A stretch of DNA of 64,000 bases from Roseburia sp. GTDB taxonomy: Bacteria; Bacillota; Clostridia; Lachnospirales; Lachnospiraceae. Shown piece after piece: positions 1 through 64,000 of this stretch. Positions within the stretch are counted from its first letter, which is position 1, and every line of letters starts with the position of its first letter. Position numbers and translations under genes: made by a program. The stretch covers positions 138,887 through 202,886 of the forward strand of contig JAPFDX010000034.1 in NCBI GenBank assembly GCA_026168605.1. Reading direction: 5' to 3'. The notes under the pieces were generated by a model, which was not told where the DNA came from, searched no databases, and was given only the letters and a program-made list of their open reading frames with translations.

Positions 1-688
1 GATGCAAAAAAGCGCCCGCCCGTTCGCTGACATAGGTGCGGTAATCCACCGCCGCGACCGTCCAGCGGCTCGTTGTCCTTCGCCTTAACTGCTCCATGTG
101 GATGATCTTGTTTGCCGTCCGCTCAAGAAGCGTCTCGTCGTGCGAGATAAAGAGCACCGGAACAGACACTCTGCTGATAAAACGCTCCAGCCACTCGAGC
201 GTCTCAATGTCGATGTCGTTGGACGGCTCATCCAGAAACAGAGCGTCCGGCTGCTCCATCAGAAGCCTTGCAAGCTGCAGCTTGACCTTCTCCCCACCGG
301 AAAGCTGTCCCATCCGCTGGTCCGCATAAAAAATGTCCGCGGCAAGCCCAAGCTGCCCCGCGATCGCCGCAAGCTCCCTCGGCGACTGCTCATAAAACAC
401 ATCGCTCTGTGCACAAAATTCGTAGACACTTTCCGCCTTCTGCTCCTCTGTCAGTTCCTGCGCCAGATAGCCGATGCGCGCATGATTTTTGATGATCTCT
501 CCGCTGTACTCCGCATAATCCTCCACCAGCCGCTCATCGTACAAAAGCTTTAACAGCGTAGACTTGCCGTTTCCCTCCTCGCCGATCAGCGCCGCCTTGT
601 CGCCGTCGTTTAACACCATCGAAAAATTTTCCAGTATCACCCGCATATCCTTGCGGTGTGTGATCGTCAGATTTTTTACCTGTATCAT
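1..688 (-). CDS. ABC-F family ATPase, C-terminus beyond window
   Basis: This gene is absent from the ORF track because it runs off the left edge. It starts at the ATG at 688, behind a GGAGGAG site (691-697), and about 229 codons are visible. They form a first nucleotide-binding domain with Walker A GEEGNGKST, an LSGGEKVKLQLARLL signature, Walker B ALFLDEPSNDIDIETLEWLE and a VLFISHDETLL switch. The signature joined to a DEPSN..D box, with no membrane segments, is the ABC-F layout. Members act on the ribosome as translation factors or antibiotic-protection proteins. The attenuation-like leader just upstream suggests drug-inducible expression, so a ribosome-protection role is inferred. The second NBD is out of view, so the subfamily cannot be assigned. 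Confidence 0.9.
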   Translation of the reverse strand, partial: MIQVKNLTITHRKDMRVILENFSMVLNDGDKAALIGEEGNGKSTLLKLLYDERLVEDYAEYSGEIIKNHARIGYLAQELTEEQKAESVYEFCAQSDVFYEQSPRELAAIAGQLGLAADIFYADQRMGQLSGGEKVKLQLARLLMEQPDALFLDEPSNDIDIETLEWLERFISRVSVPVLFISHDETLLERTANKIIHMEQLRRRTTSRWTVAAVDYRTYVSERAGAFLH

Positions 689-764
689 AAACTCCTCCGT
701 TTCCGGCAGTGTATGTATTTTGCGGAGCGTTTTTCTTTCCGGGGAACGAAGTTTCCTGGAAAGC

Positions 765-793
765 AAAAAAGGATGCAAGTCTCCTCACATCCT
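765..793 (-). terminator. Intrinsic terminator in ABC-F leader (candidate attenuator)
   Basis: On the minus strand AAAGGATG and CATCCTTT form a stem followed by a run of six T. It lies between the leader peptide (946-969) and the ABC-F start at 688, so it would stop transcription before the gene. A second hairpin with a TTCG loop at 884-897 (CGTCC/GGATG) has an arm of almost the same sequence. That arm could pair alternatively with the terminator arm, which would allow attenuation. Confidence 0.65.
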
Positions 794-945
794 TTCGCCT
801 CTTCCGGTGCAGTCCGAGCCTGCACATAAGTTTTCTATCAATGAAAAGATATTCGTTTCCTGCAAAACACATACCAAAAGAAACATCCCGAAGGACGCCG
901 CTTTACTTCCTGCCTCTCTCTTTTGATATGACTATTTACTTCGTT

Positions 946-969
946 TTATTTGCAGAAAAACCGATACAT
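946..969 (-). CDS. Leader peptide MYRFFCK upstream of ABC-F
   Basis: A seven-codon ORF (MYRFFCK then TAA) with an excellent ribosome site: GAAAGGAG lies five bases before the ATG. It sits about 50 nt downstream of a predicted transcription start, and a terminator hairpin follows about 150 nt later, ahead of the ABC-F gene. Short aromatic or hydrophobic leader peptides like this are known in inducible ABC-F and Erm/Msr genes, for example the msr(D) leader. There, a drug-stalled ribosome changes folding of the leader. Translation and function are inferred from layout only. Confidence 0.6.
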   Translation of the reverse strand: MYRFFCK

Positions 970-1025
970 CTTTTCTCCTTTCTCACCTATAATCCGACGC
1001 CTGCCACTAAGCCGCGTCTATCATT

Positions 1026-1054
1026 ATTCTACATGAGATCCCCTAAAAATACAA
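1026..1054 (-). promoter_or_regulatory. Sigma-A promoter for ABC-F leader transcript
   Basis: On the minus strand TTGTAT (1049-1054) and TAGAAT (1026-1031) are separated by exactly 17 bp. The -35 box overlaps the region just before the stop codon of the MFS gene. The predicted start near 1019 gives an untranslated leader of about 330 nt that contains the leader peptide and the terminator. Confidence 0.55.
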
Positions 1055-1057
1055 GCC

Positions 1058-2359
1058 CTATTCTTCCACGGCGGCAGAATTTATTTCCTCCGGCTCCGCC
1101 TCCAGTCTGATCCGCAGGATTCCTGCCCCGGCAAATACCACCACACAGAGCACGCCACAGATAAGGAAGATCACAGACACCGACACCTTTAACAGCAGCG
1201 CGCTGATCAAAAAGGACATCACCGGCATCACCGCATAAGCCCCCGCGCTGAAAATGGACGCGGCACGCGCCAGATACTGCTCCTCCACGACCTTCATAAA
1301 CTGTACGTTTAGTGTTCCGATCACAAAGCTCACAGAAGCACCCATCCCAAAGACTGTCACCGCACACAGCATGGCGGACAGCAGGAGATCTCCGTAGGTA
1401 AATCTGCTGAGCAGGATCATGGAGACATAGACAATGCCAAGAAAAATGCCGGATACCGACACGAGGGGAAGCGGCTTAAACTTCTGTATCAGATATGGAA
1501 ATACCACCGTTCCGATTCCCAGTCCCACGGTTGACGCCACACCGAACACGCTGAGCAGCTCACTGCCCACGCCAAAGATCTCAACGGTCATTGCCGACTG
1601 TAAAGAATTTAACGGCACGAGCGTTGCATTCGCAAACGCGGCAAGAATACAGAAATTCATCACCGCCTGCTTGTTCTTCACATAGCGGAAACCGTCCTTT
1701 AACGTGCCGAAATATGCCTTCACGCCCGCATTGATGTCCTCTTTCTGGCGCTTTTCCTCCACCTTTACAAGCATCGTGATGATACCTGAAATAAAAAACG
1801 TCGCGCAGTCAATGAGGATCGCTGCACCAACACCAAGCGCCGCGATCAGCACTCCCGCCAGCCCCATGCCGATCAATTCTGTGATCCTGCTCGCCGTAGA
1901 ATTTAAGGAGGTGCCGAAGGCATAGTACTCTTTGTCAAGAATCTTGGGGACGAGCGCCGTGCTCGCCGGCATACAGAAAGCCTCCACCGAGGAGATCGTC
2001 AGCGTAAAGACCGCCAGAACGAGCGGAGTCACCATGTCTGCCAGATACAGCGCCGCCAGTCCCGCCACGATACCGCCGCGCAGAAAGTCCGACACCACAA
2101 CCACGCTTTTCTTGCGCATTCCCTCGACAAATGCCCCGGCAAACGGCTGCAACACCACGCTCGGGATCTGGTTCAGTGCAAAGATCACTGCCGTCCACGC
2201 GGCGCTCCCCGTCACGGCATATACCAGCCACGTAAATGCGATCGCGTCGATCGAATCGCCGAAACGGTTGATCAGATTCGCGACAATGATCTTCATGTAC
2301 TCCTTTTGGCACAGAATGTCTCTGTAACCGATTTTTTTCTCTGTCACATTTTCACTCAT
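1058..2359 (-). CDS. MFS efflux transporter
   Basis: A 433-residue major facilitator protein. It has about 12 hydrophobic segments and an N-terminal pattern (NLINRFGDSIDAIAFTWLVY, then GAFVEGMRKKSVVVVSDFLRG) like the MFS_3/Mef-type drug exporters, which expel small hydrophobic compounds with proton antiport. The length fits the family. The start is the ATG at 2359 behind AAAGGAGGAG. The next gene in the same direction is an ABC-F ATPase with its own leader and promoter, an order reminiscent of mef-msr loci, so drug or host-compound export is plausible. The substrate is not shown by the sequence. Confidence 0.85.
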   Translation of the reverse strand: MSENVTEKKIGYRDILCQKEYMKIIVANLINRFGDSIDAIAFTWLVYAVTGSAAWTAVIFALNQIPSVVLQPFAGAFVEGMRKKSVVVVSDFLRGGIVAGLAALYLADMVTPLVLAVFTLTISSVEAFCMPASTALVPKILDKEYYAFGTSLNSTASRITELIGMGLAGVLIAALGVGAAILIDCATFFISGIITMLVKVEEKRQKEDINAGVKAYFGTLKDGFRYVKNKQAVMNFCILAAFANATLVPLNSLQSAMTVEIFGVGSELLSVFGVASTVGLGIGTVVFPYLIQKFKPLPLVSVSGIFLGIVYVSMILLSRFTYGDLLLSAMLCAVTVFGMGASVSFVIGTLNVQFMKVVEEQYLARAASIFSAGAYAVMPVMSFLISALLLKVSVSVIFLICGVLCVVVFAGAGILRIRLEAEPEEINSAAVEE

Positions 2360-2385
2360 ACGAAACTCCTCCTTTGTTTCTTATC

Positions 2386-2414
2386 ATTATAATCAAAACA
2401 AAGGGAAAATGGAA
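2386..2414 (-). promoter_or_regulatory. Promoter for MFS gene
   Basis: On the minus strand TTCCAT (2409-2414), a 17-bp spacer and TATAAT (2386-2391) lie 27 bp before the MFS start codon. The -10 is perfect and the -35 is moderate. Confidence 0.5.
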
Positions 2415-2418
2415 TACT

Positions 2419-3675
2419 TTACAGCAAAAACTGCGCCAGCACATAGTTGCTCACCTCCTGCCCGCGCTTCGTGAGAAAAATCTGCCCGGCACGTTTCGCC
2501 AGCAATCCCTCCTCCTTCAGTGACTGCATCACCTCCTGATAGACCGCCTCGATCTCGATGCCGAAATTCTGCGCAAAGCGCTCTCTCGACACGCCGTCCG
2601 TCATGCGCAGTCCCAAAAACATAAATTCCTCCATCTGCGCCTTGCGCGGTATGCGCTCCGCCGTCTCATGGAGATTTGTCATAGGAATGACTTGCGCGCT
2701 TTGCCTGCACGCCGCCTGATTCGCAACATCCCCGCTGCCGGGCGCCGCGGTCTGGCGCAGTTCCTCCTTAATATGCACTGTCTTCTCCAAATATTTGTAC
2801 AAATCAGAAACATTGGTGTAGCGGATATTTTCCATCAGGGACGCCGCACCAATCCCAAGACCCAAATAATTCGCCCTCTGCCAGTAGCCGATGTTGTGAC
2901 GGCAGGCATACCCCGGCTTTGCAAAATTGGAGATCTCATACTGTTCATATCCCGCGTCCGAAAGCAGCTCCTCCGTCAGCCGCGTCGTCCGCAAAACCTC
3001 CTCCTCTGTGGGCAGAGCCGCCGTCGGCTCTCCTGCGCTCTGTCTCTTTGCGTCCTCCTGATAGCGCACATAAAACGGCGTCCCCTCCTCAATGATCAGA
3101 GAGTACACCGAAATATGCTCCGGCTTTAAGCGGATGATCTGGCGCAGCGTATGCGAAAAGCTCTCTGCGGTCTGTCCCGGCAGAGAGTTCATCAGATCGA
3201 TATTGATATTGGTAAATCCGTTTCTGCGCGCCAGTTCATAGGTCTTCAAAAACTGTCCGTAGGTGTGAATCCTCCCCAGAAGCCGCAGTTCCCTCTCGTC
3301 CGCCGACTGTAACCCGATACTGATGCGGTTGATGCCGGCACGCCGATAGGCGGCAAACTTTCCGTCTGTCACCGTTCCCGGATTGCACTCGATCGAAATC
3401 TCTGCCTCCGGCGACAGTGAAAAATGACTGCGCACAGCGCTCATGATCCCGGACATCAGCTCCTCGTCCAGCCACGACGGCGTACCCCCGCCGATATAGA
3501 CGCTTGTGACGGTATACTCCCGGCATTTTTCTCCGTAATAGGCGATCTCACGCAGCAGCGCCTCCACATAGGCGTGCTGCGTGTGCTCGTCCGCCCGGAA
3601 AGAGAGAAAATCGCAGTACTCACACTTTTTCATGCAAAACGGAATATGGATATACAATTCCAGTTCTTTTTTCAT
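2419..3675 (-). CDS. hemW: HemW-like radical SAM heme chaperone
   Basis: A radical SAM protein of about 418 residues. The cluster motif CxxxCxxC is CMKKCEYC at residues 14-21, followed by DF rather than the extra cysteine of true coproporphyrinogen III dehydrogenase (HemN). This points to HemW, which binds heme and is proposed to deliver it to apoproteins. Other family marks are YIGGGTPSWL, SIECNPGT and YEISNFAKPGYACRHN. The track starts at a TTG; I prefer the ATG at 3675 because it begins directly at the conserved ELYIHIPFC. Two Ala/Gln-rich insertions lengthen it relative to usual HemW. It follows lepA, a common order in Firmicutes, and the two are probably cotranscribed. Confidence 0.87.
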   Translation of the reverse strand: MKKELELYIHIPFCMKKCEYCDFLSFRADEHTQHAYVEALLREIAYYGEKCREYTVTSVYIGGGTPSWLDEELMSGIMSAVRSHFSLSPEAEISIECNPGTVTDGKFAAYRRAGINRISIGLQSADERELRLLGRIHTYGQFLKTYELARRNGFTNINIDLMNSLPGQTAESFSHTLRQIIRLKPEHISVYSLIIEEGTPFYVRYQEDAKRQSAGEPTAALPTEEEVLRTTRLTEELLSDAGYEQYEISNFAKPGYACRHNIGYWQRANYLGLGIGAASLMENIRYTNVSDLYKYLEKTVHIKEELRQTAAPGSGDVANQAACRQSAQVIPMTNLHETAERIPRKAQMEEFMFLGLRMTDGVSRERFAQNFGIEIEAVYQEVMQSLKEEGLLAKRAGQIFLTKRGQEVSNYVLAQFLL

Positions 3676-3704
3676 TCTCTCATCCACACTTCCCAAAACA
3701 CGGC

Positions 3705-5516
3705 TTAATCCTCGTCCAGCTTTAAGACGCTCATAAATGCCTCCTGCGGGATCTCCACGTTTCCGACCTGGCGCATCCGCTTCTTTCCTTCCTTCTGCTT
3801 CTCCAAAAGCTTTCGCTTACGGGAAATATCGCCGCCGTAGCACTTCGCGAGAACGTCCTTGCGCATCGCCTTGACCGTCTCGCGCGCGATCACCTTACCG
3901 CCGACCGCCGCCTGGATCGGGATCTCAAACAGGTGTCTCGGGATCTCCTCCTTTAACCGCTCGCACATTCTCCTGCCCCGGTCATAGGCACTGTCCTTAA
4001 ACACGATAAAGGAAAGTGCGTCCACCTGCTCGCGGTTGATCAGAATATCAAGCTTCACCAGCTCGGAGCGCTCGTACCCCTTCAGCTCATAGTCAAAGGA
4101 CGCATAGCCCCGCGAGCGCGATTTGAGCGCATCGAAGAAATCATAGATGATCTCATTGAGCGGCAGATCGTATTTGATGAGCGCACGCGTTTTCTCAATG
4201 TATTCCATACTGATGTACACGCCGCGCCGCTCCTGACAGAGGCTCATGATCGCGCCGACATAATCGCTTGACACCATGATCTCTGCCGCCACGACCGGCT
4301 CCTCCATGTATTCGATCTCGGACGGGTCCGGAAGATTGGACGGATTCGTCAGCTCGATTACCTCGCCGTCCGTCTTGTGCACCTTGTAGATAACGCCCGG
4401 CGCCGTCGTGACGAGATCGAGATTAAACTCGCGCTCCAGGCGCTCCTGAATGATCTCTAAATGCAGCAGACCCAGAAATCCACAGCGGAATCCGAATCCG
4501 AGCGCCAGGGAGGTCTCCGGCTCATACTGTAAGGATGCGTCATTGATCTGAAGCTTCTCTAAGGCATCGCGCAGATCCGGATACTTCGCACTGTCCGCCG
4601 GATACATTCCGCAGTATACCATCGGATTGACTTTCTTATAACCCGGCAGCGGTTTGTCGCACGGACGCGCCACATTCGTCACCGTGTCGCCGACGCGCGT
4701 ATCCCGCACATTTTTGATGCTCGCGCACAGATAGCCGACCATTCCGGCGGAGAGCTCCTCACACGGAATAAACTGCCCCGCGCCGAAATATCCGACCTCC
4801 GTCACCTCGGACTGTGCTCCGGTCGCCATCATGCGGATCGGATCTCCGACCCGGACCGTCCCCTCCTTGATGCGGCAGAATACGATCACACCCTTGTAGG
4901 AATCGTAGAGCGCATCAAAGATCAGTGCCTGAAGCGGTGCGTCTGCATCCCCCTCCGGCGCCGGTATCTTCTCCACGATCTGCTCTAAGACTTCCCCGAT
5001 ATTGAGTCCCGTCTTGGCGGAAATGCGCGGCGCATCCGCCGCCTCAATTCCGATCACATCCTCGATCTCCTGCACGACCTCATCCGGCTGCGCGCTCGGC
5101 AGATCGATCTTGTTGATCACCGGCATCACATCCAGATCATGATCGAGCGCCAGATAGACATTTGCCAGCGTCTGCGCCTCCACGCCCTGCGCCGCGTCCA
5201 CGACGAGGATCGCCCCGTCGCAGGCGGCAAGGCTGCGCGACACCTCATAGTTAAAGTCCACGTGTCCCGGCGTGTCGATCAGGTTGAATACATACTCCTC
5301 GCCGTCCTTCGCCTTGTAGATAATGCGCACCGCCTGCGACTTGATCGTAATGCCGCGCTCGCGCTCCAGGTCCATGTTGTCGAGAACCTGCGCCTGCATT
5401 TCGCGGCTCGTGAGTGTCCCGGTGCTCTCTATAATGCGGTCGGCAAGCGTCGATTTGCCGTGGTCAATATGTGCAATGATACAAAAATTTCTGATTTTAC
5501 TCTGGTCCATAGACAT
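3705..5516 (-). CDS. lepA: Elongation factor 4 (LepA GTPase)
   Basis: A translational GTPase of 603 residues, the usual EF4 length. G motifs are AHIDHGKST (G1), a RGITIKSQ switch I, DTPGHVDF (G3) and NKIDLP (G4), followed by EF-G-like domains. The EF4-specific C-terminal domain is basic ([19 protein letters not shown]). EF4 binds stalled or pre-translocation ribosomes and is reported to promote back-translocation and ribosome biogenesis. The track ORF is 21 residues too long. The ATG at 5516 ([11 protein letters not shown]) has an AGGAGG site seven bases upstream. The hemW reading frame begins about 30 bp downstream. Confidence 0.97.
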
Positions 5517-5601
5517 GAAATGTCCTCCTGATTTCGCATTCTCCTGCACATTATACGCGATAAAGGAAAGACGCGTCAAGTAGACGCGTCAGGTAAAGTT
5601 C

Positions 5602-6534
5602 CTATGACTGAAATAATGCTGTGGAATAATAGCGGTCTCCGCTGTCCGGCAGTAAGACGACAACGGTCTTTCCCTTATGTTCCGGTTTCTTCGCCCAGTC
5701 CACGGCTGCCTTTAACGCCGCGCCGGAGGAGATACCGACCAGGACGCCCTCGCTGCGCGCGATCTCTTTTGCAAAGGCAACCGCATCCGCATCCTCCACG
5801 GTCTGCACCTCATCGTAGATCTCCGTATTTAAGATCGCTGGCACAAATCCCGCGCCGATTCCCTGAATCCCATGCTTTCCGCCCACTCCGGTGGAAAGTA
5901 CCGGGGAACCCGCAGGCTCGACGGCGATCACAGTAAGCTCTCCGTTTTTCTCCTTCAGATATCTCCCGGCTCCGGTGATCGTACCGCCCGTGCCAACGCC
6001 TGCGACAAACGCATCGATCGCCCCGTCGGTATCCTCCCAGATCTCCGGCCCGGTCGTCTTGTAGTGCGCCGTGGGATTTGCCGGATTCTCAAACTGCCCC
6101 GCGATAAAGCTGTCCGGGATCTCATCCGCGAGTTCCTTCGCCTTCGCGATCGCGCCGGACATTCCCTTTGCGCCCTCAGAAAGCACCACCTCTGCGCCAT
6201 ACGCGCGGATAAGATTTCTGCGCTCCACGCTCATCGTCTCCGGGATCACGATGATCAGACGGTAGCCGCGCGCCGCCGCGATCGCAGCCAGACCGATGCC
6301 CGTGTTGCCGGAGGTCGGCTCAATGATCGTCGAACCCTCCTTTAAAATACCTCTTCGCTCTGCATCCTCGATCATTTCGCGCGCCACGCGGTCCTTCACA
6401 CTGCCCGCCGGATTCAGGTACTCCAGCTTTGCCAGAAGCCTTACCGAAAGCCCGTGCGCCTCCTCCATATGCTTCAACTCCACCAGCGGCGTATTGCCGG
6501 TCAGTTCATATGCTCCACTGTAAATCTTTCCCAT
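5602..6534 (-). CDS. cysK: Cysteine synthase (O-acetylserine sulfhydrylase)
   Basis: A PLP enzyme of 310 residues that makes L-cysteine from O-acetylserine and sulfide. The PLP lysine lies in NPAGSVKDRVA, the substrate loop is EPTSGNTGIGLA, the phosphate-binding loop is GTGGTITGAGRYLKEK, and SSGAA lies near the C-terminus. The ATG at 6534 follows AAAGGAG with a seven-base spacer; the upstream extension in the track overlaps the Rrf2 gene. It is the last gene of nifS-iscU-rrf2-cysK, linking cysteine supply to the desulfurase that consumes it. In Bacillus, CysK also binds the Rrf2 regulator CymR as a corepressor. Whether that happens here is unknown. Confidence 0.95.
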   Translation of the reverse strand: MGKIYSGAYELTGNTPLVELKHMEEAHGLSVRLLAKLEYLNPAGSVKDRVAREMIEDAERRGILKEGSTIIEPTSGNTGIGLAAIAAARGYRLIIVIPETMSVERRNLIRAYGAEVVLSEGAKGMSGAIAKAKELADEIPDSFIAGQFENPANPTAHYKTTGPEIWEDTDGAIDAFVAGVGTGGTITGAGRYLKEKNGELTVIAVEPAGSPVLSTGVGGKHGIQGIGAGFVPAILNTEIYDEVQTVEDADAVAFAKEIARSEGVLVGISSGAALKAAVDWAKKPEHKGKTVVVLLPDSGDRYYSTALFQS

Positions 6535-6562
6535 TTGCTGTCTCCTTTCACTGTCTGCCCGC

Positions 6563-6976
6563 TCACGGCTGCTGCCACGCAACCAGATCCGCAAGCGTCA
6601 CATTGTCCACCACATCGCGGATCGCCTGATCCACCTTTTCCCATAAGATGATCGTCGCACACTGTCCCTGCTTGGGACAGTTGACGTGCCCTGTCGAGAG
6701 GCATTCGACCGGGGCGAGCGAGCCCTCCGTGAGGCGGAGCACATCGCCGATGACATATTCGCCGAGTGGTTTCGTCAGGCGGTAGCCGCCCTGAAATCCC
6801 CTTGTGCTGCTCACATATCCCGCCTTGTTTAAAATCGCCATAATCTGCTCTGTGTATTTCACTGAGATGTCCTGTCTGGTCGCGATCTCCTTGACCGACA
6901 CCGGGTGTTCTGCTCCATTGACAGCCAGATCATAAAGAATATGAATCGCATATCTTCCTTTTGTCGTTATCTTCAC
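6563..6976 (-). CDS. Rrf2-family regulator with three Cys (IscR-like)
   Basis: A 137-residue Rrf2 winged-helix regulator (MKITTKGRYAIHILYDLAVN). The wing region carries three cysteines in a C-x7-C-x5-C pattern (ECLSTGHVNCPKQGQC), the spacing seen in iron-sulfur-binding Rrf2 proteins such as RirA and close to that in IscR. CymR-type members lack this set. The start is a GTG; a purine-rich AAAGGGG lies 12 bases upstream, so the start is somewhat uncertain. It lies between iscU and cysK and probably controls this operon through the palindrome at 8696-8721 by sensing cluster status. That role is inferred. Confidence 0.88.
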   Translation of the reverse strand: MKITTKGRYAIHILYDLAVNGAEHPVSVKEIATRQDISVKYTEQIMAILNKAGYVSSTRGFQGGYRLTKPLGEYVIGDVLRLTEGSLAPVECLSTGHVNCPKQGQCATIILWEKVDQAIRDVVDNVTLADLVAWQQP

Positions 6977-7014
6977 TCCGCATTCATACCCCTTTCATCA
7001 AAAAATACCGGCTC

Positions 7015-7452
7015 TTAGTAATCCTCTTCCTCCTCTTCCTCGTGGATGTCTGTCTTCGGCTTCTCAAGACCTTCGATCTTGATACCGTTTTTCTCTGCAT
7101 AATCCCAGAGCGCGGAATGGATTGCCTCCTCGGCAAGCAGCGAACAGTGCACCTTCACCGGAGGAAGTCCGTCCAACGCCTCCATCACCGCTTTGTTTGT
7201 CACCTTAAGCGCCTCCTCAACCGTCTTGCCCTTCACCAGCTCTGTTGCCATACTGCTCGTTGCAACCGCAGCGCCGCAGCCAAAAGTCTTAAACTTGCAG
7301 TCCCGGATCACCTGATTTTCATCAATGTCGAGATACATACGCATAATGTCCCCACACTTGGGATTCCCGACTGTACCGACTCCACTTGCGTTTTCGATTT
7401 CTCCCATATTTCTTGGATTCTGAAAATGATCCATCACTTTTTCTGTATACAT
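7015..7452 (-). CDS. iscU: IscU/NifU-like Fe-S scaffold
   Basis: A 145-residue scaffold on which iron-sulfur clusters are assembled. The three ligand cysteines are in NPKCGD, FGCGAAVA and KVHCSLLAEEAI, and the aspartate after the first is present. The C-terminus is an acidic tail (HEEEEEEDY). I start at the ATG at 7452 (MYTEKVMDHFQNPRN) behind AGAGGA; the track extension adds ten residues not seen in the family. It lies 32 bp after nifS, so the two are a classic sulfur-donor and scaffold pair. Confidence 0.94.
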   Translation of the reverse strand: MYTEKVMDHFQNPRNMGEIENASGVGTVGNPKCGDIMRMYLDIDENQVIRDCKFKTFGCGAAVATSSMATELVKGKTVEEALKVTNKAVMEALDGLPPVKVHCSLLAEEAIHSALWDYAEKNGIKIEGLEKPKTDIHEEEEEEDY

Positions 7453-7484
7453 ACTTTTTTCCTCTCTTTCTTCAACCAAATAAT

Positions 7485-8669
7485 TTACGAATTTTTCTTC
7501 ACAAAGTCCTCGTAAAGAGGAGACATCCCACGCAGGCGTTCGATCACCTGTTTGAGGTTATCCACGACAAAATCTGCCTCCTCCATCGTCGTCTCATCGC
7601 TTAAGGAAAGTCGCAGCGAACCGTGTGCGATCTCATGCGGCAGACCGATGGCAAGCAGCACATGGGACGGATCGAGCGAACCCGAGGTGCACGCGGAACC
7701 GCTGGATGCGCAGATGCCCTTGCCGTCGAGCATGATCAGCATCGACTCTCCCTCGATAAAGCGGAAACAGAAGTTCACGTTGTTTGGCAGACGCTGCTCT
7801 CTGTCCCCGTTTAATTTCGCGTACGGAATCTCCTTCTCGATGCGCTCGATCAGATGGTCTCTGACCCTTCGCTCCTTTCCGGTGATCTCCTCCATATTCT
7901 TCGTTGCGATCTCCGCCGCTTTGGCAAATCCGATGATTCCGGTCACATTCTCCGTGCCCGCTCTTCTCCTGCGCTCCTGCGCGCCGCCGTGTACAAAGGA
8001 GCGAATCTTCACACCCTTGCGGATGTAGAGGAAACCGATACCCTTCGGTCCGTGGATCTTGTGTGCGCTGGCACTCATCATATCGATATTCATCGCCTCC
8101 ACGTCGATCGGCACCTGTGTGTACGCCTGCACCGCGTCGGTGTGGAACAGCACGCCGTGCTCGTGTGCGATCCGTCCGATCTCTGCGACCGGCTCGATCG
8201 TTCCGATCTCATTGTTTGCAAACATCACAGAGATCAGGATCGTGTCCGGACGGATGGCAGCCTCCAGTTCCTCCGGTCTCACCAGACCGTTCTCATCCAC
8301 ATCCAGATAGGTGACCTCAAATCCCTTCTGCTCCAGATATTCGCAGGTGTGGAGGATCGCGTGGTGCTCGATCTTCGTCGTAATGATATGTCTGCCCTTC
8401 TCCCCGTATGCCTCCGCTGTCGCCTTTAACGCCCAGTTATCGGACTCCGAACCGCCCGCGGTAAAATAAATATTCTCCGCTGTCGTGTGGATCGTGCCCG
8501 CGATCGTCTCCCGCGCATCGGTGACCGCCTTCTTCGTCTCCGCTGATATACTGTATATGCTGGATGGATTGCCGAACTTTTCCGTAAAATACGGGAGCAT
8601 CGCCTCTAAAACCTCCGGTCTGACCGGCGTCGTCGCTGCGTTATCCATGTAAATGATTTTCTTGTCCAT
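7485..8669 (-). CDS. nifS: Cysteine desulfurase (NifS/IscS type)
   Basis: A PLP enzyme of 394 residues that takes sulfur from cysteine as a persulfide for cluster assembly. The PLP lysine is in SASAHKIHGPKGIGFL and the catalytic cysteine loop is CASSGSACTSGSLDPSHVL. The loop is long, as in group I (IscS/NifS) enzymes. The N-terminal YMDNAATTPVRPEV is typical. It is the first gene of the nifS-iscU-rrf2-cysK operon, directly after the promoter and palindrome at 8696-8752. Confidence 0.95.
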   Translation of the reverse strand: MDKKIIYMDNAATTPVRPEVLEAMLPYFTEKFGNPSSIYSISAETKKAVTDARETIAGTIHTTAENIYFTAGGSESDNWALKATAEAYGEKGRHIITTKIEHHAILHTCEYLEQKGFEVTYLDVDENGLVRPEELEAAIRPDTILISVMFANNEIGTIEPVAEIGRIAHEHGVLFHTDAVQAYTQVPIDVEAMNIDMMSASAHKIHGPKGIGFLYIRKGVKIRSFVHGGAQERRRRAGTENVTGIIGFAKAAEIATKNMEEITGKERRVRDHLIERIEKEIPYAKLNGDREQRLPNNVNFCFRFIEGESMLIMLDGKGICASSGSACTSGSLDPSHVLLAIGLPHEIAHGSLRLSLSDETTMEEADFVVDNLKQVIERLRGMSPLYEDFVKKNS

Positions 8670-8695
8670 GTTCTTACCATGCCTTTCTGGTTCAT

Positions 8696-8721
8696 TTCAT
8701 ATCATAGTTGTATGATATGAA
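8696..8721. promoter_or_regulatory. Perfect 11-bp palindrome, likely Rrf2 operator
   Basis: TTCATATCATA and TATGATATGAA are perfect inverted arms around a 4-bp centre. They lie at and just after the predicted transcription start of the nifS operon, and the first base overlaps the alternative TATAAT -10. This is a repressor position, and the operon encodes an Rrf2 regulator, so it is the best operator candidate. The pairing of regulator and site is inferred. Confidence 0.6.
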
Positions 8722-8723
8722 TT

Positions 8724-8752
8724 ATACTAGTACCATTTTGGGAGTTTGTCAA
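8724..8752 (-). promoter_or_regulatory. Promoter of nifS-iscU-rrf2-cysK
   Basis: On the minus strand TTGACA (8747-8752) is followed at 17 bp by TAGTAT (8724-8729) and at 20 bp by an overlapping TATAAT (8721-8726). The -35 lies immediately downstream of the terminator of the larE operon. Confidence 0.65.
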
Positions 8753-8753
8753 G

Positions 8754-8783
8754 AAAAAAGTGTGCGCAAAGCGCACACTTTTT
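8754..8783 (-). terminator. Terminator after larE
   Basis: GTGTGCGC-AAA-GCGCACAC (8760-8778) is a perfect 8-bp stem with T runs on both sides. On the minus strand it follows the larE stop at 8802 and ends just before the nifS promoter. Confidence 0.85.
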
Positions 8784-8801
8784 ATTTGAGATAAGAGCAA
8801 C

Positions 8802-9650
8802 TCACGGAGCACGCCCCTCATCTTTTTCAATCCCATCGTTCATGCTTCCCATCCGGTAACCGCCCAGATCCAGCGTCACAAAGGCAAAGCCGATCTCCTT
8901 TAGCTTTTCCTGTATCCTCCGGCACATCGGCACGGAGAGCGCCTTAAAAAAATCGTCCTCGCCGAACTCGATGCGGGCAAGCAGATGCGCGGCGTCCGCA
9001 CCGTGCACGCGGACGCGCACCTGACGAAACCGCAGTTCCGCGAGAAACTGCTCCGCCGCATCCACCATCTCCAACTTCTCCGCCGTGATCTGCTCACCGT
9101 ACACAAAGCGCGTTGCAAGACACGCAAAGGACGGCTTGTTCCACACCGGGATCCCAAGCTCCTTTGCCAGCGCGCGGATCGTCCTCTTGTCGATGCCGGT
9201 CTCCCGCAGCGGACTTAGCACGCCAAGCTCCGCCACCGCACGCAGTCCCGGACGGTAATCCCCGTTGTCGTCGAGGTTCGACGCCTCGGCGATATAGGGC
9301 ATCCCCTGCCGCGCCGCCTCCTCACAGATTTTTCCAAATAGTACTTTCTTGCAGATATAGCAGCGGTCGATGGGATTTTCGGCAAATCCCTCGATCTCCA
9401 GCTCGTCCACCTCCACAATGCTGTGCCGGATGCCCTCTTTTCTGCAAAATTCCCGCGCGATGTCAAGCTCCCGCTTCGGAAGCGAACGCACCTTCGCGGT
9501 GACTGCCACCACATTTTCCCCGAGCACATCATGCGCCACCTTCAACAAAAATGCGGAGTCCACACCGCCGGAAAAACCGACGGCAAGCTGTTTTTTTTCT
9601 GCGAGATATGCCTTTAACGCCTCAAGCTGTTCCACCATGCTCTGTTCCAT
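8802..9650 (-). CDS. larE: LarE-type ATP-pyrophosphatase sulfur transferase
   Basis: A PP-loop enzyme of 282 residues (SGGVDSAFLL at 27-36) matching LarE. LarE adenylates and thiolates the pyridinium dithiocarboxylate precursor of the nickel-pincer cofactor. Three cysteines stand out: C97 and C100 in DRCYICKK, and C177 in KPSFACLATRF. The last aligns with the sacrificial cysteine of Lactobacillus LarE. A three-cysteine set is the mark of LarE forms that use a [4Fe-4S] cluster instead of destroying their own cysteine. The ATG at 9650 (GGGAGAG upstream) overlaps the end of murE by 29 bp. No larB, larC or lactate racemase is in the window, so the substrate could differ. Confidence 0.8.
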   Translation of the reverse strand: MEQSMVEQLEALKAYLAEKKQLAVGFSGGVDSAFLLKVAHDVLGENVVAVTAKVRSLPKRELDIAREFCRKEGIRHSIVEVDELEIEGFAENPIDRCYICKKVLFGKICEEAARQGMPYIAEASNLDDNGDYRPGLRAVAELGVLSPLRETGIDKRTIRALAKELGIPVWNKPSFACLATRFVYGEQITAEKLEMVDAAEQFLAELRFRQVRVRVHGADAAHLLARIEFGEDDFFKALSVPMCRRIQEKLKEIGFAFVTLDLGGYRMGSMNDGIEKDEGRAP

Positions 9651-11166
9651 CTGTCTCTCCCTCTGCCACTGTCCGTTTACCCTCCTTGATCTCGTCGAGG
9701 ATCTCTGCGACTGCCTCGCGCTCGTCAAAGTGGTATTTCACGCCCCGGATCTCCTGATAGTCCTCATGCCCCTTTCCGAGCAAAACGATCATATCGCCCG
9801 GCAGGGCGTGCGTCATACAGTAGGCGATCGCCTCTTTTCTGTCGTCGATCTCGATAAATCTGCCGCCGCTTTTTGCCAGCCCCACCTGAATATCCTTATT
9901 GATGTCACGGATGTCCTCGTCTCTCGGATTGTCGCAGGTGAGCACGCACAGATCCGCCATCGCCCCGGTCACCTCGCCCATATCGTAGCGGCGCAGCTTC
10001 GAGCGGTTTCCACCTCCCCCGTAGACACAGATCAGGCGTTTCGGATGATACTCAAGCAGCGTCGTCAGCACGCTCCTCGTGCTCACCTCGTTGTGCGCAT
10101 AGTCGATGATCAGATAGTAATCTTTGGAGACCGGGAGCATCTCCACGCGTCCCCTGACCTGCACCCTCGCAAGTCCTTCCAGGATTGCCTCCTGCGAAAT
10201 GCCAGCAAGATGGCAGACGAGCATCGTCACCAGCGAATTGTACACGGAAAATCTGCCCGGGATATGCACCTTTGCCTCGCAGGACATCAAGCCCCCCACC
10301 GCAAAATGCATCCCGAGTTTTCCGCCCTCGTTTAAAAAGCCGATATCGTACGCAAAAAGATCCGCACACTCCGCCTCCGTCCCGCCGCACGCTGAAAAAC
10401 GATGTACCTCGCAGGTGTGGTTTTTCAAAATCTCCTCACAGTGCGCATCGTCCGCATTCACAATGCCGACCTTACACTGTCGAAACAGTAAGCTCTTGCA
10501 CTCCAAATACTCCTCAAAGGAGTCATGCTCCGTCGGTCCGATGTGATCCGGCGACAGATTCGTAAAAATGCCGTAGTCAAACAAAATCCCCGCGGTGCGG
10601 TCGAGCTTTAATCCCTGTGAGGAAACCTCCATCACCACATACCCGCAGCCCGCCTCCACCATAGCCGCAAACATCCGGTGCAGCTCGTAGGATTCCGGGG
10701 TCGTATTCTTCGACGGCATCTGCTCGTCCCCGACCAACGCGCCGATCGTTCCGATCAGTCCGACTTTTTTGCCCGCCTGCTCTAACACGCTTTTGATCAT
10801 GTAGGTCGTCGTCGTCTTTCCCTTTGTGCCGGTCAGTCCGATCGTGACAAGCTTTCGCGCCGGATAGTCAAAGAGCGCCGCCGACATATAGGCGAGCGCC
10901 TTTCGTGCAGACGCCACCCGAAGCACTGTGACCGTGCGCGGAATCTGCGCCGCCTCGCTCTCCCGTTCCAGCACAATGACGGACGCGCCCTTTTCCACCG
11001 CGTCCGGAATATAGTTGTGACCGTCCGTGACCGCACCGACCATGCAGACAAACATGGTCTCCTTCGCGATCTTTCTCGAATCATAGATAATATCGCGCAC
11101 CTCTGTGTCCATGCTGCCCCAGAGGCACTCGTATTCCAGTTCCTTACAAATCTGACTTAGCTTCAT
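9622..11166 (-). CDS. murE: UDP-MurNAc-tripeptide ligase (MurE)
   Basis: A Mur ligase of 514 residues that adds the third amino acid of the peptidoglycan stem. Domains in order are an N-terminal UDP-binding part with YDSRKI, a central ATPase with GLTGTKGKTTTTYMI and the carbamylated-lysine region, and a C-terminal domain with YAHNE and TCDNPRDEDIRDI. DNPR is the signature of meso-diaminopimelate-specific MurE, as opposed to lysine-adding enzymes. The immediately upstream dapF supplies that amino acid, which supports the assignment. The start at 11166 is 12 bp after the dapF stop. Some Clostridia carry more than one MurE-like ligase, so this may not be the only one. Confidence 0.88.
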   Translation of the reverse strand: MKLSQICKELEYECLWGSMDTEVRDIIYDSRKIAKETMFVCMVGAVTDGHNYIPDAVEKGASVIVLERESEAAQIPRTVTVLRVASARKALAYMSAALFDYPARKLVTIGLTGTKGKTTTTYMIKSVLEQAGKKVGLIGTIGALVGDEQMPSKNTTPESYELHRMFAAMVEAGCGYVVMEVSSQGLKLDRTAGILFDYGIFTNLSPDHIGPTEHDSFEEYLECKSLLFRQCKVGIVNADDAHCEEILKNHTCEVHRFSACGGTEAECADLFAYDIGFLNEGGKLGMHFAVGGLMSCEAKVHIPGRFSVYNSLVTMLVCHLAGISQEAILEGLARVQVRGRVEMLPVSKDYYLIIDYAHNEVSTRSVLTTLLEYHPKRLICVYGGGGNRSKLRRYDMGEVTGAMADLCVLTCDNPRDEDIRDINKDIQVGLAKSGGRFIEIDDRKEAIAYCMTHALPGDMIVLLGKGHEDYQEIRGVKYHFDEREAVAEILDEIKEGKRTVAEGETDGTEHGGTA

Positions 11167-11178
11167 CTTCTCTCCCGT

Positions 11179-12033
11179 CTATTTCCCTAAAATGTGGGAG
11201 GCGTCTATCTCCGCCTCAAATACCGTGTGGGATGGTCCCGTCATAAACAGATGGTTTGTCGCCTCATCCCACTCGATCAACAGCGGTCCTCCGATCTGCT
11301 CCACCGTCACCTTCCGGTCCAGGCGTCCCGTCAGCACACCTGCGACGACCGCCGTCGCGCAGCCCGTTCCGCATCCGATCGTCTCGCCTGTCCCGCGCTC
11401 CCACTCACGGATTTTGATATAATCACGGCTCACCAGCTCGGCGAACGTCACGTTCGTCTTGTTCGGAAACAGCTCCGTCTTATACTCAAGCGCCCTGCCG
11501 TAGCGCGGCACATTGAGGTCTGCCACCGAATCCACATACATCGCACAGTGCGGATTCCCCCAGGAAACCGCCGTGACAAAAAATTTCTTATCAAACACAG
11601 TCACCGGATGCTCCACAAACTCGGGCAGTTCTGTACACACAGGAATAACGCCCGTGTCAAGCCGCGGCTCCCCGATGTCGGCGCGGATATTGGTCACCAC
11701 CCCGTCAGCGACCGTCAGCGTCAGATGCTGCATCCCGCCCAGCGTCTCTATGACAAGCTGCATCTTGTCTGTCAGCCGGTGGTCGTACACATATTTTCCG
11801 ACACTGCGCAGCGCGTTGCCGCACATCTCCCCCTCCGTGCCGTCCGGGTTAAACATCCGCATCCGAAAATCCCCTTTGTCGGACGGACAGATCAGCACCA
11901 TCCCGTCCGATCCGATGGCAAAATGGCGGTCGCTGACAAAGCGCGCCAGCTCCGGCAAATTTTTTAATTCCTGATGAATGGCGTCGATATAGACATAGTC
12001 ATTGCCGAACGCCTGCATTTTCGTAAACTGCAT
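11179..12033 (-). CDS. dapF: Diaminopimelate epimerase
   Basis: A 284-residue cofactor-free epimerase that converts LL- to meso-diaminopimelate for lysine and peptidoglycan synthesis. Both catalytic cysteines are visible: EMCGNALRSVGKY and IGCGTGCATAV. The N-terminus MQFTKMQAFGNDYVYID and the motif WERGTGET are typical. It lies 26 bp after the trans-sulfuration gene and just before murE, forming a supply-and-use pair for DAP. Confidence 0.95.
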   Translation of the reverse strand: MQFTKMQAFGNDYVYIDAIHQELKNLPELARFVSDRHFAIGSDGMVLICPSDKGDFRMRMFNPDGTEGEMCGNALRSVGKYVYDHRLTDKMQLVIETLGGMQHLTLTVADGVVTNIRADIGEPRLDTGVIPVCTELPEFVEHPVTVFDKKFFVTAVSWGNPHCAMYVDSVADLNVPRYGRALEYKTELFPNKTNVTFAELVSRDYIKIREWERGTGETIGCGTGCATAVVAGVLTGRLDRKVTVEQIGGPLLIEWDEATNHLFMTGPSHTVFEAEIDASHILGK

Positions 12034-12059
12034 TTTCTTACTCCTCTTTCTCCTGTGTC

Positions 12060-13253
12060 CTAAACGTTCTGACCGTTCATCGCACGGTCTAAGTCCGCGA
12101 TAATATCATCCACGTTCTCGATGCCGACCGACATACGAAGGAAACAGTCCGTGATGCCGAGCGTCTCCTTGATATCCTTCGGCGTGTCCTCATGCGTCTG
12201 CGTCGTCGGGTAGGTGATCAGCGTCTCCGTGCCGCCCAGGCTCTCCGCAAACATGATCATATCCACGCCCTTTAAAATATCCTTCACCGTCTCAAAGCTG
12301 TCCACCGTAAAGGAGATCATGCCGCCGAATCCGCTCGTCTGCTTTTTCGTCACAGCGTAATCCTTGTGATCCTCAAAGCCCACATAATACACCTGCTTCA
12401 CCTTCGGCTGTGCGCGCAGCCACTCCGCCACTTTTTTCGCGTTCTCACTGTGTCTGTCCATGCGCACGGCGAGCGTCTTGATGCCCCGCAGGATCAGCCA
12501 ACTGTCAAGCGGCGCAAGCTGGCTTCCGTGCGACTTGATGTGCACGTAGATCTTGTGCGCGATCTCCTCGTCGTCCTTCACCACCACGATACCGGAGATC
12601 GTGTCGTTGTGTCCACCGAGATACTTCGTGGAGCTGTGGGTCACGATGTCCGCCCCAAGCGCGAGCGGTTTCTGAAAATACGGCGTTAAAAATGTATTGT
12701 CCACAACCGTCAGGGCGCCGATCTCCTTCGCGATGTCTGCGATGGCACGGATGTCCGCCACCTTCATCATGGGATTGGTCGGCGTCTCCACAAAGAGCAT
12801 TTTCGTCTGCGGTGTGACTGCCGCACGCACCTGATCCAGTTTGGACATATCCACATAGGTGTGCGTGATGCCGTATTTGCCGAACACGTCGCCAACGATG
12901 CGGAATGTGCCGCCGTAGATATCGTCGGAAAGAATGACATGGTCGCCCGGCTCAAGCAGGGAGAACACCGCCATATTTGCAGCCTGTCCGCTGGAAAATG
13001 CAAAGCCTTCGATGCCGCCCTCCAGGATTGCCATCGTGCGCTCCAGCTCCAGTCTCGTCGGATTTTTCAGGCGGCTGTAATCAAATCCCGTCGAGTTGCC
13101 AAGCTCCGGGTGACGGAAGGTCGCCGTCTGGAAGATCGGCATACTCACCGCCCCCGTCAGCGGCTCTGTGCCGAGCGCTCCGTGTACCGCCTTCGACTCA
13201 AAATGCAGGTTTTCTTTTGTATCAAAATCTCTGTAATTGCTAAAATTCTTCAT
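12060..13253 (-). CDS. Trans-sulfuration PLP enzyme (cystathionine synthase/lyase family)
   Basis: A Cys/Met metabolism PLP enzyme of 397 residues. The PLP lysine is in THSSTKYLGGHND. SSGQAANMAVFS and VVDNTFLTPYFQKPL are family motifs, and SVGIEN..DIIADLDRA forms the C-terminus. The family covers cystathionine gamma-synthase, gamma- and beta-lyase, and methionine gamma-lyase, and sequence reading alone does not decide among them. Neighbouring genes handle cysteine and sulfide (nifS, cysK) and DAP. The start is the ATG at 13253 behind CGGAGGAG; the track extension of 15 residues is unlikely. No SAM riboswitch or T-box is recognisable in the short upstream region. Confidence 0.85.
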   Translation of the reverse strand: MKNFSNYRDFDTKENLHFESKAVHGALGTEPLTGAVSMPIFQTATFRHPELGNSTGFDYSRLKNPTRLELERTMAILEGGIEGFAFSSGQAANMAVFSLLEPGDHVILSDDIYGGTFRIVGDVFGKYGITHTYVDMSKLDQVRAAVTPQTKMLFVETPTNPMMKVADIRAIADIAKEIGALTVVDNTFLTPYFQKPLALGADIVTHSSTKYLGGHNDTISGIVVVKDDEEIAHKIYVHIKSHGSQLAPLDSWLILRGIKTLAVRMDRHSENAKKVAEWLRAQPKVKQVYYVGFEDHKDYAVTKKQTSGFGGMISFTVDSFETVKDILKGVDMIMFAESLGGTETLITYPTTQTHEDTPKDIKETLGITDCFLRMSVGIENVDDIIADLDRAMNGQNV

Positions 13254-13374
13254 AGTCTCCTCCGTTCTTTGACGTGTCCATATATCTCTATTATACATAA
13301 CACTTTTTAAAATATATAGTAGACAAGTGCTTTTTTTATTGCAAATAGTGCTGTTTTATACTAAAGTAGAGGTA

Positions 13375-13684
13375 GGATGCCGGGGGCAGAAAGGGCTTTT
13401 CAAAAATGGAGTTGGCGAGTGGCATAAATGGTATTCTGATTTGTGAATGTGGAGAAGCTTAGAGCTTCTTAATGTTCTGTCAGTTTCCAGCAATTCGACG
13501 GCAGGGATGCTGGCGAAAGTCCGAACTGCGCCACGGATGGCGCATAGAGGACGGTTGCGTCCGTAAACAATACCGCTGCCAGAACATTTTAGAAGCTCTT
13601 AGATTCGGAACCTGAACAAAAAGAATACCATTTATGCCACTTGCCAGACGCAATCCGTAAAAGCCCCTTTTACCGTCGGCATCC
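13375..13684 (+). repeat. Long-inverted-repeat element, copy A (310 bp)
   Basis: The ends GGATGCC and GGCATCC begin two imperfect complementary arms of about 110 bp; for example GGCATAAATGGTATTC on the left matches GAATACCATTTATGCC on the right. A ~90-bp centre folds into its own hairpins: CGGCA-GGGA-TGCTG and TGCGCC-ACGGA-TGGCGCA inside GTCC/GGAC. It has no ORF of note. It shares sequence and length with copy B (45862-46170), and copy C (25161-25304) is an internally deleted relative. It ends 42 bp before the AraC gene and so probably lies in that gene's 5' leader. No clear target duplication was found. Confidence 0.85.
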
Positions 13685-13726
13685 ATACAATACAAACGAG
13701 ATTTCCATAAGCGAGGGGGTTTTTCT

Positions 13727-14578
13727 ATGCCGGAATACAAAAAAGTCGGTTATCTGACCAGCAGTTTTAAGATGTTTCATTTAAAGGACACGGAGCACAG
13801 GGAGTTCAGCTACCACTATCACGATTTTCACAAGATCCTGATCCTGTTAAGCGGCGACGTGACGTACACGATCGAGGGTCATGCCTATGATCTGCGCCCG
13901 GACGACATCGTACTCATCAGCGCCGGGGAGGTTCACAAACCCGTCATCCACTCCGACGCGCCCTACGAGCGCATCATTATCTATATTTCCCCTGATTATC
14001 TGAACGAATACCGGGAAAAGGAAAATGATCTCACACTCTGTCTGCACCGGGCGCGCAGCGAGCAGGCGCACGTTCTCCGGCTACAGTCCTCCCGAAACGG
14101 CAGGCTCGGCACAGTCATCCGGGAGCTTGACCGCTCTCTGTACGATGAGGACTACGCAAACGCGCTCCACCACCGTGTTCTCTTTCTGGAATTTATGATC
14201 CAGCTCAACCGTGCGGCGCTGCACAACCACATTCTTTTTATCGAGGACACGACCTCCAACGAAAAAATCCTCTCTGTGCTCTCCTATTTACACAAGCACC
14301 TGACCGAGGATATCAGCATCGAGGAGCTTGCCGCGAGCGTCTTTTTAAGCCGCTCCTATCTCATGCATATGTTTAAGGAGCAGACCGGATACACCCTCGG
14401 AAGCTATATTTCCACCAAGCGCCTCTTCCTTGCAAGAGAGCTGATCGGAGACGGTATGCCTGTCACGGAAGCCTGCTATGCCTGCGGTTTCCGCAATTAC
14501 TCGACCTTCCTGCGGGCATATAAAAAGAGCTTCGGCGAATCCCCGAGGGATCAGCGCCCAAGCTCTCTCAACCCTTAA
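13727..14578 (+). CDS. AraC-family transcriptional regulator
   Basis: A 283-residue regulator. The N-terminal half is a cupin-like sensor (HYHDFHKILILLSGDVTYTIE, then LRPDDIVLISAGEVHKPVIH). The C-terminal ~100 residues are the double helix-turn-helix of AraC proteins (SIEELAASVFLSRSYLMHMF, then ACYACGFRNYSTFLRAYKKS). It binds DNA, usually upstream of sugar-use genes, in response to a small molecule. The ATG at 13727 follows GAGGGGG. It stands alone on the plus strand, directly after repeat copy A, and its stop lies one base from the convergent pyrophosphatase stop. Its target genes are not evident nearby. Confidence 0.92.
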   Translation: MPEYKKVGYLTSSFKMFHLKDTEHREFSYHYHDFHKILILLSGDVTYTIEGHAYDLRPDDIVLISAGEVHKPVIHSDAPYERIIIYISPDYLNEYREKENDLTLCLHRARSEQAHVLRLQSSRNGRLGTVIRELDRSLYDEDYANALHHRVLFLEFMIQLNRAALHNHILFIEDTTSNEKILSVLSYLHKHLTEDISIEELAASVFLSRSYLMHMFKEQTGYTLGSYISTKRLFLARELIGDGMPVTEACYACGFRNYSTFLRAYKKSFGESPRDQRPSSLNP

Positions 14579-14579
14579 A

Positions 14580-16235
14580 TCAAAGGCTCTCTGCAAGTGT
14601 ATTCATCAGCCGTGGGATCAACTGCTTCTTGCGCGAAACAATACCGGGAAGCAGGATCCCCTCTCCATTCTCCGGTTTCTTAAATGCATGGGCAAGCAGT
14701 CTGCCCGAATCCTCCCCCGCAAAAATCACGCGCGAGGACTCCTCCAGAATATCTGTCAGCATGACATATACCATCGAAAGCTTTTTCTCCGCAAGCACCG
14801 GAACCAGAAACGGCCGGAGCTGCTCTCCGAGCTTATCCAGCTCCTCACGGCTCATCGCACTGATCTGCGCCACACCGAAATCACAGTCGTTGGTATGGAA
14901 AATCTTGAAATCCTGATAAAAAATCTCCTCCGCCGTCTTGTTTTTAAAATCACTTCCGGCGCAGAACATATTTTTCGCATATTCTTCAATCTCGATCCCC
15001 GCAATCTGTGCCAGCGCCTCCGCCGCCGCCTTGTCGAACGGCGTGCAGGTCGGTGAACGGAACATCAACGTGTCCGAAATGATCGCCGAGACCAGCAGTC
15101 CTGCGATCTGCTGTGGGATCTCCACCTGCTTCTCCTGATACATCTGGTAAATGATCGTCGAGGTGCAGCCGAGCGGCTGGTTGCGGAAGTAGACCGGAGA
15201 CACCGTCTCCAGGGTGCCAAGTCTGTGGTGGTCGATGATCTCTAAGATCTCCGCCTCACCGATGCCATCCACCGCCTGGGACTTCTCATTGTGATCCACC
15301 ATGATCACCTGCTTCTTCTGCATACTCATAAGGTTACGCCTCGAAACCATACCGACATAGTTGCCGCTTTCGTTCAGCACCGGAAAATCACGGTGGCGCA
15401 CCTTTGCCATCTCTTCCTTCACATCATCCACATAATCGTCGATCTGGAACGTGATCAGGCGCTGCCTCGTCATATACTGCTTGATCGGCATACTCTGGTT
15501 GATCAGACGCGCCACCGAAAAGGTATCGAACGGCGTCGTGATAATGACGCAGTCGTGCCGCTCCGCCAGCTTCTTTACCTCCTCATCGACCTCAATGCCT
15601 CCGCCGATCACGATACAGCTCGCGCCGGAACGGATCGCCTGCATCTGCGCCTCCTCGCGGTCGCCCAGGATCACAATGTCATCCTCCTCGATCACGCCCG
15701 CCATATATTCGGGATTCGAGGTCGCGACAACCACCTTGCCCCGCACAAGATGCGCGTGCTCGTTGCCCACACAGACCTCCCCCTCCAGCGTCTCCGCGAT
15801 CGTCTTGTACGGCGTGCGCGCCTGCGAGAGCGCGCGGTTGTCCCGCACATCCATATAGGAGGTCGCAATATCCTTGGTTACGATAATGCCCTCCATCTTG
15901 CCAAAACGGTTCGTGACCGGAAGTGTCACGACGTCCAGCTTCTTCATCAGCTCCCACGCGCGTTTCAGCGAGATCTGGCTGCTGACCCCCGCCGTCTTTC
16001 GGATGCTGATATCCTTAAGCTGTGCGCCCGCAAAGGTCACGAGCGCCGGCTCCTTTGCCCCAAAATAATCTAAGACATAGCGTGTCTCCTCATTGAGACT
16101 TCCGGCGCGCTTTGCCACAAATTCCTTTTCCTCTGTCTGGTTTTTCAGATATGCATAAGAAATCGCCGCACAGATGGAATCTGTATCCGGATTCTTATGT
16201 CCTACCACCCACACCTTTTTTGATTCTGTACCCAT
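14580..16235 (-). CDS. ppaC: Family II Mn-dependent inorganic pyrophosphatase with CBS/DRTGG insert
   Basis: 551 residues. The catalytic DHH core is split: HKNPDTDSICAAI at the N-terminus, and DHHRLGTLETV, GCTSTIIYQMY and the DHHA2 domain in the second half. The long insert (about residues 65-305) holds a CBS motif pair interrupted by a DRTGG domain. In characterised clostridial CBS-PPases this region binds adenine nucleotides, with AMP/ADP inhibiting and diadenosine polyphosphates activating. It hydrolyses PPi to phosphate in the cytosol. A coiled-coil membrane protein gene ends nine bases upstream and is probably cotranscribed. Confidence 0.93.
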   Translation of the reverse strand: MGTESKKVWVVGHKNPDTDSICAAISYAYLKNQTEEKEFVAKRAGSLNEETRYVLDYFGAKEPALVTFAGAQLKDISIRKTAGVSSQISLKRAWELMKKLDVVTLPVTNRFGKMEGIIVTKDIATSYMDVRDNRALSQARTPYKTIAETLEGEVCVGNEHAHLVRGKVVVATSNPEYMAGVIEEDDIVILGDREEAQMQAIRSGASCIVIGGGIEVDEEVKKLAERHDCVIITTPFDTFSVARLINQSMPIKQYMTRQRLITFQIDDYVDDVKEEMAKVRHRDFPVLNESGNYVGMVSRRNLMSMQKKQVIMVDHNEKSQAVDGIGEAEILEIIDHHRLGTLETVSPVYFRNQPLGCTSTIIYQMYQEKQVEIPQQIAGLLVSAIISDTLMFRSPTCTPFDKAAAEALAQIAGIEIEEYAKNMFCAGSDFKNKTAEEIFYQDFKIFHTNDCDFGVAQISAMSREELDKLGEQLRPFLVPVLAEKKLSMVYVMLTDILEESSRVIFAGEDSGRLLAHAFKKPENGEGILLPGIVSRKKQLIPRLMNTLAESL

Positions 16236-16244
16236 AAACCTCCT

Positions 16245-17072
16245 TTAGAAATTAAATACGCCAAGAGAATACAAAATGTAACCAATCAGCAGCACAAAAT
16301 TCAGTACCGAGAACCAGGACAAGCATTTCAGATAACCGCGGATGGAACCGACTCCTTTTTCCATCTCATCCATCTTCTCGATCTTGGAATCAAACTCATT
16401 GAACAGATCCTGGATATTGCGGTAGCACTTCACATTCTCGGAATGTACCTTCTCTGACAGATCCGTCTTGATCGACTCAAGCTGCTCTGTGGCATTTTCC
16501 AAAAGCGCCTTCACCTCCGCGATCTGCCCCTCGGAAAGCTTCTTATTCGCAATCGCCTGCTCCTCAAGGAACTGCTTGTTCGTCGCGAGCTGCTCCTCGG
16601 AAAGCTTCTTGTTCGCCGCAATCTGGTCCTCGTTGAGTCTGCGGTTTGCCGCAAGCTGCTCGCCGCTCGCCTGCTTCACCTCCGCCACCTGACCGGAAAT
16701 GCTGCGCTCGATCTCGTCCATCTTCGCAGTCACTCTGCCAGCCAGCTCGTCCACTTTTCTCGTGAACTCCATGACGATCTTGTCCGCCTCCTCCTGCCGC
16801 TCTGTCAGAATGTACTGAAGCTCCTGCGCCTTGTCCTCCCTCTCATTCACAAGAGACTGCAATTCCTTCACCTTGTTCTCCTTCGATGCGAGAAGCTCCT
16901 GAAGCTGCTTTGCTTTCTCCCTGAATTCATCAATCTGGCTTAATAAGAAATCTTCTTTTTCCACTTCTACCTGTATCCTTTCACGCTTATGTGATGCCGT
17001 TTTATTCGTCTGTACCGCTTTCTTTCTGCCGGGCGAAAGCTGTTTTTGCAATATTTGAAAGATATTTGCCAT
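16245..17072 (-). CDS. Coiled-coil protein with C-terminal membrane anchor
   Basis: About 275 residues with no recognised family. A basic N-terminus is followed by long heptad-like helices (about residues 40-130). Four tandem 11-residue units then follow, of the type AANKKLSEEQL (encoded by 16521-16652), with a further helix after them. One hydrophobic segment lies at the very C-terminus (SWFSVLNFVLLIGYILYSLG). The layout suggests a tail-anchored rod facing the cytosol. The track start is a GTG at 17111 with no good ribosome site; I prefer the ATG at 17072 (MANIFQILQKQL), with moderate certainty. It sits nine bases before the pyrophosphatase gene. Confidence 0.7.
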   Translation of the reverse strand: MANIFQILQKQLSPGRKKAVQTNKTASHKRERIQVEVEKEDFLLSQIDEFREKAKQLQELLASKENKVKELQSLVNEREDKAQELQYILTERQEEADKIVMEFTRKVDELAGRVTAKMDEIERSISGQVAEVKQASGEQLAANRRLNEDQIAANKKLSEEQLATNKQFLEEQAIANKKLSEGQIAEVKALLENATEQLESIKTDLSEKVHSENVKCYRNIQDLFNEFDSKIEKMDEMEKGVGSIRGYLKCLSWFSVLNFVLLIGYILYSLGVFNF

Positions 17073-17170
17073 GCGCACTTTCTTCCCACTTTCTACGAAT
17101 TTGAAAAACACCTACTCGTATTCTAGCATTATCGGATTGCGTTGTAAAGCGCGAAACTGCACTGGCGGCA

Positions 17171-17207
17171 AAAACGCCCCGGACTGCTTTTCCCAGTCCG
17201 GGGCGTT
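17171..17207 (-). terminator. Terminator after the nucleotidyltransferase gene
   Basis: AACGCCCCGGACTG and CAGTCCGGGGCGTT form a 14-bp perfect stem with a seven-base loop. On the minus strand it is followed by TTTTTG and lies 20 bp after the stop at 17227, so it closes the GH112 operon. Confidence 0.9.
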
Positions 17208-17226
17208 CCTCCCATTTCTTCTATTC

Positions 17227-18147
17227 CTATCCCCACAGATGTTCTGGATACAGACCCGCCTTCTTAAAATCGCGGATCGCCTGCTCCACCACCGGTTTAT
17301 CTTCCCGGTAGGTGACGCCGTACCATTTCTCCGTGGTCGCAAGCACCTGCACCGTCGCTTTGTCGGACGCCAGCAGACTGCTGACAACCGCCGGGAGATA
17401 GTACTCGCATTTCTGCGGATTCTCCCGCAGACCCTGCTCTAAGAATGCGCCAAAGCCATTCTCGATCTCCTTTAAGAATCCGGCGCTAAAGCCCCACATA
17501 TTCATGGAGACGATCGTATCGTCCGGCAGGGAAATCCATGTCGCACCGTCATCCTCGGTATATGCCGCACCGTCGCCGCGCTTCTCGATGTGTGTGCGCT
17601 CCGTCACGCTCAAAAGCTCGCCGTCCGCGTTCATCTCACAGATGCCGCGTGACACATAACCGTTCTCCGTCAGGGTGTTCTCCAGATGATAACCGACCAT
17701 CGCATAGCGGTATTTCCCGTCGTCCTCATGTGTGACCAGATAATCGTAGATCTTCCGGAACGCATTTCTTCCGTAATAATCGTCCGCATTGATCACCGCA
17801 AACGGACCGTCGATGACGTCCTTGCAGCAGAGCACTGCGTGCGCTGTCCCCCACGGTTTCACACGCCCGTCGGGAACCTCATAACCGTCCGGAAGATTGT
17901 GCAGATCCTGATAGACATAGGCAACCTCCATCACCCTGGCGATGCGGTTCCCCACCGCCTCCTTAAAGTCTGCCTCATTCTCCTTCTTGATAATGAACAC
18001 AACTTTCTCAAAGCCCGCCTCTCTCGCGTCGTAGACGGAAAAATCAATGATGATATCCCCCTCTTTATCGACCGGATCGATCTGCTTCAATCCTCCATAG
18101 CGGCTGCCCATACCCGCTGCCATGATCACCAGTACCGGTTTTTTCAT
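17227..18147 (-). CDS. Sugar-phosphate nucleotidyltransferase
   Basis: A 306-residue NTP-transferase-fold enzyme. MAAGMGSRYGGLKQIDPVD is the nucleotide-binding loop of sugar-1-phosphate pyrophosphorylases, here with the tail RYGG; PWGTAHAVLCCKD and AVINADDYYG supply the base- and metal-binding residues. Such enzymes make NDP-sugars from a sugar-1-phosphate and NTP. It is 21 bp after the GH112 phosphorylase, which releases alpha-galactose-1-phosphate, so a likely job is to activate that product. That role is inferred from position. A uridylyltransferase of the GalT type and GalE are not in the window. Confidence 0.8.
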   Translation of the reverse strand: MKKPVLVIMAAGMGSRYGGLKQIDPVDKEGDIIIDFSVYDAREAGFEKVVFIIKKENEADFKEAVGNRIARVMEVAYVYQDLHNLPDGYEVPDGRVKPWGTAHAVLCCKDVIDGPFAVINADDYYGRNAFRKIYDYLVTHEDDGKYRYAMVGYHLENTLTENGYVSRGICEMNADGELLSVTERTHIEKRGDGAAYTEDDGATWISLPDDTIVSMNMWGFSAGFLKEIENGFGAFLEQGLRENPQKCEYYLPAVVSSLLASDKATVQVLATTEKWYGVTYREDKPVVEQAIRDFKKAGLYPEHLWG

Positions 18148-18168
18148 TGCCTTGTCATTCCTTTCCTG

Positions 18169-20349
18169 CTAAATCGCATACCACTTGATCTCGTTTGCGT
18201 CCAGATGGAGTGTAAAGCTGCTACCGTCCCCACGGTAAACGACGGTATCCTGCGGTTCGTAGGTGTTGTTCACCACGCAGTACTTGCCGTTTTTCACATA
18301 GGCGTGAACCTCAACGTTGAAGTTCGTGGAGAACCACTGGGTCAGCGCTTCCTCCTCGCTGTGCGCGCTCCACATAATACTTCTATATAATACGCGGCTG
18401 TTCTCAAAGCTGTACGGCAGACCGCTGATGTATACACAGCGTCCTTTACCATACGCGTTGACTGCAAGCTGCACCTCTTTTTCTCTCTGCACTAAAATCT
18501 CCGTGCCCTCATACGCATAGATACTCTTCTTGCCCTCGCCAAAGTCAACCTCTCCGGCAACGTCCGCAAGGATAAAGTGATCTCTGTGCTCCTCCCAGTT
18601 ATACTTATCGTAATTTAAGGTAAAGCCGGTCTCCTTCTCCACGCCGAGCATTCCTGCGAGCTGTAAATAGTGCCCCTGATACTGGTGTCCCGACGGCTCG
18701 CCGACGCCGATAAATCCGCCGCCGTTATACACGAAAGAGCGGATCGCGGAGGAAATCTGCGGATGTTCCCAGATACTGCCTCCCGTGTGCGCCGTATCTC
18801 CGTCGCCGACATTGATGATCACGTCGATGCCGTCCAGTATCGAAGCGTCCGCCAGAATATCGTCAAAAGAGATAAACTTCACGTCAAACGGTGCGCCGGA
18901 AAGCGCCTCGATAATCCCTGCATAGCTGTAATTCTGCTTCTGGTACAGCGCATGGTGTACCATGTGGCAGCCCCAGCTCCTGATCTTGCCCCAACTGTTT
19001 AAGACAGCGACCGTCTTTGCACAGTAAGGGGTCGTACCCCTCGCGTTCTCGTAGAGCTCACGGAACTCATCGCAAACACTCTCAACATAATCGATAAACT
19101 CCGGAAAGTCAAGCGCCAGTTTCAGATAGCCGCCGTAGCCGATACGGTCGATCGGCTTGCGCAGGATTGCACGCCGTGCCGTCACCCAGTTCTCCTTCGC
19201 CTCCTTCACCGGATCACCGCCCTCGTGGAAGGTATCCGGGAAGAAATACGGCAGGAAACGTCCCTCCGTGTACTTCACGCCCTCAATATCGGAGATCAGA
19301 CGGAGTGTGCTTCCGTTTCCAACGCTTCCCACGACAGAATCCAGACCGATCCCGGCAAACTCCTCCATAAACGGCTCTGTTCCGATCCAGTGATCGCCCA
19401 AAAACATCATCGCTTCCTTGCCGCACTCGTGGGTGATGTCCACCATCTCCTTTGCAAGCTTTGCCACCTCGCGGCGCTGGAATGCCTGAAAATCCTTGTA
19501 TTCTCTGCTCGGCACACGGTACTGGTTGTTGTAATAGCCCTGGTCAATGATAAATTCCGGGCGGAATTTATATCCCACTTCCTTTTCAAACTGCTCCAGA
19601 ATATATGGGCTAACCGACGCAGAATATCCATACCAGTCCACATATTTCTCGCGCTTTAACTCGTCGAACATCAGTGTAAACTGGTGGAAAAACGTCGTGT
19701 ACCGGATCACATTGACATACGGATGCTCCTCGCAGAATTTACGCAGACGCTCCATCGAATACTTGTGTGTCTTTGGCTGGCGCACGTCAAACGTGATCTG
19801 GTGCTCAAAATCCTGCCAGTCATTGGTCACCGCATTGTACATATGTACCGGATCCCAGATCAGGTACGCCAGAAAGCTGACCGTATACTCGTGAAACGGC
19901 GTTGCGTCATGGATCTTTACACAGCCGTCCGTCTCGTCGTACTCCCATTTGTCCGTGGAAACGGCCTCGCCCGAAGAGCGGTCGATCACCTCCCACCAGC
20001 GTCTGATGTCGTCCCTGGTATTGACCTGCATCAGCTCATCGGAAATACCCTTCATCAGCGGGATGGAAACCTCTGTCCCCTCCGCCGGGTAAAAGCCCGT
20101 CATGATATAGCACTGCTGTACCTCATCCGGGTTCGCCTTTGCCCACTCGTTATCTTTTCTCGTCGTGTAATAGGTCGAATAAATCTTCGCCCCCGTCTTT
20201 GTCAGCTCCTCCGGAAACTCTGTTCCGTCGCAGTCGCGGATCGCATCCGCCCCCCACCGCTTCAAAAGCTCGATTGTCTCCGGCACAACGTCCAGATTCG
20301 TCGGAATCGTTACACGCCCTGTTTTCTTCTCTGTTTTCTGCTCGCTCAT
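18169..20349 (-). CDS. GH112 beta-galactosyl-N-acetylhexosamine phosphorylase
   Basis: A 726-residue cytosolic phosphorylase of family GH112. Family marks are IRDCDGTEFPEEL near the N-terminus, FLGDHWIGTEPF with the catalytic aspartate, DSVVGSVGNGSTLRLISDIE, and GRFLPYFFPDTFHEGGDP. A TIM-barrel is followed by a beta-rich trimer-forming region and a C-terminal beta-sandwich. It cleaves galacto-N-biose or lacto-N-biose (mucin and milk glycan cores) with phosphate to Gal-1-P and GlcNAc or GalNAc. Some relatives instead act on galactosyl-1,4-rhamnose, so the exact disaccharide is open. It sits with an ABC importer and a sugar-phosphate transferase. Confidence 0.93.
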   Translation of the reverse strand: MSEQKTEKKTGRVTIPTNLDVVPETIELLKRWGADAIRDCDGTEFPEELTKTGAKIYSTYYTTRKDNEWAKANPDEVQQCYIMTGFYPAEGTEVSIPLMKGISDELMQVNTRDDIRRWWEVIDRSSGEAVSTDKWEYDETDGCVKIHDATPFHEYTVSFLAYLIWDPVHMYNAVTNDWQDFEHQITFDVRQPKTHKYSMERLRKFCEEHPYVNVIRYTTFFHQFTLMFDELKREKYVDWYGYSASVSPYILEQFEKEVGYKFRPEFIIDQGYYNNQYRVPSREYKDFQAFQRREVAKLAKEMVDITHECGKEAMMFLGDHWIGTEPFMEEFAGIGLDSVVGSVGNGSTLRLISDIEGVKYTEGRFLPYFFPDTFHEGGDPVKEAKENWVTARRAILRKPIDRIGYGGYLKLALDFPEFIDYVESVCDEFRELYENARGTTPYCAKTVAVLNSWGKIRSWGCHMVHHALYQKQNYSYAGIIEALSGAPFDVKFISFDDILADASILDGIDVIINVGDGDTAHTGGSIWEHPQISSAIRSFVYNGGGFIGVGEPSGHQYQGHYLQLAGMLGVEKETGFTLNYDKYNWEEHRDHFILADVAGEVDFGEGKKSIYAYEGTEILVQREKEVQLAVNAYGKGRCVYISGLPYSFENSRVLYRSIMWSAHSEEEALTQWFSTNFNVEVHAYVKNGKYCVVNNTYEPQDTVVYRGDGSSFTLHLDANEIKWYAI

Positions 20350-20365
20350 CTTCTAAACTCCTACG

Positions 20366-20569
20366 CTATCTCTTTTTTGCTGTTCTTCCAAATGGTTTGT
20401 TATAGATCCCAAGTGCGACGAGAAGGCAGATCACTCCCACGCACATCAGTCCCAGTCCGCCAAGCTGCCCCGTCATACGCCATCCAATGAGCGTCAGTGC
20501 CACGCCTGCCACAAAGAATACCGCGATCAGCAGTACCCGTAATTTTTCATGTGTCTTCCAAAATTCCAT
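20366..20569 (-). CDS. Small two-helix membrane protein
   Basis: 67 residues with two hydrophobic segments (LLIAVFFVAGVALTLIGW and GLGLMCVGVICLLVALGIY), a short GQLGG turn between them and a basic tail (FGRTAKKR). It resembles small proteins of the DUF6903 type that accompany clostridial sugar operons, but I cannot confirm the family. It lies between the inner-membrane permease and the GH112 gene in the same direction, so it may modulate or stabilise the transporter. That role is a guess from position. Confidence 0.7.
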   Translation of the reverse strand: MEFWKTHEKLRVLLIAVFFVAGVALTLIGWRMTGQLGGLGLMCVGVICLLVALGIYNKPFGRTAKKR

Positions 20570-20603
20570 TCTTTCTGCACCTTCCTCTCTGCTCTCTGAG
20601 CCA

Positions 20604-21494
20604 TCAGCCCTTCAGACCGCCGACCGTCATACCCTGCGTCAGCTTGCTCTGCACACAGATGTATAAAATCAGTGTCGGAACCATAACGATGACAAGACCT
20701 GCATACATAATGCCGTACTGCGCCGCAGACTGCTGTGCCTGCATCAGGTTCAAAAGTCCGACCGGAAGTGTCTTCGGCCCTTTTGCGGAACTCATCAGCG
20801 TCATGGAAATGATGTACTCATTCCAGAATGATAAGAAATTGAATAAAATGACTGTGATGATGGACGGCTTCGCCATCGGGAAAATGATCTTCCACATCGT
20901 TGTGCTGTAACTTGCCCCGTCGATATAGGCAGCTTCCTCATAGTCATGCGCCAGCGTTGCGAAATAGCCGGACAGCAGATAGATGGTGAACGGAAGCGCC
21001 GTCGCAGCATAGACAATGGCAAGCACTACCAGATTGTTCAAAAGGAACCCTTCACCCATCACCTTTTTCAGCCACGTATCGCCGTCCCTGAGCATCAGGA
21101 AGATCGGCACCACGATATAGTTCACATTGATAAAAAGTCCTGCCATAAACGCAGCGTTTAAAAATTTGCTGCTGCGGAACTTAAATCTGGACAGCGCATA
21201 AGCCGCCGGAAGCGCCACCACCAGAAGGATCACAAGCGCAAGTGCCGTGACAAACACGGAGTTTAACATATACTCTCCCATCTTTGCGGTGTTCCACGCA
21301 TCGACAAAGTTCTGCCAGTAAAAGCTCTCCGGGAGCGTCCACGGATTTCCATAAAACTCTTTATTCTGCTTCACGGATGCCAGAAACACCCACACCACCG
21401 GGACAATGATACTGATTGCCAACAGCGCCAGAACCAGATATATAAAAAATTTATACAAACGTTCGGTAGAATTTGTATGCTTTTTTTCTTTCAT
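20604..21494 (-). CDS. ABC sugar transporter permease (MalG type)
   Basis: 296 residues with six membrane spans. The cytoplasmic EAA loop is EEAAYIDGASYSTTMWKIIFPMAKP, where the ATPase docks. It pairs with the MalF-type permease 11 bp upstream. The start at 21494 has GGGGAGG. The transporter probably imports the disaccharide cut by GH112. No ATPase gene is present, so a shared MsmK-type ATPase elsewhere is expected. Confidence 0.92.
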   Translation of the reverse strand: MKEKKHTNSTERLYKFFIYLVLALLAISIIVPVVWVFLASVKQNKEFYGNPWTLPESFYWQNFVDAWNTAKMGEYMLNSVFVTALALVILLVVALPAAYALSRFKFRSSKFLNAAFMAGLFINVNYIVVPIFLMLRDGDTWLKKVMGEGFLLNNLVVLAIVYAATALPFTIYLLSGYFATLAHDYEEAAYIDGASYSTTMWKIIFPMAKPSIITVILFNFLSFWNEYIISMTLMSSAKGPKTLPVGLLNLMQAQQSAAQYGIMYAGLVIVMVPTLILYICVQSKLTQGMTVGGLKG

Positions 21495-21505
21495 AGTGCC
21501 TCCCC

Positions 21506-22390
21506 TTAAAATTCCAGCGGCTCACGGTCGGTCACCTTGTTTACGATTGCAGACAATGCAAACGAGAACAGGAAGATCACAACGCCGATCGCCATACTAT
21601 AACCATATAAACCTGCATCCTTCTGTCCGTACATATAGCTTAATGCCACCTCGGAGGCACCGTTTGGTCCACCGGATGTCATCGCTTTGACAAAGAGGAA
21701 TGCCATGTTAATTGTCGATATAATGAAAAACGTTAAGGTTGTGCGGATATTTGTCCAAATCAAAGGGATTGTAATCTGAAAGAACTGTGTCAGTCTTCCC
21801 GCACCGTCAAGACTGGCGCTCTCGTAAAGGCTCTCCGGCACACTTGCCATGGACGCCATGTACATGACCATATAGTAACCGATTGCCTGCCACACCATCG
21901 CGATGATGATGCTGACCATAACCAGGGACTCGCCCTTCCATAAGATCGGCTCCTCCATCTTGTGGAACAGACCGATGATGCTGTTTAACATACCATTTTC
22001 CGGCTTATAGATTGCAGAGAAAATACCGGAAATAACAACGATCGATAAGATATTCGGGATATAGAAGACGATCCGGAAGAAATTTTGTCCTTTGATCTTC
22101 TCCCTCGATAAAATGCCAGCAAATATTAACGCAAACGCGAATGTAACAATCGTTACCACCACGATCAGAAGGATCGTGTTCTGCATGGAGCGGATAAAGT
22201 TTGTATCTGAAACCAGCATCTTGAAATTCTTGAGTCCAACGAAGGTTTCATTCGGTGAGTATGCGCCTTTTTCAAACAAAGACATACGAAAAACATTGAG
22301 TGTCGGCAGTATCATAAAGATGAAAAAAAGGATGACCGCCGGTGCGATACAGGCAACCAAAAACCGATTGCGTCCTCTGGCACTTTTCAT
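21506..22390 (-). CDS. ABC sugar transporter permease (MalF type)
   Basis: 294 residues with six membrane spans. The EAA motif region is ESASLDGAGRLTQFFQITIPLIWT, and FYIPNILSIVVISGIFSAIY is typical of the family. It is the second gene after the binding protein and is separated from it by a strong hairpin (22429-22454), which suggests lower expression than the binding protein. It forms a heterodimer with the MalG-type partner. Confidence 0.92.
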   Translation of the reverse strand: MKSARGRNRFLVACIAPAVILFFIFMILPTLNVFRMSLFEKGAYSPNETFVGLKNFKMLVSDTNFIRSMQNTILLIVVVTIVTFAFALIFAGILSREKIKGQNFFRIVFYIPNILSIVVISGIFSAIYKPENGMLNSIIGLFHKMEEPILWKGESLVMVSIIIAMVWQAIGYYMVMYMASMASVPESLYESASLDGAGRLTQFFQITIPLIWTNIRTTLTFFIISTINMAFLFVKAMTSGGPNGASEVALSYMYGQKDAGLYGYSMAIGVVIFLFSFALSAIVNKVTDREPLEF

Positions 22391-22428
22391 AATTTTTCTT
22401 TCCTTTCTTAAAATAGTTCCGATAAAAT

Positions 22429-22454
22429 ACGGCGGGCAGTACTCTGCCCGCCGT
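22429..22454 (-). terminator. Intercistronic hairpin between binding protein and permeases
   Basis: ACGGCGGGCAG-TACT-CTGCCCGCCGT is an 11-bp GC-rich perfect stem. Only a weak T-rich stretch follows on the minus strand. It likely acts as a leaky terminator or 3'-end stabiliser, giving more binding protein than permease. Confidence 0.7.
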
Positions 22455-22486
22455 CCTTTTTCATTTGATCATGTGACTCTGAATGA

Positions 22487-23872
22487 TTATTTCAGATTTG
22501 CACGCATCTGGTCGCTTCCTGCGATGACGCCCTCAATCCACTCTTCCTCTGTCATGTCTCCGGATACCAGAGAGTTTACAGGATCGAAGAATACGGAACG
22601 AACCTCAACACCCGGAATTGCCTCGAATGGTGCAAAGTTACCCATAGCAGCCTTAGCGCCGTTGTCGTAGATAGAGTAGAACATTACGTTGTCGCCCTCT
22701 AACTTGTCAGCGATGTTAAGTACCGGCTGGATTGCTCCTGCTTTTGCGAAGATCTCGCAAGCGGTATCGCTGTATAAGAATGCGATGAACTGCTTTGCCG
22801 CATCCTGATGCTCTGCGCCTGCCGGAATCCATGCCTGCTCAAACCATGTGTAGCTGTAAGCGTCTCCGCCTTCCTCTACTGCCGGAAGAGCTGTCATGCC
22901 CCACTTAAAGCCGTCTGCGCGAGGAGCCTCTGCCATCTCGCCAACGATCCATGTACCGTTTGGCATGAAGAGTGCCTTGTTGTCAAGAACTAACTGCTGG
23001 TTCTGTGTGAAGTCCTGATCATTTGCCTGAGCCGGTGTGATCGGGTCTGTGTAAGTTGCTAATTTTGCAACGATGTCAAAGCACTGCTGTGCTTCCGGTG
23101 TCTCCCAGATACCCTCTTCATAGTTGGTAGCCTTGTTGAAGAACTCCGGTCCACCTACGGAATACATCAATGCGTAGAAGAATGCATCAAAGTAACCTGT
23201 GGTCGGATAAGTAAAGAGAGAGATACCCTCTGCCTTTGCCTTGTCACCTAACTCCCACATCTCATCCCATGTGGTAGGAACTGTCCACCCTTTCTCTTCA
23301 AACAGTCCTGCATTGTAGAACAGTCCGCATGGAGAATAGAACATCGGTGCAAGGTAGGTCTTGCCATCGCCGTAAGGATTGGTAAGGGATGTCTCTGTAA
23401 ATCCGCCTGCCAGCTTCTCGGAAACGGTAACGTCCTCGCCCGGCACTGTCATGGATAATACATCTGTGATATCTGCGATCATGTTGCCCTTGATGAACTG
23501 CTCGGTCAGCGCTGCCTCACGTCCGGTTGCAAGATGGATCACATCCGGGTACTCGCCGCCCTGCATGGATGGTCCGATGACATCCTCAAGGTTCTTGTCG
23601 GTTGTCAGCTCTACGTTGATACCGGTCTGCTCTGTGAACGCTGCGGCTACTTCCTGCCACATCTCGGAACCGTAAGCGGTCTCGATTGCAGCTACACTGA
23701 TCGTTTCGCCTTCTGCGTTGCCTGCAGCAGCCTCTGTGCCTTCCTCTGTTCCCGGTGTCACATCGTTTCCTGCGTCCGTCGTCTGCTCTGTTGTGTTGTC
23801 AGAACCGCAGCCTGCAAGCAGAGAAGCAGCCATTGTAACACTTAAGATTGCACACAATAACTTTCTTTTCAT
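22487..23872 (-). CDS. Sugar-binding lipoprotein of ABC transporter
   Basis: A 461-residue extracytoplasmic solute-binding protein. The signal peptide ends in a lipobox (ASLLAGCGSDN) so it is anchored by lipid. An acidic, Thr-rich linker follows, then the family 1 binding fold (ETAYGSEMWQEVAAAFTEQT, LFYNAGLFEEKGWTVPTTWD). I use the ATG at 23872 (MKRKLLCAIL) behind GGGAGG instead of the track start 51 bp earlier. By analogy with bifidobacterial GL-BP it probably binds galacto-N-biose or lacto-N-biose. The sequence does not prove the ligand. Confidence 0.93.
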   Translation of the reverse strand: MKRKLLCAILSVTMAASLLAGCGSDNTTEQTTDAGNDVTPGTEEGTEAAAGNAEGETISVAAIETAYGSEMWQEVAAAFTEQTGINVELTTDKNLEDVIGPSMQGGEYPDVIHLATGREAALTEQFIKGNMIADITDVLSMTVPGEDVTVSEKLAGGFTETSLTNPYGDGKTYLAPMFYSPCGLFYNAGLFEEKGWTVPTTWDEMWELGDKAKAEGISLFTYPTTGYFDAFFYALMYSVGGPEFFNKATNYEEGIWETPEAQQCFDIVAKLATYTDPITPAQANDQDFTQNQQLVLDNKALFMPNGTWIVGEMAEAPRADGFKWGMTALPAVEEGGDAYSYTWFEQAWIPAGAEHQDAAKQFIAFLYSDTACEIFAKAGAIQPVLNIADKLEGDNVMFYSIYDNGAKAAMGNFAPFEAIPGVEVRSVFFDPVNSLVSGDMTEEEWIEGVIAGSDQMRANLK

Positions 23873-23939
23873 TGTTTTACCTCCCATTTCTTTTGTGATA
23901 TTGACGGAAAATCCGTCCACCACTTAGTTTCTATACGGT

Positions 23940-23945
23940 ATTATA
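23940..23945 (-). promoter_or_regulatory. -10 box of the ABC/GH112 operon
   Basis: TATAAT on the minus strand, 67 bp before the binding-protein start. No good -35 lies at the right distance, which fits an activator-dependent promoter, for example one controlled by the AraC protein at 25330. Confidence 0.4.
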
Positions 23946-24075
23946 ACGTACTTTTTCTGATATGTTTACCCATATCTTGCTCTTTTTTTTAGAAATCTTG
24001 TTATACATTGTATACTTGCACGAATCAGTTACATTTTTTAACAATTATCTATGCGGTTTCACGAACAACCGTATC

Positions 24076-24537
24076 TTAAATCACTTTATTTTCCAAATAA
24101 CACTCCAACAGATACGCGGGATTTTCATAATACATACTGCTGTTATAATCATCAATTTTACTGCTTAGAAACGAATTGTAAACCTTTAACAGCGCATCAA
24201 TGATTTCCGTCTTTTCACGCTCTGCCACAGCCTTTATCAGTCTCTTATATACTTTGCCAATATCCCAGTGCGATGGGATGGCATATTTACACGCTGCCAC
24301 ATTGTCAAAACTTCCCGTTTTAATATTCGCTTTTGTGATAAAATCATCACTCACACGTTCTATGCTGTCACTGTGATAGACATCTGCCAGATCATAGATT
24401 TTCGCAAGATTCTTTTTTCCCAGTGCATTTACGACTTCTGCCCTTGTATTTTTCGTCTTTCTCGCAATATAATCAATTAAACTGCATACAAAGAACAGAT
24501 CATTATCTTTTGCCGGTTCTCTCCCCGTATTTTCCAT
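24076..24537 (-). CDS. DUF3791-like protein, partner of DUF3990
   Basis: 153 residues. The N-terminal ~60 resemble DUF3791 (LFFVCSLIDYIARKTKNTRA, then LAKIYDLADVYHSDSIE), followed by a helical C-terminal part that I do not recognise (SHWDIGKVYKRLIKAVAERE). Its ATG overlaps the stop of the DUF3990 gene by one base (TGATG), so the pair is translationally coupled. DUF3791 and DUF3990 genes are regularly adjacent in Firmicutes. An antitoxin-like role toward the ADP-ribosyltransferase-like partner is an inference. Base composition is much more AT-rich than the neighbours, suggesting transfer. Confidence 0.75.
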   Translation of the reverse strand: MENTGREPAKDNDLFFVCSLIDYIARKTKNTRAEVVNALGKKNLAKIYDLADVYHSDSIERVSDDFITKANIKTGSFDNVAACKYAIPSHWDIGKVYKRLIKAVAEREKTEIIDALLKVYNSFLSSKIDDYNSSMYYENPAYLLECYLENKVI

Positions 24538-24998
24538 CACAGAACCTCCTCAAATCCTCTGTATTCCAGACATTTTAACGCTTCTTTCGTGCAGAAATTT
24601 ATCTGGTGTGTCGGATACTTGAATTTTGCCAGTACCCAAAACTGTTCTCTTGTAATACTTCCATCCATATAATCAGAAATATAATTATAAATCTGATCAT
24701 CTGCCATTGCTCCGATCACAATGTCATAGATGTGTTTCTTCCCGCTTCTGCCATCAATGATAAAATCCAGCCACTCATCTGTCATTTCTTTAAACTCTTT
24801 TATCTGCAAATCAGAATCCAATCGCACATCATAAATAGATACAATTTTTGTATCATATCGTTTCGCCCACCGTTGTGCCTGCTCCTTGATAATTGTGCAG
24901 TAAAATCCATTTCCAAAATCCTTTGTATTTTTCCCGGCACGAATCTGAGGATTTTCAACCGGCATATATCCCCCATGATATACTGTCATCTTCGCCAT
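24537..24998 (-). CDS. DUF3990 protein, predicted ADP-ribosyltransferase-like
   Basis: 153 residues matching DUF3990: an N-terminal VYHGGYMPVENPQIRAGKNT, then KDFGNGFYCTIIKEQAQRWA, and a conserved acidic tail region. DUF3990 has been grouped with ADP-ribosyltransferase folds, where the YHGG strand and the GFYCT segment form the NAD pocket. It is probably an effector acting on a cell component and held in check by its neighbour. The pair lies between the sugar-transport operon and its AraC regulator and is AT-rich. Confidence 0.8.
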   Translation of the reverse strand: MAKMTVYHGGYMPVENPQIRAGKNTKDFGNGFYCTIIKEQAQRWAKRYDTKIVSIYDVRLDSDLQIKEFKEMTDEWLDFIIDGRSGKKHIYDIVIGAMADDQIYNYISDYMDGSITREQFWVLAKFKYPTHQINFCTKEALKCLEYRGFEEVL

Positions 24999-25040
24999 TT
25001 ATCATTTACCTTTCTGCCCAAAATCTTTCTGTTGCTATTT

Positions 25041-25069
25041 ATTTTATCATATGTTTCCGCTCCAATCAA
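25041..25069 (-). promoter_or_regulatory. Promoter of DUF3990/DUF3791-like pair
   Basis: On the minus strand TTGATT (25064-25069), 17 bp and TAAAAT (25041-25046). A direct repeat (TTTCGCCAATTTCGCCA) lies just upstream and could bind a regulator. Confidence 0.55.
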
Positions 25070-25138
25070 CGCATGGCGAAATTGGCGAAACTTCTACTCA
25101 TCCGTCCAAATGTAAAGCAGGAGCTTTTTTGCGTTTTC

Positions 25139-25167
25139 TTGCCATTTTGCACTTTTTCTTCTATAAT
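25139..25167 (+). promoter_or_regulatory. Promoter upstream of repeat C and AraC gene
   Basis: TTGCCA (25139-25144), 17 bp and TATAAT (25162-25167) on the plus strand. The -10 lies in the outer end of repeat copy C, so the repeat would form most of the 5' leader of the AraC gene. Confidence 0.55.
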
Positions 25168-25304
25168 AATTTGAGTGACAAAAGGGAATTTTTAAATTTA
25201 GAAGTTCTTGGTTTCGGAATCCTGAACAAAAAGAATATCATTTGTGCATTTTCCCAATCACAATCTGAAAAACCCCTTTTGACACCCGAATCCTATTATT
25301 ATAG
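25161..25304 (+). repeat. Long-inverted-repeat element, copy C (internal deletion)
   Basis: This is a shortened relative of copies A and B. The left tip (TGACAAAAGGGA) is followed at once by the full right arm (TTTCGGAATCCTGAACAAAA, ending in CCCCTTTTGACACCCGAATCC). The left arm and the structured centre are missing. The outermost CTATAATAAT and ATTATTATAG are also complementary. It ends 25 bp before the AraC start codon. The right tip contains an outward TTGACA followed at 17 bp by TAGTAA, a possible promoter. Confidence 0.75.
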
Positions 25305-25329
25305 TAATTCACGGTATAAAGGAGTTCCT

Positions 25330-26154
25330 ATGAGCAATCGAAAATTCAACTTAGAAAACACGGTGCTTCCACAGATTTCGTTCCGGCTTCTGTCCATCTC
25401 CGCTTCCAAATATGAGAATGACTGGGAGAGCTTTCCGCACAGCCACTACTTCACGGAAATCTTTTTCGTCAAAAGCGGCACCGGACATATGCAGATTGAG
25501 AACGAGTCCATCCCGCTTGAGGCAAATAACCTTGTCCTGATCGGCGCGCAGGTGCTCCACACCGAATTTTCCAATCCATCCGACCCGCTCGACTACTATG
25601 TCCTCGGCGTGGAGGGATTAAAGATCAACACCGACCGTCCGGTTGAGTACAGTGTCGTCGACGCCTCCTCCAGCTTTCCCGAAGTGCGCCAGTGTTTCGA
25701 GAGCATTTTGTGGGAAATGCATAACCGCTCGGACGGCTACGCAGAGGTCTGCCAGCACTATCTGGCGATCCTCGTTCTGCTGATCTGCCGCAAGGATCAC
25801 GTTTCTTATGAGCTGGTGGACACCCAGAACAGCAGCCGCGAGTGCCACAAGGTCAAGCGCTATATTGAGACAAACTATCACGACAAGATCACGCTCGATT
25901 CCCTCGCAGAGAACTGTAACCTCACAAAATATTATCTGAGTCACAAGTTTACGGAACTCTACCGCAAATCTCCGATCGCTTATCTGACAGAGATCCGCAT
26001 TGCCGCGGCAAAAGACCTTCTGAAAACGACCAGTTACAGCATTGAAGAGATTGCAAGCGCCACGGGTTTTTCCTCTAGCAGCTATTTTTCGCAGACCTTC
26101 CAGAAGTTCTGCCGGATGTCGCCACAGCAGTACCGGAAGTCACATACCGCGTGA
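25330..26154 (+). CDS. AraC-family regulator of the sugar locus
   Basis: 274 residues. The N-terminal cupin (SFPHSHYFTEIFFVKSGTGH) and C-terminal AraC helix-turn-helix pair (ITLDSLAENCNLTKYYLSHK, then SIEEIASATGFSSSSYFSQT) are clear. The track start at 25051 runs through the repeat. The ATG at 25330 follows AAAGGAG with five bases, so I use it. It is divergent from the GH112/ABC operon, with the DUF pair between, and is the best candidate activator for it. The leader contains repeat copy C. Confidence 0.92.
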   Translation: MSNRKFNLENTVLPQISFRLLSISASKYENDWESFPHSHYFTEIFFVKSGTGHMQIENESIPLEANNLVLIGAQVLHTEFSNPSDPLDYYVLGVEGLKINTDRPVEYSVVDASSSFPEVRQCFESILWEMHNRSDGYAEVCQHYLAILVLLICRKDHVSYELVDTQNSSRECHKVKRYIETNYHDKITLDSLAENCNLTKYYLSHKFTELYRKSPIAYLTEIRIAAAKDLLKTTSYSIEEIASATGFSSSSYFSQTFQKFCRMSPQQYRKSHTA

Positions 26155-26183
26155 TGTCACATTATTTCGCCAGATATCCACTC

Positions 26184-26233
26184 AAAAAGGAGGGACAAAA
26201 TCATGTTTCATATGATTTTGTCCCTCCTTTTTT
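26184..26233. terminator. Bidirectional terminator between AraC and lipoprotein genes
   Basis: AAAAAGGAGGGACAAAATCAT pairs perfectly with ATGATTTTGTCCCTCCTTTTT around a seven-base loop. T runs on both strands serve both convergent genes. Confidence 0.93.
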
Positions 26234-26247
26234 CGGCATAAAACTAC

Positions 26248-26769
26248 TTACTGAGCTTCCTCTATCTCCGCCCGTGCCTTCTCAATCTCCGAAGTAATCT
26301 CTTCCTGTTCCGTTGTTAATTTTTCCATCACTTTGTCATATTCACGATCTCTAATGAGTCCCTCACTGGTATCCCAAAGCAGATCGGCATAACTGTCTAT
26401 AAAATCTCCATATCTGCCGCTTGCCTCTGCAAGCCTGGAATGCACTTCCTCATATCCCTGTGGCGGATTGGTGATCTCGCTGAAAGCTATAAATGGATCT
26501 TTGGTCACTCTGACTCTTTCGATTCTGGTTTTGACATCTACATCGTCGCTCAGAACATTGAGATATGCCATCAAAAAATCTTCTTCTGCGGCACTTAAAC
26601 CTTCCACCTCTGTCAGATAAGCATCCTCACTCATCGGCTCAGAAGTCTGATTTTCTTCCTGTGATACAAAACTACTGCCACCACTATCGGATGTGCCATT
26701 ACCGCCGCAGCCGACTGCGGAAATTGCCAAAATTGCAACCAGTGCCAACGTGAGCAGTTTCCTTTTCAT
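26248..26769 (-). CDS. Small lipoprotein, unknown function
   Basis: 173 residues with a lipoprotein signal (LAILAISAVGCGGN). A Ser/Glu-rich linker follows, then a helical domain ending in a Glu/Lys-rich coiled coil (KLTTEQEEITSEIEKARAEI). No family is recognised. It is exported and lipid-anchored, and is probably a single-gene unit bounded by a terminator on one side and a palindrome on the other. Confidence 0.8.
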   Translation of the reverse strand: MKRKLLTLALVAILAISAVGCGGNGTSDSGGSSFVSQEENQTSEPMSEDAYLTEVEGLSAAEEDFLMAYLNVLSDDVDVKTRIERVRVTKDPFIAFSEITNPPQGYEEVHSRLAEASGRYGDFIDSYADLLWDTSEGLIRDREYDKVMEKLTTEQEEITSEIEKARAEIEEAQ

Positions 26770-26862
26770 CCTTTGCCCCTCCTATTATGTATACCCTTCA
26801 TTCTTCTCCCAAAATAGCTGTCCAAAGCAGCCGGGTTTTTCCTCGATATCTGCCAATATTCA

Positions 26863-26911
26863 ATAGGGACGATCCAGTCCCGCCAGTGATAAGCTTCTGA
26901 ATCGTCCCTAT
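26863..26911. repeat. 11-bp inverted repeat between nifJ and lipoprotein gene
   Basis: ATAGGGACGAT and ATCGTCCCTAT are perfect arms 27 bp apart. No T run follows the stem, so it is not a classic terminator. It may help end nifJ transcripts or be a remnant repeat. Confidence 0.5.
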
Positions 26912-26932
26912 ATGAAAAATCTAAACCGTCAA

Positions 26933-29900
26933 TTATTTGTATAATTCTACGAGTCTCAGCAGGTGCTCATAGCGCTCCTTTGCTGCTTCCTCAGATGCTT
27001 CAAAGAGTTTCTCTGCTCTCTCCGGGAATGCTCTGTTCAGACGGCTGTAACGCGTCTCGCTGTTCAGGAATTCCTGGTAGGTTCCGTCACCCGGCTTAGA
27101 GGTCAGTGTAAACGGATTCTTGCCCTCTGCCTTGAGTGCCGGATTGAAGGAAAACAGATTCCAGTAACCTGCTGCAACTGCTTTCTTCATCTCATCCTGG
27201 CAGTGGTTCATGCCGCCCTTGATACCGTGAAGCTCACATGGAGCGTAACCGATGATCAGGGAAGGTCCGTTGTAAGCCTCAGCCTCAGCGAGAACCTTAA
27301 CGGTATGAGCCATGTTCGCGCCCATAGCAACCTGTGCCACATATACATAGCCGTAGCTCATAGCGATCTCTGCAAGGCTCTTCTTGCCAACCTCTTTACC
27401 GGAAGCTGCGAACTGGCAAACCTCACCGATATTGGAAGCCTTGGAAGCCTGACCGCCGGTATTGGAGTACATCTCTGTATCAAATACCATAACGTTTACA
27501 TTGTCGCCGGAAGCGAGTACGTGGTCTAATCCGCCGAATCCGATATCGTAAGCCCATCCGTCACCGCCGAAGATCCATACGGACTTCTTGCCGAGGTAGT
27601 CTTTCTTCTCAAGAGCTGCCTTTGCATCCGGACATCCGGCTGCTGCAGCCTTCTCTAACTCTGCCACAAGCGCCTCTGTTGCAGGTGCGTTTGCTCTGGT
27701 GTCATTCTTGGTCTCTTCAAACTTCTCGAAAGCTGCCTTGAGTTCTGCCGGAGCCTTGTCAGACTCTGCACACTTCTTAGCGCTTGCGATCGCCTGCTCA
27801 CGAAGCACGCTCTGTCCGATCTGCATACCAAGACCATGCTGTGCATTGTCCTCGAACAGGGAGTTTGCCCATGCCGGTCCCTTCTGGGAATCCTTATTTA
27901 CCGTATACGGTGATGTAGCTGCCGGACCACCCCAGATGGAAGAACATCCGGTCGCGTTGGAGATATACATATGCTCACCGAATAACTGTGTGATCAAACG
28001 TGCGTAAGATGTCTCAGCACAGCCTGCGCAGGAACCTGAGAACTCAAGCAGCGGCTGGTTGAACTGGGAACCTTTCACTGTATTTTCTGCCGGCATACCC
28101 GGTTTCTTGCCAACGTTTGCTACCAGGTAGTCGAATACCGGCTGCTCTGCTGCCTGTGACTCCTGCGGAACCATCTCGATCGCTCCGGTCGGACATACGG
28201 TGATACACTCGCCGCATCCCATACAGTCTAACGGAGATACGCTCATCGTATACTTGTACTCGCCAGCCTTTGGCTTGGTGTCTGCAAGCTTGATCTGCTC
28301 CGGAGCTGCCTTCACCTCATCCTCGCTCAGCATGAACGGACGGATGGTTGCGTGGGAACATACAAATGCACACTGGTTACACTGGATACACTTCTCTGCA
28401 TCCCATGTAGGAACAGTAACGGCTGTACCGCGCTTCTCGTAAGCGGATGCGCCGTGCTCGAACTGTCCGTCCGGATTTCCGATAAATGCAGATACCGGTA
28501 AGGAATCTCCATCCATTAAGGAGATCGGGTTCATCAGCTCTTTTACCATCTTCACTGTCTCAGGACGTCCTGTCAGCTCTGCCGGAGCCGGATCTGCTGC
28601 CGGGTTCGACCAGGAAGCCGGAACCTCAACCTTATGTACAGCGTCCACACCGGCGTCGATTGCCTTGTAGTTCATCTCTACGACAGCGTCGCCCTTCTTG
28701 CCGTAAGACTTCTTCGCAGCCTGCTTCATGAAGTCAACTGCCTCGTCGATCGGCATCACGTTTGCCAGCTTGAAGAATGCAGACTGAAGGATCGTGTTGG
28801 TACGCTTGCCCATACCGATCTCAATCGCCTTGTCGATCGCGTTGATGGTGTATAACTGAATGTTGTTATCTGCAATGTATTTCTTTGCCGCTGCATTCAA
28901 GTGGTGCTCTAACTCCTCATCACTCCACTGGCAGTTGATCATAAATACTCCGCCCGGCTTTACATCCTGTACCATCTTAAAGCCCTTGGTCACGTAGGAC
29001 GGGTTATGGCAAGCCACAAAGTCAGCCTGGTTGATATAGTACGGGCTCTTGATCGGCTTGTCGCCAAATCTTAAGTGGGAGATCGTCACACCACCGGTCT
29101 TCTTGGAGTCATACTGGAAGTATGCCTGGATGTACTTGTCTGTGTGGTCACCGATGATCTTCGTGGAGTTCTTGTTCGCACCTACGGTACCGTCACCGCC
29201 GAGACCCCAGAACTTACACTCTACCGTACCTGCTGCGGATGTGATCGGAGCCGGTTTTACCTCCGGTAAGCTTAAGTTCGTGACATCATCAACGATACCG
29301 ATCGTAAATCTCTTCTTCGGAGCGTCGTTCTCCAGCTCTTTGTATACTGCAAATACAGAGGAAGGCGGTGTATCCTTGGAACCTAATCCGTAACGTCCTG
29401 CTGTCAGAACGATCGCATCAAGTCCTGCCTCGCGGAGAGTCGTCGCAACGTCTAAGTATAACGGATCGCCAAGTGCGCCCGGCTCTTTGGTTCTGTCGAG
29501 AACAGCAACTTTCTTCACTGTCTTCGGAAGAACCTTTAAGAAGGACTCAGATACCCACGGACGGTATAAGCGAACCTTTACAAGACCAACCTTCTCGCCC
29601 TTAGCGGTCAGGTAGTCGATCACTTCCTCTGCCACGTCGTTGATGGAACCCATAGCCACGATCACGCGCTCTGCATCCTCTGCTCCGTAGTAGTTGAATA
29701 AGTCGTAGTTTGTACCGAGCTTCTCATTTACCTTTGCCATGTACTTCTCTACGATTGCCGGCAGCTCATTGTAAGCTGTGTTGCACGCCTCGCGGTGCTG
29801 GAAGAAAACGTCTCCGTTCTCATGGGAACCGCGCATTGCCGGGTGCTCCGGATTTAATGCGTGTGCACGGAAAGCATTGACTGCGTCCATATTGCACATT

Positions 29901-30478
29901 TCTTTTAAGTCTGCGTAATCCCACTTCTCGATCTTCTGGATCTCATGGGAAGTACGGAATCCGTCAAAGAAGTTGATAAACGGAACCTTGCCCTCGATGG
30001 TTGCAAGATGTGCCACCGGGCTTAAGTCCATAACCTCCTGCGGGTTTGTCTCACACAGCATAGCGAAACCTGTCTGGCGGCAGGCATATACGTCGCTGTG
30101 ATCGCCGAAAATATTTAAGGACTGTGTTGCAACAGTACGTGCAGATACATCGAATACACACGGAAGCATCTCACCTGCGATCTTGTACATATTCGGGATC
30201 ATAAGTAAAAGACCCTGGGATGCTGTAAATGTGGTTGTCAGGGCGCCTGCTGCGAGGGAACCGTGAACAGCGCCTGCGGCACCTGCCTCAGACTCCATCT
30301 CTACGACTCTCACCTGATTTCCAAAGATGTTCTCCTGTCCTGCTGCCGACCACTGATCCACAGAGTCTGCCATCGGGCTGGAAGGTGTAATTGGGTAAAT
30401 AGCTGCAACATCCGTAAACGCATAGGCTACATGAGCTGCCGCTGTATTACCGTCCATTGACTGTTTTGCTCTGGACAT
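26933..30478 (-). CDS. nifJ: Pyruvate:ferredoxin (flavodoxin) oxidoreductase
   Basis: A 1181-residue single-chain enzyme, the normal length. It converts pyruvate and CoA to acetyl-CoA and CO2, passing electrons to ferredoxin, and is central to anaerobic fermentation. In order: pyrimidine-binding domain (YPITPSSPMADSVDQW), gamma and CoA regions (GGDGTVGANKNS), two [4Fe-4S] sites (CIQCNQCAFVC and CMGCGECITVCPTGAIE), then the TPP domain with GSCAGCAETSYARL, GGDGWAYDIGFGG and DTEMYSNTGGQAS. A single strong promoter lies upstream. Codon choice appears biased, as expected for high expression. Confidence 0.98.
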   Translation of the reverse strand: MSRAKQSMDGNTAAAHVAYAFTDVAAIYPITPSSPMADSVDQWSAAGQENIFGNQVRVVEMESEAGAAGAVHGSLAAGALTTTFTASQGLLLMIPNMYKIAGEMLPCVFDVSARTVATQSLNIFGDHSDVYACRQTGFAMLCETNPQEVMDLSPVAHLATIEGKVPFINFFDGFRTSHEIQKIEKWDYADLKEMCNMDAVNAFRAHALNPEHPAMRGSHENGDVFFQHREACNTAYNELPAIVEKYMAKVNEKLGTNYDLFNYYGAEDAERVIVAMGSINDVAEEVIDYLTAKGEKVGLVKVRLYRPWVSESFLKVLPKTVKKVAVLDRTKEPGALGDPLYLDVATTLREAGLDAIVLTAGRYGLGSKDTPPSSVFAVYKELENDAPKKRFTIGIVDDVTNLSLPEVKPAPITSAAGTVECKFWGLGGDGTVGANKNSTKIIGDHTDKYIQAYFQYDSKKTGGVTISHLRFGDKPIKSPYYINQADFVACHNPSYVTKGFKMVQDVKPGGVFMINCQWSDEELEHHLNAAAKKYIADNNIQLYTINAIDKAIEIGMGKRTNTILQSAFFKLANVMPIDEAVDFMKQAAKKSYGKKGDAVVEMNYKAIDAGVDAVHKVEVPASWSNPAADPAPAELTGRPETVKMVKELMNPISLMDGDSLPVSAFIGNPDGQFEHGASAYEKRGTAVTVPTWDAEKCIQCNQCAFVCSHATIRPFMLSEDEVKAAPEQIKLADTKPKAGEYKYTMSVSPLDCMGCGECITVCPTGAIEMVPQESQAAEQPVFDYLVANVGKKPGMPAENTVKGSQFNQPLLEFSGSCAGCAETSYARLITQLFGEHMYISNATGCSSIWGGPAATSPYTVNKDSQKGPAWANSLFEDNAQHGLGMQIGQSVLREQAIASAKKCAESDKAPAELKAAFEKFEETKNDTRANAPATEALVAELEKAAAAGCPDAKAALEKKDYLGKKSVWIFGGDGWAYDIGFGGLDHVLASGDNVNVMVFDTEMYSNTGGQASKASNIGEVCQFAASGKEVGKKSLAEIAMSYGYVYVAQVAMGANMAHTVKVLAEAEAYNGPSLIIGYAPCELHGIKGGMNHCQDEMKKAVAAGYWNLFSFNPALKAEGKNPFTLTSKPGDGTYQEFLNSETRYSRLNRAFPERAEKLFEASEEAAKERYEHLLRLVELYK

Positions 30479-30534
30479 TATTATTCCTCCTTAATCATGC
30501 TTAAAATAGAGCGTCATATTACGACTTAATTCTA

Positions 30535-30563
30535 ATTTTAGCATTTAATTTGTCGATTGTAAA
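30535..30563 (-). promoter_or_regulatory. Promoter of nifJ
   Basis: On the minus strand TTTACA (30558-30563), 17 bp and TAAAAT (30535-30540), giving a leader of about 50 nt before a GGAGG site. Confidence 0.65.
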
Positions 30564-30592
30564 GGTTTCCGCCTGTACGAAAACGCGTGCAA

Positions 30593-33430
30593 TCACAAAA
30601 ACCGTTTTTCTTTTGTGATATATTTGCGCTCAAACTCCCCGAGGGGCAGCGGTCTGTCAAAAAGATACCCCTGTCCGCACCGGAATCCCCGCTCCGCGAG
30701 GAACCTGCACTGCGCCTCCTCCTCGATGCCCTCGAACACGACGCCCTCCTTGGCGACGCGCACAAGCTGTCCCATGCGGACGACAAATTCCCGCTGGTCC
30801 TCCAGACTGATGCGGTCTGTGAAACTCTTGTCGATCTTGATCACATCCGCCGGGATCTCCATCAGCATACTGAGCGACGAGTAGCCCGTCCCGAAATCGT
30901 CGATCGCGATCCGAAATCCCATCCCCTTAAGCTTTTCCAGACAGCGGACCAGCCCGTCGACATTTTCTGCGACGGCACTCTCCGTCACCTCAAGTTCAAT
31001 GTAGCGCGGCTCGATCGGGTACCGCTGCATCAACTGCTCCAGCCGCTCCAGAAACTTCTCCCCTCCGTTTTCAAAATGCTTTCTGGAGAAATTCGTGGAC
31101 ACGGCAAACAGCTCCCTGCCGCTCTCACGCCAGCGGCGCATGGCGCGCAAAAGCTGCTCCAACATATAAAAGTCCAGATCTACGATATAACCCATGTTTT
31201 CCAGAGGCGGGATAAACCGCAGCGGCGAGATGACCTCGCCCGACTTCGTCCGCCAGCGCGCAAGAGCCTCCGCCCCGTAGATTGTCCGCTCCCGGAGCAG
31301 AAATTTGGGCTGTAAAAACAGTTCCAGCTCCCCCTTTTGCAACGCGCCGTAAAATCTTCCCGTGATCCAGAAGGAATCCTCCCTTCTGGCGCGCATCTCC
31401 TCCTCATAGATGGCAACGCCGTTGCCTCGCTGTTCCTTCGCCGCCTTTCTCGCCAGGTTCGCTCCCTCCAAAATCGTGTCGAAATTCTCGTCCTCCCCGC
31501 GGATAAAACAGATTCCCGCAGACAGACGCATATCGCTCGCCGGATAGCGGATTTTCTGCAGCTTCTCAAAGTCGCTGTTTTTCTCCAGTACTTTGCGGTA
31601 GATCTCACTTTCATCCCTGCCCTGTACCAGCTCGATAAAATAGTCGGAATACATCCGGCACGCCTCGATAACGTACTCCTCCCGGATCAACATTCTGGCA
31701 AATTCCTTCAGGATGCTGTCGCCGATCTGCTGCCCGAAGTTCTCGTTGACATAGGAGAAATTATTGATATCCACATAGACAAGCGCATACACCTCACTGT
31801 GCTCCTGTTCCTGCCAGCGCCGGCGTTTCCTGATGTACTCCTCCACTTTCCGGCGGAAAGCTTCCATATTATAAAGCCCGGTCAGCGCATCCTGGTTCCG
31901 CAGCTTCCGGATCTCTCTCTGGTCATCGCTCAGCTTGTTGCGCAGAGAGATAAATACGCTCACCACGCGGCTCAGCTCACAGAAGGTATCCTTTTCCACC
32001 GGAGTGAAATCCTCCCTCTCACCGACTCCCAGATAAAGTCCGCCGATCCTTTTCCCCGAAAATTCAAATTTGATGACGGCGAGATTCTGTATCGTGGAAT
32101 TTTCGCGCCACAGACGCCCGGCTTCCTCCCCTTCCCTTGCAAACTCCTCTCTGGAAATCGCGACAAACTCTCCGGGATGCGCCGTTATAAACGATTCTCC
32201 CAGCCTCGGCAGGATCTGCCTCTCGCAGGGGAATCCGTGGCGGTTCCAGTAGTTCATCAAAAGCATCTCTCCCCGCTCTTCCACATCCTCAAAGACAGAT
32301 ACCATATCAAGCCCGTAACGTTTTCCGATCTGCTCGATCAGGACGTTTAGGGAACCGCTGATGTCGCGCGCGTGGGAGAGCAGACTGAACGCAAAGTTCA
32401 AAAATTCCTTGTCCGCCATCCGCGCGGCAGACACCTCCCGCTCCCGCGCCTTTCCGTATCTCCTGCCCTTCGTTCCTATCTCCTTGCCCGCAAGGGAATA
32501 ACTGTTCTTGCCGTTTCCCTTTGTCCGGTACATCGCGCGGTCTGCCATCGCAAACAGGCTCTCATAATCCAGACCGTTTACGCCGTACACGGACAGTCCG
32601 ATACTCAGCGTAACATTGACCACCCCGTCGTCCCCGATCAGGCTCTTTGCCGACTCCTTTCCAAGTCTTTTTGCCTGCCGCTCCGCCTCCTCAACACTCG
32701 TATTTCTCATAAATACCAGAAATTCGTCTCCACCGACACGCGCTACCACATCCGACTCCCCGAATCTGCCGCAGATGATCTGTGAGATGTCGGAGATCAC
32801 CGTATCGCCGACAATGTGCCCGAACGTGTCGTTGATCAGCTTAAAATCATCAATATCGATCAAAAACAGCACGTGTACGCCGCCCGGATTTTCCGTGATG
32901 ACCCTGCTCACTTCCTCCCCTGCCGCCACCTTATTTAAAAGCTTGGTCTGCGGGTCAAGGCGTGTCTCCTCGTTCATCTGGGACGACAGTTTCTGCTCTT
33001 CCCGCCTCGACTGCTCCTCCTCCCTGCTCTTATATTCCTCGACATCCCAACTGGTCAGAATATAATAGGGAACGGCATCACGGTAGCAGTAAAGTCTGCA
33101 CCTCACCATTTCACGGTGCACACTGCCATCCTTCGCGCGCATCCGAAGCTCCATCGTCCCGGTAGAATGTTTCTCTCTGCACTGCTCGATTTTATCCTCA
33201 AAGATCCCGGCATCCTCCCCGTAAATGTAATCTGCATACGGGATCCCACTCCCTGTCAGTTCCTCTCTCGTATAGCCCTCACGGCGCAGGAACTCGTGGT
33301 TCACCGCCTCGATCTCAAGTTCATTTTTTCCTTTTATAATTGCAACACCGACCGGCATCTCATAGAGTAACTCGCCGTGCTTTAGAAATTCCAGACGCCC
33401 GAGATCTCTCGAAAATGCTTCGTACTCCAT
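30593..33430 (-). CDS. Cyclic-di-GMP protein: PAS-GGDEF-GAF-like-GGDEF(degenerate)-EAL
   Basis: 945 residues with no membrane spans. A PAS domain (about 25-130) is followed by a first GGDEF domain (about 155-315) with intact RVGGDEF; the usual RxxD inhibitory site reads GESD and is lost. A GAF-like region follows (about 345-500). A second GGDEF-fold (about 510-665) has MYSDYF where GGDEF should be, so it is inactive. Last is an EAL domain (about 685-935) with EALARW, NFSRKHF, ELEVTESA, IDDFGTGYSS, IKIDKSF and EGIEEEAQ, all key residues present. It can in principle both make and break c-di-GMP; the balance is not predictable from sequence. Confidence 0.9.
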   Translation of the reverse strand: MEYEAFSRDLGRLEFLKHGELLYEMPVGVAIIKGKNELEIEAVNHEFLRREGYTREELTGSGIPYADYIYGEDAGIFEDKIEQCREKHSTGTMELRMRAKDGSVHREMVRCRLYCYRDAVPYYILTSWDVEEYKSREEEQSRREEQKLSSQMNEETRLDPQTKLLNKVAAGEEVSRVITENPGGVHVLFLIDIDDFKLINDTFGHIVGDTVISDISQIICGRFGESDVVARVGGDEFLVFMRNTSVEEAERQAKRLGKESAKSLIGDDGVVNVTLSIGLSVYGVNGLDYESLFAMADRAMYRTKGNGKNSYSLAGKEIGTKGRRYGKAREREVSAARMADKEFLNFAFSLLSHARDISGSLNVLIEQIGKRYGLDMVSVFEDVEERGEMLLMNYWNRHGFPCERQILPRLGESFITAHPGEFVAISREEFAREGEEAGRLWRENSTIQNLAVIKFEFSGKRIGGLYLGVGEREDFTPVEKDTFCELSRVVSVFISLRNKLSDDQREIRKLRNQDALTGLYNMEAFRRKVEEYIRKRRRWQEQEHSEVYALVYVDINNFSYVNENFGQQIGDSILKEFARMLIREEYVIEACRMYSDYFIELVQGRDESEIYRKVLEKNSDFEKLQKIRYPASDMRLSAGICFIRGEDENFDTILEGANLARKAAKEQRGNGVAIYEEEMRARREDSFWITGRFYGALQKGELELFLQPKFLLRERTIYGAEALARWRTKSGEVISPLRFIPPLENMGYIVDLDFYMLEQLLRAMRRWRESGRELFAVSTNFSRKHFENGGEKFLERLEQLMQRYPIEPRYIELEVTESAVAENVDGLVRCLEKLKGMGFRIAIDDFGTGYSSLSMLMEIPADVIKIDKSFTDRISLEDQREFVVRMGQLVRVAKEGVVFEGIEEEAQCRFLAERGFRCGQGYLFDRPLPLGEFERKYITKEKRFL

Positions 33431-33501
33431 CCGTCAGCTTCCTCCTAAATGTATCACTTCATCCTATTATAACAAATTCTCCCCAAATTCCAAGGCTTGG
33501 C

Positions 33502-33530
33502 TTGCAATTCTACTTTTTTTCTAGTATGAT
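33502..33530 (+). promoter_or_regulatory. Promoter of plus-strand ABC-F gene
   Basis: TTGCAA (33502-33507), 17 bp and TATGAT (33525-33530), with an approximately 80-nt leader before the ATG at 33617. No leader ORF or terminator is visible in it. Confidence 0.5.
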
Positions 33531-33616
33531 ACGAATTGGTGTCTCATACACCGCATGGAATCCCAAAGAATCATGGGTTTTCCGTCTGTCTGATAAAAAA
33601 GTTAGGAGAATATAAA

Positions 33617-35257
33617 ATGATTAGTACGAGCAATGTAACGTTACGAATCGGCAAAAAGGCATTATTTGAAGATGTCAGCATCAAATTTACGGAGGGAAGC
33701 TGCTACGGTCTGATCGGCGCCAATGGAGCCGGCAAATCCACATTTCTCAGGATTTTGTCCGGACAGTTGGAGCCGACCTCAGGCGAAGTCATCATCACGC
33801 CGGGACAGCGTCTCTCTTTCTTACAGCAGGACCACTTCAAATATGACAGCTTTACTGTGCTGGACACTGTCATTATGGGAAACAAGCGTCTCTATGACAT
33901 CATGAAGGAAAAAGACGCGATCTATATGAAGGAGGATTTCACGGACGAGGACGGCATCCGCGCCAGTGAGCTCGAGGCAGAGTTTGCCGATATGGACGGC
34001 TGGAACGCGGAGGCGGACGCCGCCACCCTGTTAAACGGGCTCGGCATCCCGTCCGAGGAGCACTACACGATGATGGCGGATCTGCCGGGCGCGCTGAAGG
34101 TCAAGGTACTGCTCGCGCAGGCGCTTTTCGGCAATCCGGATATCCTGCTCCTCGACGAGCCGACCAACCACCTGGATCTCGATGCGATAAGCTGGCTGGA
34201 GGAGTTTCTCATCAATTTTGAGAACACGGTCATCGTCGTTTCCCACGACCGCTATTTCCTGAATAAGGTCTGCACGAACATTGCGGATATCGACTACGGA
34301 AAGATTCAGCTCTACGCCGGAAACTACGATTTCTGGTACGAGTCCAGCCAGCTCCTCGTAAAGCAGATGAAGGAAGCGAACAAAAAAAAGGAGGAGAAGA
34401 TCAAGGAGCTCCAGGAATTTATCTCCCGTTTCTCCGCGAACGCCTCCAAGTCCAAGCAGGCGACCTCCAGAAAGCGCGCGCTCGAGAAGATCCAGCTCGA
34501 CGAGATCCGCCCGTCCAGCCGCAAATATCCTTATATCGACTTCCGTCCAAACCGCGAGATCGGAAACGAGGTGCTCACGGTGGAGGGTATCACCAAGACG
34601 ATCGACGGCGTGAAGGTGCTCGACAACGTTTCCTTTATCGTCGGTCACGATGACAAGATCGCCTTTGTGGGCAGCAATGAGCTCGCCAAGACAACCCTGT
34701 TTAAAATCCTCACCGGTGAACTGGAGCCGGATTCCGGCACTTACAAGTGGGGCGTGACGACAAGCCAGTCCTACTTCCCGAAGGACAACACGGAGATTTT
34801 CGACACCGATCTTCTGATCGTCGACTGGCTGACGCAGTACTCGGAGATCAAGGACGCCACCTATGTGCGCGGTTTCCTCGGACGTATGCTGTTTGCCGGG
34901 GAGGACGGCACCAAGAAGATGCGCGTGCTCTCCGGTGGTGAGAAGGTTCGTGTCCTGCTCTCCCGCATGATGATCATGGGCAGCAACGTCCTGATCTTAG
35001 ACGAGCCGACCGACCACCTTGACATGGAATCCATCACCGCACTCAACAACGGACTGATCAAATTCCCGGGCGTTATCCTGTTTGCGTCCCGCGACCACCA
35101 GGTCGTTCAGACAACCGCAAACCGTATCATCGAATTCCTGCCGGACGGCACCTTTATCGATAAGGTTTCCAGCTATGACGAGTATCTGGAAAATGATGAG
35201 ATGGCGAGAAAGCGTCAGGTTTACTCCATGTCTGCGGAGGAAGAGGGAGATAATTAA
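33617..35257 (+). CDS. ABC-F ATPase, YbiT/YkpA type
   Basis: 546 residues with two nucleotide-binding domains. Similarity runs along the whole length with E. coli YbiT and B. subtilis YkpA (MISTSNVTLRIGKKALFEDV; SRFSANASKSKQATSRKRAL). NBD1 is canonical: GANGAGKST, LLDEPTNHLD, VVSHDRYFL. NBD2 is altered: Walker A reads GSNELAKTT, and the switch histidine is arginine (FASRDHQ), though LILDEPTDHLDME keeps the catalytic glutamate. ABC-F proteins act on the ribosome; this housekeeping subgroup's exact role is unclear. The ATG at 33617 follows TAGGAG; the track adds 27 upstream codons. It has its own promoter and terminator. Confidence 0.92.
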   Translation: MISTSNVTLRIGKKALFEDVSIKFTEGSCYGLIGANGAGKSTFLRILSGQLEPTSGEVIITPGQRLSFLQQDHFKYDSFTVLDTVIMGNKRLYDIMKEKDAIYMKEDFTDEDGIRASELEAEFADMDGWNAEADAATLLNGLGIPSEEHYTMMADLPGALKVKVLLAQALFGNPDILLLDEPTNHLDLDAISWLEEFLINFENTVIVVSHDRYFLNKVCTNIADIDYGKIQLYAGNYDFWYESSQLLVKQMKEANKKKEEKIKELQEFISRFSANASKSKQATSRKRALEKIQLDEIRPSSRKYPYIDFRPNREIGNEVLTVEGITKTIDGVKVLDNVSFIVGHDDKIAFVGSNELAKTTLFKILTGELEPDSGTYKWGVTTSQSYFPKDNTEIFDTDLLIVDWLTQYSEIKDATYVRGFLGRMLFAGEDGTKKMRVLSGGEKVRVLLSRMMIMGSNVLILDEPTDHLDMESITALNNGLIKFPGVILFASRDHQVVQTTANRIIEFLPDGTFIDKVSSYDEYLENDEMARKRQVYSMSAEEEGDN

Positions 35258-35306
35258 AAGACCTGCAAATATCTATGAAATATTGCAATTTTATGATAAT
35301 GGATAG

Positions 35307-35344
35307 AAAAACGCGTCTGTGCATTTATGCGCAGGCGCGTTTTT
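35307..35344. terminator. Bidirectional terminator between ABC-F and NlpC/P60 genes
   Basis: AAAAACGCGTCTGTGC and GCGCAGGCGCGTTTTT form a long stem with one or two mismatches and flanking A/T runs, between convergent genes. Confidence 0.85.
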
Positions 35345-35405
35345 CATCTTTTGAAATCATGGTTATTTTTGTATGATTTCAGAAAATATAAATATTTTTG
35401 TAAGT

Positions 35406-36704
35406 TTAGAAAATCCTCCGCACTGCGATGACCTCACGGTAGGTCACCGGAGACGTCAGGGTGATTCCCGTCCGCTCATTGCTCGCGTGAAGCAGCGTAT
35501 TATTTCCCGCGTAAATTCCGATGTGTCCGCTGTAACACACAAGATCGCCCGGCTGTATCTCCGAGAGGCTCACCGCATATCCGGCGCTTCTCTGTGCCGT
35601 CGAATTGCGCGGCAGCTTTACACCGAACGCCGCATACACGCTCTGCACAAATCCCGAGCAGTCCGCGCCGTTCGTCAGGCTCGTCCCGCCAAAAACATAG
35701 GGATTTCCGAGAAACTGCATTCCGTAATTGACAACTGCCTGTCCGTTGGAGACATTTCCTATCGGTGTGGAAACGCCACCGCCACTGTTTCCGGCACCGC
35801 CGCCGGACGGACGCGATGCGCCGGACGGATTTTTCGCCGCCTGCTCTTTTTTGCGCTTTGCGGCTTCCTCCGCCTCTCTGGCACGTCTCGCCTCCTCTGC
35901 CGCTCTTGCCGCAGCCTGACGCTCCGCCTCCTCTCTGGCGAGACGTTCTTCCTCCTCCGCCTTGGATTCCGCATGGGTGTACTCCGTAGAGAGCGTGACA
36001 TAATCGGAAGATATATAGCCATCCCCCTCCACAGTTGCCACCTTCACCCAGCCCTCCGTGGATTCATCGAGCACCACCAGATCATCGCCCTCCGGAAGCA
36101 TTGTGAGGATCTTCGCGTCCGTCGTCGGTTCACTGCGGACAAACAGCGTGGTCGTTGTCACTGTCGCATACCGCGTACTCACTGCGCGCGCCAGCCCCTC
36201 ATCGCCGACCACGACGTACTCCGCTTTGACATAACCCTCCACGTTTCCGGAAACAATTTTGTACCAGCCATCCTCGGTCGTCTCGAAAACCGTCGCTGCG
36301 GAATTGTCATAGAGTTTACCGAGCACCTCGCTCTCCGTGTTCGGCAGCGCGCGGACATTCACATAATTGTTGACCTGTGCAATCGCAATATCGGCATATT
36401 CCGACGCCACGACCGGAACCTCATGTTCCCGGGCTGTCGCCACTTCCGTCTCCTCTGCTGTGCCATGGTCCACAGACCGCCCTGCCATCTCATCCATGGC
36501 AGATGCAAGATCCACGCCGTTGTTCTGCTCTGCCTGCGCAGCCGCATTTTTTTCATTCAGCTCCTCCGAAAACATATGGATCACTCCCGCCACCGGTCCC
36601 GTTCCACGGTTCCGCTCTGCGGCGTTTATGTAGGAAGCACCCGCTGCTCCAAAAGCAATTCCTCCGGCAAGCAGTATTGTCAGAAGTCTCATTCTCTGTT
36701 TCAT
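35406..36704 (-). CDS. Secreted NlpC/P60 peptidoglycan hydrolase with SH3 domains
   Basis: 432 residues. A signal peptide (about 1-30) is followed by two bacterial SH3 domains (NVRALPNTESEVLGKLYDNS and FVRSEPTTDAKILTMLPEGD). An Ala/Glu/Arg-rich coiled segment and a Gly/Ser linker come next. The C-terminal NlpC/P60 domain has the catalytic cysteine in NGADCSGFVQSVY, a histidine in YSGHIGIYAGNN and HASNERTG after it. It cuts stem peptides in the wall, probably during growth or separation. The ATG at 36704 follows GGAGG; the track start is 11 codons too early. A WalR-like box lies upstream. Confidence 0.94.
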   Translation of the reverse strand: MKQRMRLLTILLAGGIAFGAAGASYINAAERNRGTGPVAGVIHMFSEELNEKNAAAQAEQNNGVDLASAMDEMAGRSVDHGTAEETEVATAREHEVPVVASEYADIAIAQVNNYVNVRALPNTESEVLGKLYDNSAATVFETTEDGWYKIVSGNVEGYVKAEYVVVGDEGLARAVSTRYATVTTTTLFVRSEPTTDAKILTMLPEGDDLVVLDESTEGWVKVATVEGDGYISSDYVTLSTEYTHAESKAEEEERLAREEAERQAAARAAEEARRAREAEEAAKRKKEQAAKNPSGASRPSGGGAGNSGGGVSTPIGNVSNGQAVVNYGMQFLGNPYVFGGTSLTNGADCSGFVQSVYAAFGVKLPRNSTAQRSAGYAVSLSEIQPGDLVCYSGHIGIYAGNNTLLHASNERTGITLTSPVTYREVIAVRRIF

Positions 36705-36740
36705 TGTCTTTCCTCCAAACATCATTTTGTGTCCCAACTT

Positions 36741-36757
36741 GTTACTTATTTGTTACA
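36741..36757 (-). promoter_or_regulatory. Possible WalR (YycF) box
   Basis: On the minus strand TGTAAC-AAATA-AGTAAC. The WalR consensus is two TGTWAH half-sites five bases apart; the first half matches fully and the second has one mismatch. It lies 37 bp before the start of a wall hydrolase, the type of gene WalRK controls. WalRK itself is not in the window. Confidence 0.35.
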
Positions 36758-36831
36758 AGTTTGTTTCATTTGTATGATGTTTGCATTTTAACAGAGAATC
36801 CGACGCAAATCTACAAGCAGATTCTTCCAAC

Positions 36832-36873
36832 AAAAAGACGGTGCGCGAAAAAACTTCCACACACCGTCTTTTT
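36832..36873 (-). terminator. Terminator after the CBS-ACT gene
   Basis: AAAAAGACGGTG and CACCGTCTTTTT form a 12-bp stem. On the minus strand it follows the stop at 36879 and ends the hisH-hisF-ung-CBS run. Confidence 0.88.
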
Positions 36874-36878
36874 GACAC

Positions 36879-37517
36879 TTACTTCTGATCGTTATATTTT
36901 ACATCACGGACGTCATAGCCGCGCCGCTCCAGCGCGCGCACCACACGTTCAAAATCCGGTGCTTCCACACGCAGAAATACCTCCATCAGGTCAAGCACCT
37001 CCGTTGGGATCACCATCATATTGCAGATGTCCCCGCCCTCTTTGTAAATGAGTTCACAGATTTTTCCAAGGACACCCTTGATATCATAGGTATAGATCGC
37101 CATCGAATTGTGTTTATTTCCAAATATTTTCTGATATTCCTTAAACACTGCCTGCTGCGTGACAATCCCAAGCAGCACGTTGTTGTCGCCGGTGATCGGA
37201 ATAAAACGGACTTTGGAGGTGATAAACTTTGCTGCTGCCTCCTCGATCCTGGTGTTCTCGCTGATGGTGTCAATCTTCGTTTTCATAAACTCCTGCACCT
37301 TTTTCGCGACAAACTCATCTTTTGTGCCCTGGAAGTTCTTGAAATATTCCTCGAACATATACTGCTTCGACAACACCCCGACAAACTCCCTGCCGTTTAC
37401 CACCGGCAGAGAAAGCAGCCCTTGCTCGTCAATAATGCGCATCGCCTCCTCCACCGTGTTGTCCACGCTGATGCACGCCAGTCTGCTAAACGGCATCATA
37501 ATCGCTTTTACTCTCAT
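36879..37517 (-). CDS. CBS-pair protein with C-terminal ACT-like domain
   Basis: 212 residues. Two CBS motifs (about 5-130: NTVEEAMRIIDEQGLLSLPV and RIEEAAAKFITSKVRFIPIT) are followed by an ACT-like fold (YDIKGVLGKICELIYKEGGD). The architecture is like AcuB-type proteins and usually binds adenine nucleotides or amino acids. The target is unknown. The ATG at 37517 follows GGAGG with eight bases; the track uses an upstream GTG. It is the last gene of a tight minus-strand group with ung, hisF and hisH. Confidence 0.85.
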   Translation of the reverse strand: MRVKAIMMPFSRLACISVDNTVEEAMRIIDEQGLLSLPVVNGREFVGVLSKQYMFEEYFKNFQGTKDEFVAKKVQEFMKTKIDTISENTRIEEAAAKFITSKVRFIPITGDNNVLLGIVTQQAVFKEYQKIFGNKHNSMAIYTYDIKGVLGKICELIYKEGGDICNMMVIPTEVLDLMEVFLRVEAPDFERVVRALERRGYDVRDVKYNDQK

Positions 37518-37529
37518 AACTCGCACCTC

Positions 37530-38207
37530 CTATATATTTTCAATCTGCCAGTCGATGGGATCGATTCCATGTTCCTTCAAAAATTCATTTGCCTTGCTAA
37601 AATGCCCGCACCCGAAAAATCCGCGGTATGCCGACAGTGGGCTCGGATGGGGCGCTTTTAAAATCAGATGCTTTGGATTCGTCAGCATCGGTATCTTCAT
37701 CTGCGCCGGTCTGCCCCATAAAAAGTAGACGATCGGACGATCCTGCGCGTTCACCGCCTGGATCACCGCATCCGTAAACTGTTCCCAGCCTTTCCCCTGA
37801 TGGGAATTTGCCTGATGTGCCCGCACGGTCAGAACCGTATTCAAAAGCAGTACGCCCTGATCCGCCCATTTTTTCAGGTATCCGTTATTCGGGATGTAGC
37901 ATCCCAGATCATCGTGAAGCTCCTTATAAATATTCTGCAGGGACGGCGGTATCTCCTTCTGTTCCGGGAGCACAGAAAAGGACAGACCATGTGCCTGATT
38001 GACATTATGGTATGGATCCTGCCCAAGCAGAAGCACCTTCACCTTGCTAAGGGGCGTAAAGTGAAATGCATTGAAAATATCATCTGCGGGCGGATAAACC
38101 ACCGCCCGGCTGTATTCCTCCCGCACAAACTGATACAACTCGCGGTAATATGGTTTCCGAAACTCTGCCTCCACCGCCGGCAGCCAGTCATTCTCTATCA
38201 TTGACAT
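37530..38207 (-). CDS. ung: Uracil-DNA glycosylase
   Basis: A 225-residue family 1 UDG that removes uracil from DNA. The catalytic water-activating loop is GQDPYHNVNQAHGLSFSV and the DNA-intercalation loop is HPSPLSAYRGF. VYFLWGRPAQ and LLLNTVLTV are also conserved. The second ATG of the track ORF (38207) is spaced nine bases from AAGGAGG, while the first abuts the site, so I use 38207. Confidence 0.96.
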   Translation of the reverse strand: MSMIENDWLPAVEAEFRKPYYRELYQFVREEYSRAVVYPPADDIFNAFHFTPLSKVKVLLLGQDPYHNVNQAHGLSFSVLPEQKEIPPSLQNIYKELHDDLGCYIPNNGYLKKWADQGVLLLNTVLTVRAHQANSHQGKGWEQFTDAVIQAVNAQDRPIVYFLWGRPAQMKIPMLTNPKHLILKAPHPSPLSAYRGFFGCGHFSKANEFLKEHGIDPIDWQIENI

Positions 38208-38231
38208 CCTGCACATCCTCCTTATATCTTC

Positions 38232-38993
38232 TTATCTGCGCACGGGTACGCCGCGACCTCCAAGATATTCTTTCAAATCTGCAATTTCCAGTTCCTTATA
38301 ATGAAACAGTGACGCCGCCAGCGCCGCATCTGCACCTCCGGCAGTCAGGGCATCATAAAAATGCTCTTTTGTTCCTGCACCTCCCGACGCGATCACCGGA
38401 ATACCAACATTCTCCGCGATCTGCCTGGTCAGCGCAATGTCATATCCCGCCTTCGTTCCGTCACCGTCCATACTGGTCAGCAGGATCTCACCCGCGCCCA
38501 GACGTTCCGCCTGCATCGCCCATTCCACCGCATCCAGTCCCGTATCGATCCTGCCGCCGCACTTATACACATTCCAACCCAGACTATCCTCACGCCTTCT
38601 CACATCGACTGCCACCACCACGCACTGGCTGCCGAACTTATCCGCAGCCTCCGCGATCAGATCCGGCCGGTCAAGCGCCGAAGAATTGACGGAAATCTTG
38701 TCCGCGCCCTCACGCAGAAGCGCTCTGAAATCCTCCACCGTGCGGATCCCTCCGCCAACTGTAAAAGGAATGAACACCCTCTCCGCCACACGGCGCACCA
38801 TATCCACCACGGTTCCCCGCGCATCCGAGGTCGCTGTGATATCCAGAAATACAAGTTCATCGGCTCCCGCCTTATCATAGGCTGCCGCGATCTCCACCGG
38901 ATCTCCCGCATCTCTTAAATCAGCGAAATGAACCCCTTTTACCACGCGCCCATTGTTCACATCCAGACATGGAATAATTCTTTTTGTAAACAC
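38232..38993 (-). CDS. hisF: Imidazole glycerol phosphate synthase cyclase subunit
   Basis: 253 residues, the standard length, forming a (beta/alpha)8 barrel. The catalytic aspartates are in [16 protein letters not shown] and [11 protein letters not shown]. It uses ammonia from HisH to form IGP and AICAR in histidine synthesis. The N-terminus [11 protein letters not shown] is typical. hisH ends 11 bp upstream, so the two subunits are made together. Other his genes are not in the window. Confidence 0.96.
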
Positions 38994-39004
38994 AGGAAAG
39001 CCTC

Positions 39005-39622
39005 CTATATCTGTGCAAAATTTTTCAGTATCTGCAAGCCTGCCGCCCCGCTTTTTTCCGGATGAAACTGACAGGCGAAAATCCGGTCTTTTTCCACGGA
39101 GGCATGGATCTCCACGCCATACTGCGTGACAGCCTTCACGACCGCCAGATCCTGCGCTTTCAAATAGTAGGAGTGCACAAAATACACATACGGCTGCCCT
39201 CCCTGACCGGTGGGAATATCCCGAAACAGCCTGCCCTGACCGCGGAGTTCCAGCGAATTCCAGCCAATGTGCGGGATCTTAAGTCCTTCCTGACCGGGAA
39301 TCCGCAAAATCTCTCCATCCAGAAGATGCAGCCCTTCCACGCCGCCGCTCTCCTCGCTTCCGGCAAAGAGAAGCTGTAAGCCCAGACAGATGCCAAGAAG
39401 CGGCTTTTCCTTCTCTGCCACCTCTTTTACCACCTTATCCAGCTCATATTTCTTCATCTGCTCCATCGCCATGCCAAACGAGCCGACTCCTGGAAGCACG
39501 ACGCGCGCTGCGCGCATAATTTCATCGCGCTTTCTGGTGATCACACATTCCTCTCCAAGCGCGGCAAACGCCTTTTCCACACTCCGCAGATTGCCGGCGT
39601 CATAGTCAATAATCGCAATCAT
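39005..39622 (-). CDS. hisH: Imidazole glycerol phosphate synthase glutaminase subunit
   Basis: A 205-residue class I glutamine amidotransferase. The triad is the cysteine in [12 protein letters not shown] plus the histidine and glutamate in [23 protein letters not shown] at the N-terminus is characteristic. It supplies ammonia to HisF. Confidence 0.96.
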
Positions 39623-39636
39623 CCGTCTCTCTCCAT

Positions 39637-41058
39637 CTATTCTGCAGCATCTGCCATATATCCGGCATCTGCCAGCACCTCACCCAGCCGGGCAGAATAC
39701 TCACCTCTGTCCTCGATCGCATACAGCTCAAGCGCCCGCTCTCCGGTCATTCCAAAACTGCTTAACGCACCCTCCGTCTGTGTTCTCAGTTTCTCTAACT
39801 CTCCGGTACACCCGTACTCCTGCGCGCTTATCTCATACTTTTCACATCTGCCCACCGCGCGGACCAGCGAATCCAGCGCCATATCATAGATTCCAGCCTC
39901 CATAAATGTCTGGTAAGCGTCATACTCTCCCGCAACATTTCCGATCAGACGGTACTTCTCATACACCGCAATATCCTGTTCCCGGATATCCAGACCGGAA
40001 ACCTGCTGATACGCCTCGGCATAATTGCCAAGCGCAAACTGCTTCCCTGCATTTTTCATGCTTGAGGAATAGCCAAACAGATTTGTTCCGAGCAGTACAA
40101 GAACCAGAAAAGAAGCCGCCATTGCAAAACAGAGGATCACCGGCTTTTTCGGCAGCGGCGGCGCATTATCCGGCTCCTGCGGCTTTTTCATTCTTGCTTT
40201 TTTCGCCTTCTGCTCCATCCGCGCAGCCTTTGCCCGTTCCTTTTTCTCTGCCTTTTCCGCTTTTTTCTTTGCTTTTTTCGCCGCCTTCTCCTGTTTCTTT
40301 CTCGCCTCTGCCTCCTCTTCTGTCTCTGCAACTGCGGACGACTCCGGCTCTGTCGTCTCACTGCTGCCCCCCTCTAACTCCTGAAGCAGACGGAGATCCT
40401 CCTCCGACAAGCCATCTGCATCTGCCGGCGAAAAATCTGACGCCGGCTCCGGTTTCTCTACTGCCCCACCGCTTTCTTCCAGTTCTTCCTCTCCAAAAAG
40501 AATCCGCGATATTTTCTTTAGAAATCCCGACGATTTCTTCTTTTCCTTATCTTTTACAGCCTCTGTCTCCGGTTCTTTTTCTCCCGGTTCTCCGGCAGAT
40601 CCCTCCTCAAAATCCAAAGACAATATGTCATGCGGCGCTTCTTCACTCGCCGCCAGATCCGAGGATCCGAGGATATCCGCAAGCGCTGCCCCCGCAGATC
40701 CCAGCACATCCTCCAGTGTGTCTTTTGCCTTGCCTGCTTCGTCCTTTGCCGCTGTTCCCGCATCGCCCGTCCCAACTTCTGACAACATCCCGTCATCGCC
40801 GAGGTTTAATCCCCCAAGCAAGTCATCCAGACTGGTATCCTCATCTGACACATCCGAAAAATCTGACGCTGTCTCATCTGGATCCTCCTGCTGACCGCTC
40901 TCCGCAAGCTCCTGCTCAAACTGCCGCATAAATTCGTCTGCATTCCCACCGGAGAGAAAATCATCATCAAAAGAATCGAAATCCCCATCCTTCTTCTCTC
41001 CGTCATCCTCTTTCATAGAATTCAATAATTCATCCAGATAATCTTCTGTATTGCCCAT
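39637..41058 (-). CDS. Acidic, lysine-tract, single-span membrane protein
   Basis: 473 residues. The first ~255 are highly acidic and low in complexity. They include a short basic helix (SSGFLKKISRILFGEEE) and repeated LDDLLGGL or DILGSS-like segments. A dense Lys/Ala/Glu coiled stretch (about 255-305) precedes one membrane span (ILCFAMAASFLVLVLLGTNLF). About 120 outside residues with TPR-like helices follow (GKQFALGNYAEAYQQVSGLD). No family is recognised; the layout suggests a long disordered cytosolic arm. The ATG at 41058 follows GGAGG. It lies 15 bp before hisH in the same direction. Confidence 0.75.
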   Translation of the reverse strand: MGNTEDYLDELLNSMKEDDGEKKDGDFDSFDDDFLSGGNADEFMRQFEQELAESGQQEDPDETASDFSDVSDEDTSLDDLLGGLNLGDDGMLSEVGTGDAGTAAKDEAGKAKDTLEDVLGSAGAALADILGSSDLAASEEAPHDILSLDFEEGSAGEPGEKEPETEAVKDKEKKKSSGFLKKISRILFGEEELEESGGAVEKPEPASDFSPADADGLSEEDLRLLQELEGGSSETTEPESSAVAETEEEAEARKKQEKAAKKAKKKAEKAEKKERAKAARMEQKAKKARMKKPQEPDNAPPLPKKPVILCFAMAASFLVLVLLGTNLFGYSSSMKNAGKQFALGNYAEAYQQVSGLDIREQDIAVYEKYRLIGNVAGEYDAYQTFMEAGIYDMALDSLVRAVGRCEKYEISAQEYGCTGELEKLRTQTEGALSSFGMTGERALELYAIEDRGEYSARLGEVLADAGYMADAAE

Positions 41059-41087
41059 CCGGCACCTCCATAGCTTAAATCTAATTT

Positions 41088-41114
41088 GGGGATGTGATGT
41101 TACATCACACCCCC
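41088..41114 (-). terminator. Hairpin after cheV
   Basis: GGGGATGTGATG pairs with CATCACACCCC, with one bulge and a three-base loop. The T run on the minus strand is weak, so termination may be partial. Confidence 0.6.
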
Positions 41115-41128
41115 TCTTCACTTCCGTC

Positions 41129-42037
41129 TCACTCCATGCTCTTGTCAATCAGACTGTCAATCGCTTCCACAAGGCTTCCGATCTCGGGCTTGGTCAACTG
41201 CGCATCCGCCCCGAGCTGTTCTCCCTTGATCCGCATCTCCCGGTTCACAAGCGATGAGAAAATGATCACCGGTATGCGCTTCATCGCATCATCCGACTTT
41301 ACCAGCTTCGTCAGACGGTGTCCGTCCATCAGCGGCATCTCAATATCTGTAATGACACAGTGCACTTTCTCCCTGACGCTGCCCTCTTTCTTAAACTCCG
41401 TGAGCTTATCCCATGCCTCCTGACCATTCATCGTGACGATCAGATTCGTATATCCCGCCTTCTTCAGACAATCAGTGATAAGCCTGCTAAGGAGCGGGGA
41501 ATCCTCCGCGATCAGAATCGGGGATTCACAGCGCTCACGCTCTGTCATATTGTCAATATCCGATACTTTCAGTCCGGTCTCCGGGCTGATATCCGATACA
41601 ATCTTCTCAAAATCAAGGATGATGATCAGTTCCTTTCCCATCTTAATCACACCGGTGGAAGCACTGTTCTCCTCGGTATTGATCGTAGCGTCCGGCTTGA
41701 TGATGGATTCCCAGGACACGCGATGGATCCCGATCACCTGATCCACATGAAATGCAATATTTAACTTATTGAAATTCGTAATGATAAACAGACCCTTATC
41801 GTCTTCCGGCGCCGGCATTCCCAGACACTTTTTCAGATTAACAACCGAAATCATGGTATCACGCGGCATAAAAATACCCTCGATACTCGGATGTGCATTC
41901 GGCACCGGAGTCACTGGCTGATATGTCAAAATCTCTTTGATCTTCGCCACGTTAATACCGTAATGGTTTCTGCCCAGCGTAAACTCCAAAACCTCCAGCT
42001 CATTCGTTCCTGATTCCAAAAGAATATTTGTATCCAT
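41129..42037 (-). CDS. cheV: CheV-type chemotaxis coupling protein
   Basis: 302 residues. A CheW-like domain (about 10-160; FTLGRNHYGINVAKIKEIL and PSIEGIFMPRDTMISVVNLK) joins a response-regulator receiver (about 172-300) with the phospho-acceptor in VITDIEMPLMDGHRLT. CheV couples chemoreceptors to CheA and tunes adaptation. Its presence implies chemoreceptors and CheA elsewhere. It is probably monocistronic. A TATAAT box sits about 45 bp upstream of the start. Confidence 0.9.
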   Translation of the reverse strand: MDTNILLESGTNELEVLEFTLGRNHYGINVAKIKEILTYQPVTPVPNAHPSIEGIFMPRDTMISVVNLKKCLGMPAPEDDKGLFIITNFNKLNIAFHVDQVIGIHRVSWESIIKPDATINTEENSASTGVIKMGKELIIILDFEKIVSDISPETGLKVSDIDNMTERERCESPILIAEDSPLLSRLITDCLKKAGYTNLIVTMNGQEAWDKLTEFKKEGSVREKVHCVITDIEMPLMDGHRLTKLVKSDDAMKRIPVIIFSSLVNREMRIKGEQLGADAQLTKPEIGSLVEAIDSLIDKSME

Positions 42038-42116
42038 TCCGTTCTCTCCTCCTGCGTACTCTTACCGCAATACTTGTCCGTATTATAGCACAATAAGATT
42101 AAAATTGCATTATTTT

Positions 42117-42857
42117 TCAATTATTTTCTAAAACTATTTGATAATTTCCGTCTGTCGTCACAAAAAGTTCTACACCCTCTACTGTCTCCACATCCGCCGG
42201 AATCTGAAACAGTAGCACAGCCTCTTCTGTCTCTCCCACCTGCAATGTGAGATCCAGTGCGGAAAAATCACCCGGCAAAACCGTCTGCTCCGACGGACTC
42301 GTGATATCTCCATTCAGTAGCACCTGAAACTGCGGCATAACCGACAAATAGTCAACTTCAGCCGATTCCGTTCCGGTGTTCGCAACATCAATCCGCAAAA
42401 CAAGATACTGTCTTCCGGCATCCGGATAAAGTGCATAATAGCTTCCTTCCATATAGCTGTCTGTAAGCTCCGCTCCCGCATAGGTAAGCACGATATTCTG
42501 CCCACCAAAAAGCTCGTCCAGTGTCGCCGGCGTATACGCTGTCTCTGCACTGGTCTCTGTCCCCTCCGGCTCTGCTGTCTGCTCCTGCTGCACCGTTTCC
42601 GTCGCTTCTGCCGCCGGAATCTGTGTACTCTCCTCCGGCACTTCCGTCTCCGCCGTACCGGTTTCTTCCACCGGAGTCTGCACCACGGACAGTCCCTCGT
42701 TCTGGTAGGTGTTATACTTTGTCACAATATGCGCTGAATAATTTGCGATCAGCTTCTGTTCATTCTCCGTGAGTTCATATGGTTCTTCCCCACATCCGCT
42801 CATCAGTGCGGCCGCCATCATCGCCGCGATTGTCATCTGTACTCTCGTTCTTCTCAT
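42117..42857 (-). CDS. Lipoprotein with DUF4352-like domain
   Basis: 246 residues. The signal ends in a lipobox (AAALMSGCGEE). A Thr/Glu/Pro-rich linker (about 60-110) follows, then an immunoglobulin-like domain of DUF4352 type (DAGRQYLVLRIDVANTGTES; LLFQIPADVETVEGVELFV). The ATG at 42857 follows GAGGGG. It is exported and lipid-anchored. Its role is unknown. Confidence 0.75.
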   Translation of the reverse strand: MRRTRVQMTIAAMMAAALMSGCGEEPYELTENEQKLIANYSAHIVTKYNTYQNEGLSVVQTPVEETGTAETEVPEESTQIPAAEATETVQQEQTAEPEGTETSAETAYTPATLDELFGGQNIVLTYAGAELTDSYMEGSYYALYPDAGRQYLVLRIDVANTGTESAEVDYLSVMPQFQVLLNGDITSPSEQTVLPGDFSALDLTLQVGETEEAVLLFQIPADVETVEGVELFVTTDGNYQIVLENN

Positions 42858-42946
42858 ATGACCCCTCACAAAATATCATTTACTATACCTATGTTAGCAT
42901 TTTAAGGAAAATATAGCAACACCAAAATCCCATCCTATCTATTTTA

Positions 42947-44461
42947 TCAGTGCTTTCCCATGTCCAGCTCAAACCAGAACTCCACACCATTCTGATAATT
43001 CTTCACGCCGCAGTCCCGGTGAAAAGCTTCCATCACCGCTTTTACAATGGAAAGACCGATTCCGCTGCCGCCATATTCTCTCGTGTGTGCCTTATCGACT
43101 TTATAAAATTTGTTCCAGATCTTCTCCAGGTCTTCCTCCGGTATCGCCTCGCCGGTATTAAACACACTCACCCGGACAATATCCCCTCTCGCCTGATACC
43201 GCACAGCGATTTCTTTGGGGTCTTTCGCATGGTGGATCGCATTGCTCAGATAGTTTGTGATCACTTCCTCCACCATAAACTCGTCCGCCCACACATAAAG
43301 CGGCTCCTCCGGACATTCCGCTACCGTGATCCCGTTCTGCTCCAAAAGGATCCCTGACGAATGGATGACTCCGCCGATCAGCTCTGTCAGGTTAAAGCGC
43401 TCCATCGTCACGGTCTCCCCACCGGATTCTAACTGGTTTAACGTCAGAAGCTTTTTTACCATAAGATTCATCTTCTCCGCCTCATCCATGATGACCTCGC
43501 AGTAGAAGTCCCTGCTCTGTGCATCCTCGTTGATACATTCCCGCAGTCCTTCTGCATAGCCCTGGATCAGCGCAAGCGGCGTCTTAAGCTCATGTGATAC
43601 ATTGGAGAGAAACTCCTTGCGCATCTGGTCGATCTTCGTCTTTTTCTCAATATCTATCAAAAGCTGGTTGTTCGCACTTTTCAGTTCGGAAATCGTCTGC
43701 TCTAACGTTTCTGACATCTCATTCATGTGCGTCCCAAGTTCATCGATCTCATTCTGCCGCACGCTGCGCACCGCATATTTTGCATCGAAATCAAGCTCTG
43801 TCATGCGTTTGGAAAGCTCCGTCAGCTCCACCACCGGATTCGTGACCCTGCGGCTGACAAATACCGCCACCAAAACACTCACCGCAATCGCAAAAATCCC
43901 GATATAAAACAAAAATTTGTTCGACAGTTTCACACTCTCACGGATGCTCTCTAACGCCGAACGCATCAGGATCATATCGCCATTGGAAAGCGTCCCATAC
44001 AACACCAGATATTCCGCATTCAGCCTCGTGTCAGTTCTGCGCTCGATCATGTAAAATTCTTTCTCCACCAGAGTTGTGACCGTCTCGTCTGTCCCTCCGA
44101 AAATAATATCCATAAATTCAATCAGCATCTTCTTCGGATCATTGACCGAGGAGCGGACAACTGCCTGATCCGGTCCACTGATCAAAACGGTGATATTTCC
44201 ATTCGCACAGAGATTGTCAAACGCCACATCGAACCTGGGATCCTCCAGCATTCCCTCCGCGCTTGCCGCATCAATCACCCGGAAACCTTCCTCCAGTTCT
44301 CCCTGCTTGTTAAGCACGTAATAACGCTCTAAAAAAACCGTGTTTAAAAGCCAGCAGAGAAGGACGGTTCCAACCACCATCCCGGAAATGATCATCGCAA
44401 TTTCCCGTGTGAGCGAACCCTTTTCTCTTTTTTTCAATAATTTCGCAATACTTGTCTTCAT
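42947..44461 (-). CDS. Sensor histidine kinase
   Basis: 504 residues. Two membrane spans (about 20-40 and 180-200) flank an outside sensor of ~140 residues. HAMP, HisKA with SNVSHELKTPLALIQGYAEG, and HATPase with YLSNAIHHA and EYGGSGIGLSIVKAVME follow. It phosphorylates the OmpR-type regulator whose gene ends three bases upstream. The ATG at 44461 is chosen; the track GTG overlaps the regulator. The signal is unknown. Confidence 0.93.
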   Translation of the reverse strand: MKTSIAKLLKKREKGSLTREIAMIISGMVVGTVLLCWLLNTVFLERYYVLNKQGELEEGFRVIDAASAEGMLEDPRFDVAFDNLCANGNITVLISGPDQAVVRSSVNDPKKMLIEFMDIIFGGTDETVTTLVEKEFYMIERRTDTRLNAEYLVLYGTLSNGDMILMRSALESIRESVKLSNKFLFYIGIFAIAVSVLVAVFVSRRVTNPVVELTELSKRMTELDFDAKYAVRSVRQNEIDELGTHMNEMSETLEQTISELKSANNQLLIDIEKKTKIDQMRKEFLSNVSHELKTPLALIQGYAEGLRECINEDAQSRDFYCEVIMDEAEKMNLMVKKLLTLNQLESGGETVTMERFNLTELIGGVIHSSGILLEQNGITVAECPEEPLYVWADEFMVEEVITNYLSNAIHHAKDPKEIAVRYQARGDIVRVSVFNTGEAIPEEDLEKIWNKFYKVDKAHTREYGGSGIGLSIVKAVMEAFHRDCGVKNYQNGVEFWFELDMGKH

Positions 44462-44463
44462 GA

Positions 44464-45168
44464 TCAGCAATACCGTCCGGCACTTCCATCCGGACACTCA
44501 AATTTATATCCCATCCCCCACTCAGTCTTTATATATGTGCCCTTTTCTCCTATTTTGGCCCGCAGTTTCTTAACATGAGTGTCTATCGTACGCGCATCCC
44601 CAAAATAATCATAATTCCACACATGGTTTAAAATCTTTTCCCGTGAGAGCGCAATCCCTTCATTTTCCAGAAAATACGCCAGCAGTTCAAATTCCTTGTA
44701 ACTCAGTTCCACCGCAGTTCCATCCACTGTGACCAGATGCGCCGTCTTATCAATCACGATCCCGCCCTTGGAAAGAATCTCGTTCTCCTCCTGCTGTCTG
44801 CCGCTGCGTCGCAAAATTGCCCCCACACGCGCCATCAGTATTTTCGGTGAAAACGGTTTGGAAATATACTCATCCACCCCGAGTTCAAACCCGTTTAACT
44901 CGTCGCTCTCCTCGCCTTTTGCGGTGAGCATGATGATCGGCACTTTTGAACCTGACCGTATCTCGCGGCAGACTTCAAATCCATTGCAGCGCGGCATCAT
45001 GACGTCAAGGATCAGCAACGCGATATCCTTTTCCCTGTAAAAAATATCAAGCGCCTCCTCGCCGTCTCCTGCCTCAAGCACTTCATAACCCTCGCGTACA
45101 AGAAAGTCCCTCACCAGCTTGCGCATCCTGCTCTCATCATCCACTACCAGAATTTTTATTTTCTCCAT
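44464..45168 (-). CDS. OmpR-family response regulator
   Basis: 234 residues. The receiver has acidic VVDDESRMRKLVRD and the phospho-acceptor in LLILDVMMPRCNG. The winged-helix DNA-binding domain contains LSYKEFELLAYFLENEGIAL and YDYFGDARTIDTHVKKLRAK. It pairs with the kinase just downstream and starts behind GGGAGG. Confidence 0.95.
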   Translation of the reverse strand: MEKIKILVVDDESRMRKLVRDFLVREGYEVLEAGDGEEALDIFYREKDIALLILDVMMPRCNGFEVCREIRSGSKVPIIMLTAKGEESDELNGFELGVDEYISKPFSPKILMARVGAILRRSGRQQEENEILSKGGIVIDKTAHLVTVDGTAVELSYKEFELLAYFLENEGIALSREKILNHVWNYDYFGDARTIDTHVKKLRAKIGEKGTYIKTEWGMGYKFECPDGSAGRYC

Positions 45169-45235
45169 CTGTCCGCATCCTCCCTATTTCCGGTTGTCTT
45201 TATTCTAGCAGTCATTTATGAAAAATCTGTGACGC

Positions 45236-45814
45236 CTACTCGTCCCCGATCCCAAGCTCCGCCTCTTTTTGGCGTATCACACTTTCACGCTCTTCCAATT
45301 CTTCTTCCCATCCCGCATAGCGGTTGATCAGCTTCTGTTCATAATTGACGATCGTCGGACTTCCCGCCGTCGCAGAGATCACGAACATCGCCGCCACGCA
45401 GACAAACAAAATAGCCGCAACACCACTCATAATGCGGTAACGGTTTTTGTAATCAACATTCACATAGCGCTCCCTGACGGTTTTTCTGGTCTTTGGATTC
45501 TCATACCGCACGCGCATCTGTCTCTCCAGAAGCGTATGCCGCACCGGGATCGGCAGTATCTCAGCCTTATCCACCGATGGTGCCATCTGTAAATACTCCT
45601 GCAATTCTTTAAGATAAGAAAGTCCTGCCGCTGTCTCAAACAGACGCTCCCGCACAAGTTTATTGTAAACCTGAAGCACCTTTTCGGGCTGTTTCATATC
45701 CAGCTTTTCTTTTACGATACGGATCCCTTCCGCCTCCTTTTCCGCCTGCCTCATCTCCGCACTATTGGCAAACAGAAAGCCGTTTACGATCATTTTTTCC
45801 TTTTGTTCTTCCAT
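45236..45814 (-). CDS. Single-span membrane protein, unknown family
   Basis: 192 residues. A helical cytosolic N-terminal part (about 1-115: NGFLFANSAEMRQAEKEAEG, then LQVYNKLVRERLFETAAGLS) precedes one span (about 125-147). A short outside coiled coil (WEEELEERESVIRQKEAELG) follows. I do not recognise the family. The -35 of its probable promoter lies in the end of repeat copy B. It is 67 bp upstream of the two-component genes and could be read together with them. Confidence 0.75.
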   Translation of the reverse strand: MEEQKEKMIVNGFLFANSAEMRQAEKEAEGIRIVKEKLDMKQPEKVLQVYNKLVRERLFETAAGLSYLKELQEYLQMAPSVDKAEILPIPVRHTLLERQMRVRYENPKTRKTVRERYVNVDYKNRYRIMSGVAAILFVCVAAMFVISATAGSPTIVNYEQKLINRYAGWEEELEERESVIRQKEAELGIGDE

Positions 45815-45845
45815 AACCCCACATCCTCTTTTTCAATTATGCCGT

Positions 45846-45875
45846 TTTATATGCTTTATTAGATCAGGGTGTCAA
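45846..45875 (-). promoter_or_regulatory. Promoter with -35 inside repeat B
   Basis: On the minus strand TTGACA (45870-45875), 18 bp and TATAAA (45846-45851), pointing out of the repeat toward the gene starting at 45814. The -35 is part of the terminal GTGTCAAAAGGG of the element. Confidence 0.5.
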
Positions 45876-46170
45876 AAGGGAGTTTTCAAAAATGGGATTG
45901 GCAAAATGTACAAATGGTATTCTGATTTGTGCATATGGAGAAACTTAGAAATTCTTAATGTTCTGCCAATTTCCAGCAATTCGACGGCAGGGATGCCGAC
46001 GAAAGCCCGAATTGCGCCACGGATGGCGCATCGAGGGCGGTTGTGTTCCTGCACATGAACAATACCCAGAGCATTTTAGAAATTCTTAGTTTCGGAATCC
46101 TGAACAAAAGGAATATCATTTGTGCAGTTCGCCAGTTGCAATTTATAAAACCCTTTTTGACACCTTGATC
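45862..46170 (+). repeat. Long-inverted-repeat element, copy B (309 bp)
   Basis: The ends GATCAGGGTGTCAAAAGGG and CCCTTTTTGACACCTTGATC are complementary, and the imperfect arms run about 110 bp on each side. The centre has the same hairpins as copy A with compensatory changes (GCCC/GGGC instead of GTCC/GGAC; CGGCA-GGGA-TGCCG). TTTATTA directly flanks both ends (45855-45861 and 46171-46177) and may be a target duplication. No ORF is carried, as in a MITE-like element. Confidence 0.88.
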
Positions 46171-46210
46171 TTTATTATAAAAAAAGCTGTGGGGAAATGC
46201 AATGGCAGGA

Positions 46211-49162
46211 TTACCGCTTCTCATCCCACTTTCTATTTGTTTCCAAAAAACGGTCATAAAAATCCTGGAGACTCTCTGTTCCGTTCCCGGCCTTCAGCAT
46301 ATGCTCCCGCATCGCCAGCATCTCCTCATGTGTAAAAGAGTATGTCTGTACCGGTGTGTCATTCTCAAGATTATCAAATGCTGCCCGCAATGCAGCCACA
46401 TACTCCGCATCCGTTTTCCAAACGGAATCATCCGCCAAACCGCCATTTTCATATGACTGCCCATAGTAGTGCTCATTGATAAAACGCGTTGTTTCCGCCG
46501 TCTCTGCCGGCATCGGCGCGGTGTCGACGATATGCACGGTGATCTGCTTTTTATAGATACTTCCGGCACTATCTACCACCGTCAGATTCTCCGTACAACT
46601 TCCACTCTTTTGAAACTGCGTGAAATCTGCTGGTGCATAATCCGGTATGGAAAAAGACGTACCGTTTTCGTGAAAACCCGGAAGAATCGGGCTGCCGTCC
46701 TCGCGGTCGGATGCAGTCGCATGGCTTAAGATCTCCTCCTGCGTGATAAAGCCACTCTGTGCCTGCTCCAGCGTATAGTAAAGATCTGCCGCCTGAATCC
46801 ACGGGCAGTCATCCCACACTGCATAGAGAGTGATCGTAGCACCATTTTGCCCCACTACCCCTGCCGCTTCGGTCAGCGCCTTCATATCAATGGTCTCACC
46901 CGCCTTCCACTGCGGTTCCAGGTCGCCTTTTTTATCTTCCAGAGACCACCCGAGGAATACAGACGGGTAAACCTTCGGTTTCTGCTCTGCTTCCGGCTGC
47001 TCCGTTGCCTGCTCCGCTCTGGATTCCTGCTGCTCTGTCTCCGCGCCATCCTCCGGCTGCTGCGTCACCGGAAGATCCATTTTCTCTACAGACGCCCCGG
47101 CTTCTGTTCCCGGCTCCTCTGTTGGTGGCATCACTTCGTCAACTTCCGGTTCTGTCTCTGTGTCCGGTGGCGTCGTTTCATCTGCTTCCGGCTGCTCCAC
47201 CGGTGGCGTCACTTCGTCAATTCCCGTTTCAGTCTCCGGCTGTTCCTCCGGCGTTGTCGCTTCGTCAGCTTCAGACTGTCCTTCCGGTTCTCCCGCTTCT
47301 GCTTCTGCTTCTTCCGGCTCTGCCGTTAAGCTAAGCGCACCGGACAGCACCTGATCCGTCACATTCACGCCGTCCTGCGTGTACTTGGCATAATAAGCTT
47401 CTCCATCCGGTAGCATGATCTGTTTGTCGTACTGCGTTGTGATATTGTCAAGATGCGTCACCTCTCCGCCATCGTTCGGATGGAATGCAACCGTATAGGC
47501 ATTGGCTTCTGCCTCTGCGCGCATGGAAACATTACCGTTTGGCATGGTAAAGGTGTAGTCCTTGTTTGCCATGTTGTAACTTCCCGTCCACCCCTTCCAG
47601 TGATAGCCCGGTTGCACTGTCGCGCCAATCGTCACCTTGCTTCCATACGGATAGTCACCGCCACCCGTCACGGATTCGATTCCGGCGCCTCCCTGCACAT
47701 CGAGCGTATATTTTGGTACTGCACTGGAAGATGCCTTCCACATCTGATCGATCCAGTACCCCGTGTTTGTGCCGTCTGCCCGAAGATAGCCATGAAAACC
47801 TGCGCTGTTTTTAAAGACTGTGCTGCCTGCTCCCTTTGGCTTACACTGCACCGTATAGCTGATCGTGCTGCCATTCATCATGGACGCAACAGAGTTACCG
47901 GAAAATGTCACCGTGTTGCCGCTTATCGCTCCCTGAATCGTGGTGCTGCCATTTACCACCGCCGTAGCACTGGTTGGCGTTAAGCCGCTGTCGATCTGTA
48001 CCGTCATATTTCCGTCATAGATTCCGGTGTCCGGTGTGGATGCAACGTTCTTAAATTCACCCTTTACCGTCACGCCGGAAGGGCTGTTCACTGTCGTTGT
48101 CTGGGTGCCTGCAAAATCAGGATAAGCGATATCTACCGCCATTCCAAGAAGAAACGAAGTCGTCCAGTTGATGTTTTGTACAGTCAGATCAATGCGGTTC
48201 GCATTGTTACCCATGTTACTGTTAATATCCGATAAGTCCATACGGATGCAGCCGTTTCCGTAATCTCTGTCATTGACCAGATTTCCGTTTCTGTACAGTC
48301 CGGGAGAATACGTCGAGTTTGACACCACCTGACCGATCAGTCTCCCGCTATTGTCATACGTGGAAATATTCTCAATCATAGGCTTGTCATGCCCTGCGTT
48401 TGACGCTCCGAAAAACACCTGCCCGGTCGCTGTTCCACTGGATTTTGACTTCAAACCGTTCCCAAGTGTCAGTGTTGAGCCGAAATCAGTTGCCATATAA
48501 AACTTTGCACCCATATCAAGCTTTACAGCCCTGACCGGGAAACTGTCGTCCTCCTCCACAACAATGAGCTGCCATGAGCCCGGGGATTCCCCGCCGCCAT
48601 AATCGCCGCCATCACCGTAATTAAAAAACGGAATGTTGCAGACTGCATAATTACCATATCCGGTATTTTTCACTATTTCAGTTACATCTGTCGCCATACA
48701 GAACAAGCTTCTCATGCCAGAATTATTACCAACCACACGCCAATCATTGATTGCGTATTCTGCACGTATAAAATGCTTGCTGCCATCCGATGCAACAAAC
48801 AAAACAGGATCTGTAGCTGCCTGCTTTGCCCTTGTCTGCCATACCAGATACGCATACTTGATCTTACTTGTACTGGTTGGTCTGTGCAACGTTGCTACCG
48901 AACTGTTTGCGTAACCCCCGCCCAGATCATTGTATATCTGTTTTCCCATCGGGTTCCCATGCGGACTGTACCTCACATAATGGTTTGTGTTTCCAGTATA
49001 GTTAAACTGATACCTGCCGACACGCGTACCGATCAGGGTCTGTATCGTCTCCTGTCCGGTAACTGCCGCGTTTACCCGCTGCGGCATTGCCGTTACAAGA
49101 CAAAGACACACCAGAATCACCGCGATCGCTCTTTCCATATTTAATTTTCTGCCATATTGCAA
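46211..49162 (-). CDS. Large secreted surface protein with InlB-type repeats
   Basis: 983 residues. It has a signal peptide (AIAVILVCLCLVTAMPQRVNA). A large N-terminal beta-rich region (about 35-490) contains adhesin-like stretches. Next are beta-grasp repeats of the Listeria-Bacteroides type (GYHWKGWTGSYNMANKDYTF; AYTVAFHPNDGG), a Pro/Glu/Thr-rich spacer (about 610-730), and a C-terminal part with another repeat (VFLGWSLEDKKGDLEP). No LPXTG motif or C-terminal span is seen. The only start with a proper ribosome site is a TTG at 49162 (GGAGG seven bases before). It follows the Tad-like genes and may be a pilus-associated adhesin; that link is positional. Confidence 0.8.
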   Translation of the reverse strand: MQYGRKLNMERAIAVILVCLCLVTAMPQRVNAAVTGQETIQTLIGTRVGRYQFNYTGNTNHYVRYSPHGNPMGKQIYNDLGGGYANSSVATLHRPTSTSKIKYAYLVWQTRAKQAATDPVLFVASDGSKHFIRAEYAINDWRVVGNNSGMRSLFCMATDVTEIVKNTGYGNYAVCNIPFFNYGDGGDYGGGESPGSWQLIVVEEDDSFPVRAVKLDMGAKFYMATDFGSTLTLGNGLKSKSSGTATGQVFFGASNAGHDKPMIENISTYDNSGRLIGQVVSNSTYSPGLYRNGNLVNDRDYGNGCIRMDLSDINSNMGNNANRIDLTVQNINWTTSFLLGMAVDIAYPDFAGTQTTTVNSPSGVTVKGEFKNVASTPDTGIYDGNMTVQIDSGLTPTSATAVVNGSTTIQGAISGNTVTFSGNSVASMMNGSTISYTVQCKPKGAGSTVFKNSAGFHGYLRADGTNTGYWIDQMWKASSSAVPKYTLDVQGGAGIESVTGGGDYPYGSKVTIGATVQPGYHWKGWTGSYNMANKDYTFTMPNGNVSMRAEAEANAYTVAFHPNDGGEVTHLDNITTQYDKQIMLPDGEAYYAKYTQDGVNVTDQVLSGALSLTAEPEEAEAEAGEPEGQSEADEATTPEEQPETETGIDEVTPPVEQPEADETTPPDTETEPEVDEVMPPTEEPGTEAGASVEKMDLPVTQQPEDGAETEQQESRAEQATEQPEAEQKPKVYPSVFLGWSLEDKKGDLEPQWKAGETIDMKALTEAAGVVGQNGATITLYAVWDDCPWIQAADLYYTLEQAQSGFITQEEILSHATASDREDGSPILPGFHENGTSFSIPDYAPADFTQFQKSGSCTENLTVVDSAGSIYKKQITVHIVDTAPMPAETAETTRFINEHYYGQSYENGGLADDSVWKTDAEYVAALRAAFDNLENDTPVQTYSFTHEEMLAMREHMLKAGNGTESLQDFYDRFLETNRKWDEKR

Positions 49163-49178
49163 CTTATTCCCTCCGTTC

Positions 49179-50111
49179 TTAATGCCATTCAGACGTACCG
49201 CCTAAATCCGTGCCATCATCTGAGCCAGTGCCCGGCTGTGGTACAAAATCCTCAACGTCGTCAAACTCCGGAGACTCCCACCAGTTATCAGACGGCGCGC
49301 CACTGTTACCAGATGTATCACCACCAGCATTTCCTGCATCTGTACCGCCTGCATTGCCGGTATTTCCGCCATTGCCTGCGTCTCCTGCGTTACCGCCCTG
49401 ATCTGTGCCGCCTGCATTGCCGGTATTTCCGCTGTTATCTGTATTTCCGGTTCCTCCGACATTTCCTGCGCCGCCGTTACTGCCTGCATTCCCAGTGCTG
49501 CCATTATCAGGAGCTGCGGTGCTTCCGGTGTTACCGCTGTTACCCGCACTGTTTGTATTTCCTACATTATTTACATTTTCTACATTTCCAGTATTGCCCG
49601 CAGCCCCTGTATTTCCAGCATTTCCTCCATTATTTCCACTGACCGCACTACCGTTACTTCCTGCTCCCTTTGTCGGAGTACTTACTTTCTGATCGGACAG
49701 ATACTTGTCACTGACATATCCTTCCTCACCGTTATAATTGATCCGGTACCAGCCCGTATCCGCCTGACCGGTCACGGTTACTTTCTGTCCTGCCGTTAAA
49801 CTGCCGAGTTTTTCATGATCGGAGCCAGGACCCTTTCTGACATTTACGGTCTGCGTGGCATACTTTGTAGCAGACAGTTCTGTGACGGCAAATGCCGGAG
49901 TTTCCGTTTCTTCCGGAATCTCTGTTTCTGTCGTCTCTGTTTCCTCTGTTTCTTCCGCGATCTCTGTGACTTCCTCTGTCTCTGTCACTGCAATAACTTC
50001 CGTTCCTACGACATCCTCGGTCTTATTGCTGCCGCATCCGGTCACTGCTCCTGCAAGCACGCTCACGCTTAATCCCATGATTCCCAAAAATTTCAGTGTG
50101 TTCTTTTTCAT
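49179..50111 (-). CDS. SH3-domain lipoprotein with Gly/Asn-rich tail
   Basis: 310 residues. A lipobox signal (VLAGAVTGCGSNK) precedes a Glu/Thr-rich linker and one bacterial SH3 domain (VNVRKGPGSDHEKLGSLTAG, then YRINYNGEEGYVSDKYLSDQ). A Gly/Asn/Thr/Ala-rich tail of short repeats such as GNTGNAGGTD occupies about 150-275. The C-terminus is acidic (FDDVEDFVPQPGTGSDDG). It is likely wall- or glycan-binding at the surface. It sits 16 bp before the large surface protein and after the pilus genes. The nucleotide repeats only reflect the peptide repeats. Confidence 0.82.
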   Translation of the reverse strand: MKKNTLKFLGIMGLSVSVLAGAVTGCGSNKTEDVVGTEVIAVTETEEVTEIAEETEETETTETEIPEETETPAFAVTELSATKYATQTVNVRKGPGSDHEKLGSLTAGQKVTVTGQADTGWYRINYNGEEGYVSDKYLSDQKVSTPTKGAGSNGSAVSGNNGGNAGNTGAAGNTGNVENVNNVGNTNSAGNSGNTGSTAAPDNGSTGNAGSNGGAGNVGGTGNTDNSGNTGNAGGTDQGGNAGDAGNGGNTGNAGGTDAGNAGGDTSGNSGAPSDNWWESPEFDDVEDFVPQPGTGSDDGTDLGGTSEWH

Positions 50112-50218
50112 AACTTCTCCTCTTCTTTTCTTCTTCCATTGATAACATTTTTACAACAGTAGTATTAGTATACCTGAACCGCGCTGAAAATACCAGTATA
50201 TCTTTTCTCTGCAACACA

Positions 50219-50824
50219 CTATTCCCATGCGGCGTAATAGGAAAGCTCTCCATGCACCGGCTGTGAAAAATCTGCAAGATAATCATTGCTGTCTCTCCAG
50301 CCGGCAAAGGATGCTCCCTCCAGCCTCGGCTCCACCGGCATTTTCACCGTCTCCCCATCCATCACCACGCAGCGTTTATAACAGTCCCCGTCTTCCACCA
50401 GTTCTTCCTTATTCATATAAAATGAAACTTCGCACACCTTCATCTTTGGTTCCTCCTTTTTCCGTTCACGGATAACCACGCGTTCCCACGAGGTCTCTCC
50501 CTCCATGCCGTTAGGGTGCGCATAGCTTCCCGCCACACGCAATGCCAGAATCCCTTTCTCTGCATCTGCCTGGCAGACTTCAAATGTCAGATCTGTGTCC
50601 GCGTCCACCGCGAGCGCCATGCGCCCGATACAGCCCGCGAGAAGCTCTTTCTCGCCATATACAGTCTCGCTCTCCGCCACTTCTTTTAAGGCGCCCTCCA
50701 TCGCTGTCGACAGATTTTCCCGCACTTCAGTGTTTCGGTTCATGTCCCCACAGATCGTCATGACCATCGCGAGCACCATTACTCCCAAAATCCCACTCAC
50801 AAGCAGCAATGCCACATTTTTCAT
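50219..50824 (-). CDS. Pilin-like protein with InlB-type C-terminal domain
   Basis: 201 residues from the ATG at 50824 (MKNVALLLVSGILGVMVLAM). One N-terminal hydrophobic helix is followed by a TadE/pseudopilin-like ectodomain. The C-terminal ~50 residues fit a Listeria-Bacteroides beta-grasp repeat (PRLEGASFAGWRDSNDYLAD, ending SYYAAWE). It overlaps the preceding gene by four bases (ATGA), so the two are coupled. It could be a minor pilin that carries a binding domain; this is inferred. Confidence 0.72.
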   Translation of the reverse strand: MKNVALLLVSGILGVMVLAMVMTICGDMNRNTEVRENLSTAMEGALKEVAESETVYGEKELLAGCIGRMALAVDADTDLTFEVCQADAEKGILALRVAGSYAHPNGMEGETSWERVVIRERKKEEPKMKVCEVSFYMNKEELVEDGDCYKRCVVMDGETVKMPVEPRLEGASFAGWRDSNDYLADFSQPVHGELSYYAAWE

Positions 50825-51306
50825 GCCACACCTCCGTTTACCGGAAGCAGGATCCTGCACCGTTTTATGTGATTCCATCTGTCCGTTGCACACAGTTGCA
50901 CCAGATAAATCCCCGGGCGTTCAAACGAAATCTGTCCGGTCTGCGCATCATAAATGTCATACTCCACCGCTCCCTGTCTGTCGTAGACACCTTCTATTAC
51001 CGGATCCAGTTCTGTGTTTTCACAGTCCGACGCACCGAAAAGCTCTGATGCAGGATAGCTGCCAACAAGCAGCGGCTCTTTTTTCCGGCAGAAAATTTCC
51101 GGTCTTTTCCGCGCCCCCTCCTCCACATAAACCACAAATTCGCTCCCCTTTTCCGGTTGTTCTTCCGTCAAAAATGCTCCCATCATATGCCAGATACCGA
51201 CATTTCCGTTCTCATCCTGTATCCCCGTAAAAAGAAGTACAAGAAAAAGAAACAGCACTGCCAGCCCCAGCAGAAATTTTCCATATATCTCTATGATCTG
51301 TTTCAT
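50821..51306 (-). CDS. Pilin-like protein, Tad-like locus
   Basis: 161 residues. The N-terminus MKQIIEIYGKFLLGLAVLFL shares the I-[IM]-x-x-[YF]-G head with the other small proteins of this locus. One hydrophobic helix is followed by a ~130-residue ectodomain, beta-rich at the end (QISFERPGIYLVQLCATDRW). No family is recognised. It lies in a continuous minus-strand run and is coupled to the next gene. Confidence 0.7.
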   Translation of the reverse strand: MKQIIEIYGKFLLGLAVLFLFLVLLFTGIQDENGNVGIWHMMGAFLTEEQPEKGSEFVVYVEEGARKRPEIFCRKKEPLLVGSYPASELFGASDCENTELDPVIEGVYDRQGAVEYDIYDAQTGQISFERPGIYLVQLCATDRWNHIKRCRILLPVNGGVA

Positions 51307-51318
51307 CGCAACTCCCTT

Positions 51319-51465
51319 CTACCCACAAATCGTATACAGATATTGCAGACAGATCTGTCGCAGCGCTCCGCCACTCTGAAATAATTTCATCCAGACGGAA
51401 AACACTGCCAGCCCGCCTGCCAGTTGCAGCAGACTGCTGCCGTAATGCTCCATAATTTCCTTCAT
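51319..51465 (-). CDS. Small pilin-like protein, 48 aa
   Basis: Not in the ORF track. It begins MKEIMEHYGSSLLQLAGGLA, with GGAGG six bases upstream, and ends LYTICG. One hydrophobic segment follows the HYG head. The size and head match small Flp1-like pilins of clostridial Tad systems. It lies between two other pilin-like genes with short gaps. Confidence 0.7.
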   Translation of the reverse strand: MKEIMEHYGSSLLQLAGGLAVFSVWMKLFQSGGALRQICLQYLYTICG

Positions 51466-51488
51466 GATCTTTCCTCCATTTCATGCAC

Positions 51489-51599
51489 TCACAAAAGTAC
51501 CGACATATAATTTAACAATGTTGCCATCCACACAGCAAAACAGCTTCCGCCCAGCAATACCAGCATTGCCACTCCCATCTCACCGATCACTGTTTCCAT
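51489..51599 (-). CDS. Small hydrophobic protein, 36 aa (pilin-like)
   Basis: Not in the ORF track. It begins METVIGEMGVAMLVLLGG and is nearly all one hydrophobic helix. GAGGGGG lies nine bases before this ATG (another ATG is three codons earlier). The GEMG head resembles the HYG heads of its neighbours. The short length makes it the least certain of the set. Confidence 0.55.
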   Translation of the reverse strand: METVIGEMGVAMLVLLGGSCFAVWMATLLNYMSVLL

Positions 51600-51652
51600 T
51601 TTCCGCATCCCCCTCTCATATCCGGTTAAAAACAAGCGTCCACACACCAGAT

Positions 51653-51988
51653 TTATCGTGCAATCCCCCGTGTTGTGCGCTCCTGCGCAATCCCAAGCAG
51701 CGGAATCTTGTAATCATAGATCAGGCATACCTCCGCCATCTGGCGGTTCTCATCCCCTCCATATTTACACGGCGTAATCTCTAACCTATACCCTCTCCGC
51801 TCCGCTTCACGGACGCACCCCGCCGTCACATTCGGATTAAAGTTGCTGTTTTCCAGCTCAGCCACCACCGCAGCCTTATATTCTTTTGCCTCCGCAACCT
51901 CGCCACTGACGCCGAGCATACTGACGCACAGACACAGATTACACATCAGCATCAGAAGTCCCGAAAAAATCTCCACAATATACTTCAA
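51653..51988 (-). CDS. TadE-like pseudopilin, 111 aa
   Basis: It begins MKYIVEIFSGLLMLMCNLCL: the locus head followed by a hydrophobic helix. VAEAKEYKAAVVAELENSNF follows, resembling the junction after the helix in TadE-like proteins. The ectodomain has two cysteines (GCVREAERRG; ITPCKYGG) that may form a disulfide. It starts two bases after the TadB/TadC-like stop. Confidence 0.7.
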   Translation of the reverse strand: MKYIVEIFSGLLMLMCNLCLCVSMLGVSGEVAEAKEYKAAVVAELENSNFNPNVTAGCVREAERRGYRLEITPCKYGGDENRQMAEVCLIYDYKIPLLGIAQERTTRGIAR

Positions 51989-51990
51989 GC

Positions 51991-53529
51991 CTACGCACCT
52001 CCTATACTTCCAAGCACCTGCAGCATCACCGCCATCCCGACAGTGAGATCTGTCAGAAGCTTTCCGATCGCCGCAAGCACCGGATAGGAAAAGATCAGTT
52101 TCATCCGAAACGCCATCCTGCCATCCCGGATCGCATCTGCATTCTCCTGCATCTGCCCCGTCCGCTCCAAAAAACGGTTCATCTGCACGCCGACATTCCC
52201 GGTTCCGTTTTCCGAGAATGCGTGCAGCATCTTCATACAGCCTCCAATCTCCGGCAGATCAAAATTCCGGCAAAAATCCGTGTAGGTCTGCAGTTCTCCC
52301 GGGCGCTGCTTCATCCTCTCCCGCAGGGAGACCAGCTCATGACGCAGCACAGCGGGCGCTCTGTCCACCGATTTTACCAGTGCAACCTGCACATTATTAT
52401 TCTGCAATAACAACAGCATCTCCATCAGCCACTGCGGCAGAGCCAGATACATCGCCTCCGTCACATCCTTTTTCGCCAGACGATAGCCAAGCCTGCGGTA
52501 GCCGGCGAGAAATGCGGCAAGAGACATACCGATAACGGCAGGCAGCATCCACCCCGCGATCAGAAATCCTGCTGCCGCCACAAGAATCCCCGCAAAAAGC
52601 CAGTACTGCCACCGTTTTTTCTCCGCCTTCTCATAATTCATCACAAGATCATAGCTGTGCTGCACATATTCCGGCGCGTGGACATCCGTCTCGCTCAGCC
52701 AGTCCGCCGTCAGTCCTCTGGTGCTTTTCACCAGGATCTGAAGGAGCAGCAGGATAAAAACCGTCGACGACACCTGTATCACCGGAATGGAAAAGATGTC
52801 TGCCATGTCTCCCGTGTGAAACAACTGACGCATCCCCTCGAGCACATAGAGCGCCACCGCGCACAGCCCAACCGAAACCACGATCGAGATAATATTGTCC
52901 GTATGGTATTTCTTTTTTTCCGCCTGAAGCTGATATTCCCGTTTCTTCCACTTCTCAAGATCCTCCAGTATCAGCAGGATCGAATCCTCCGCCACGCCTC
53001 CATATGCCTCCGTTGCACGCAAAAGCTCGTGTACCAGCGTCAGCTTCGCACACTTATAATGCTCCTCAATGCGCAAAAGTCCTTCCGCGAGCACCCCCTG
53101 CTCCGTCTCCGGTTTTCCAAGCTCCATGTGGATCAGCGCGGCGTCGATACACCTTCGCATCTGTCCGTCGGGAAAAAGCTCCCTTGTTTCCTTTAACGCC
53201 CCGGTCACCTTTCCCGTTTTCTGAAAAGAATAGAGCATCTGCTCCATATATGCCACAACGTCCGCAAACCGTTTCTGCTCATACATCCGCTTATACATAT
53301 CCAGCACAAGAATGGGCAACACAAACGCCGCTGCCGCTGTGATCACGATCACATACACCGTCTCCAGCCGGAAAATCATTCCCAGCATCCCGCTCCCAAG
53401 CAGCGCTCCCAAAATCCACAGACTGTGCGCCTTCCATGAAAAATGATAACCGTAGATATCGACCTCGCGCTCCAGATTCCTTGGGTTCAGCAGCGCAAAC
53501 TTCTTCCATATTGTTTTTCTGCTCTTCAT
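51991..53529 (-). CDS. Tad pilus platform protein (fused TadB-TadC-like)
   Basis: 512 residues. Two GspF-type units occur in one chain. The first is near 75-250 (ADVVAYMEQMLYSFQKTGKV; LLRATEAYGGVAEDSILLIL) and the second near 370-495 (ALPQWLMEMLLLLQNNNVQV; MKMLHAFSENGTGNVGVQMN). Several membrane spans lie between and after them. In most Tad systems these are two proteins, TadB and TadC, forming the inner-membrane platform. The real start is the ATG at 53529 behind GAGGGG; it overlaps the ATPase stop by one base. The track ORF runs far into that gene. Confidence 0.82.
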   Translation of the reverse strand: MKSRKTIWKKFALLNPRNLEREVDIYGYHFSWKAHSLWILGALLGSGMLGMIFRLETVYVIVITAAAAFVLPILVLDMYKRMYEQKRFADVVAYMEQMLYSFQKTGKVTGALKETRELFPDGQMRRCIDAALIHMELGKPETEQGVLAEGLLRIEEHYKCAKLTLVHELLRATEAYGGVAEDSILLILEDLEKWKKREYQLQAEKKKYHTDNIISIVVSVGLCAVALYVLEGMRQLFHTGDMADIFSIPVIQVSSTVFILLLLQILVKSTRGLTADWLSETDVHAPEYVQHSYDLVMNYEKAEKKRWQYWLFAGILVAAAGFLIAGWMLPAVIGMSLAAFLAGYRRLGYRLAKKDVTEAMYLALPQWLMEMLLLLQNNNVQVALVKSVDRAPAVLRHELVSLRERMKQRPGELQTYTDFCRNFDLPEIGGCMKMLHAFSENGTGNVGVQMNRFLERTGQMQENADAIRDGRMAFRMKLIFSYPVLAAIGKLLTDLTVGMAVMLQVLGSIGGA

Positions 53530-54593
53530 TACTTCCCCTCTTTTACATACTTCTCCCACTCCGCACACGCAAAAGGATCTTCGATCCCCGCCCGTGCAAA
53601 ACGTTTCCGGATCGCGGGCGGAAACTCCCGCGATACCACCTCTCCGTCCTCCACCAGCATATAGATACAGTTTTCCTTTCCCTCCCTGCTGTAAAAGCAG
53701 AGCTGGTCGATATAACGCCGTATCTTCCCATCCGGCTGCCTGACGCAGCGGATTAAGATCCCGACATCCACATACCTGTAGATCCGGTTCTCCATCCGCC
53801 ACGCATCCTTTGAATCGCTCAGCATATTCTGAATGCGGTCCGGCAGCTTTCTGACATCGTCCAGGTGGATGGTCGTAAACCCGCTGACCCCAGTGCTCCA
53901 CTGCTCCAGAAGCGACAGCACCTCCACAGAGCGCGCCTCGGAGAGCACGAGCCATTTCGGATTCTGGCGCAGGCTCGCCTTGATCGCATCCGTGTAATCA
54001 AAGCCTGCGCCCACCCGCAGCTCGACGGCATCCGCACCCGGATTGATCTCGCCGTAATGAATCTCGTAGGAGTCCTCGATGGTGATGACACGTTCTGACT
54101 TTGGGATAAACTGCATAAAAAATTTGGCGCACTCTGTCTTTCCTGCGCCCGGCTCCCCGCCAAACACAAAATTCATCCCGACCCGCACGCAGTTGACCAG
54201 AAGCTTTAACATCTCCTCCGGCACATAGCCTTCCGCGAGCATCCGCGCAATGCTGTTGCGCACCATGCAGGGGGATTTCCGGATGCAGATGCTGATACCG
54301 GACGCCGTCACCGAATCGTGAATGATACTGATGCGCAGCTCCTTCGTATCCGCCTCCAAAATCTTGTTGGCATGGTTAAACTGCTTGTTCACACAGTTTG
54401 AAATATTGTGGGTGAACGTATGGATAAACTCCTCCGTCAACTGCTCCTTTGCGCGGTAGCGCCCTCTCCGCAGGTCCGTGATCCACAGCTCCCTGCCGTT
54501 ATAGTCCACGTCCGTCACATTCGGCAACTGCAGATATTTCCACAACACGCCAAACTGCTCTGCCGTCGGCTCAAATGTCAGAATCTCTCCCAT
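53529..54593 (-). CDS. tadA: TadA/CpaF-type secretion ATPase
   Basis: 354 residues, shorter than usual TadA (~420-480). Walker A is FGGEPGAGKTECAKF, the Asp/Glu box is ITIEDSYEIHY, the region LVLSEARSVEVLSLL replaces the common GEIRG motif, and a His box is TTIHLDD. It powers assembly of the pilus from the cytosolic face. The ATG follows AGGAGG. It is flanked by a small pilin gene and the platform gene. Confidence 0.87.
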   Translation of the reverse strand: MGEILTFEPTAEQFGVLWKYLQLPNVTDVDYNGRELWITDLRRGRYRAKEQLTEEFIHTFTHNISNCVNKQFNHANKILEADTKELRISIIHDSVTASGISICIRKSPCMVRNSIARMLAEGYVPEEMLKLLVNCVRVGMNFVFGGEPGAGKTECAKFFMQFIPKSERVITIEDSYEIHYGEINPGADAVELRVGAGFDYTDAIKASLRQNPKWLVLSEARSVEVLSLLEQWSTGVSGFTTIHLDDVRKLPDRIQNMLSDSKDAWRMENRIYRYVDVGILIRCVRQPDGKIRRYIDQLCFYSREGKENCIYMLVEDGEVVSREFPPAIRKRFARAGIEDPFACAEWEKYVKEGK

Positions 54594-54602
54594 GGTCTCC
54601 TC

Positions 54603-54767
54603 CTACGACAACTGCCCCATACTGGAAAAGAATCCCGTCAGCGCATTTTTAAACTCCGCCGCCACATAGCCGTTTTCCGAGAGCGCTGCCACAAGGATCG
54701 CCCCAAGCGCCAGCAGCACGATCACCGCCAGAATTGCATTTCCGTAATGTTTCATGATCTGTTCCAT
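54603..54767 (-). CDS. Small Flp-like pilin, 54 aa
   Basis: Not in the ORF track. It begins MEQIMKHYGNAILAVIVLLA and ends SSMGQLS. GGAGG lies eight bases upstream. The head is followed by a hydrophobic helix and a short polar tail (ENGYVAAEFKNALTGFFSS), which fits a Flp1-like major pilin. It sits nine bases before tadA. Confidence 0.78.
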   Translation of the reverse strand: MEQIMKHYGNAILAVIVLLALGAILVAALSENGYVAAEFKNALTGFFSSMGQLS

Positions 54768-54847
54768 ATTCCAATCCTCCATCTTTTTTTACTTACTATT
54801 TTTATTTGTTACTTGTTATTACTCTTTCACGTTCTGTCTCATCCTGC

Positions 54848-55393
54848 TCATAGGAAGTCCTCTCCCGCCAGCCTTAGCATACGGTCCGCCGCCCGTTTCA
54901 CACTGCGGATAAACCGCTCGTTTTCAAACGTCGCAGGCTCTGTGTGCTGGCTTCTGATAAAATCTTCTCCCACGCCGCGCCGAAGCGCCTCCGCAAATGC
55001 AGGATTATAGGGAATGACCGCTACCCGTTCCGGCGGTATGCGGTACATACGGCACAGATACGCCTCGTCCGCACCCTCCTCGCCGTCACGGTTCTCCAGC
55101 AGAAACATCGCCCTCCTCGCTACGTGAAAATCTTCGGCAAAGAAGCGTGCAATGCTCTCCTTTTTACTCCTGAGGTTCACAACGGCAAGATCCGCGTGCC
55201 ATAAAAAATGACACCGTCTGCCCGAAAATCCCGTTCCGCAGTCACTGACCGCGATCTTCCCCGTATCCTCCCGCAGAAAACGTCCGGTCACCACGCACTC
55301 TTCCCCACAAAGAGCGCGAAGCATCCCCGTCACAGCCACCATATGCGCAGTTGTGCCGCTGGCGTGTTCCCTGCCCCAGAACACAAGGTTCAT
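54848..55393 (-). CDS. TadZ-like localisation protein
   Basis: 181 residues. The N-terminus NLVFWGREHASGTTAHMVAV looks like the P-loop region of TadZ/CpaE/MinD-type proteins but lacks the lysines of a working deviant Walker A. HADLAVVNLRSKKES and FLLENRD follow at positions of the usual switch regions. TadZ marks the site of pilus assembly at the membrane. It is the first substantial gene of the operon. Its ATG overlaps a small upstream ORF (ATGA) and has GGAGAAGG upstream. Confidence 0.68.
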   Translation of the reverse strand: MNLVFWGREHASGTTAHMVAVTGMLRALCGEECVVTGRFLREDTGKIAVSDCGTGFSGRRCHFLWHADLAVVNLRSKKESIARFFAEDFHVARRAMFLLENRDGEEGADEAYLCRMYRIPPERVAVIPYNPAFAEALRRGVGEDFIRSQHTEPATFENERFIRSVKRAADRMLRLAGEDFL

Positions 55394-55476
55394 CCGTGCC
55401 TTCTCCGTATTCTGTTGTGTTCATAAAAAGTGAAATATCTGGAATCATTCCAAGAACTGTGGGATTTCACATTCAT
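55390..55476 (-). CDS. Small basic upstream ORF (28 aa) coupled to tadZ-like gene
   Basis: Starts at the ATG at 55476 with AGGAGG nine bases upstream. It reads MNVKSHSSWNDSRYF and ends in an Arg-rich NRIRRRHG, with its stop overlapping the tadZ start. It is about 75 nt after the predicted transcription start. It may be a coupling leader rather than a functional protein. Confidence 0.4.
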   Translation of the reverse strand: MNVKSHSSWNDSRYFTFYEHNRIRRRHG

Positions 55477-55556
55477 CCTCTCGTACCTCCTCATTTCAGC
55501 AGATGAAACAAGTGCGATACACAAGCGAACCCACATATTTGATAAAAGATGGTTGT

Positions 55557-55585
55557 ATTATAATCCTTTTCTTTACGTTTGTAAA
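55557..55585 (-). promoter_or_regulatory. Promoter of Tad-like operon
   Basis: On the minus strand TTTACA (55580-55585), 17 bp and TATAAT (55557-55562). The remaining ~115 bp up to the divergent DegV gene are AT-rich and include another TATAAT near 55643 on the plus strand, probably for degV, with a weak -35. Confidence 0.65.
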
Positions 55586-55700
55586 TACTGTTTTTCGAAA
55601 AAAAATTATTTATAAAACTTTTATTTTTGTCACAATTCATTTATAATATCCTTAACAAAAAAGATGTATTTTTTCGCAACATACCATTTTAGGAGGCTTC

Positions 55701-56573
55701 ATGAAAAACTTTATCATCACTACCGATACCACCTGCGACCTTCCCGCGGAATATATCACCGGGCACCGGATCGGTATGCTTTCCCTCACCTACACCATCG
55801 ACGGAAAGACTTACAGTTGGGAAAATCCCCTTCCGGTCGCAGATTTCTACAACTATATGCGCGCGGGTTCTCTGCCCACGACCTCCCAGGCAAACCCCGA
55901 GGAGGCAAAAATGCTTTTTGAGCGTATCATACGGGAGCAGGACTGCGATATCCTGCACATCGCCTTCTCTTCCGGTCTGAGCGGAAGCTACAACAGCAGC
56001 AGGATCGCGGCGGAGGAGCTCTCTGAGGAGTACCCCGGTCACCGCATCGTCGTCATCGACTCTCTGTGCGCTTCCCTCGGTGAGGGACTGCTCGTCCACA
56101 AGGCTGTCACATTGAAATCGGAGGGCAGATCCCTTGAGGAAACTGCTGCCTGGCTGGAAGAAAATAAGCTTCATCTCGTACATAATTTCACGGTAGACGA
56201 CCTTTTCCACCTCTACCGGGGCGGGCGCGTGTCAAAAACCGCCGCGTTCGTCGGCACAATGATCAACCTAAAGCCGATCCTCCATGTGGACAATGAAGGT
56301 CATCTGATCCCGCTCTCCAAAGTGCGCGGACGCAAAAAGTCCATGATCGCCCTCGTGGATGCCATGGAAAAGCAGGTCGGCTCGTGGAGGGACAAAAACG
56401 ATATAATTTTCATCAGCCACGGAGACTGTGAGGACGAAGCGCAGTTTGTCGCAGACCTGATCAAAAAACGCCTTGGCTACGACAGCTTTCTGATCAACCA
56501 CGTCGGTCCTACGATCGGTGCACACACGGGTCCCGGCGTACTCGCACTCTTTTATATGGGTGATTTTCGTTAA
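55701..56573 (+). CDS. DegV family fatty-acid-binding protein
   Basis: 290 residues. It begins IITTDTTCDLPAEYI, and FSSGLSGSYNSSRIAAEE and GRVSKTAAFVGTMINLKPIL line the lipid pocket. DegV/FakB proteins bind a fatty acid and present it to the FakA kinase. Which fatty acid is unknown. The start follows TAGGAGG. It is followed 32 bp later by a membrane protease-like gene. Confidence 0.93.
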   Translation: MKNFIITTDTTCDLPAEYITGHRIGMLSLTYTIDGKTYSWENPLPVADFYNYMRAGSLPTTSQANPEEAKMLFERIIREQDCDILHIAFSSGLSGSYNSSRIAAEELSEEYPGHRIVVIDSLCASLGEGLLVHKAVTLKSEGRSLEETAAWLEENKLHLVHNFTVDDLFHLYRGGRVSKTAAFVGTMINLKPILHVDNEGHLIPLSKVRGRKKSMIALVDAMEKQVGSWRDKNDIIFISHGDCEDEAQFVADLIKKRLGYDSFLINHVGPTIGAHTGPGVLALFYMGDFR

Positions 56574-56605
56574 CGATAAGGCAATCGTCGGAATGGAGGA
56601 ATTTT

Positions 56606-57448
56606 ATGAATGAAGTATTGACATCCCAGGCAGCTATGCAGGTTTCTTCCGGCGCGATCGGCGGTATGATATTTTCTATGGTTGTCTCGATTTTAGGACC
56701 CGTGCTGCTGCTGATCGTCTGGCGTTTGAAAAAGAAATGTAACCTGATACCTGCCGTTGCCGGCGCGGTCACTTTTATCGTCGCCGCGCTCATACTGGAG
56801 GACATCCCGAAATATTTTCTGTTCTCCGGAACAAACGGCGTCTCGGAATATATTTTAAACCACGCGTGGGCATATGCCCTGACCGGCGCGCTTCTCGCAG
56901 GAATCTTTGAGGAGTGCGGGCGTTTTATCACGTTCCGCTGGTTTTTAGGAAATCACACGGCAAAGGAGACTGCCATCACCTACGGCATCGGACACGGCGG
57001 GATCGAATGTATCCTTCTGCTGGGCGTTGGCATGATATCCAACCTCTCCCTCGCCTTTGCGATCAACAGCGGCGCGCTCACCACCCTGATCGGACAGCTC
57101 CCCGCAGATCAGGCAGCCGCCTATGAGCTGATCGCGGCAAACCTCTCCGCCTCCACCTTCTCCCTGTTTTTGTGGAGTGTATGGGAGCGCATTTTTGCGT
57201 TACTGTTCCACATCGCACTTTCCGTACTCGTGTTTGCGGCCGCGCAGGACAAATCCAGAATCTACCTCTTCCCGCTTGCCATACTGCTGCACGCAGGACT
57301 TGATATTTTTGCCGCGCTGTACCAGTTTGGCGTGATCGGTCTTCCCGTTACGGAGTTGCTGATCACAGTGCTCTCGATCGCCTGCGCATTCTTCGCGTTC
57401 CGGCTTTACCGCAGGATTGGCGCAGATTCCGATTCGCAGGCTATATAG
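56606..57448 (+). CDS. YhfC-type intramembrane glutamic protease
   Basis: 280 residues with about eight membrane spans. Motifs of the CPBP/YhfC class are FEECGRFITFRW, YGIGHGGIECILLLG and ILLHAGLDIFAAL, giving the glutamates and histidines of the proposed active site. Targets are unknown. It ends just before a strong terminator. Confidence 0.82.
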   Translation: MNEVLTSQAAMQVSSGAIGGMIFSMVVSILGPVLLLIVWRLKKKCNLIPAVAGAVTFIVAALILEDIPKYFLFSGTNGVSEYILNHAWAYALTGALLAGIFEECGRFITFRWFLGNHTAKETAITYGIGHGGIECILLLGVGMISNLSLAFAINSGALTTLIGQLPADQAAAYELIAANLSASTFSLFLWSVWERIFALLFHIALSVLVFAAAQDKSRIYLFPLAILLHAGLDIFAALYQFGVIGLPVTELLITVLSIACAFFAFRLYRRIGADSDSQAI

Positions 57449-57450
57449 AA

Positions 57451-57487
57451 AAAATCGCAGCGCCGAAAATCTACGCTGCGATTTTTT
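57451..57487. terminator. Bidirectional terminator between YhfC-type gene and purB
   Basis: AAAATCGCAGCG and CGCTGCGATTTT form a 12-bp stem with an 11-base loop and a T run on each strand, between convergent genes. Confidence 0.92.
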
Positions 57488-57496
57488 ATCTGCATA

Positions 57497-58948
57497 TTAC
57501 ACATGAATCTCTGCTGTCACGCCAAGTTCCTCTTTATTGGCTTCCAGCACGGGATTTACCACCTTTTCCAAAAACTTCTCCACCTGAAGCGGGGAGCGTC
57601 CCACATATTTCGCCGGGTTCATCGCCGCATGAAGTTCATCCAGTGTGAGGTTAAACTCCGGATCTGCCGCGATCAGCTCAAGGAGATTATTCTCTTTCCC
57701 CTCCTCCTTTACCGTCCTGCCCGCCTGCATGGAAAGCGTGCGGATCTTCTCATGCAGCTCCTGACGGTTTCCGCCATTCTTCACCGCATCCATCATGATA
57801 TTCTCCGTCGCCATAAACGGAAGCTCCGCCATCAGGTGCTTCGTGATGACCTTGTCATACACGACAAGCCCGTCCACCACATTTAAGCAGAGATCCAAAA
57901 TGCCGTCCACCGCCAGAAAGCCCTCCGGCACGGAAAGTCTCTTGTTCGCCGAATCGTCCAGCGTGCGCTCAAACCACTGCGTTGCGGACGTCACCGCCGG
58001 ATTTAAGGCGTCTACCATCACATAGCGCGCCAGTGACGCAATGCGCTCCGAGCGCATCGGATTGCGCTTGTATGCCATCGCAGAAGAACCGATCTGGTTC
58101 TTTTCAAACGGCTCCTCGACCTCCTTCAAATGCTGGAGCAGGCGGATGTCATTGGACATCTTGTGTGCGCTTGCCGCGATCCCCGCGAGCACATTTAACA
58201 CCCTCGTGTCAACCTTTCTCGAATAGGTCTGTCCCGAAACGGCATAACACTCGGCGAATCCCATCTTTTTGGCGATCATCGGATCAATCCTGTCGATCGT
58301 CTCCTGATCCCCGTCAAACAGCTCCAAAAAGCTTGCCTGCGTGCCCGTCGTCCCCTTCGAGCCGAGAAGCTTCAAGCTGCCCATCACATACTCCAGATCC
58401 TCCAGATCCATCAGAAACTCCTGCGCCCAGAGTGTCGCGCGCTTTCCGACTGTCGTCGGCTGCGCCGGCTGGAAATGTGTAAACGCCAGCGTCGGGAGAC
58501 TCTTATAGGTATCCGCAAACTTCGCAAGCTCCGCGATCACACTGACGAGCTTTCTGTGCACCAGCTTTAACGCCTCATGCATCACGATAATGTCCGTGTT
58601 GTCGCCGACATAGCAGGAAGTCGCACCCAAATGGATGATGCCCGCCGCCTTCGGACACTGCTGCCCGTAAGCATAGACATGGCTCATGACATCGTGGCGC
58701 ACCAGCTTCTCGCGCTCCTTCGCCACCTCGTAATTGATGTCATGGATATGCGCTTTCATCTCGTCAATCTGTTCCTGCGTGATGACCGGTCTGCCATTCT
58801 CGCTGAGTCCAAGCTCCATCTCCGTCTCCGCGAGCGCGATCCAGAGCTTTCTCCATGTGGAAAATTTCATATCCGGCGAAAAAATATACTGCATTTCCCT
58901 GCTCGCATAGCGCTCGGACAGCGGACTTTCATATCTGTCTGTACCCAT
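57497..58948 (-). CDS. purB: Adenylosuccinate lyase
   Basis: 483 residues. The fumarase-superfamily signature is SSAMAYKRNPMRSERIA, and THFQPAQPTTVGKRA and LGATSCYVGDNTD are conserved. It removes fumarate from SAICAR and from adenylosuccinate in purine synthesis. It follows purC by 24 bp, and the two enzymes act in succession. Confidence 0.97.
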   Translation of the reverse strand: MGTDRYESPLSERYASREMQYIFSPDMKFSTWRKLWIALAETEMELGLSENGRPVITQEQIDEMKAHIHDINYEVAKEREKLVRHDVMSHVYAYGQQCPKAAGIIHLGATSCYVGDNTDIIVMHEALKLVHRKLVSVIAELAKFADTYKSLPTLAFTHFQPAQPTTVGKRATLWAQEFLMDLEDLEYVMGSLKLLGSKGTTGTQASFLELFDGDQETIDRIDPMIAKKMGFAECYAVSGQTYSRKVDTRVLNVLAGIAASAHKMSNDIRLLQHLKEVEEPFEKNQIGSSAMAYKRNPMRSERIASLARYVMVDALNPAVTSATQWFERTLDDSANKRLSVPEGFLAVDGILDLCLNVVDGLVVYDKVITKHLMAELPFMATENIMMDAVKNGGNRQELHEKIRTLSMQAGRTVKEEGKENNLLELIAADPEFNLTLDELHAAMNPAKYVGRSPLQVEKFLEKVVNPVLEANKEELGVTAEIHV

Positions 58949-58972
58949 ATCGTTCTCCTCTATCTTCCTTCC

Positions 58973-59848
58973 CTAAGCTTCAAATTTCGTTCCCGTCAAA
59001 AGCTCAAACGCTTCTTTGTACTTGTCTACGGTTTTATCCACAACCTCCTGCGGCAGCAGAAGATCATTGTCCGGGTTTGCCTTTAACCAGTCCCTGACAA
59101 ACTGCTTGTCAAAGGAAGGCTGTCCCTTGCCTGCCTCATAGCCCGCAAGCGGCCAGAATCTGGAACTGTCCGGCGTCAGCATCTCATCGCCGAGCACCAC
59201 GCAGCCGTTCTCATCGAGACCGAACTCAAACTTGGTATCCGCGATGATGATCCCCTTGGAAAGCGCATACTCTGCGCATTTCTTGTAGAGGGCGATCGTC
59301 TTGTCACGGATCTGCGCCGCATAATCTGCGCCTTTGCCCGGATAAATCTTCTCCAGGATCTCCACGCTTTCCTCAAAGGAAATATTCTCGTCGTGCAGAC
59401 CGATCTCCGCCTTCGTACTCGGTGTGTAGATCGGCTCAGGAAGCTTGTCTGACTCCACCAGTCCCTCCGGAAGTCTAATGCCGCATACCGTTCCATTCTC
59501 CTGATAGCTTACCCATCCGCTTCCCGTAATATATCCGCGCACAATGCACTCGATCGGAAGCATCTCAAGCTTCTTGCACATCATGCTGTTTCCGTCAAAT
59601 CTCTCATTTCTGAAAAATTCCGGCATATCGCATACGTCCACAGAAATCATATGATTCGGCACAATATCCCTGGTGAAATCAAACCAGAACTTCGACATCT
59701 GGGTCAGGATCGCACCCTTTTTTGTGATCTCATTCTTTAAAATATGGTCAAACGCTGAGATTCTGTCTGTTGCAACAATGATAAGGCTGTCTCCGTTATC
59801 GTATACCTCACGTACTTTTCCCTCTTTGAATGGTCTGTATTCCTGCAT
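58973..59848 (-). CDS. purC: SAICAR synthase
   Basis: 291 residues, an ATP-dependent ligase that joins CAIR and aspartate. Marks are REVYDNGDSLIIVATDRISA, LPIECIVRGYITGSGW and IIADTKFEFGLDENG. The second ATG (59848) is spaced six bases from GAGG and is preferred. It is the first gene of a purC-purB operon with a good promoter. No purine riboswitch or PurR box is apparent in the short leader. Confidence 0.96.
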   Translation of the reverse strand: MQEYRPFKEGKVREVYDNGDSLIIVATDRISAFDHILKNEITKKGAILTQMSKFWFDFTRDIVPNHMISVDVCDMPEFFRNERFDGNSMMCKKLEMLPIECIVRGYITGSGWVSYQENGTVCGIRLPEGLVESDKLPEPIYTPSTKAEIGLHDENISFEESVEILEKIYPGKGADYAAQIRDKTIALYKKCAEYALSKGIIIADTKFEFGLDENGCVVLGDEMLTPDSSRFWPLAGYEAGKGQPSFDKQFVRDWLKANPDNDLLLPQEVVDKTVDKYKEAFELLTGTKFEA

Positions 59849-59925
59849 TTTCATCCTCTTTTCCGACGGTGCGGACGCTTGTCGCGGACGCCTGTCACTG
59901 ATTCTTGTGTTTTCTTTACGCCCAA

Positions 59926-59955
59926 ATTATAATACAGTCTCTTTTACAAAGTCAA
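59926..59955 (-). promoter_or_regulatory. Promoter of purC-purB
   Basis: On the minus strand TTGACT (59950-59955), 18 bp and TATAAT (59926-59931), with a leader of about 70 nt. Confidence 0.7.
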
Positions 59956-60049
59956 TCTCTTTGCCCTTATTTTATTAGAAAAATCAAATATTTTATCCTA
60001 CTCATTAGTATTTCTTATCAATATATTTAAGAAAAGTTTATTTTCCTAC

Positions 60050-60078
60050 TTGACGTACTTTAGTACCAGTTGTATAAT
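60050..60078 (+). promoter_or_regulatory. Strong promoter of the candidate sRNA, with inverted repeat
   Basis: TTGACG (60050-60055), 17 bp and TATAAT (60073-60078) on the plus strand. The spacer holds TACTTTAGT (60056-60064), and the inverted match ACTAAAGTA lies at 60095-60103, after the start site. This could be a repressor site pair. Confidence 0.75.
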
Positions 60079-60084
60079 AACATC

Positions 60085-60235
60085 ATCAATTAGGACTAAA
60101 GTATCATTGCAATTATCTAAAATTTATATAACTCCTCTTTATCTGCCCAGGGCAGATGCCCGGAGAATCTTCCATTGTTTCTCCGGTATATGACACTGGA
60201 AAAAGCAGTTCCTCCCCCGGAACTGCTTTTTCATT
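60085..60235 (+). ncRNA. Candidate small RNA (about 150 nt)
   Basis: A short transcription unit between a strong promoter and a perfect terminator, with no credible ORF. The predicted RNA has an AU-rich single-stranded 5' part with ACUCCUCUUU, which is complementary to GAGGAGU ribosome sites. Two hairpins follow (ATCTGCC/GGCAGAT near 60142; CCGGAGAA/TTCTCCGG near 60161-60186), then the terminator with a C-rich loop. A CU-rich, unpaired stretch and a C-rich loop are common in Firmicute regulatory RNAs. It is not recognised as a known family. It lies between divergent purC and convergent gpmI. Confidence 0.55.
60199..60232 (+). terminator. Terminator of the candidate sRNA
   Basis: GAAAAAGCAGTTCC and GGAACTGCTTTTTC form a 14-bp perfect stem with loop TCCCCC. 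It works on either strand, but gpmI has its own terminator upstream of it on the minus strand. Confidence 0.92.
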
Positions 60236-60250
60236 TCCCAAAAACATCTA

Positions 60251-60277
60251 CAAAAAGCGGCACGCACCACGTGCCGC
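60251..60277 (-). terminator. Terminator of the glycolytic operon
   Basis: GCGGCACG and CGTGCCGC form a stem with a five-base loop, followed on the minus strand by TTTTTG, 16 bp after the gpmI stop. Confidence 0.9.
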
Positions 60278-60292
60278 CCGTTGTCTGTCTCT

Positions 60293-61834
60293 TTATTTTC
60301 TGATCAGCAGGGACTTTCCTGTCATTTCCTCCGGCTGCTCCATTCCCATCAACTCGATCAGAGTCGGGATGATATCTGCCAGACATCCTTTTTCTCTCAG
60401 TCCGTATGCAGGATCTGCATTGATGAGGATAAACGGAACCGGATCCGTCGTGTGTGCGGTAAGCGGCGCTCCCGTCTCATAATCCACGAGCTGCTCCGCA
60501 TTTCCGTGGTCTGCACACAGGAACATCTGACCGTCCACCTCTTTGATCGCGTCAACGGCTCTGCCGACACATTCGTCCACAGTCTCCACCGCCTTTACGG
60601 CAGCCTCCATGATCCCCGTATGACCAACCATATCCGGGTTTGCAAAATTGATGATGATCACATCATACTTTCCGGAACGGATCGCTTCACAGAGCTTGTC
60701 GCACACCTGCGGCGCACTCATCTCCGGCTGAAGATCGTAGGTCGCAACCTTCGGGGATTTCACGAGGATCCTGTCCTCACCCTCGTTCGGCTCCTCCACT
60801 CCGCCGTTGAAGAAAAAGGTAACGTGCGCGTATTTCTCGGTCTCCGCGATTCTCGCCTGCGTCTTGCCATGTGCCGCAAGATACTCGCCGAATGTGTTTT
60901 TCAGCTCCACCTTTTTAAATGCGATCTTCTTGTTCGGGATCGTCACATCATACTCGGTAAAGCAGATATACGTCACATCTTTTCTCGCTCCGCGGTCAAA
61001 TCCGTCAAACTCGTCCGCGCAGAAAGCTCTGGTGATCTCGCGCGCACGGTCCGGGCGGAAGTTGAAGAAGATCACCGTGTCCTTATCCTTTACGACTGCG
61101 CGCGGCGCTCCGTTCTCCGTGATCGCCGTCGGCACAAAAAATTCGTCCGTCACATCCTTCGCGTAGGACGCTTCCATCGCCGCCACAGCGCTCTCTGCGG
61201 TCTCTCCCTCGCCCTTTGTCAGCACGTCGTATGCCTTCTGCACACGATCCCAGCGGTTATCACGGTCCATCACATAGTAGCGTCCGGAGATGGATGCAAT
61301 CTTTCCGACGCCGATCTCCTCCATCTTCGCCTCAAGCTCCTCCACAAAGCCCTTGCCTGATGTCGGAGCGGTGTCACGGCCGTCTAAAAAGCAGTGTACA
61401 TACACATTGGAGATACCCTCTCTCTTTGCCATCTCAAGCAGACCGTACAGATGTGTGATGTGGCTGTGCACGCCGCCGTCTGAGAGCAGACCGTACAGAT
61501 GCAGGTCGGAGTTGTTTTTCTTTACATTCTCCATGCCGGCGAGAAGCGCCTCGTTTTTGAAAAAGTCGCCGTCCTCGATCTCTTTTGTGATCCTGGTGAG
61601 CTCCTGGTACACGATCCTGCCCGCGCCCATGTTCAGATGTCCGACCTCAGAATTTCCCATCTGTCCGTCCGGAAGTCCGACTGCAAGCCCGCTCGCATAG
61701 CCTTTGACAAAAGGATAATCGCGCATCAAACCGTCGAGATTCGGTGTGTTCGCCTGCGCTACCGCATTCCCCTCTGCCTTTTCATTTAATCCGTAACCGT
61801 CTAAAATCATCAATACTGTTGGTTTTTTACTCAT
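60293..61834 (-). CDS. gpmI: Cofactor-independent phosphoglycerate mutase
   Basis: A 513-residue Mn-dependent enzyme of the alkaline phosphatase superfamily that interconverts 3- and 2-phosphoglycerate. The N-terminal MILDGYGLNEK metal site, the catalytic serine in GQMGNSEVGHLNMGAGR, and CADHGNAEQLVD near the end are all present. It is the last gene of pgk-tpiA-gpmI. Confidence 0.97.
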   Translation of the reverse strand: MSKKPTVLMILDGYGLNEKAEGNAVAQANTPNLDGLMRDYPFVKGYASGLAVGLPDGQMGNSEVGHLNMGAGRIVYQELTRITKEIEDGDFFKNEALLAGMENVKKNNSDLHLYGLLSDGGVHSHITHLYGLLEMAKREGISNVYVHCFLDGRDTAPTSGKGFVEELEAKMEEIGVGKIASISGRYYVMDRDNRWDRVQKAYDVLTKGEGETAESAVAAMEASYAKDVTDEFFVPTAITENGAPRAVVKDKDTVIFFNFRPDRAREITRAFCADEFDGFDRGARKDVTYICFTEYDVTIPNKKIAFKKVELKNTFGEYLAAHGKTQARIAETEKYAHVTFFFNGGVEEPNEGEDRILVKSPKVATYDLQPEMSAPQVCDKLCEAIRSGKYDVIIINFANPDMVGHTGIMEAAVKAVETVDECVGRAVDAIKEVDGQMFLCADHGNAEQLVDYETGAPLTAHTTDPVPFILINADPAYGLREKGCLADIIPTLIELMGMEQPEEMTGKSLLIRK

Positions 61835-61865
61835 GTTCTATTTCTCCAAATACCTTCCGCGCTTC

Positions 61866-62615
61866 TTATTTATAATTCACGATCTTGCCGAAATCTGCCT
61901 TTAAGGAAGCGCCTCCAACCAGTCCGCCGTCGATATCCGGCTGTGCAAATAACTCGGCAGCGTTGCCTGCATTGACAGAACCGCCATACTGGATGCGAAC
62001 CTTTCCGGCTGTCTCTGCCCCGTAAACCTCTGCGATGCACTCGCGGATCGCCTTACATACCTCCTGCGCCTGCTCTGTCGTAGCGGTCTTTCCTGTTCCA
62101 ATCGCCCAGATCGGCTCGTATGCGATCACCATGGATGCAACCTGCTCCGCTGTGATGTCCTTGAGATCAGACTTGATCTGATAGCGGATCCAGTCGAGCG
62201 TCACGCCCATCTCTCTCTGCTCTAAGGACTCGCCGCAGCAGAGGATTGGTACAAGGTTATGCTCGAATGCTTTTTTCACTTTCTTGTTGAGCATACAGTC
62301 GCACTCTTTGAAGTAATCACGTCTCTCGGAATGTCCGATGATGACATACTTCACGCCTGCATCCACCAGCATCTCCGGTGAGATCTCTCCGGTGTACGCA
62401 CCGCTCTCCTCATAATACATATTCTCGGCACCGACTGCCACGTTTGTTCCCTTTAACGCCTCCACAACCGGTACGATGTCGATCGCAGGCACACAGTAAA
62501 CAACATCTACTTCATCGCTTGCCACAAGCGGTTTTAACTCCTCTACCAGCTTCACTGCCTGACTCGGGGTCATGTTCATTTTCCAGTTGCCGGCTACAAT
62601 TTTTCTTCTCTCCAT
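61866..62615 (-). CDS. tpiA: Triose-phosphate isomerase
   Basis: 249 residues, the standard length. It begins [20 protein letters not shown], with the catalytic histidine in [12 protein letters not shown] and glutamate in [32 protein letters not shown] is the phosphate loop. The track start is 11 codons early; the ATG at 62615 fits the family. It lies between pgk and gpmI. Confidence 0.97.
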
Positions 62616-62680
62616 GATCTTATCCTTCTTTCTGATTTGTTCTGACACATAAAATTACTCTGCGATCACACGTTTGTTTC

Positions 62681-63904
62681 CTAGCGATTGTCTGCCGCCA
62701 TAACGCCCGGAAGCTCCTTGCCCTCCAGGAACTCTAAGGATGCGCCGCCGCCGGTAGAGATATGGCTCATCTTATCGCCAAATCCGAGCTGGTTGACTGC
62801 CGCTGCGGAATCACCGCCGCCGATGATCGTGGTAGCCTCAGTCTCAGCGAGTGCCTTTGCAACCGCGATCGTGCCCGCTGCCAGTGTCGGGTTCTCAAAT
62901 ACACCCATCGGTCCGTTCCATACAACGGTCTTAGCCGTTTTTACTGCCTCTGCGTACATCGCTGCGGTCTTTGGTCCGATATCGCATCCCTCGCGGTCTG
63001 CTGGCATATTTGTGACATCATAAACCTCAACCTCAACCGGAGCGTCGATCGGGCTTGGGAAATCAGCGATCGTCACGGAGTCAACCGGGAGCAGTAGCTT
63101 CTTGCCGAGCTTCTCTGCCTTCTCCATCATTTCCTTACAGTAATCTAACTTCTCATTGTCAACCAGAGATTTTCCGATTTCATATCCCTTTGCCTTTAAG
63201 AAGGTGTACGCCATACCGCCGCCGATAATTAAGGTATCGCACTTCTCCAGCAAGTTGGAGATCACGTTTAACTTGTCCGCAACCTTAGCGCCGCCAAGGA
63301 TTGCAACGAATGGACGAACCGGGTCTTCCACTGCATTGCCCAGGAAATCGATCTCCTTCTGCATCAGGTAACCAACTACATTCTCGCCGCCCTTTTCGCT
63401 GATGAACTTCGTCACGCCTGCCACGGAAGCGTGTGCTCTGTGGGAAGAGCCGAATGCATCGCATACATATACGTCTGCAAGATCTGCCAGCTCTTTGCTG
63501 AACTCCTCACCGTTCTTTGTCTCCTCCGCGCCGCGGAAACGTGTATTCTGGAGAAGCACTACATCGCCCTCGTTCATCGCTGCAACAGCCGCAGTAGCAG
63601 CCTCGCCGGTCACATTGTAGTCAGATACAAACACAACCTCTTTGCCAAGCTTCTCGGAAAGTCTCTTTGCAACCGGAGCTAAGGACTCGCCCTCGTTTGG
63701 TCCGTTCTTTACTTTTCCAAGATGGGAGCAGAGAATTACCTTGCCGCCGTCGTTCATTAACTTCTGGATCGTCGGGAGCGCTGCCACGATACGTGTCTCG
63801 TCCGTGATCACACCCTCCTTTAACGGCACGTTAAAATCACATCTTACCAATACTCTTTTGCCTTTTACGTTGATATCATCCACTGATTTCTTGTTTAATG
63901 ACAT
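62681..63904 (-). CDS. pgk: Phosphoglycerate kinase
   Basis: 407 residues. [20 protein letters not shown], the substrate arginines in [25 protein letters not shown] and the nucleotide loop [13 protein letters not shown] are present. It makes ATP from 1,3-bisphosphoglycerate. The ATG at 63904 ([12 protein letters not shown]) is eight bases from GGGGG; the track adds 11 codons. The order gap-pgk-tpi-gpm is usual, so gapA may lie just beyond the right edge. Confidence 0.97.
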
Positions 63905-63944
63905 TGTCATGTCCCCCTTTTTTAATGTAATGAACAAAAGTGTG

Positions 63945-63977
63945 TGACATAGGATTGCAGCGCAATTTCCTATGTCA
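63945..63977. repeat. Hairpin upstream of pgk
   Basis: TGACATAGGA and TCCTATGTCA are perfect arms with TTGC/GCAA nested inside. On the minus strand it lies in the gap before pgk. It may be a leaky processing or termination site between a preceding gene and pgk. Confidence 0.6.
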
Positions 63978-63978
63978 T

Positions 63979-64000
63979 AAAAAAAGTTTCGCCTGCGAAA
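63979..64000 (-). terminator. Terminator at right edge of the window
   Basis: On the minus strand TTTCGC-AG-GCGAAA followed by CTTTTTTT. It presumably ends the gene beyond the window, upstream of pgk. The stem is cut by the edge, so its full length is unknown. Confidence 0.65.

Follow-up and report, generated by a model that had tools for sequence, protein, structure and literature searches.

An ABC-F gene that starts at position 688 of the window (the whole stretch of 64,000 nucleotides of DNA analysed here) is preceded on the minus strand by an MFS gene (2359-1058) and by a leader of about 370 nt, which raises the question of what the leader does and to which signal it may respond. The initial annotation had proposed a drug-stalled leader peptide that controls a terminator in front of the ABC-F gene, and the promoter, Shine-Dalgarno site with MYRFFCK, TTCG hairpin, terminator with six T and ABC-F start on which this proposal was built were all found again in place. 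The features of the locus are as follows.

1026-1054, minus strand: promoter-like TTGTAT-17-TAGAAT (TTGTAT at 1054-1049, 17 nt, TAGAAT at 1031-1026)
689-1019, minus strand: untranslated leader of about 331 nt, assuming transcription from a predicted start near 1019
975-982, minus strand: Shine-Dalgarno GAAAGGAG of the uORF, a good site
946-969, minus strand: uORF MYRFFCK-stop, 7 codons, ATG at 969
949-975, minus strand: arm 1 of helix P1, from the uORF start to codon 7 (GAAAAGATGTATCGGTTTTTCTGCAAA)
882-899, minus strand: TTCG hairpin, within P1, variable among relatives, with no role in the predicted switch
843-867, minus strand: arm 2 (TTTTGCAGGAAACGAATATCTTTTC), predicted partner of the uORF (repressed) or of the terminator 5' arm (induced)
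807-825, minus strand: hairpin GTGCAG..CTGCAC, within the predicted antiterminator
786-796, minus strand: arm 3, the 5' arm of the terminator (GAAAGGATGTG), nearly identical to the uORF start GAAAAGATGTA
765-796, minus strand: intrinsic terminator with six U (hairpin 796-767, six T at 770-765)
723-773, minus strand: degenerate copy of a palindrome dispersed in this genome behind terminators
1-688, minus strand: 5' part of the ABC-F gene, ATG at 688; the gene runs beyond the window and is complete at L008:1525-3075

The promoter of the window is weak, with 8 of 12 consensus positions matched, and falls under the 9/12 cut-off of the promoter scanner, which is why the latter misses it; better promoters are found 5' of the uORF in relatives, such as TTGACA..TATGGT in L009 and TTGACA..TAAGAT in L045. 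The fold of the leader has a z of -3.65, none of 100 dinucleotide shuffles being as stable, and three terminator-like sites were found vs 0.5 expected. A search of Rfam, which covered the leader and eight loci, returned no known element at gathering score, the sole item below threshold being a chance sRNA match (E 0.22).

The TTCG hairpin and the terminator had been put forward as mutually exclusive folds. Folding calculations do not bear this out: the arms of the two hairpins share 0.0 expected pairs in every state computed, and the TTCG hairpin was rejected as a competitor of the terminator, no pairing between them being seen in the ensemble. The actual alternation predicted is that of the uORF arm, arm 2 and the terminator 5' arm. 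Arm 1 and arm 2 form 23 expected pairs, and the end of arm 2 alternatively pairs with arm 3. In a ribosome-free fold of the RNA ending at arm 3, there are 23 pairs between arms 1 and 2 and none between arms 2 and 3. A ribosome footprint, assumed to cover 15 nt on the 5' side and 17 nt on the 3' side of the first base of the P-site codon, gives 9 pairs between arms 2 and 3 when placed at codon 1 or 3, and a footprint at codon 7 frees the uORF start again and brings them down to 0.3. A stall on codons 1-6 of the window leader is predicted to free arm 2 for the antiterminator and a stall on codon 7 is not, codon 6 still being partly effective in a codon-by-codon scan. The same scan was applied to ten orthologous leaders, in folds that are computed per sequence and lean towards the structure: stalls at codons 1-2 clearly raise the pairing of arm 3 with upstream sequence in nine of the ten, the exception being L048, where it barely rises (6.2 to 7.4). 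The gain diminishes from codon 3 onwards in L066 and from codon 5 onwards in L068, and a stall at the last codon is ineffective in L001 (the leader of the window), L044, L066 and L068. Full-length equilibrium folding of the window leader favours the terminator in all states, stall included, and antitermination must therefore be kinetic, as in classical attenuation.

We conclude that the leader is very probably a ribosome-mediated transcription attenuator. In the absence of drug, ribosomes would translate MYRFFCK and leave, the uORF would pair with arm 2 in P1, and arm 3 would stay free to form the terminator with arm 4, so that transcription would end before the ABC-F gene. A drug-stalled ribosome on the first codons would cover arm 1, leaving arm 2 to pair with the emerging arm 3 as an antiterminator, and the ABC-F protein would be made. 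Such an arrangement is of an established kind. Short-uORF attenuators of ABC-F genes are already known from vmlR of Bacillus subtilis and cplR of Clostridioides, in which a ribosome stalled on the uORF prevents the anti-antiterminator (PMC9226507, PMC10201436). The window leader has three marks of this kind, namely a short uORF preceded by a Shine-Dalgarno site, an intrinsic terminator between uORF and gene and, according to predicted folds and conservation, a uORF helix that excludes the antiterminator. It shares with the vmlR attenuator (uORF MIN, PMC9226507) the uORF in an anti-antiterminator hairpin, the intrinsic terminator, the stall-dependent antiterminator, here predicted, and the ABC-F gene downstream; it differs in sequence, and vmlR has a uORF of 3 codons and an extra SL-4 that hides the SD of the gene itself. 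The cplR attenuator (uORF MR[I/M]), which is induced by retapamulin and lincomycin (PMC10201436), likewise has its uORF in a 5' hairpin followed by a terminator, but its uORF has 3 codons, its terminator hairpin also hides the cplR SD, and it serves an ARE1 protein.

Is the leader conserved? The initial annotation had looked to relatives for this, and a lack of the peptide and terminator there would have spoken against it. A DNA search for near copies of the leader in 60 relatives found almost nothing besides the terminator-associated repeat, so that a protein search was needed. Among the ABC-F upstream regions reached in this way, ten distinct ones, that of the window included, keep the uORF, P1 and the terminator, and the ten sequences form one clade of the ABC-F tree with a support of 99. 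Their uORFs read MYRFFCK, MYRISCE, MCGISCK (twice), MFRISCK, MYRISCK (twice), MYTISC and MYRVTCEQ (twice). The cells of P1 are paired in 92.8% of cases vs at most 63% when the partners are slid by 1-3 columns, and compensatory changes occur within the uORF at positions 5, 6, 7, 13, 18, 19, 21 and 22. In the alignment of nine sequences, 162 of 500 shuffles had as many doubly changed pairs, which is not significant, and the evidence from covariation thus rests more on the enlarged set that includes the Lsa genes (below). Orthologous ABC-F genes without a recognisable leader were found directly behind another reading frame in some congeners (L052, L053 and L054), where the leader has been lost or was never gained.

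This conservation also bears on the trivial explanation that the locus holds the ordinary terminator of the upstream MFS gene and a fortuitous ORF. The degenerate copy of a dispersed, terminator-associated palindrome at the leader would suit such a relic, but the uORF, P1 and the terminator are kept in ten leaders, nine of which do not have this MFS gene upstream, and every new match of the leader model described next precedes an ABC-F gene, which leaves this explanation with a negligible probability.

A covariance model (R2) built from the leader of the clade of the window was run against 62 congeners and 299 family genomes. Beyond known copies it returned 14 new chromosomal leaders, and all 14 precede ABC-F genes of the Lsa family, whose products are about 48-68% identical to plasmid LsaE or LsaB (best match per gene). 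The uORFs of these leaders encode MIIISC, MYTVSCQ, MKKISCK, MENTSCK, MIIIAC, MFSISCK, MFNFSCR, MFKHSCK, MSSISC, MINISC (with a GTG start) and MYNTFSC. Moreover, R2 matches the leader of the plasmid gene lsa(E) in L148 at an E of 7.1e-8; direct reading of this Enterococcus plasmid sequence shows a 6-codon uORF, MYNFSC, in the same setting. The plasmid leader (L148:308-441) has the make-up of an attenuator of the same type, and a 191-nt stretch here is near-identical on 107 plasmid records, with no annotated feature among the rows listed.

The consensus uORF is M-x-x-x-[S/T/A]-C. All 25 uORFs have the Cys, preceded by Ser in 21, Thr in two, Ala in one and Phe in one, which is that of the window. 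Ser/Thr/Ala-Cys is a consensus derived in the present analysis rather than an established definition; the window, with Phe-Cys-Lys, lacks it, and its nine orthologues have Ser-Cys or Thr-Cys. Judged by sequence, the clade of the window fits the lsa(E)-type leader, the copy of the window departing from it in one residue. The third bases of the Ser and Cys codons covary with arm 2 (TCC:G/TCT:A and TGC:G/TGT:A, the pairs being read from each sequence's own fold) and the amino acids stay unchanged, which points to joint selection on peptide and RNA.

The leaders of lsa(E) and of the window agree in the match to the covariance model, the position of the uORF, the arm 1/arm 2 helix, in which GCAAGAAA pairs with the Ser-Cys codons, the terminator before an ABC-F gene and the predicted flip upon an early stall. 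They differ in the downstream gene, which belongs to the Lsa family for lsa(E), and in the terminator, whose 3' arm copies the uORF in lsa(E) (TTTCTTGC), whereas in the window the 5' arm copies the uORF start. In folding of the lsa(E) leader an early stall takes the terminator from 12 pairs to 0 and the antiterminator from 0 to 22, and a stall at Cys6 produces no flip. Even at equilibrium, the terminator of lsa(E), L208, L210, L216 and L218 is lost upon an early stall, and a Cys6 stall largely or wholly restores it in all of these except L218. The behaviour is not uniform, several other Lsa leaders (e.g. L203, L209, L211, L213 and L214) showing no flip at equilibrium. L203 and L205, two Lsa leaders of congeners, have a terminator (AAAAGATGTGAGG..CTTGCATCTTTTTT) that is nearer to that of the window than those of other Lsa leaders are, which suggests that leaders were exchanged between both ABC-F families within the genus.

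We consider it likely that the explanation holds as a whole, that is, that the window leader is an attenuator of the lsa(E) type induced by early ribosome stalling. The core of the initial annotation, a drug-stalled peptide that controls the terminator, is strongly supported by conservation, compensatory changes and the sharing of the leader with lsa(E) and other Lsa genes; the pair of folds it named is not. An lsa(E)-type leader makes the drugs that Lsa proteins act against the likeliest inducers: pleuromutilins, lincosamides and streptogramin A. Two further points argue for this class, the effectiveness of early codons in the window and in lsa(E), and the action of these drugs just after initiation (PMC10201436); we hold an inducer from this group to be reasonably probable.

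Two other classes of drug could be sensed by the uORF. Drug-dependent arrest near the end or stop codon, with an Msr-type protein downstream, would make it a macrolide sensor like MsrDL. MYRFFCK indeed resembles MYLIFM in length and in its M-Y-x-hydrophobic-F pattern (PMC10314930), both leaders place a short M-Y peptide and a terminator before an ABC-F gene, and the ABC-F protein of the window, P0001, has some similarity to the Msr profile. MsrDL works by macrolide-dependent termination arrest at its stop codon, a late position that is predicted to be ineffective in the window: the codon 7 stall is inert there and in L044, L066 and L068, as is the Cys6 stall in lsa(E). F5 is absent from most relatives, the leader type is common to Lsa and not msr genes, and P0001 lies far from Msr in the tree. 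We therefore regard a macrolide sensor as quite unlikely, and neither the leader peptide MYLIFM nor an Msr-type gene, the marks of MsrD/MsrDL, was found at the locus. A mef(A)-msr(D)-like operon was also considered and rejected, the MFS gene being directly upstream in this genome only and scoring 49.7 of 675 for Mef(A).

Stalling by chloramphenicol or linezolid favours a penultimate Ala, and also Ser or Thr. That these drugs stall ribosomes in a context-specific manner is established (PMC8987054), and the Ser, Thr or Ala that precedes the invariant Cys in 21, 2 and 1 of 25 uORFs, respectively, would suit a phenicol or oxazolidinone sensor in which the drug stalls the ribosome at a given penultimate residue. 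Indeed, the conserved Ser-Cys is not required by a purely position-based stall model, and such a sensor thus remains a rival. Against it, the uORF of the window has Phe before Cys, and for lsa(E) and the majority of Lsa leaders a Cys6 stall is predicted to come too late, although it partly works in the window. Lsa proteins are not known to confer phenicol resistance, and we judge this rival to be very unlikely.

P0001 is an ABC-F protein of 516 residues that lies under every curated resistance cut-off (Lsa, Vga, Msr, OptrA, PoxtA, Sal and CplR): its best score is 283 bits, vs 380 needed, with the general model of resistance ABC-Fs, and the specific models score far lower. The nearest solved sequences are VmlR2 and VgaL. 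Its predicted structure (pLDDT 89.6) matches the resistance proteins PoxtA, VmlR2, Sal(B), VmlR and VgaL and, among other ABC-Fs, EttA and Uup, and the fold alone thus cannot separate resistance from housekeeping proteins. In the tree, its clade is deep and stands apart from Lsa, Msr/Vga, OptrA, PoxtA and EttA. Of 250 genomes sampled from the family, 36 (~14%), all of different genera, have an orthologue with 53-72% identity, as do 21 of 62 congeners. P0001 carries DEPSNDID (residues about 153-160) and DEPTRNFSP (about 462-470) behind its Walker B glutamates in place of the usual DEPTNHLD type, and DEPTRNFSP is invariant in 35 aligned orthologues.

The depth of this uncharacterised clade, its DEPTRNFSP/DEPSNDID motifs and the scores below resistance cut-offs would agree with a housekeeping-like translation factor under a general translation-stress sensor, induced by any slow early elongation or block of initiation. 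Such a gene would not be expected in as few as about 14% of sampled family genera and 21 of 62 congeners, nor to have a leader type common to Lsa genes, and we find this alternative unlikely. From the leader and the patchy distribution of P0001 we infer a role in ribosome protection.

More distant orthologues of the ABC-F gene, and other Lsa genes, have a different conserved leader with a four-codon uORF, M-x-x-R-stop. In 118 upstream windows, 68 uORFs of two to four codons ending in Arg or Lys were found, whereas the rate in other parts of these loci predicts 1.6. In the P1 helix of this leader 96.3% of cells are paired, vs no more than 51% with slid partners, and the 25 doubly changed cells were equalled in none of 500 shuffles. 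The Arg codon is AGA, CGA, AGG or CGG; the first base of this codon does not pair in P1 and is A in 36 and C in 8 and never G or T, and on the tree the label CGA requires six changes. In 47 of the 48 leaders with a usable terminator, a codon 4 stall is predicted to move arm 3 to upstream pairing by more than 2 pairs, with a mean gain of 9.1 pairs (3.2 with arm 3 shuffled, 33 of 48 exceeding 2), and a stall at codon 1 has little effect in many of them. A model of this leader, R1, matches 52 of the 299 genomes at an E of up to 0.01, and all 30 loci returned lead into ABC-F genes of the family of the window or of an Lsa-like family; six Lsa-like proteins behind such leaders score 487-551 bits with the Lsa model. 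R1 gave no match in the genome of the window. Its matches are almost entirely limited to the family; one strong match lies in another family of the class, again before an orthologue of the ABC-F gene of the window. Weak matches outside the family (L193-L195, E over 1e-4) adjoin unrelated genes and were taken as chance. Two leader types thus each serve two ABC-F families.

The open-access papers searched, in which lsa(E) is not searchable by exact name, do not appear to describe the two leader families, the lsa(E) uORF or the sharing of leaders between ABC-F families. The conserved amino acids of both modules are left unaccounted for by base pairing. It is a possibility, which we advance tentatively and hold to be on the doubtful side, that M-x-x-x-Ser-Cys and M-x-x-Arg-stop, each exchanged between two ABC-F families, are new nascent-peptide arrest motifs and that the proteins they serve include a new ribosome-protection clade. 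The drugs concerned (pleuromutilins, lincosamides and streptogramin A) have been regarded as stalling ribosomes largely irrespective of sequence context and would, if this is true, have arrest motifs of their own. Whether stalling by pleuromutilins and lincosamides depends on the uORF sequence is an open question (PMC10201436), for which the more than 60 leaders with conserved codons provide a comparative set. Furthermore, these leaders are common to an uncharacterised ABC-F clade that is widespread in the gut and to the Lsa family, with the mobile lsa(E) among its members, and their sharing yields a testable prediction of the antibiotics that induce these genes in gut commensals.

Two minor observations concern the rest of the genome. 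The palindrome TTTACTTTATAGGAAACTTCGTTCCCTATAAAGTAAAA, usually then followed by CCTCCGGGGGAT..., is dispersed in this genome directly 3' of intrinsic terminators. Four perfect and two near copies were found, in addition to degenerate ones such as that carried by the leader terminator of the window (copies at window 723-773 and in G000 C5, C10, C13, C29, C31, C32 and C42; L002-L007), and similar palindromes stand behind some terminators in L018, L048 and L060. The window also contains two strong TwoAYGGAY RNA elements (Rfam RF01731) on the plus strand, at 13447-13613 and 45934-46100.
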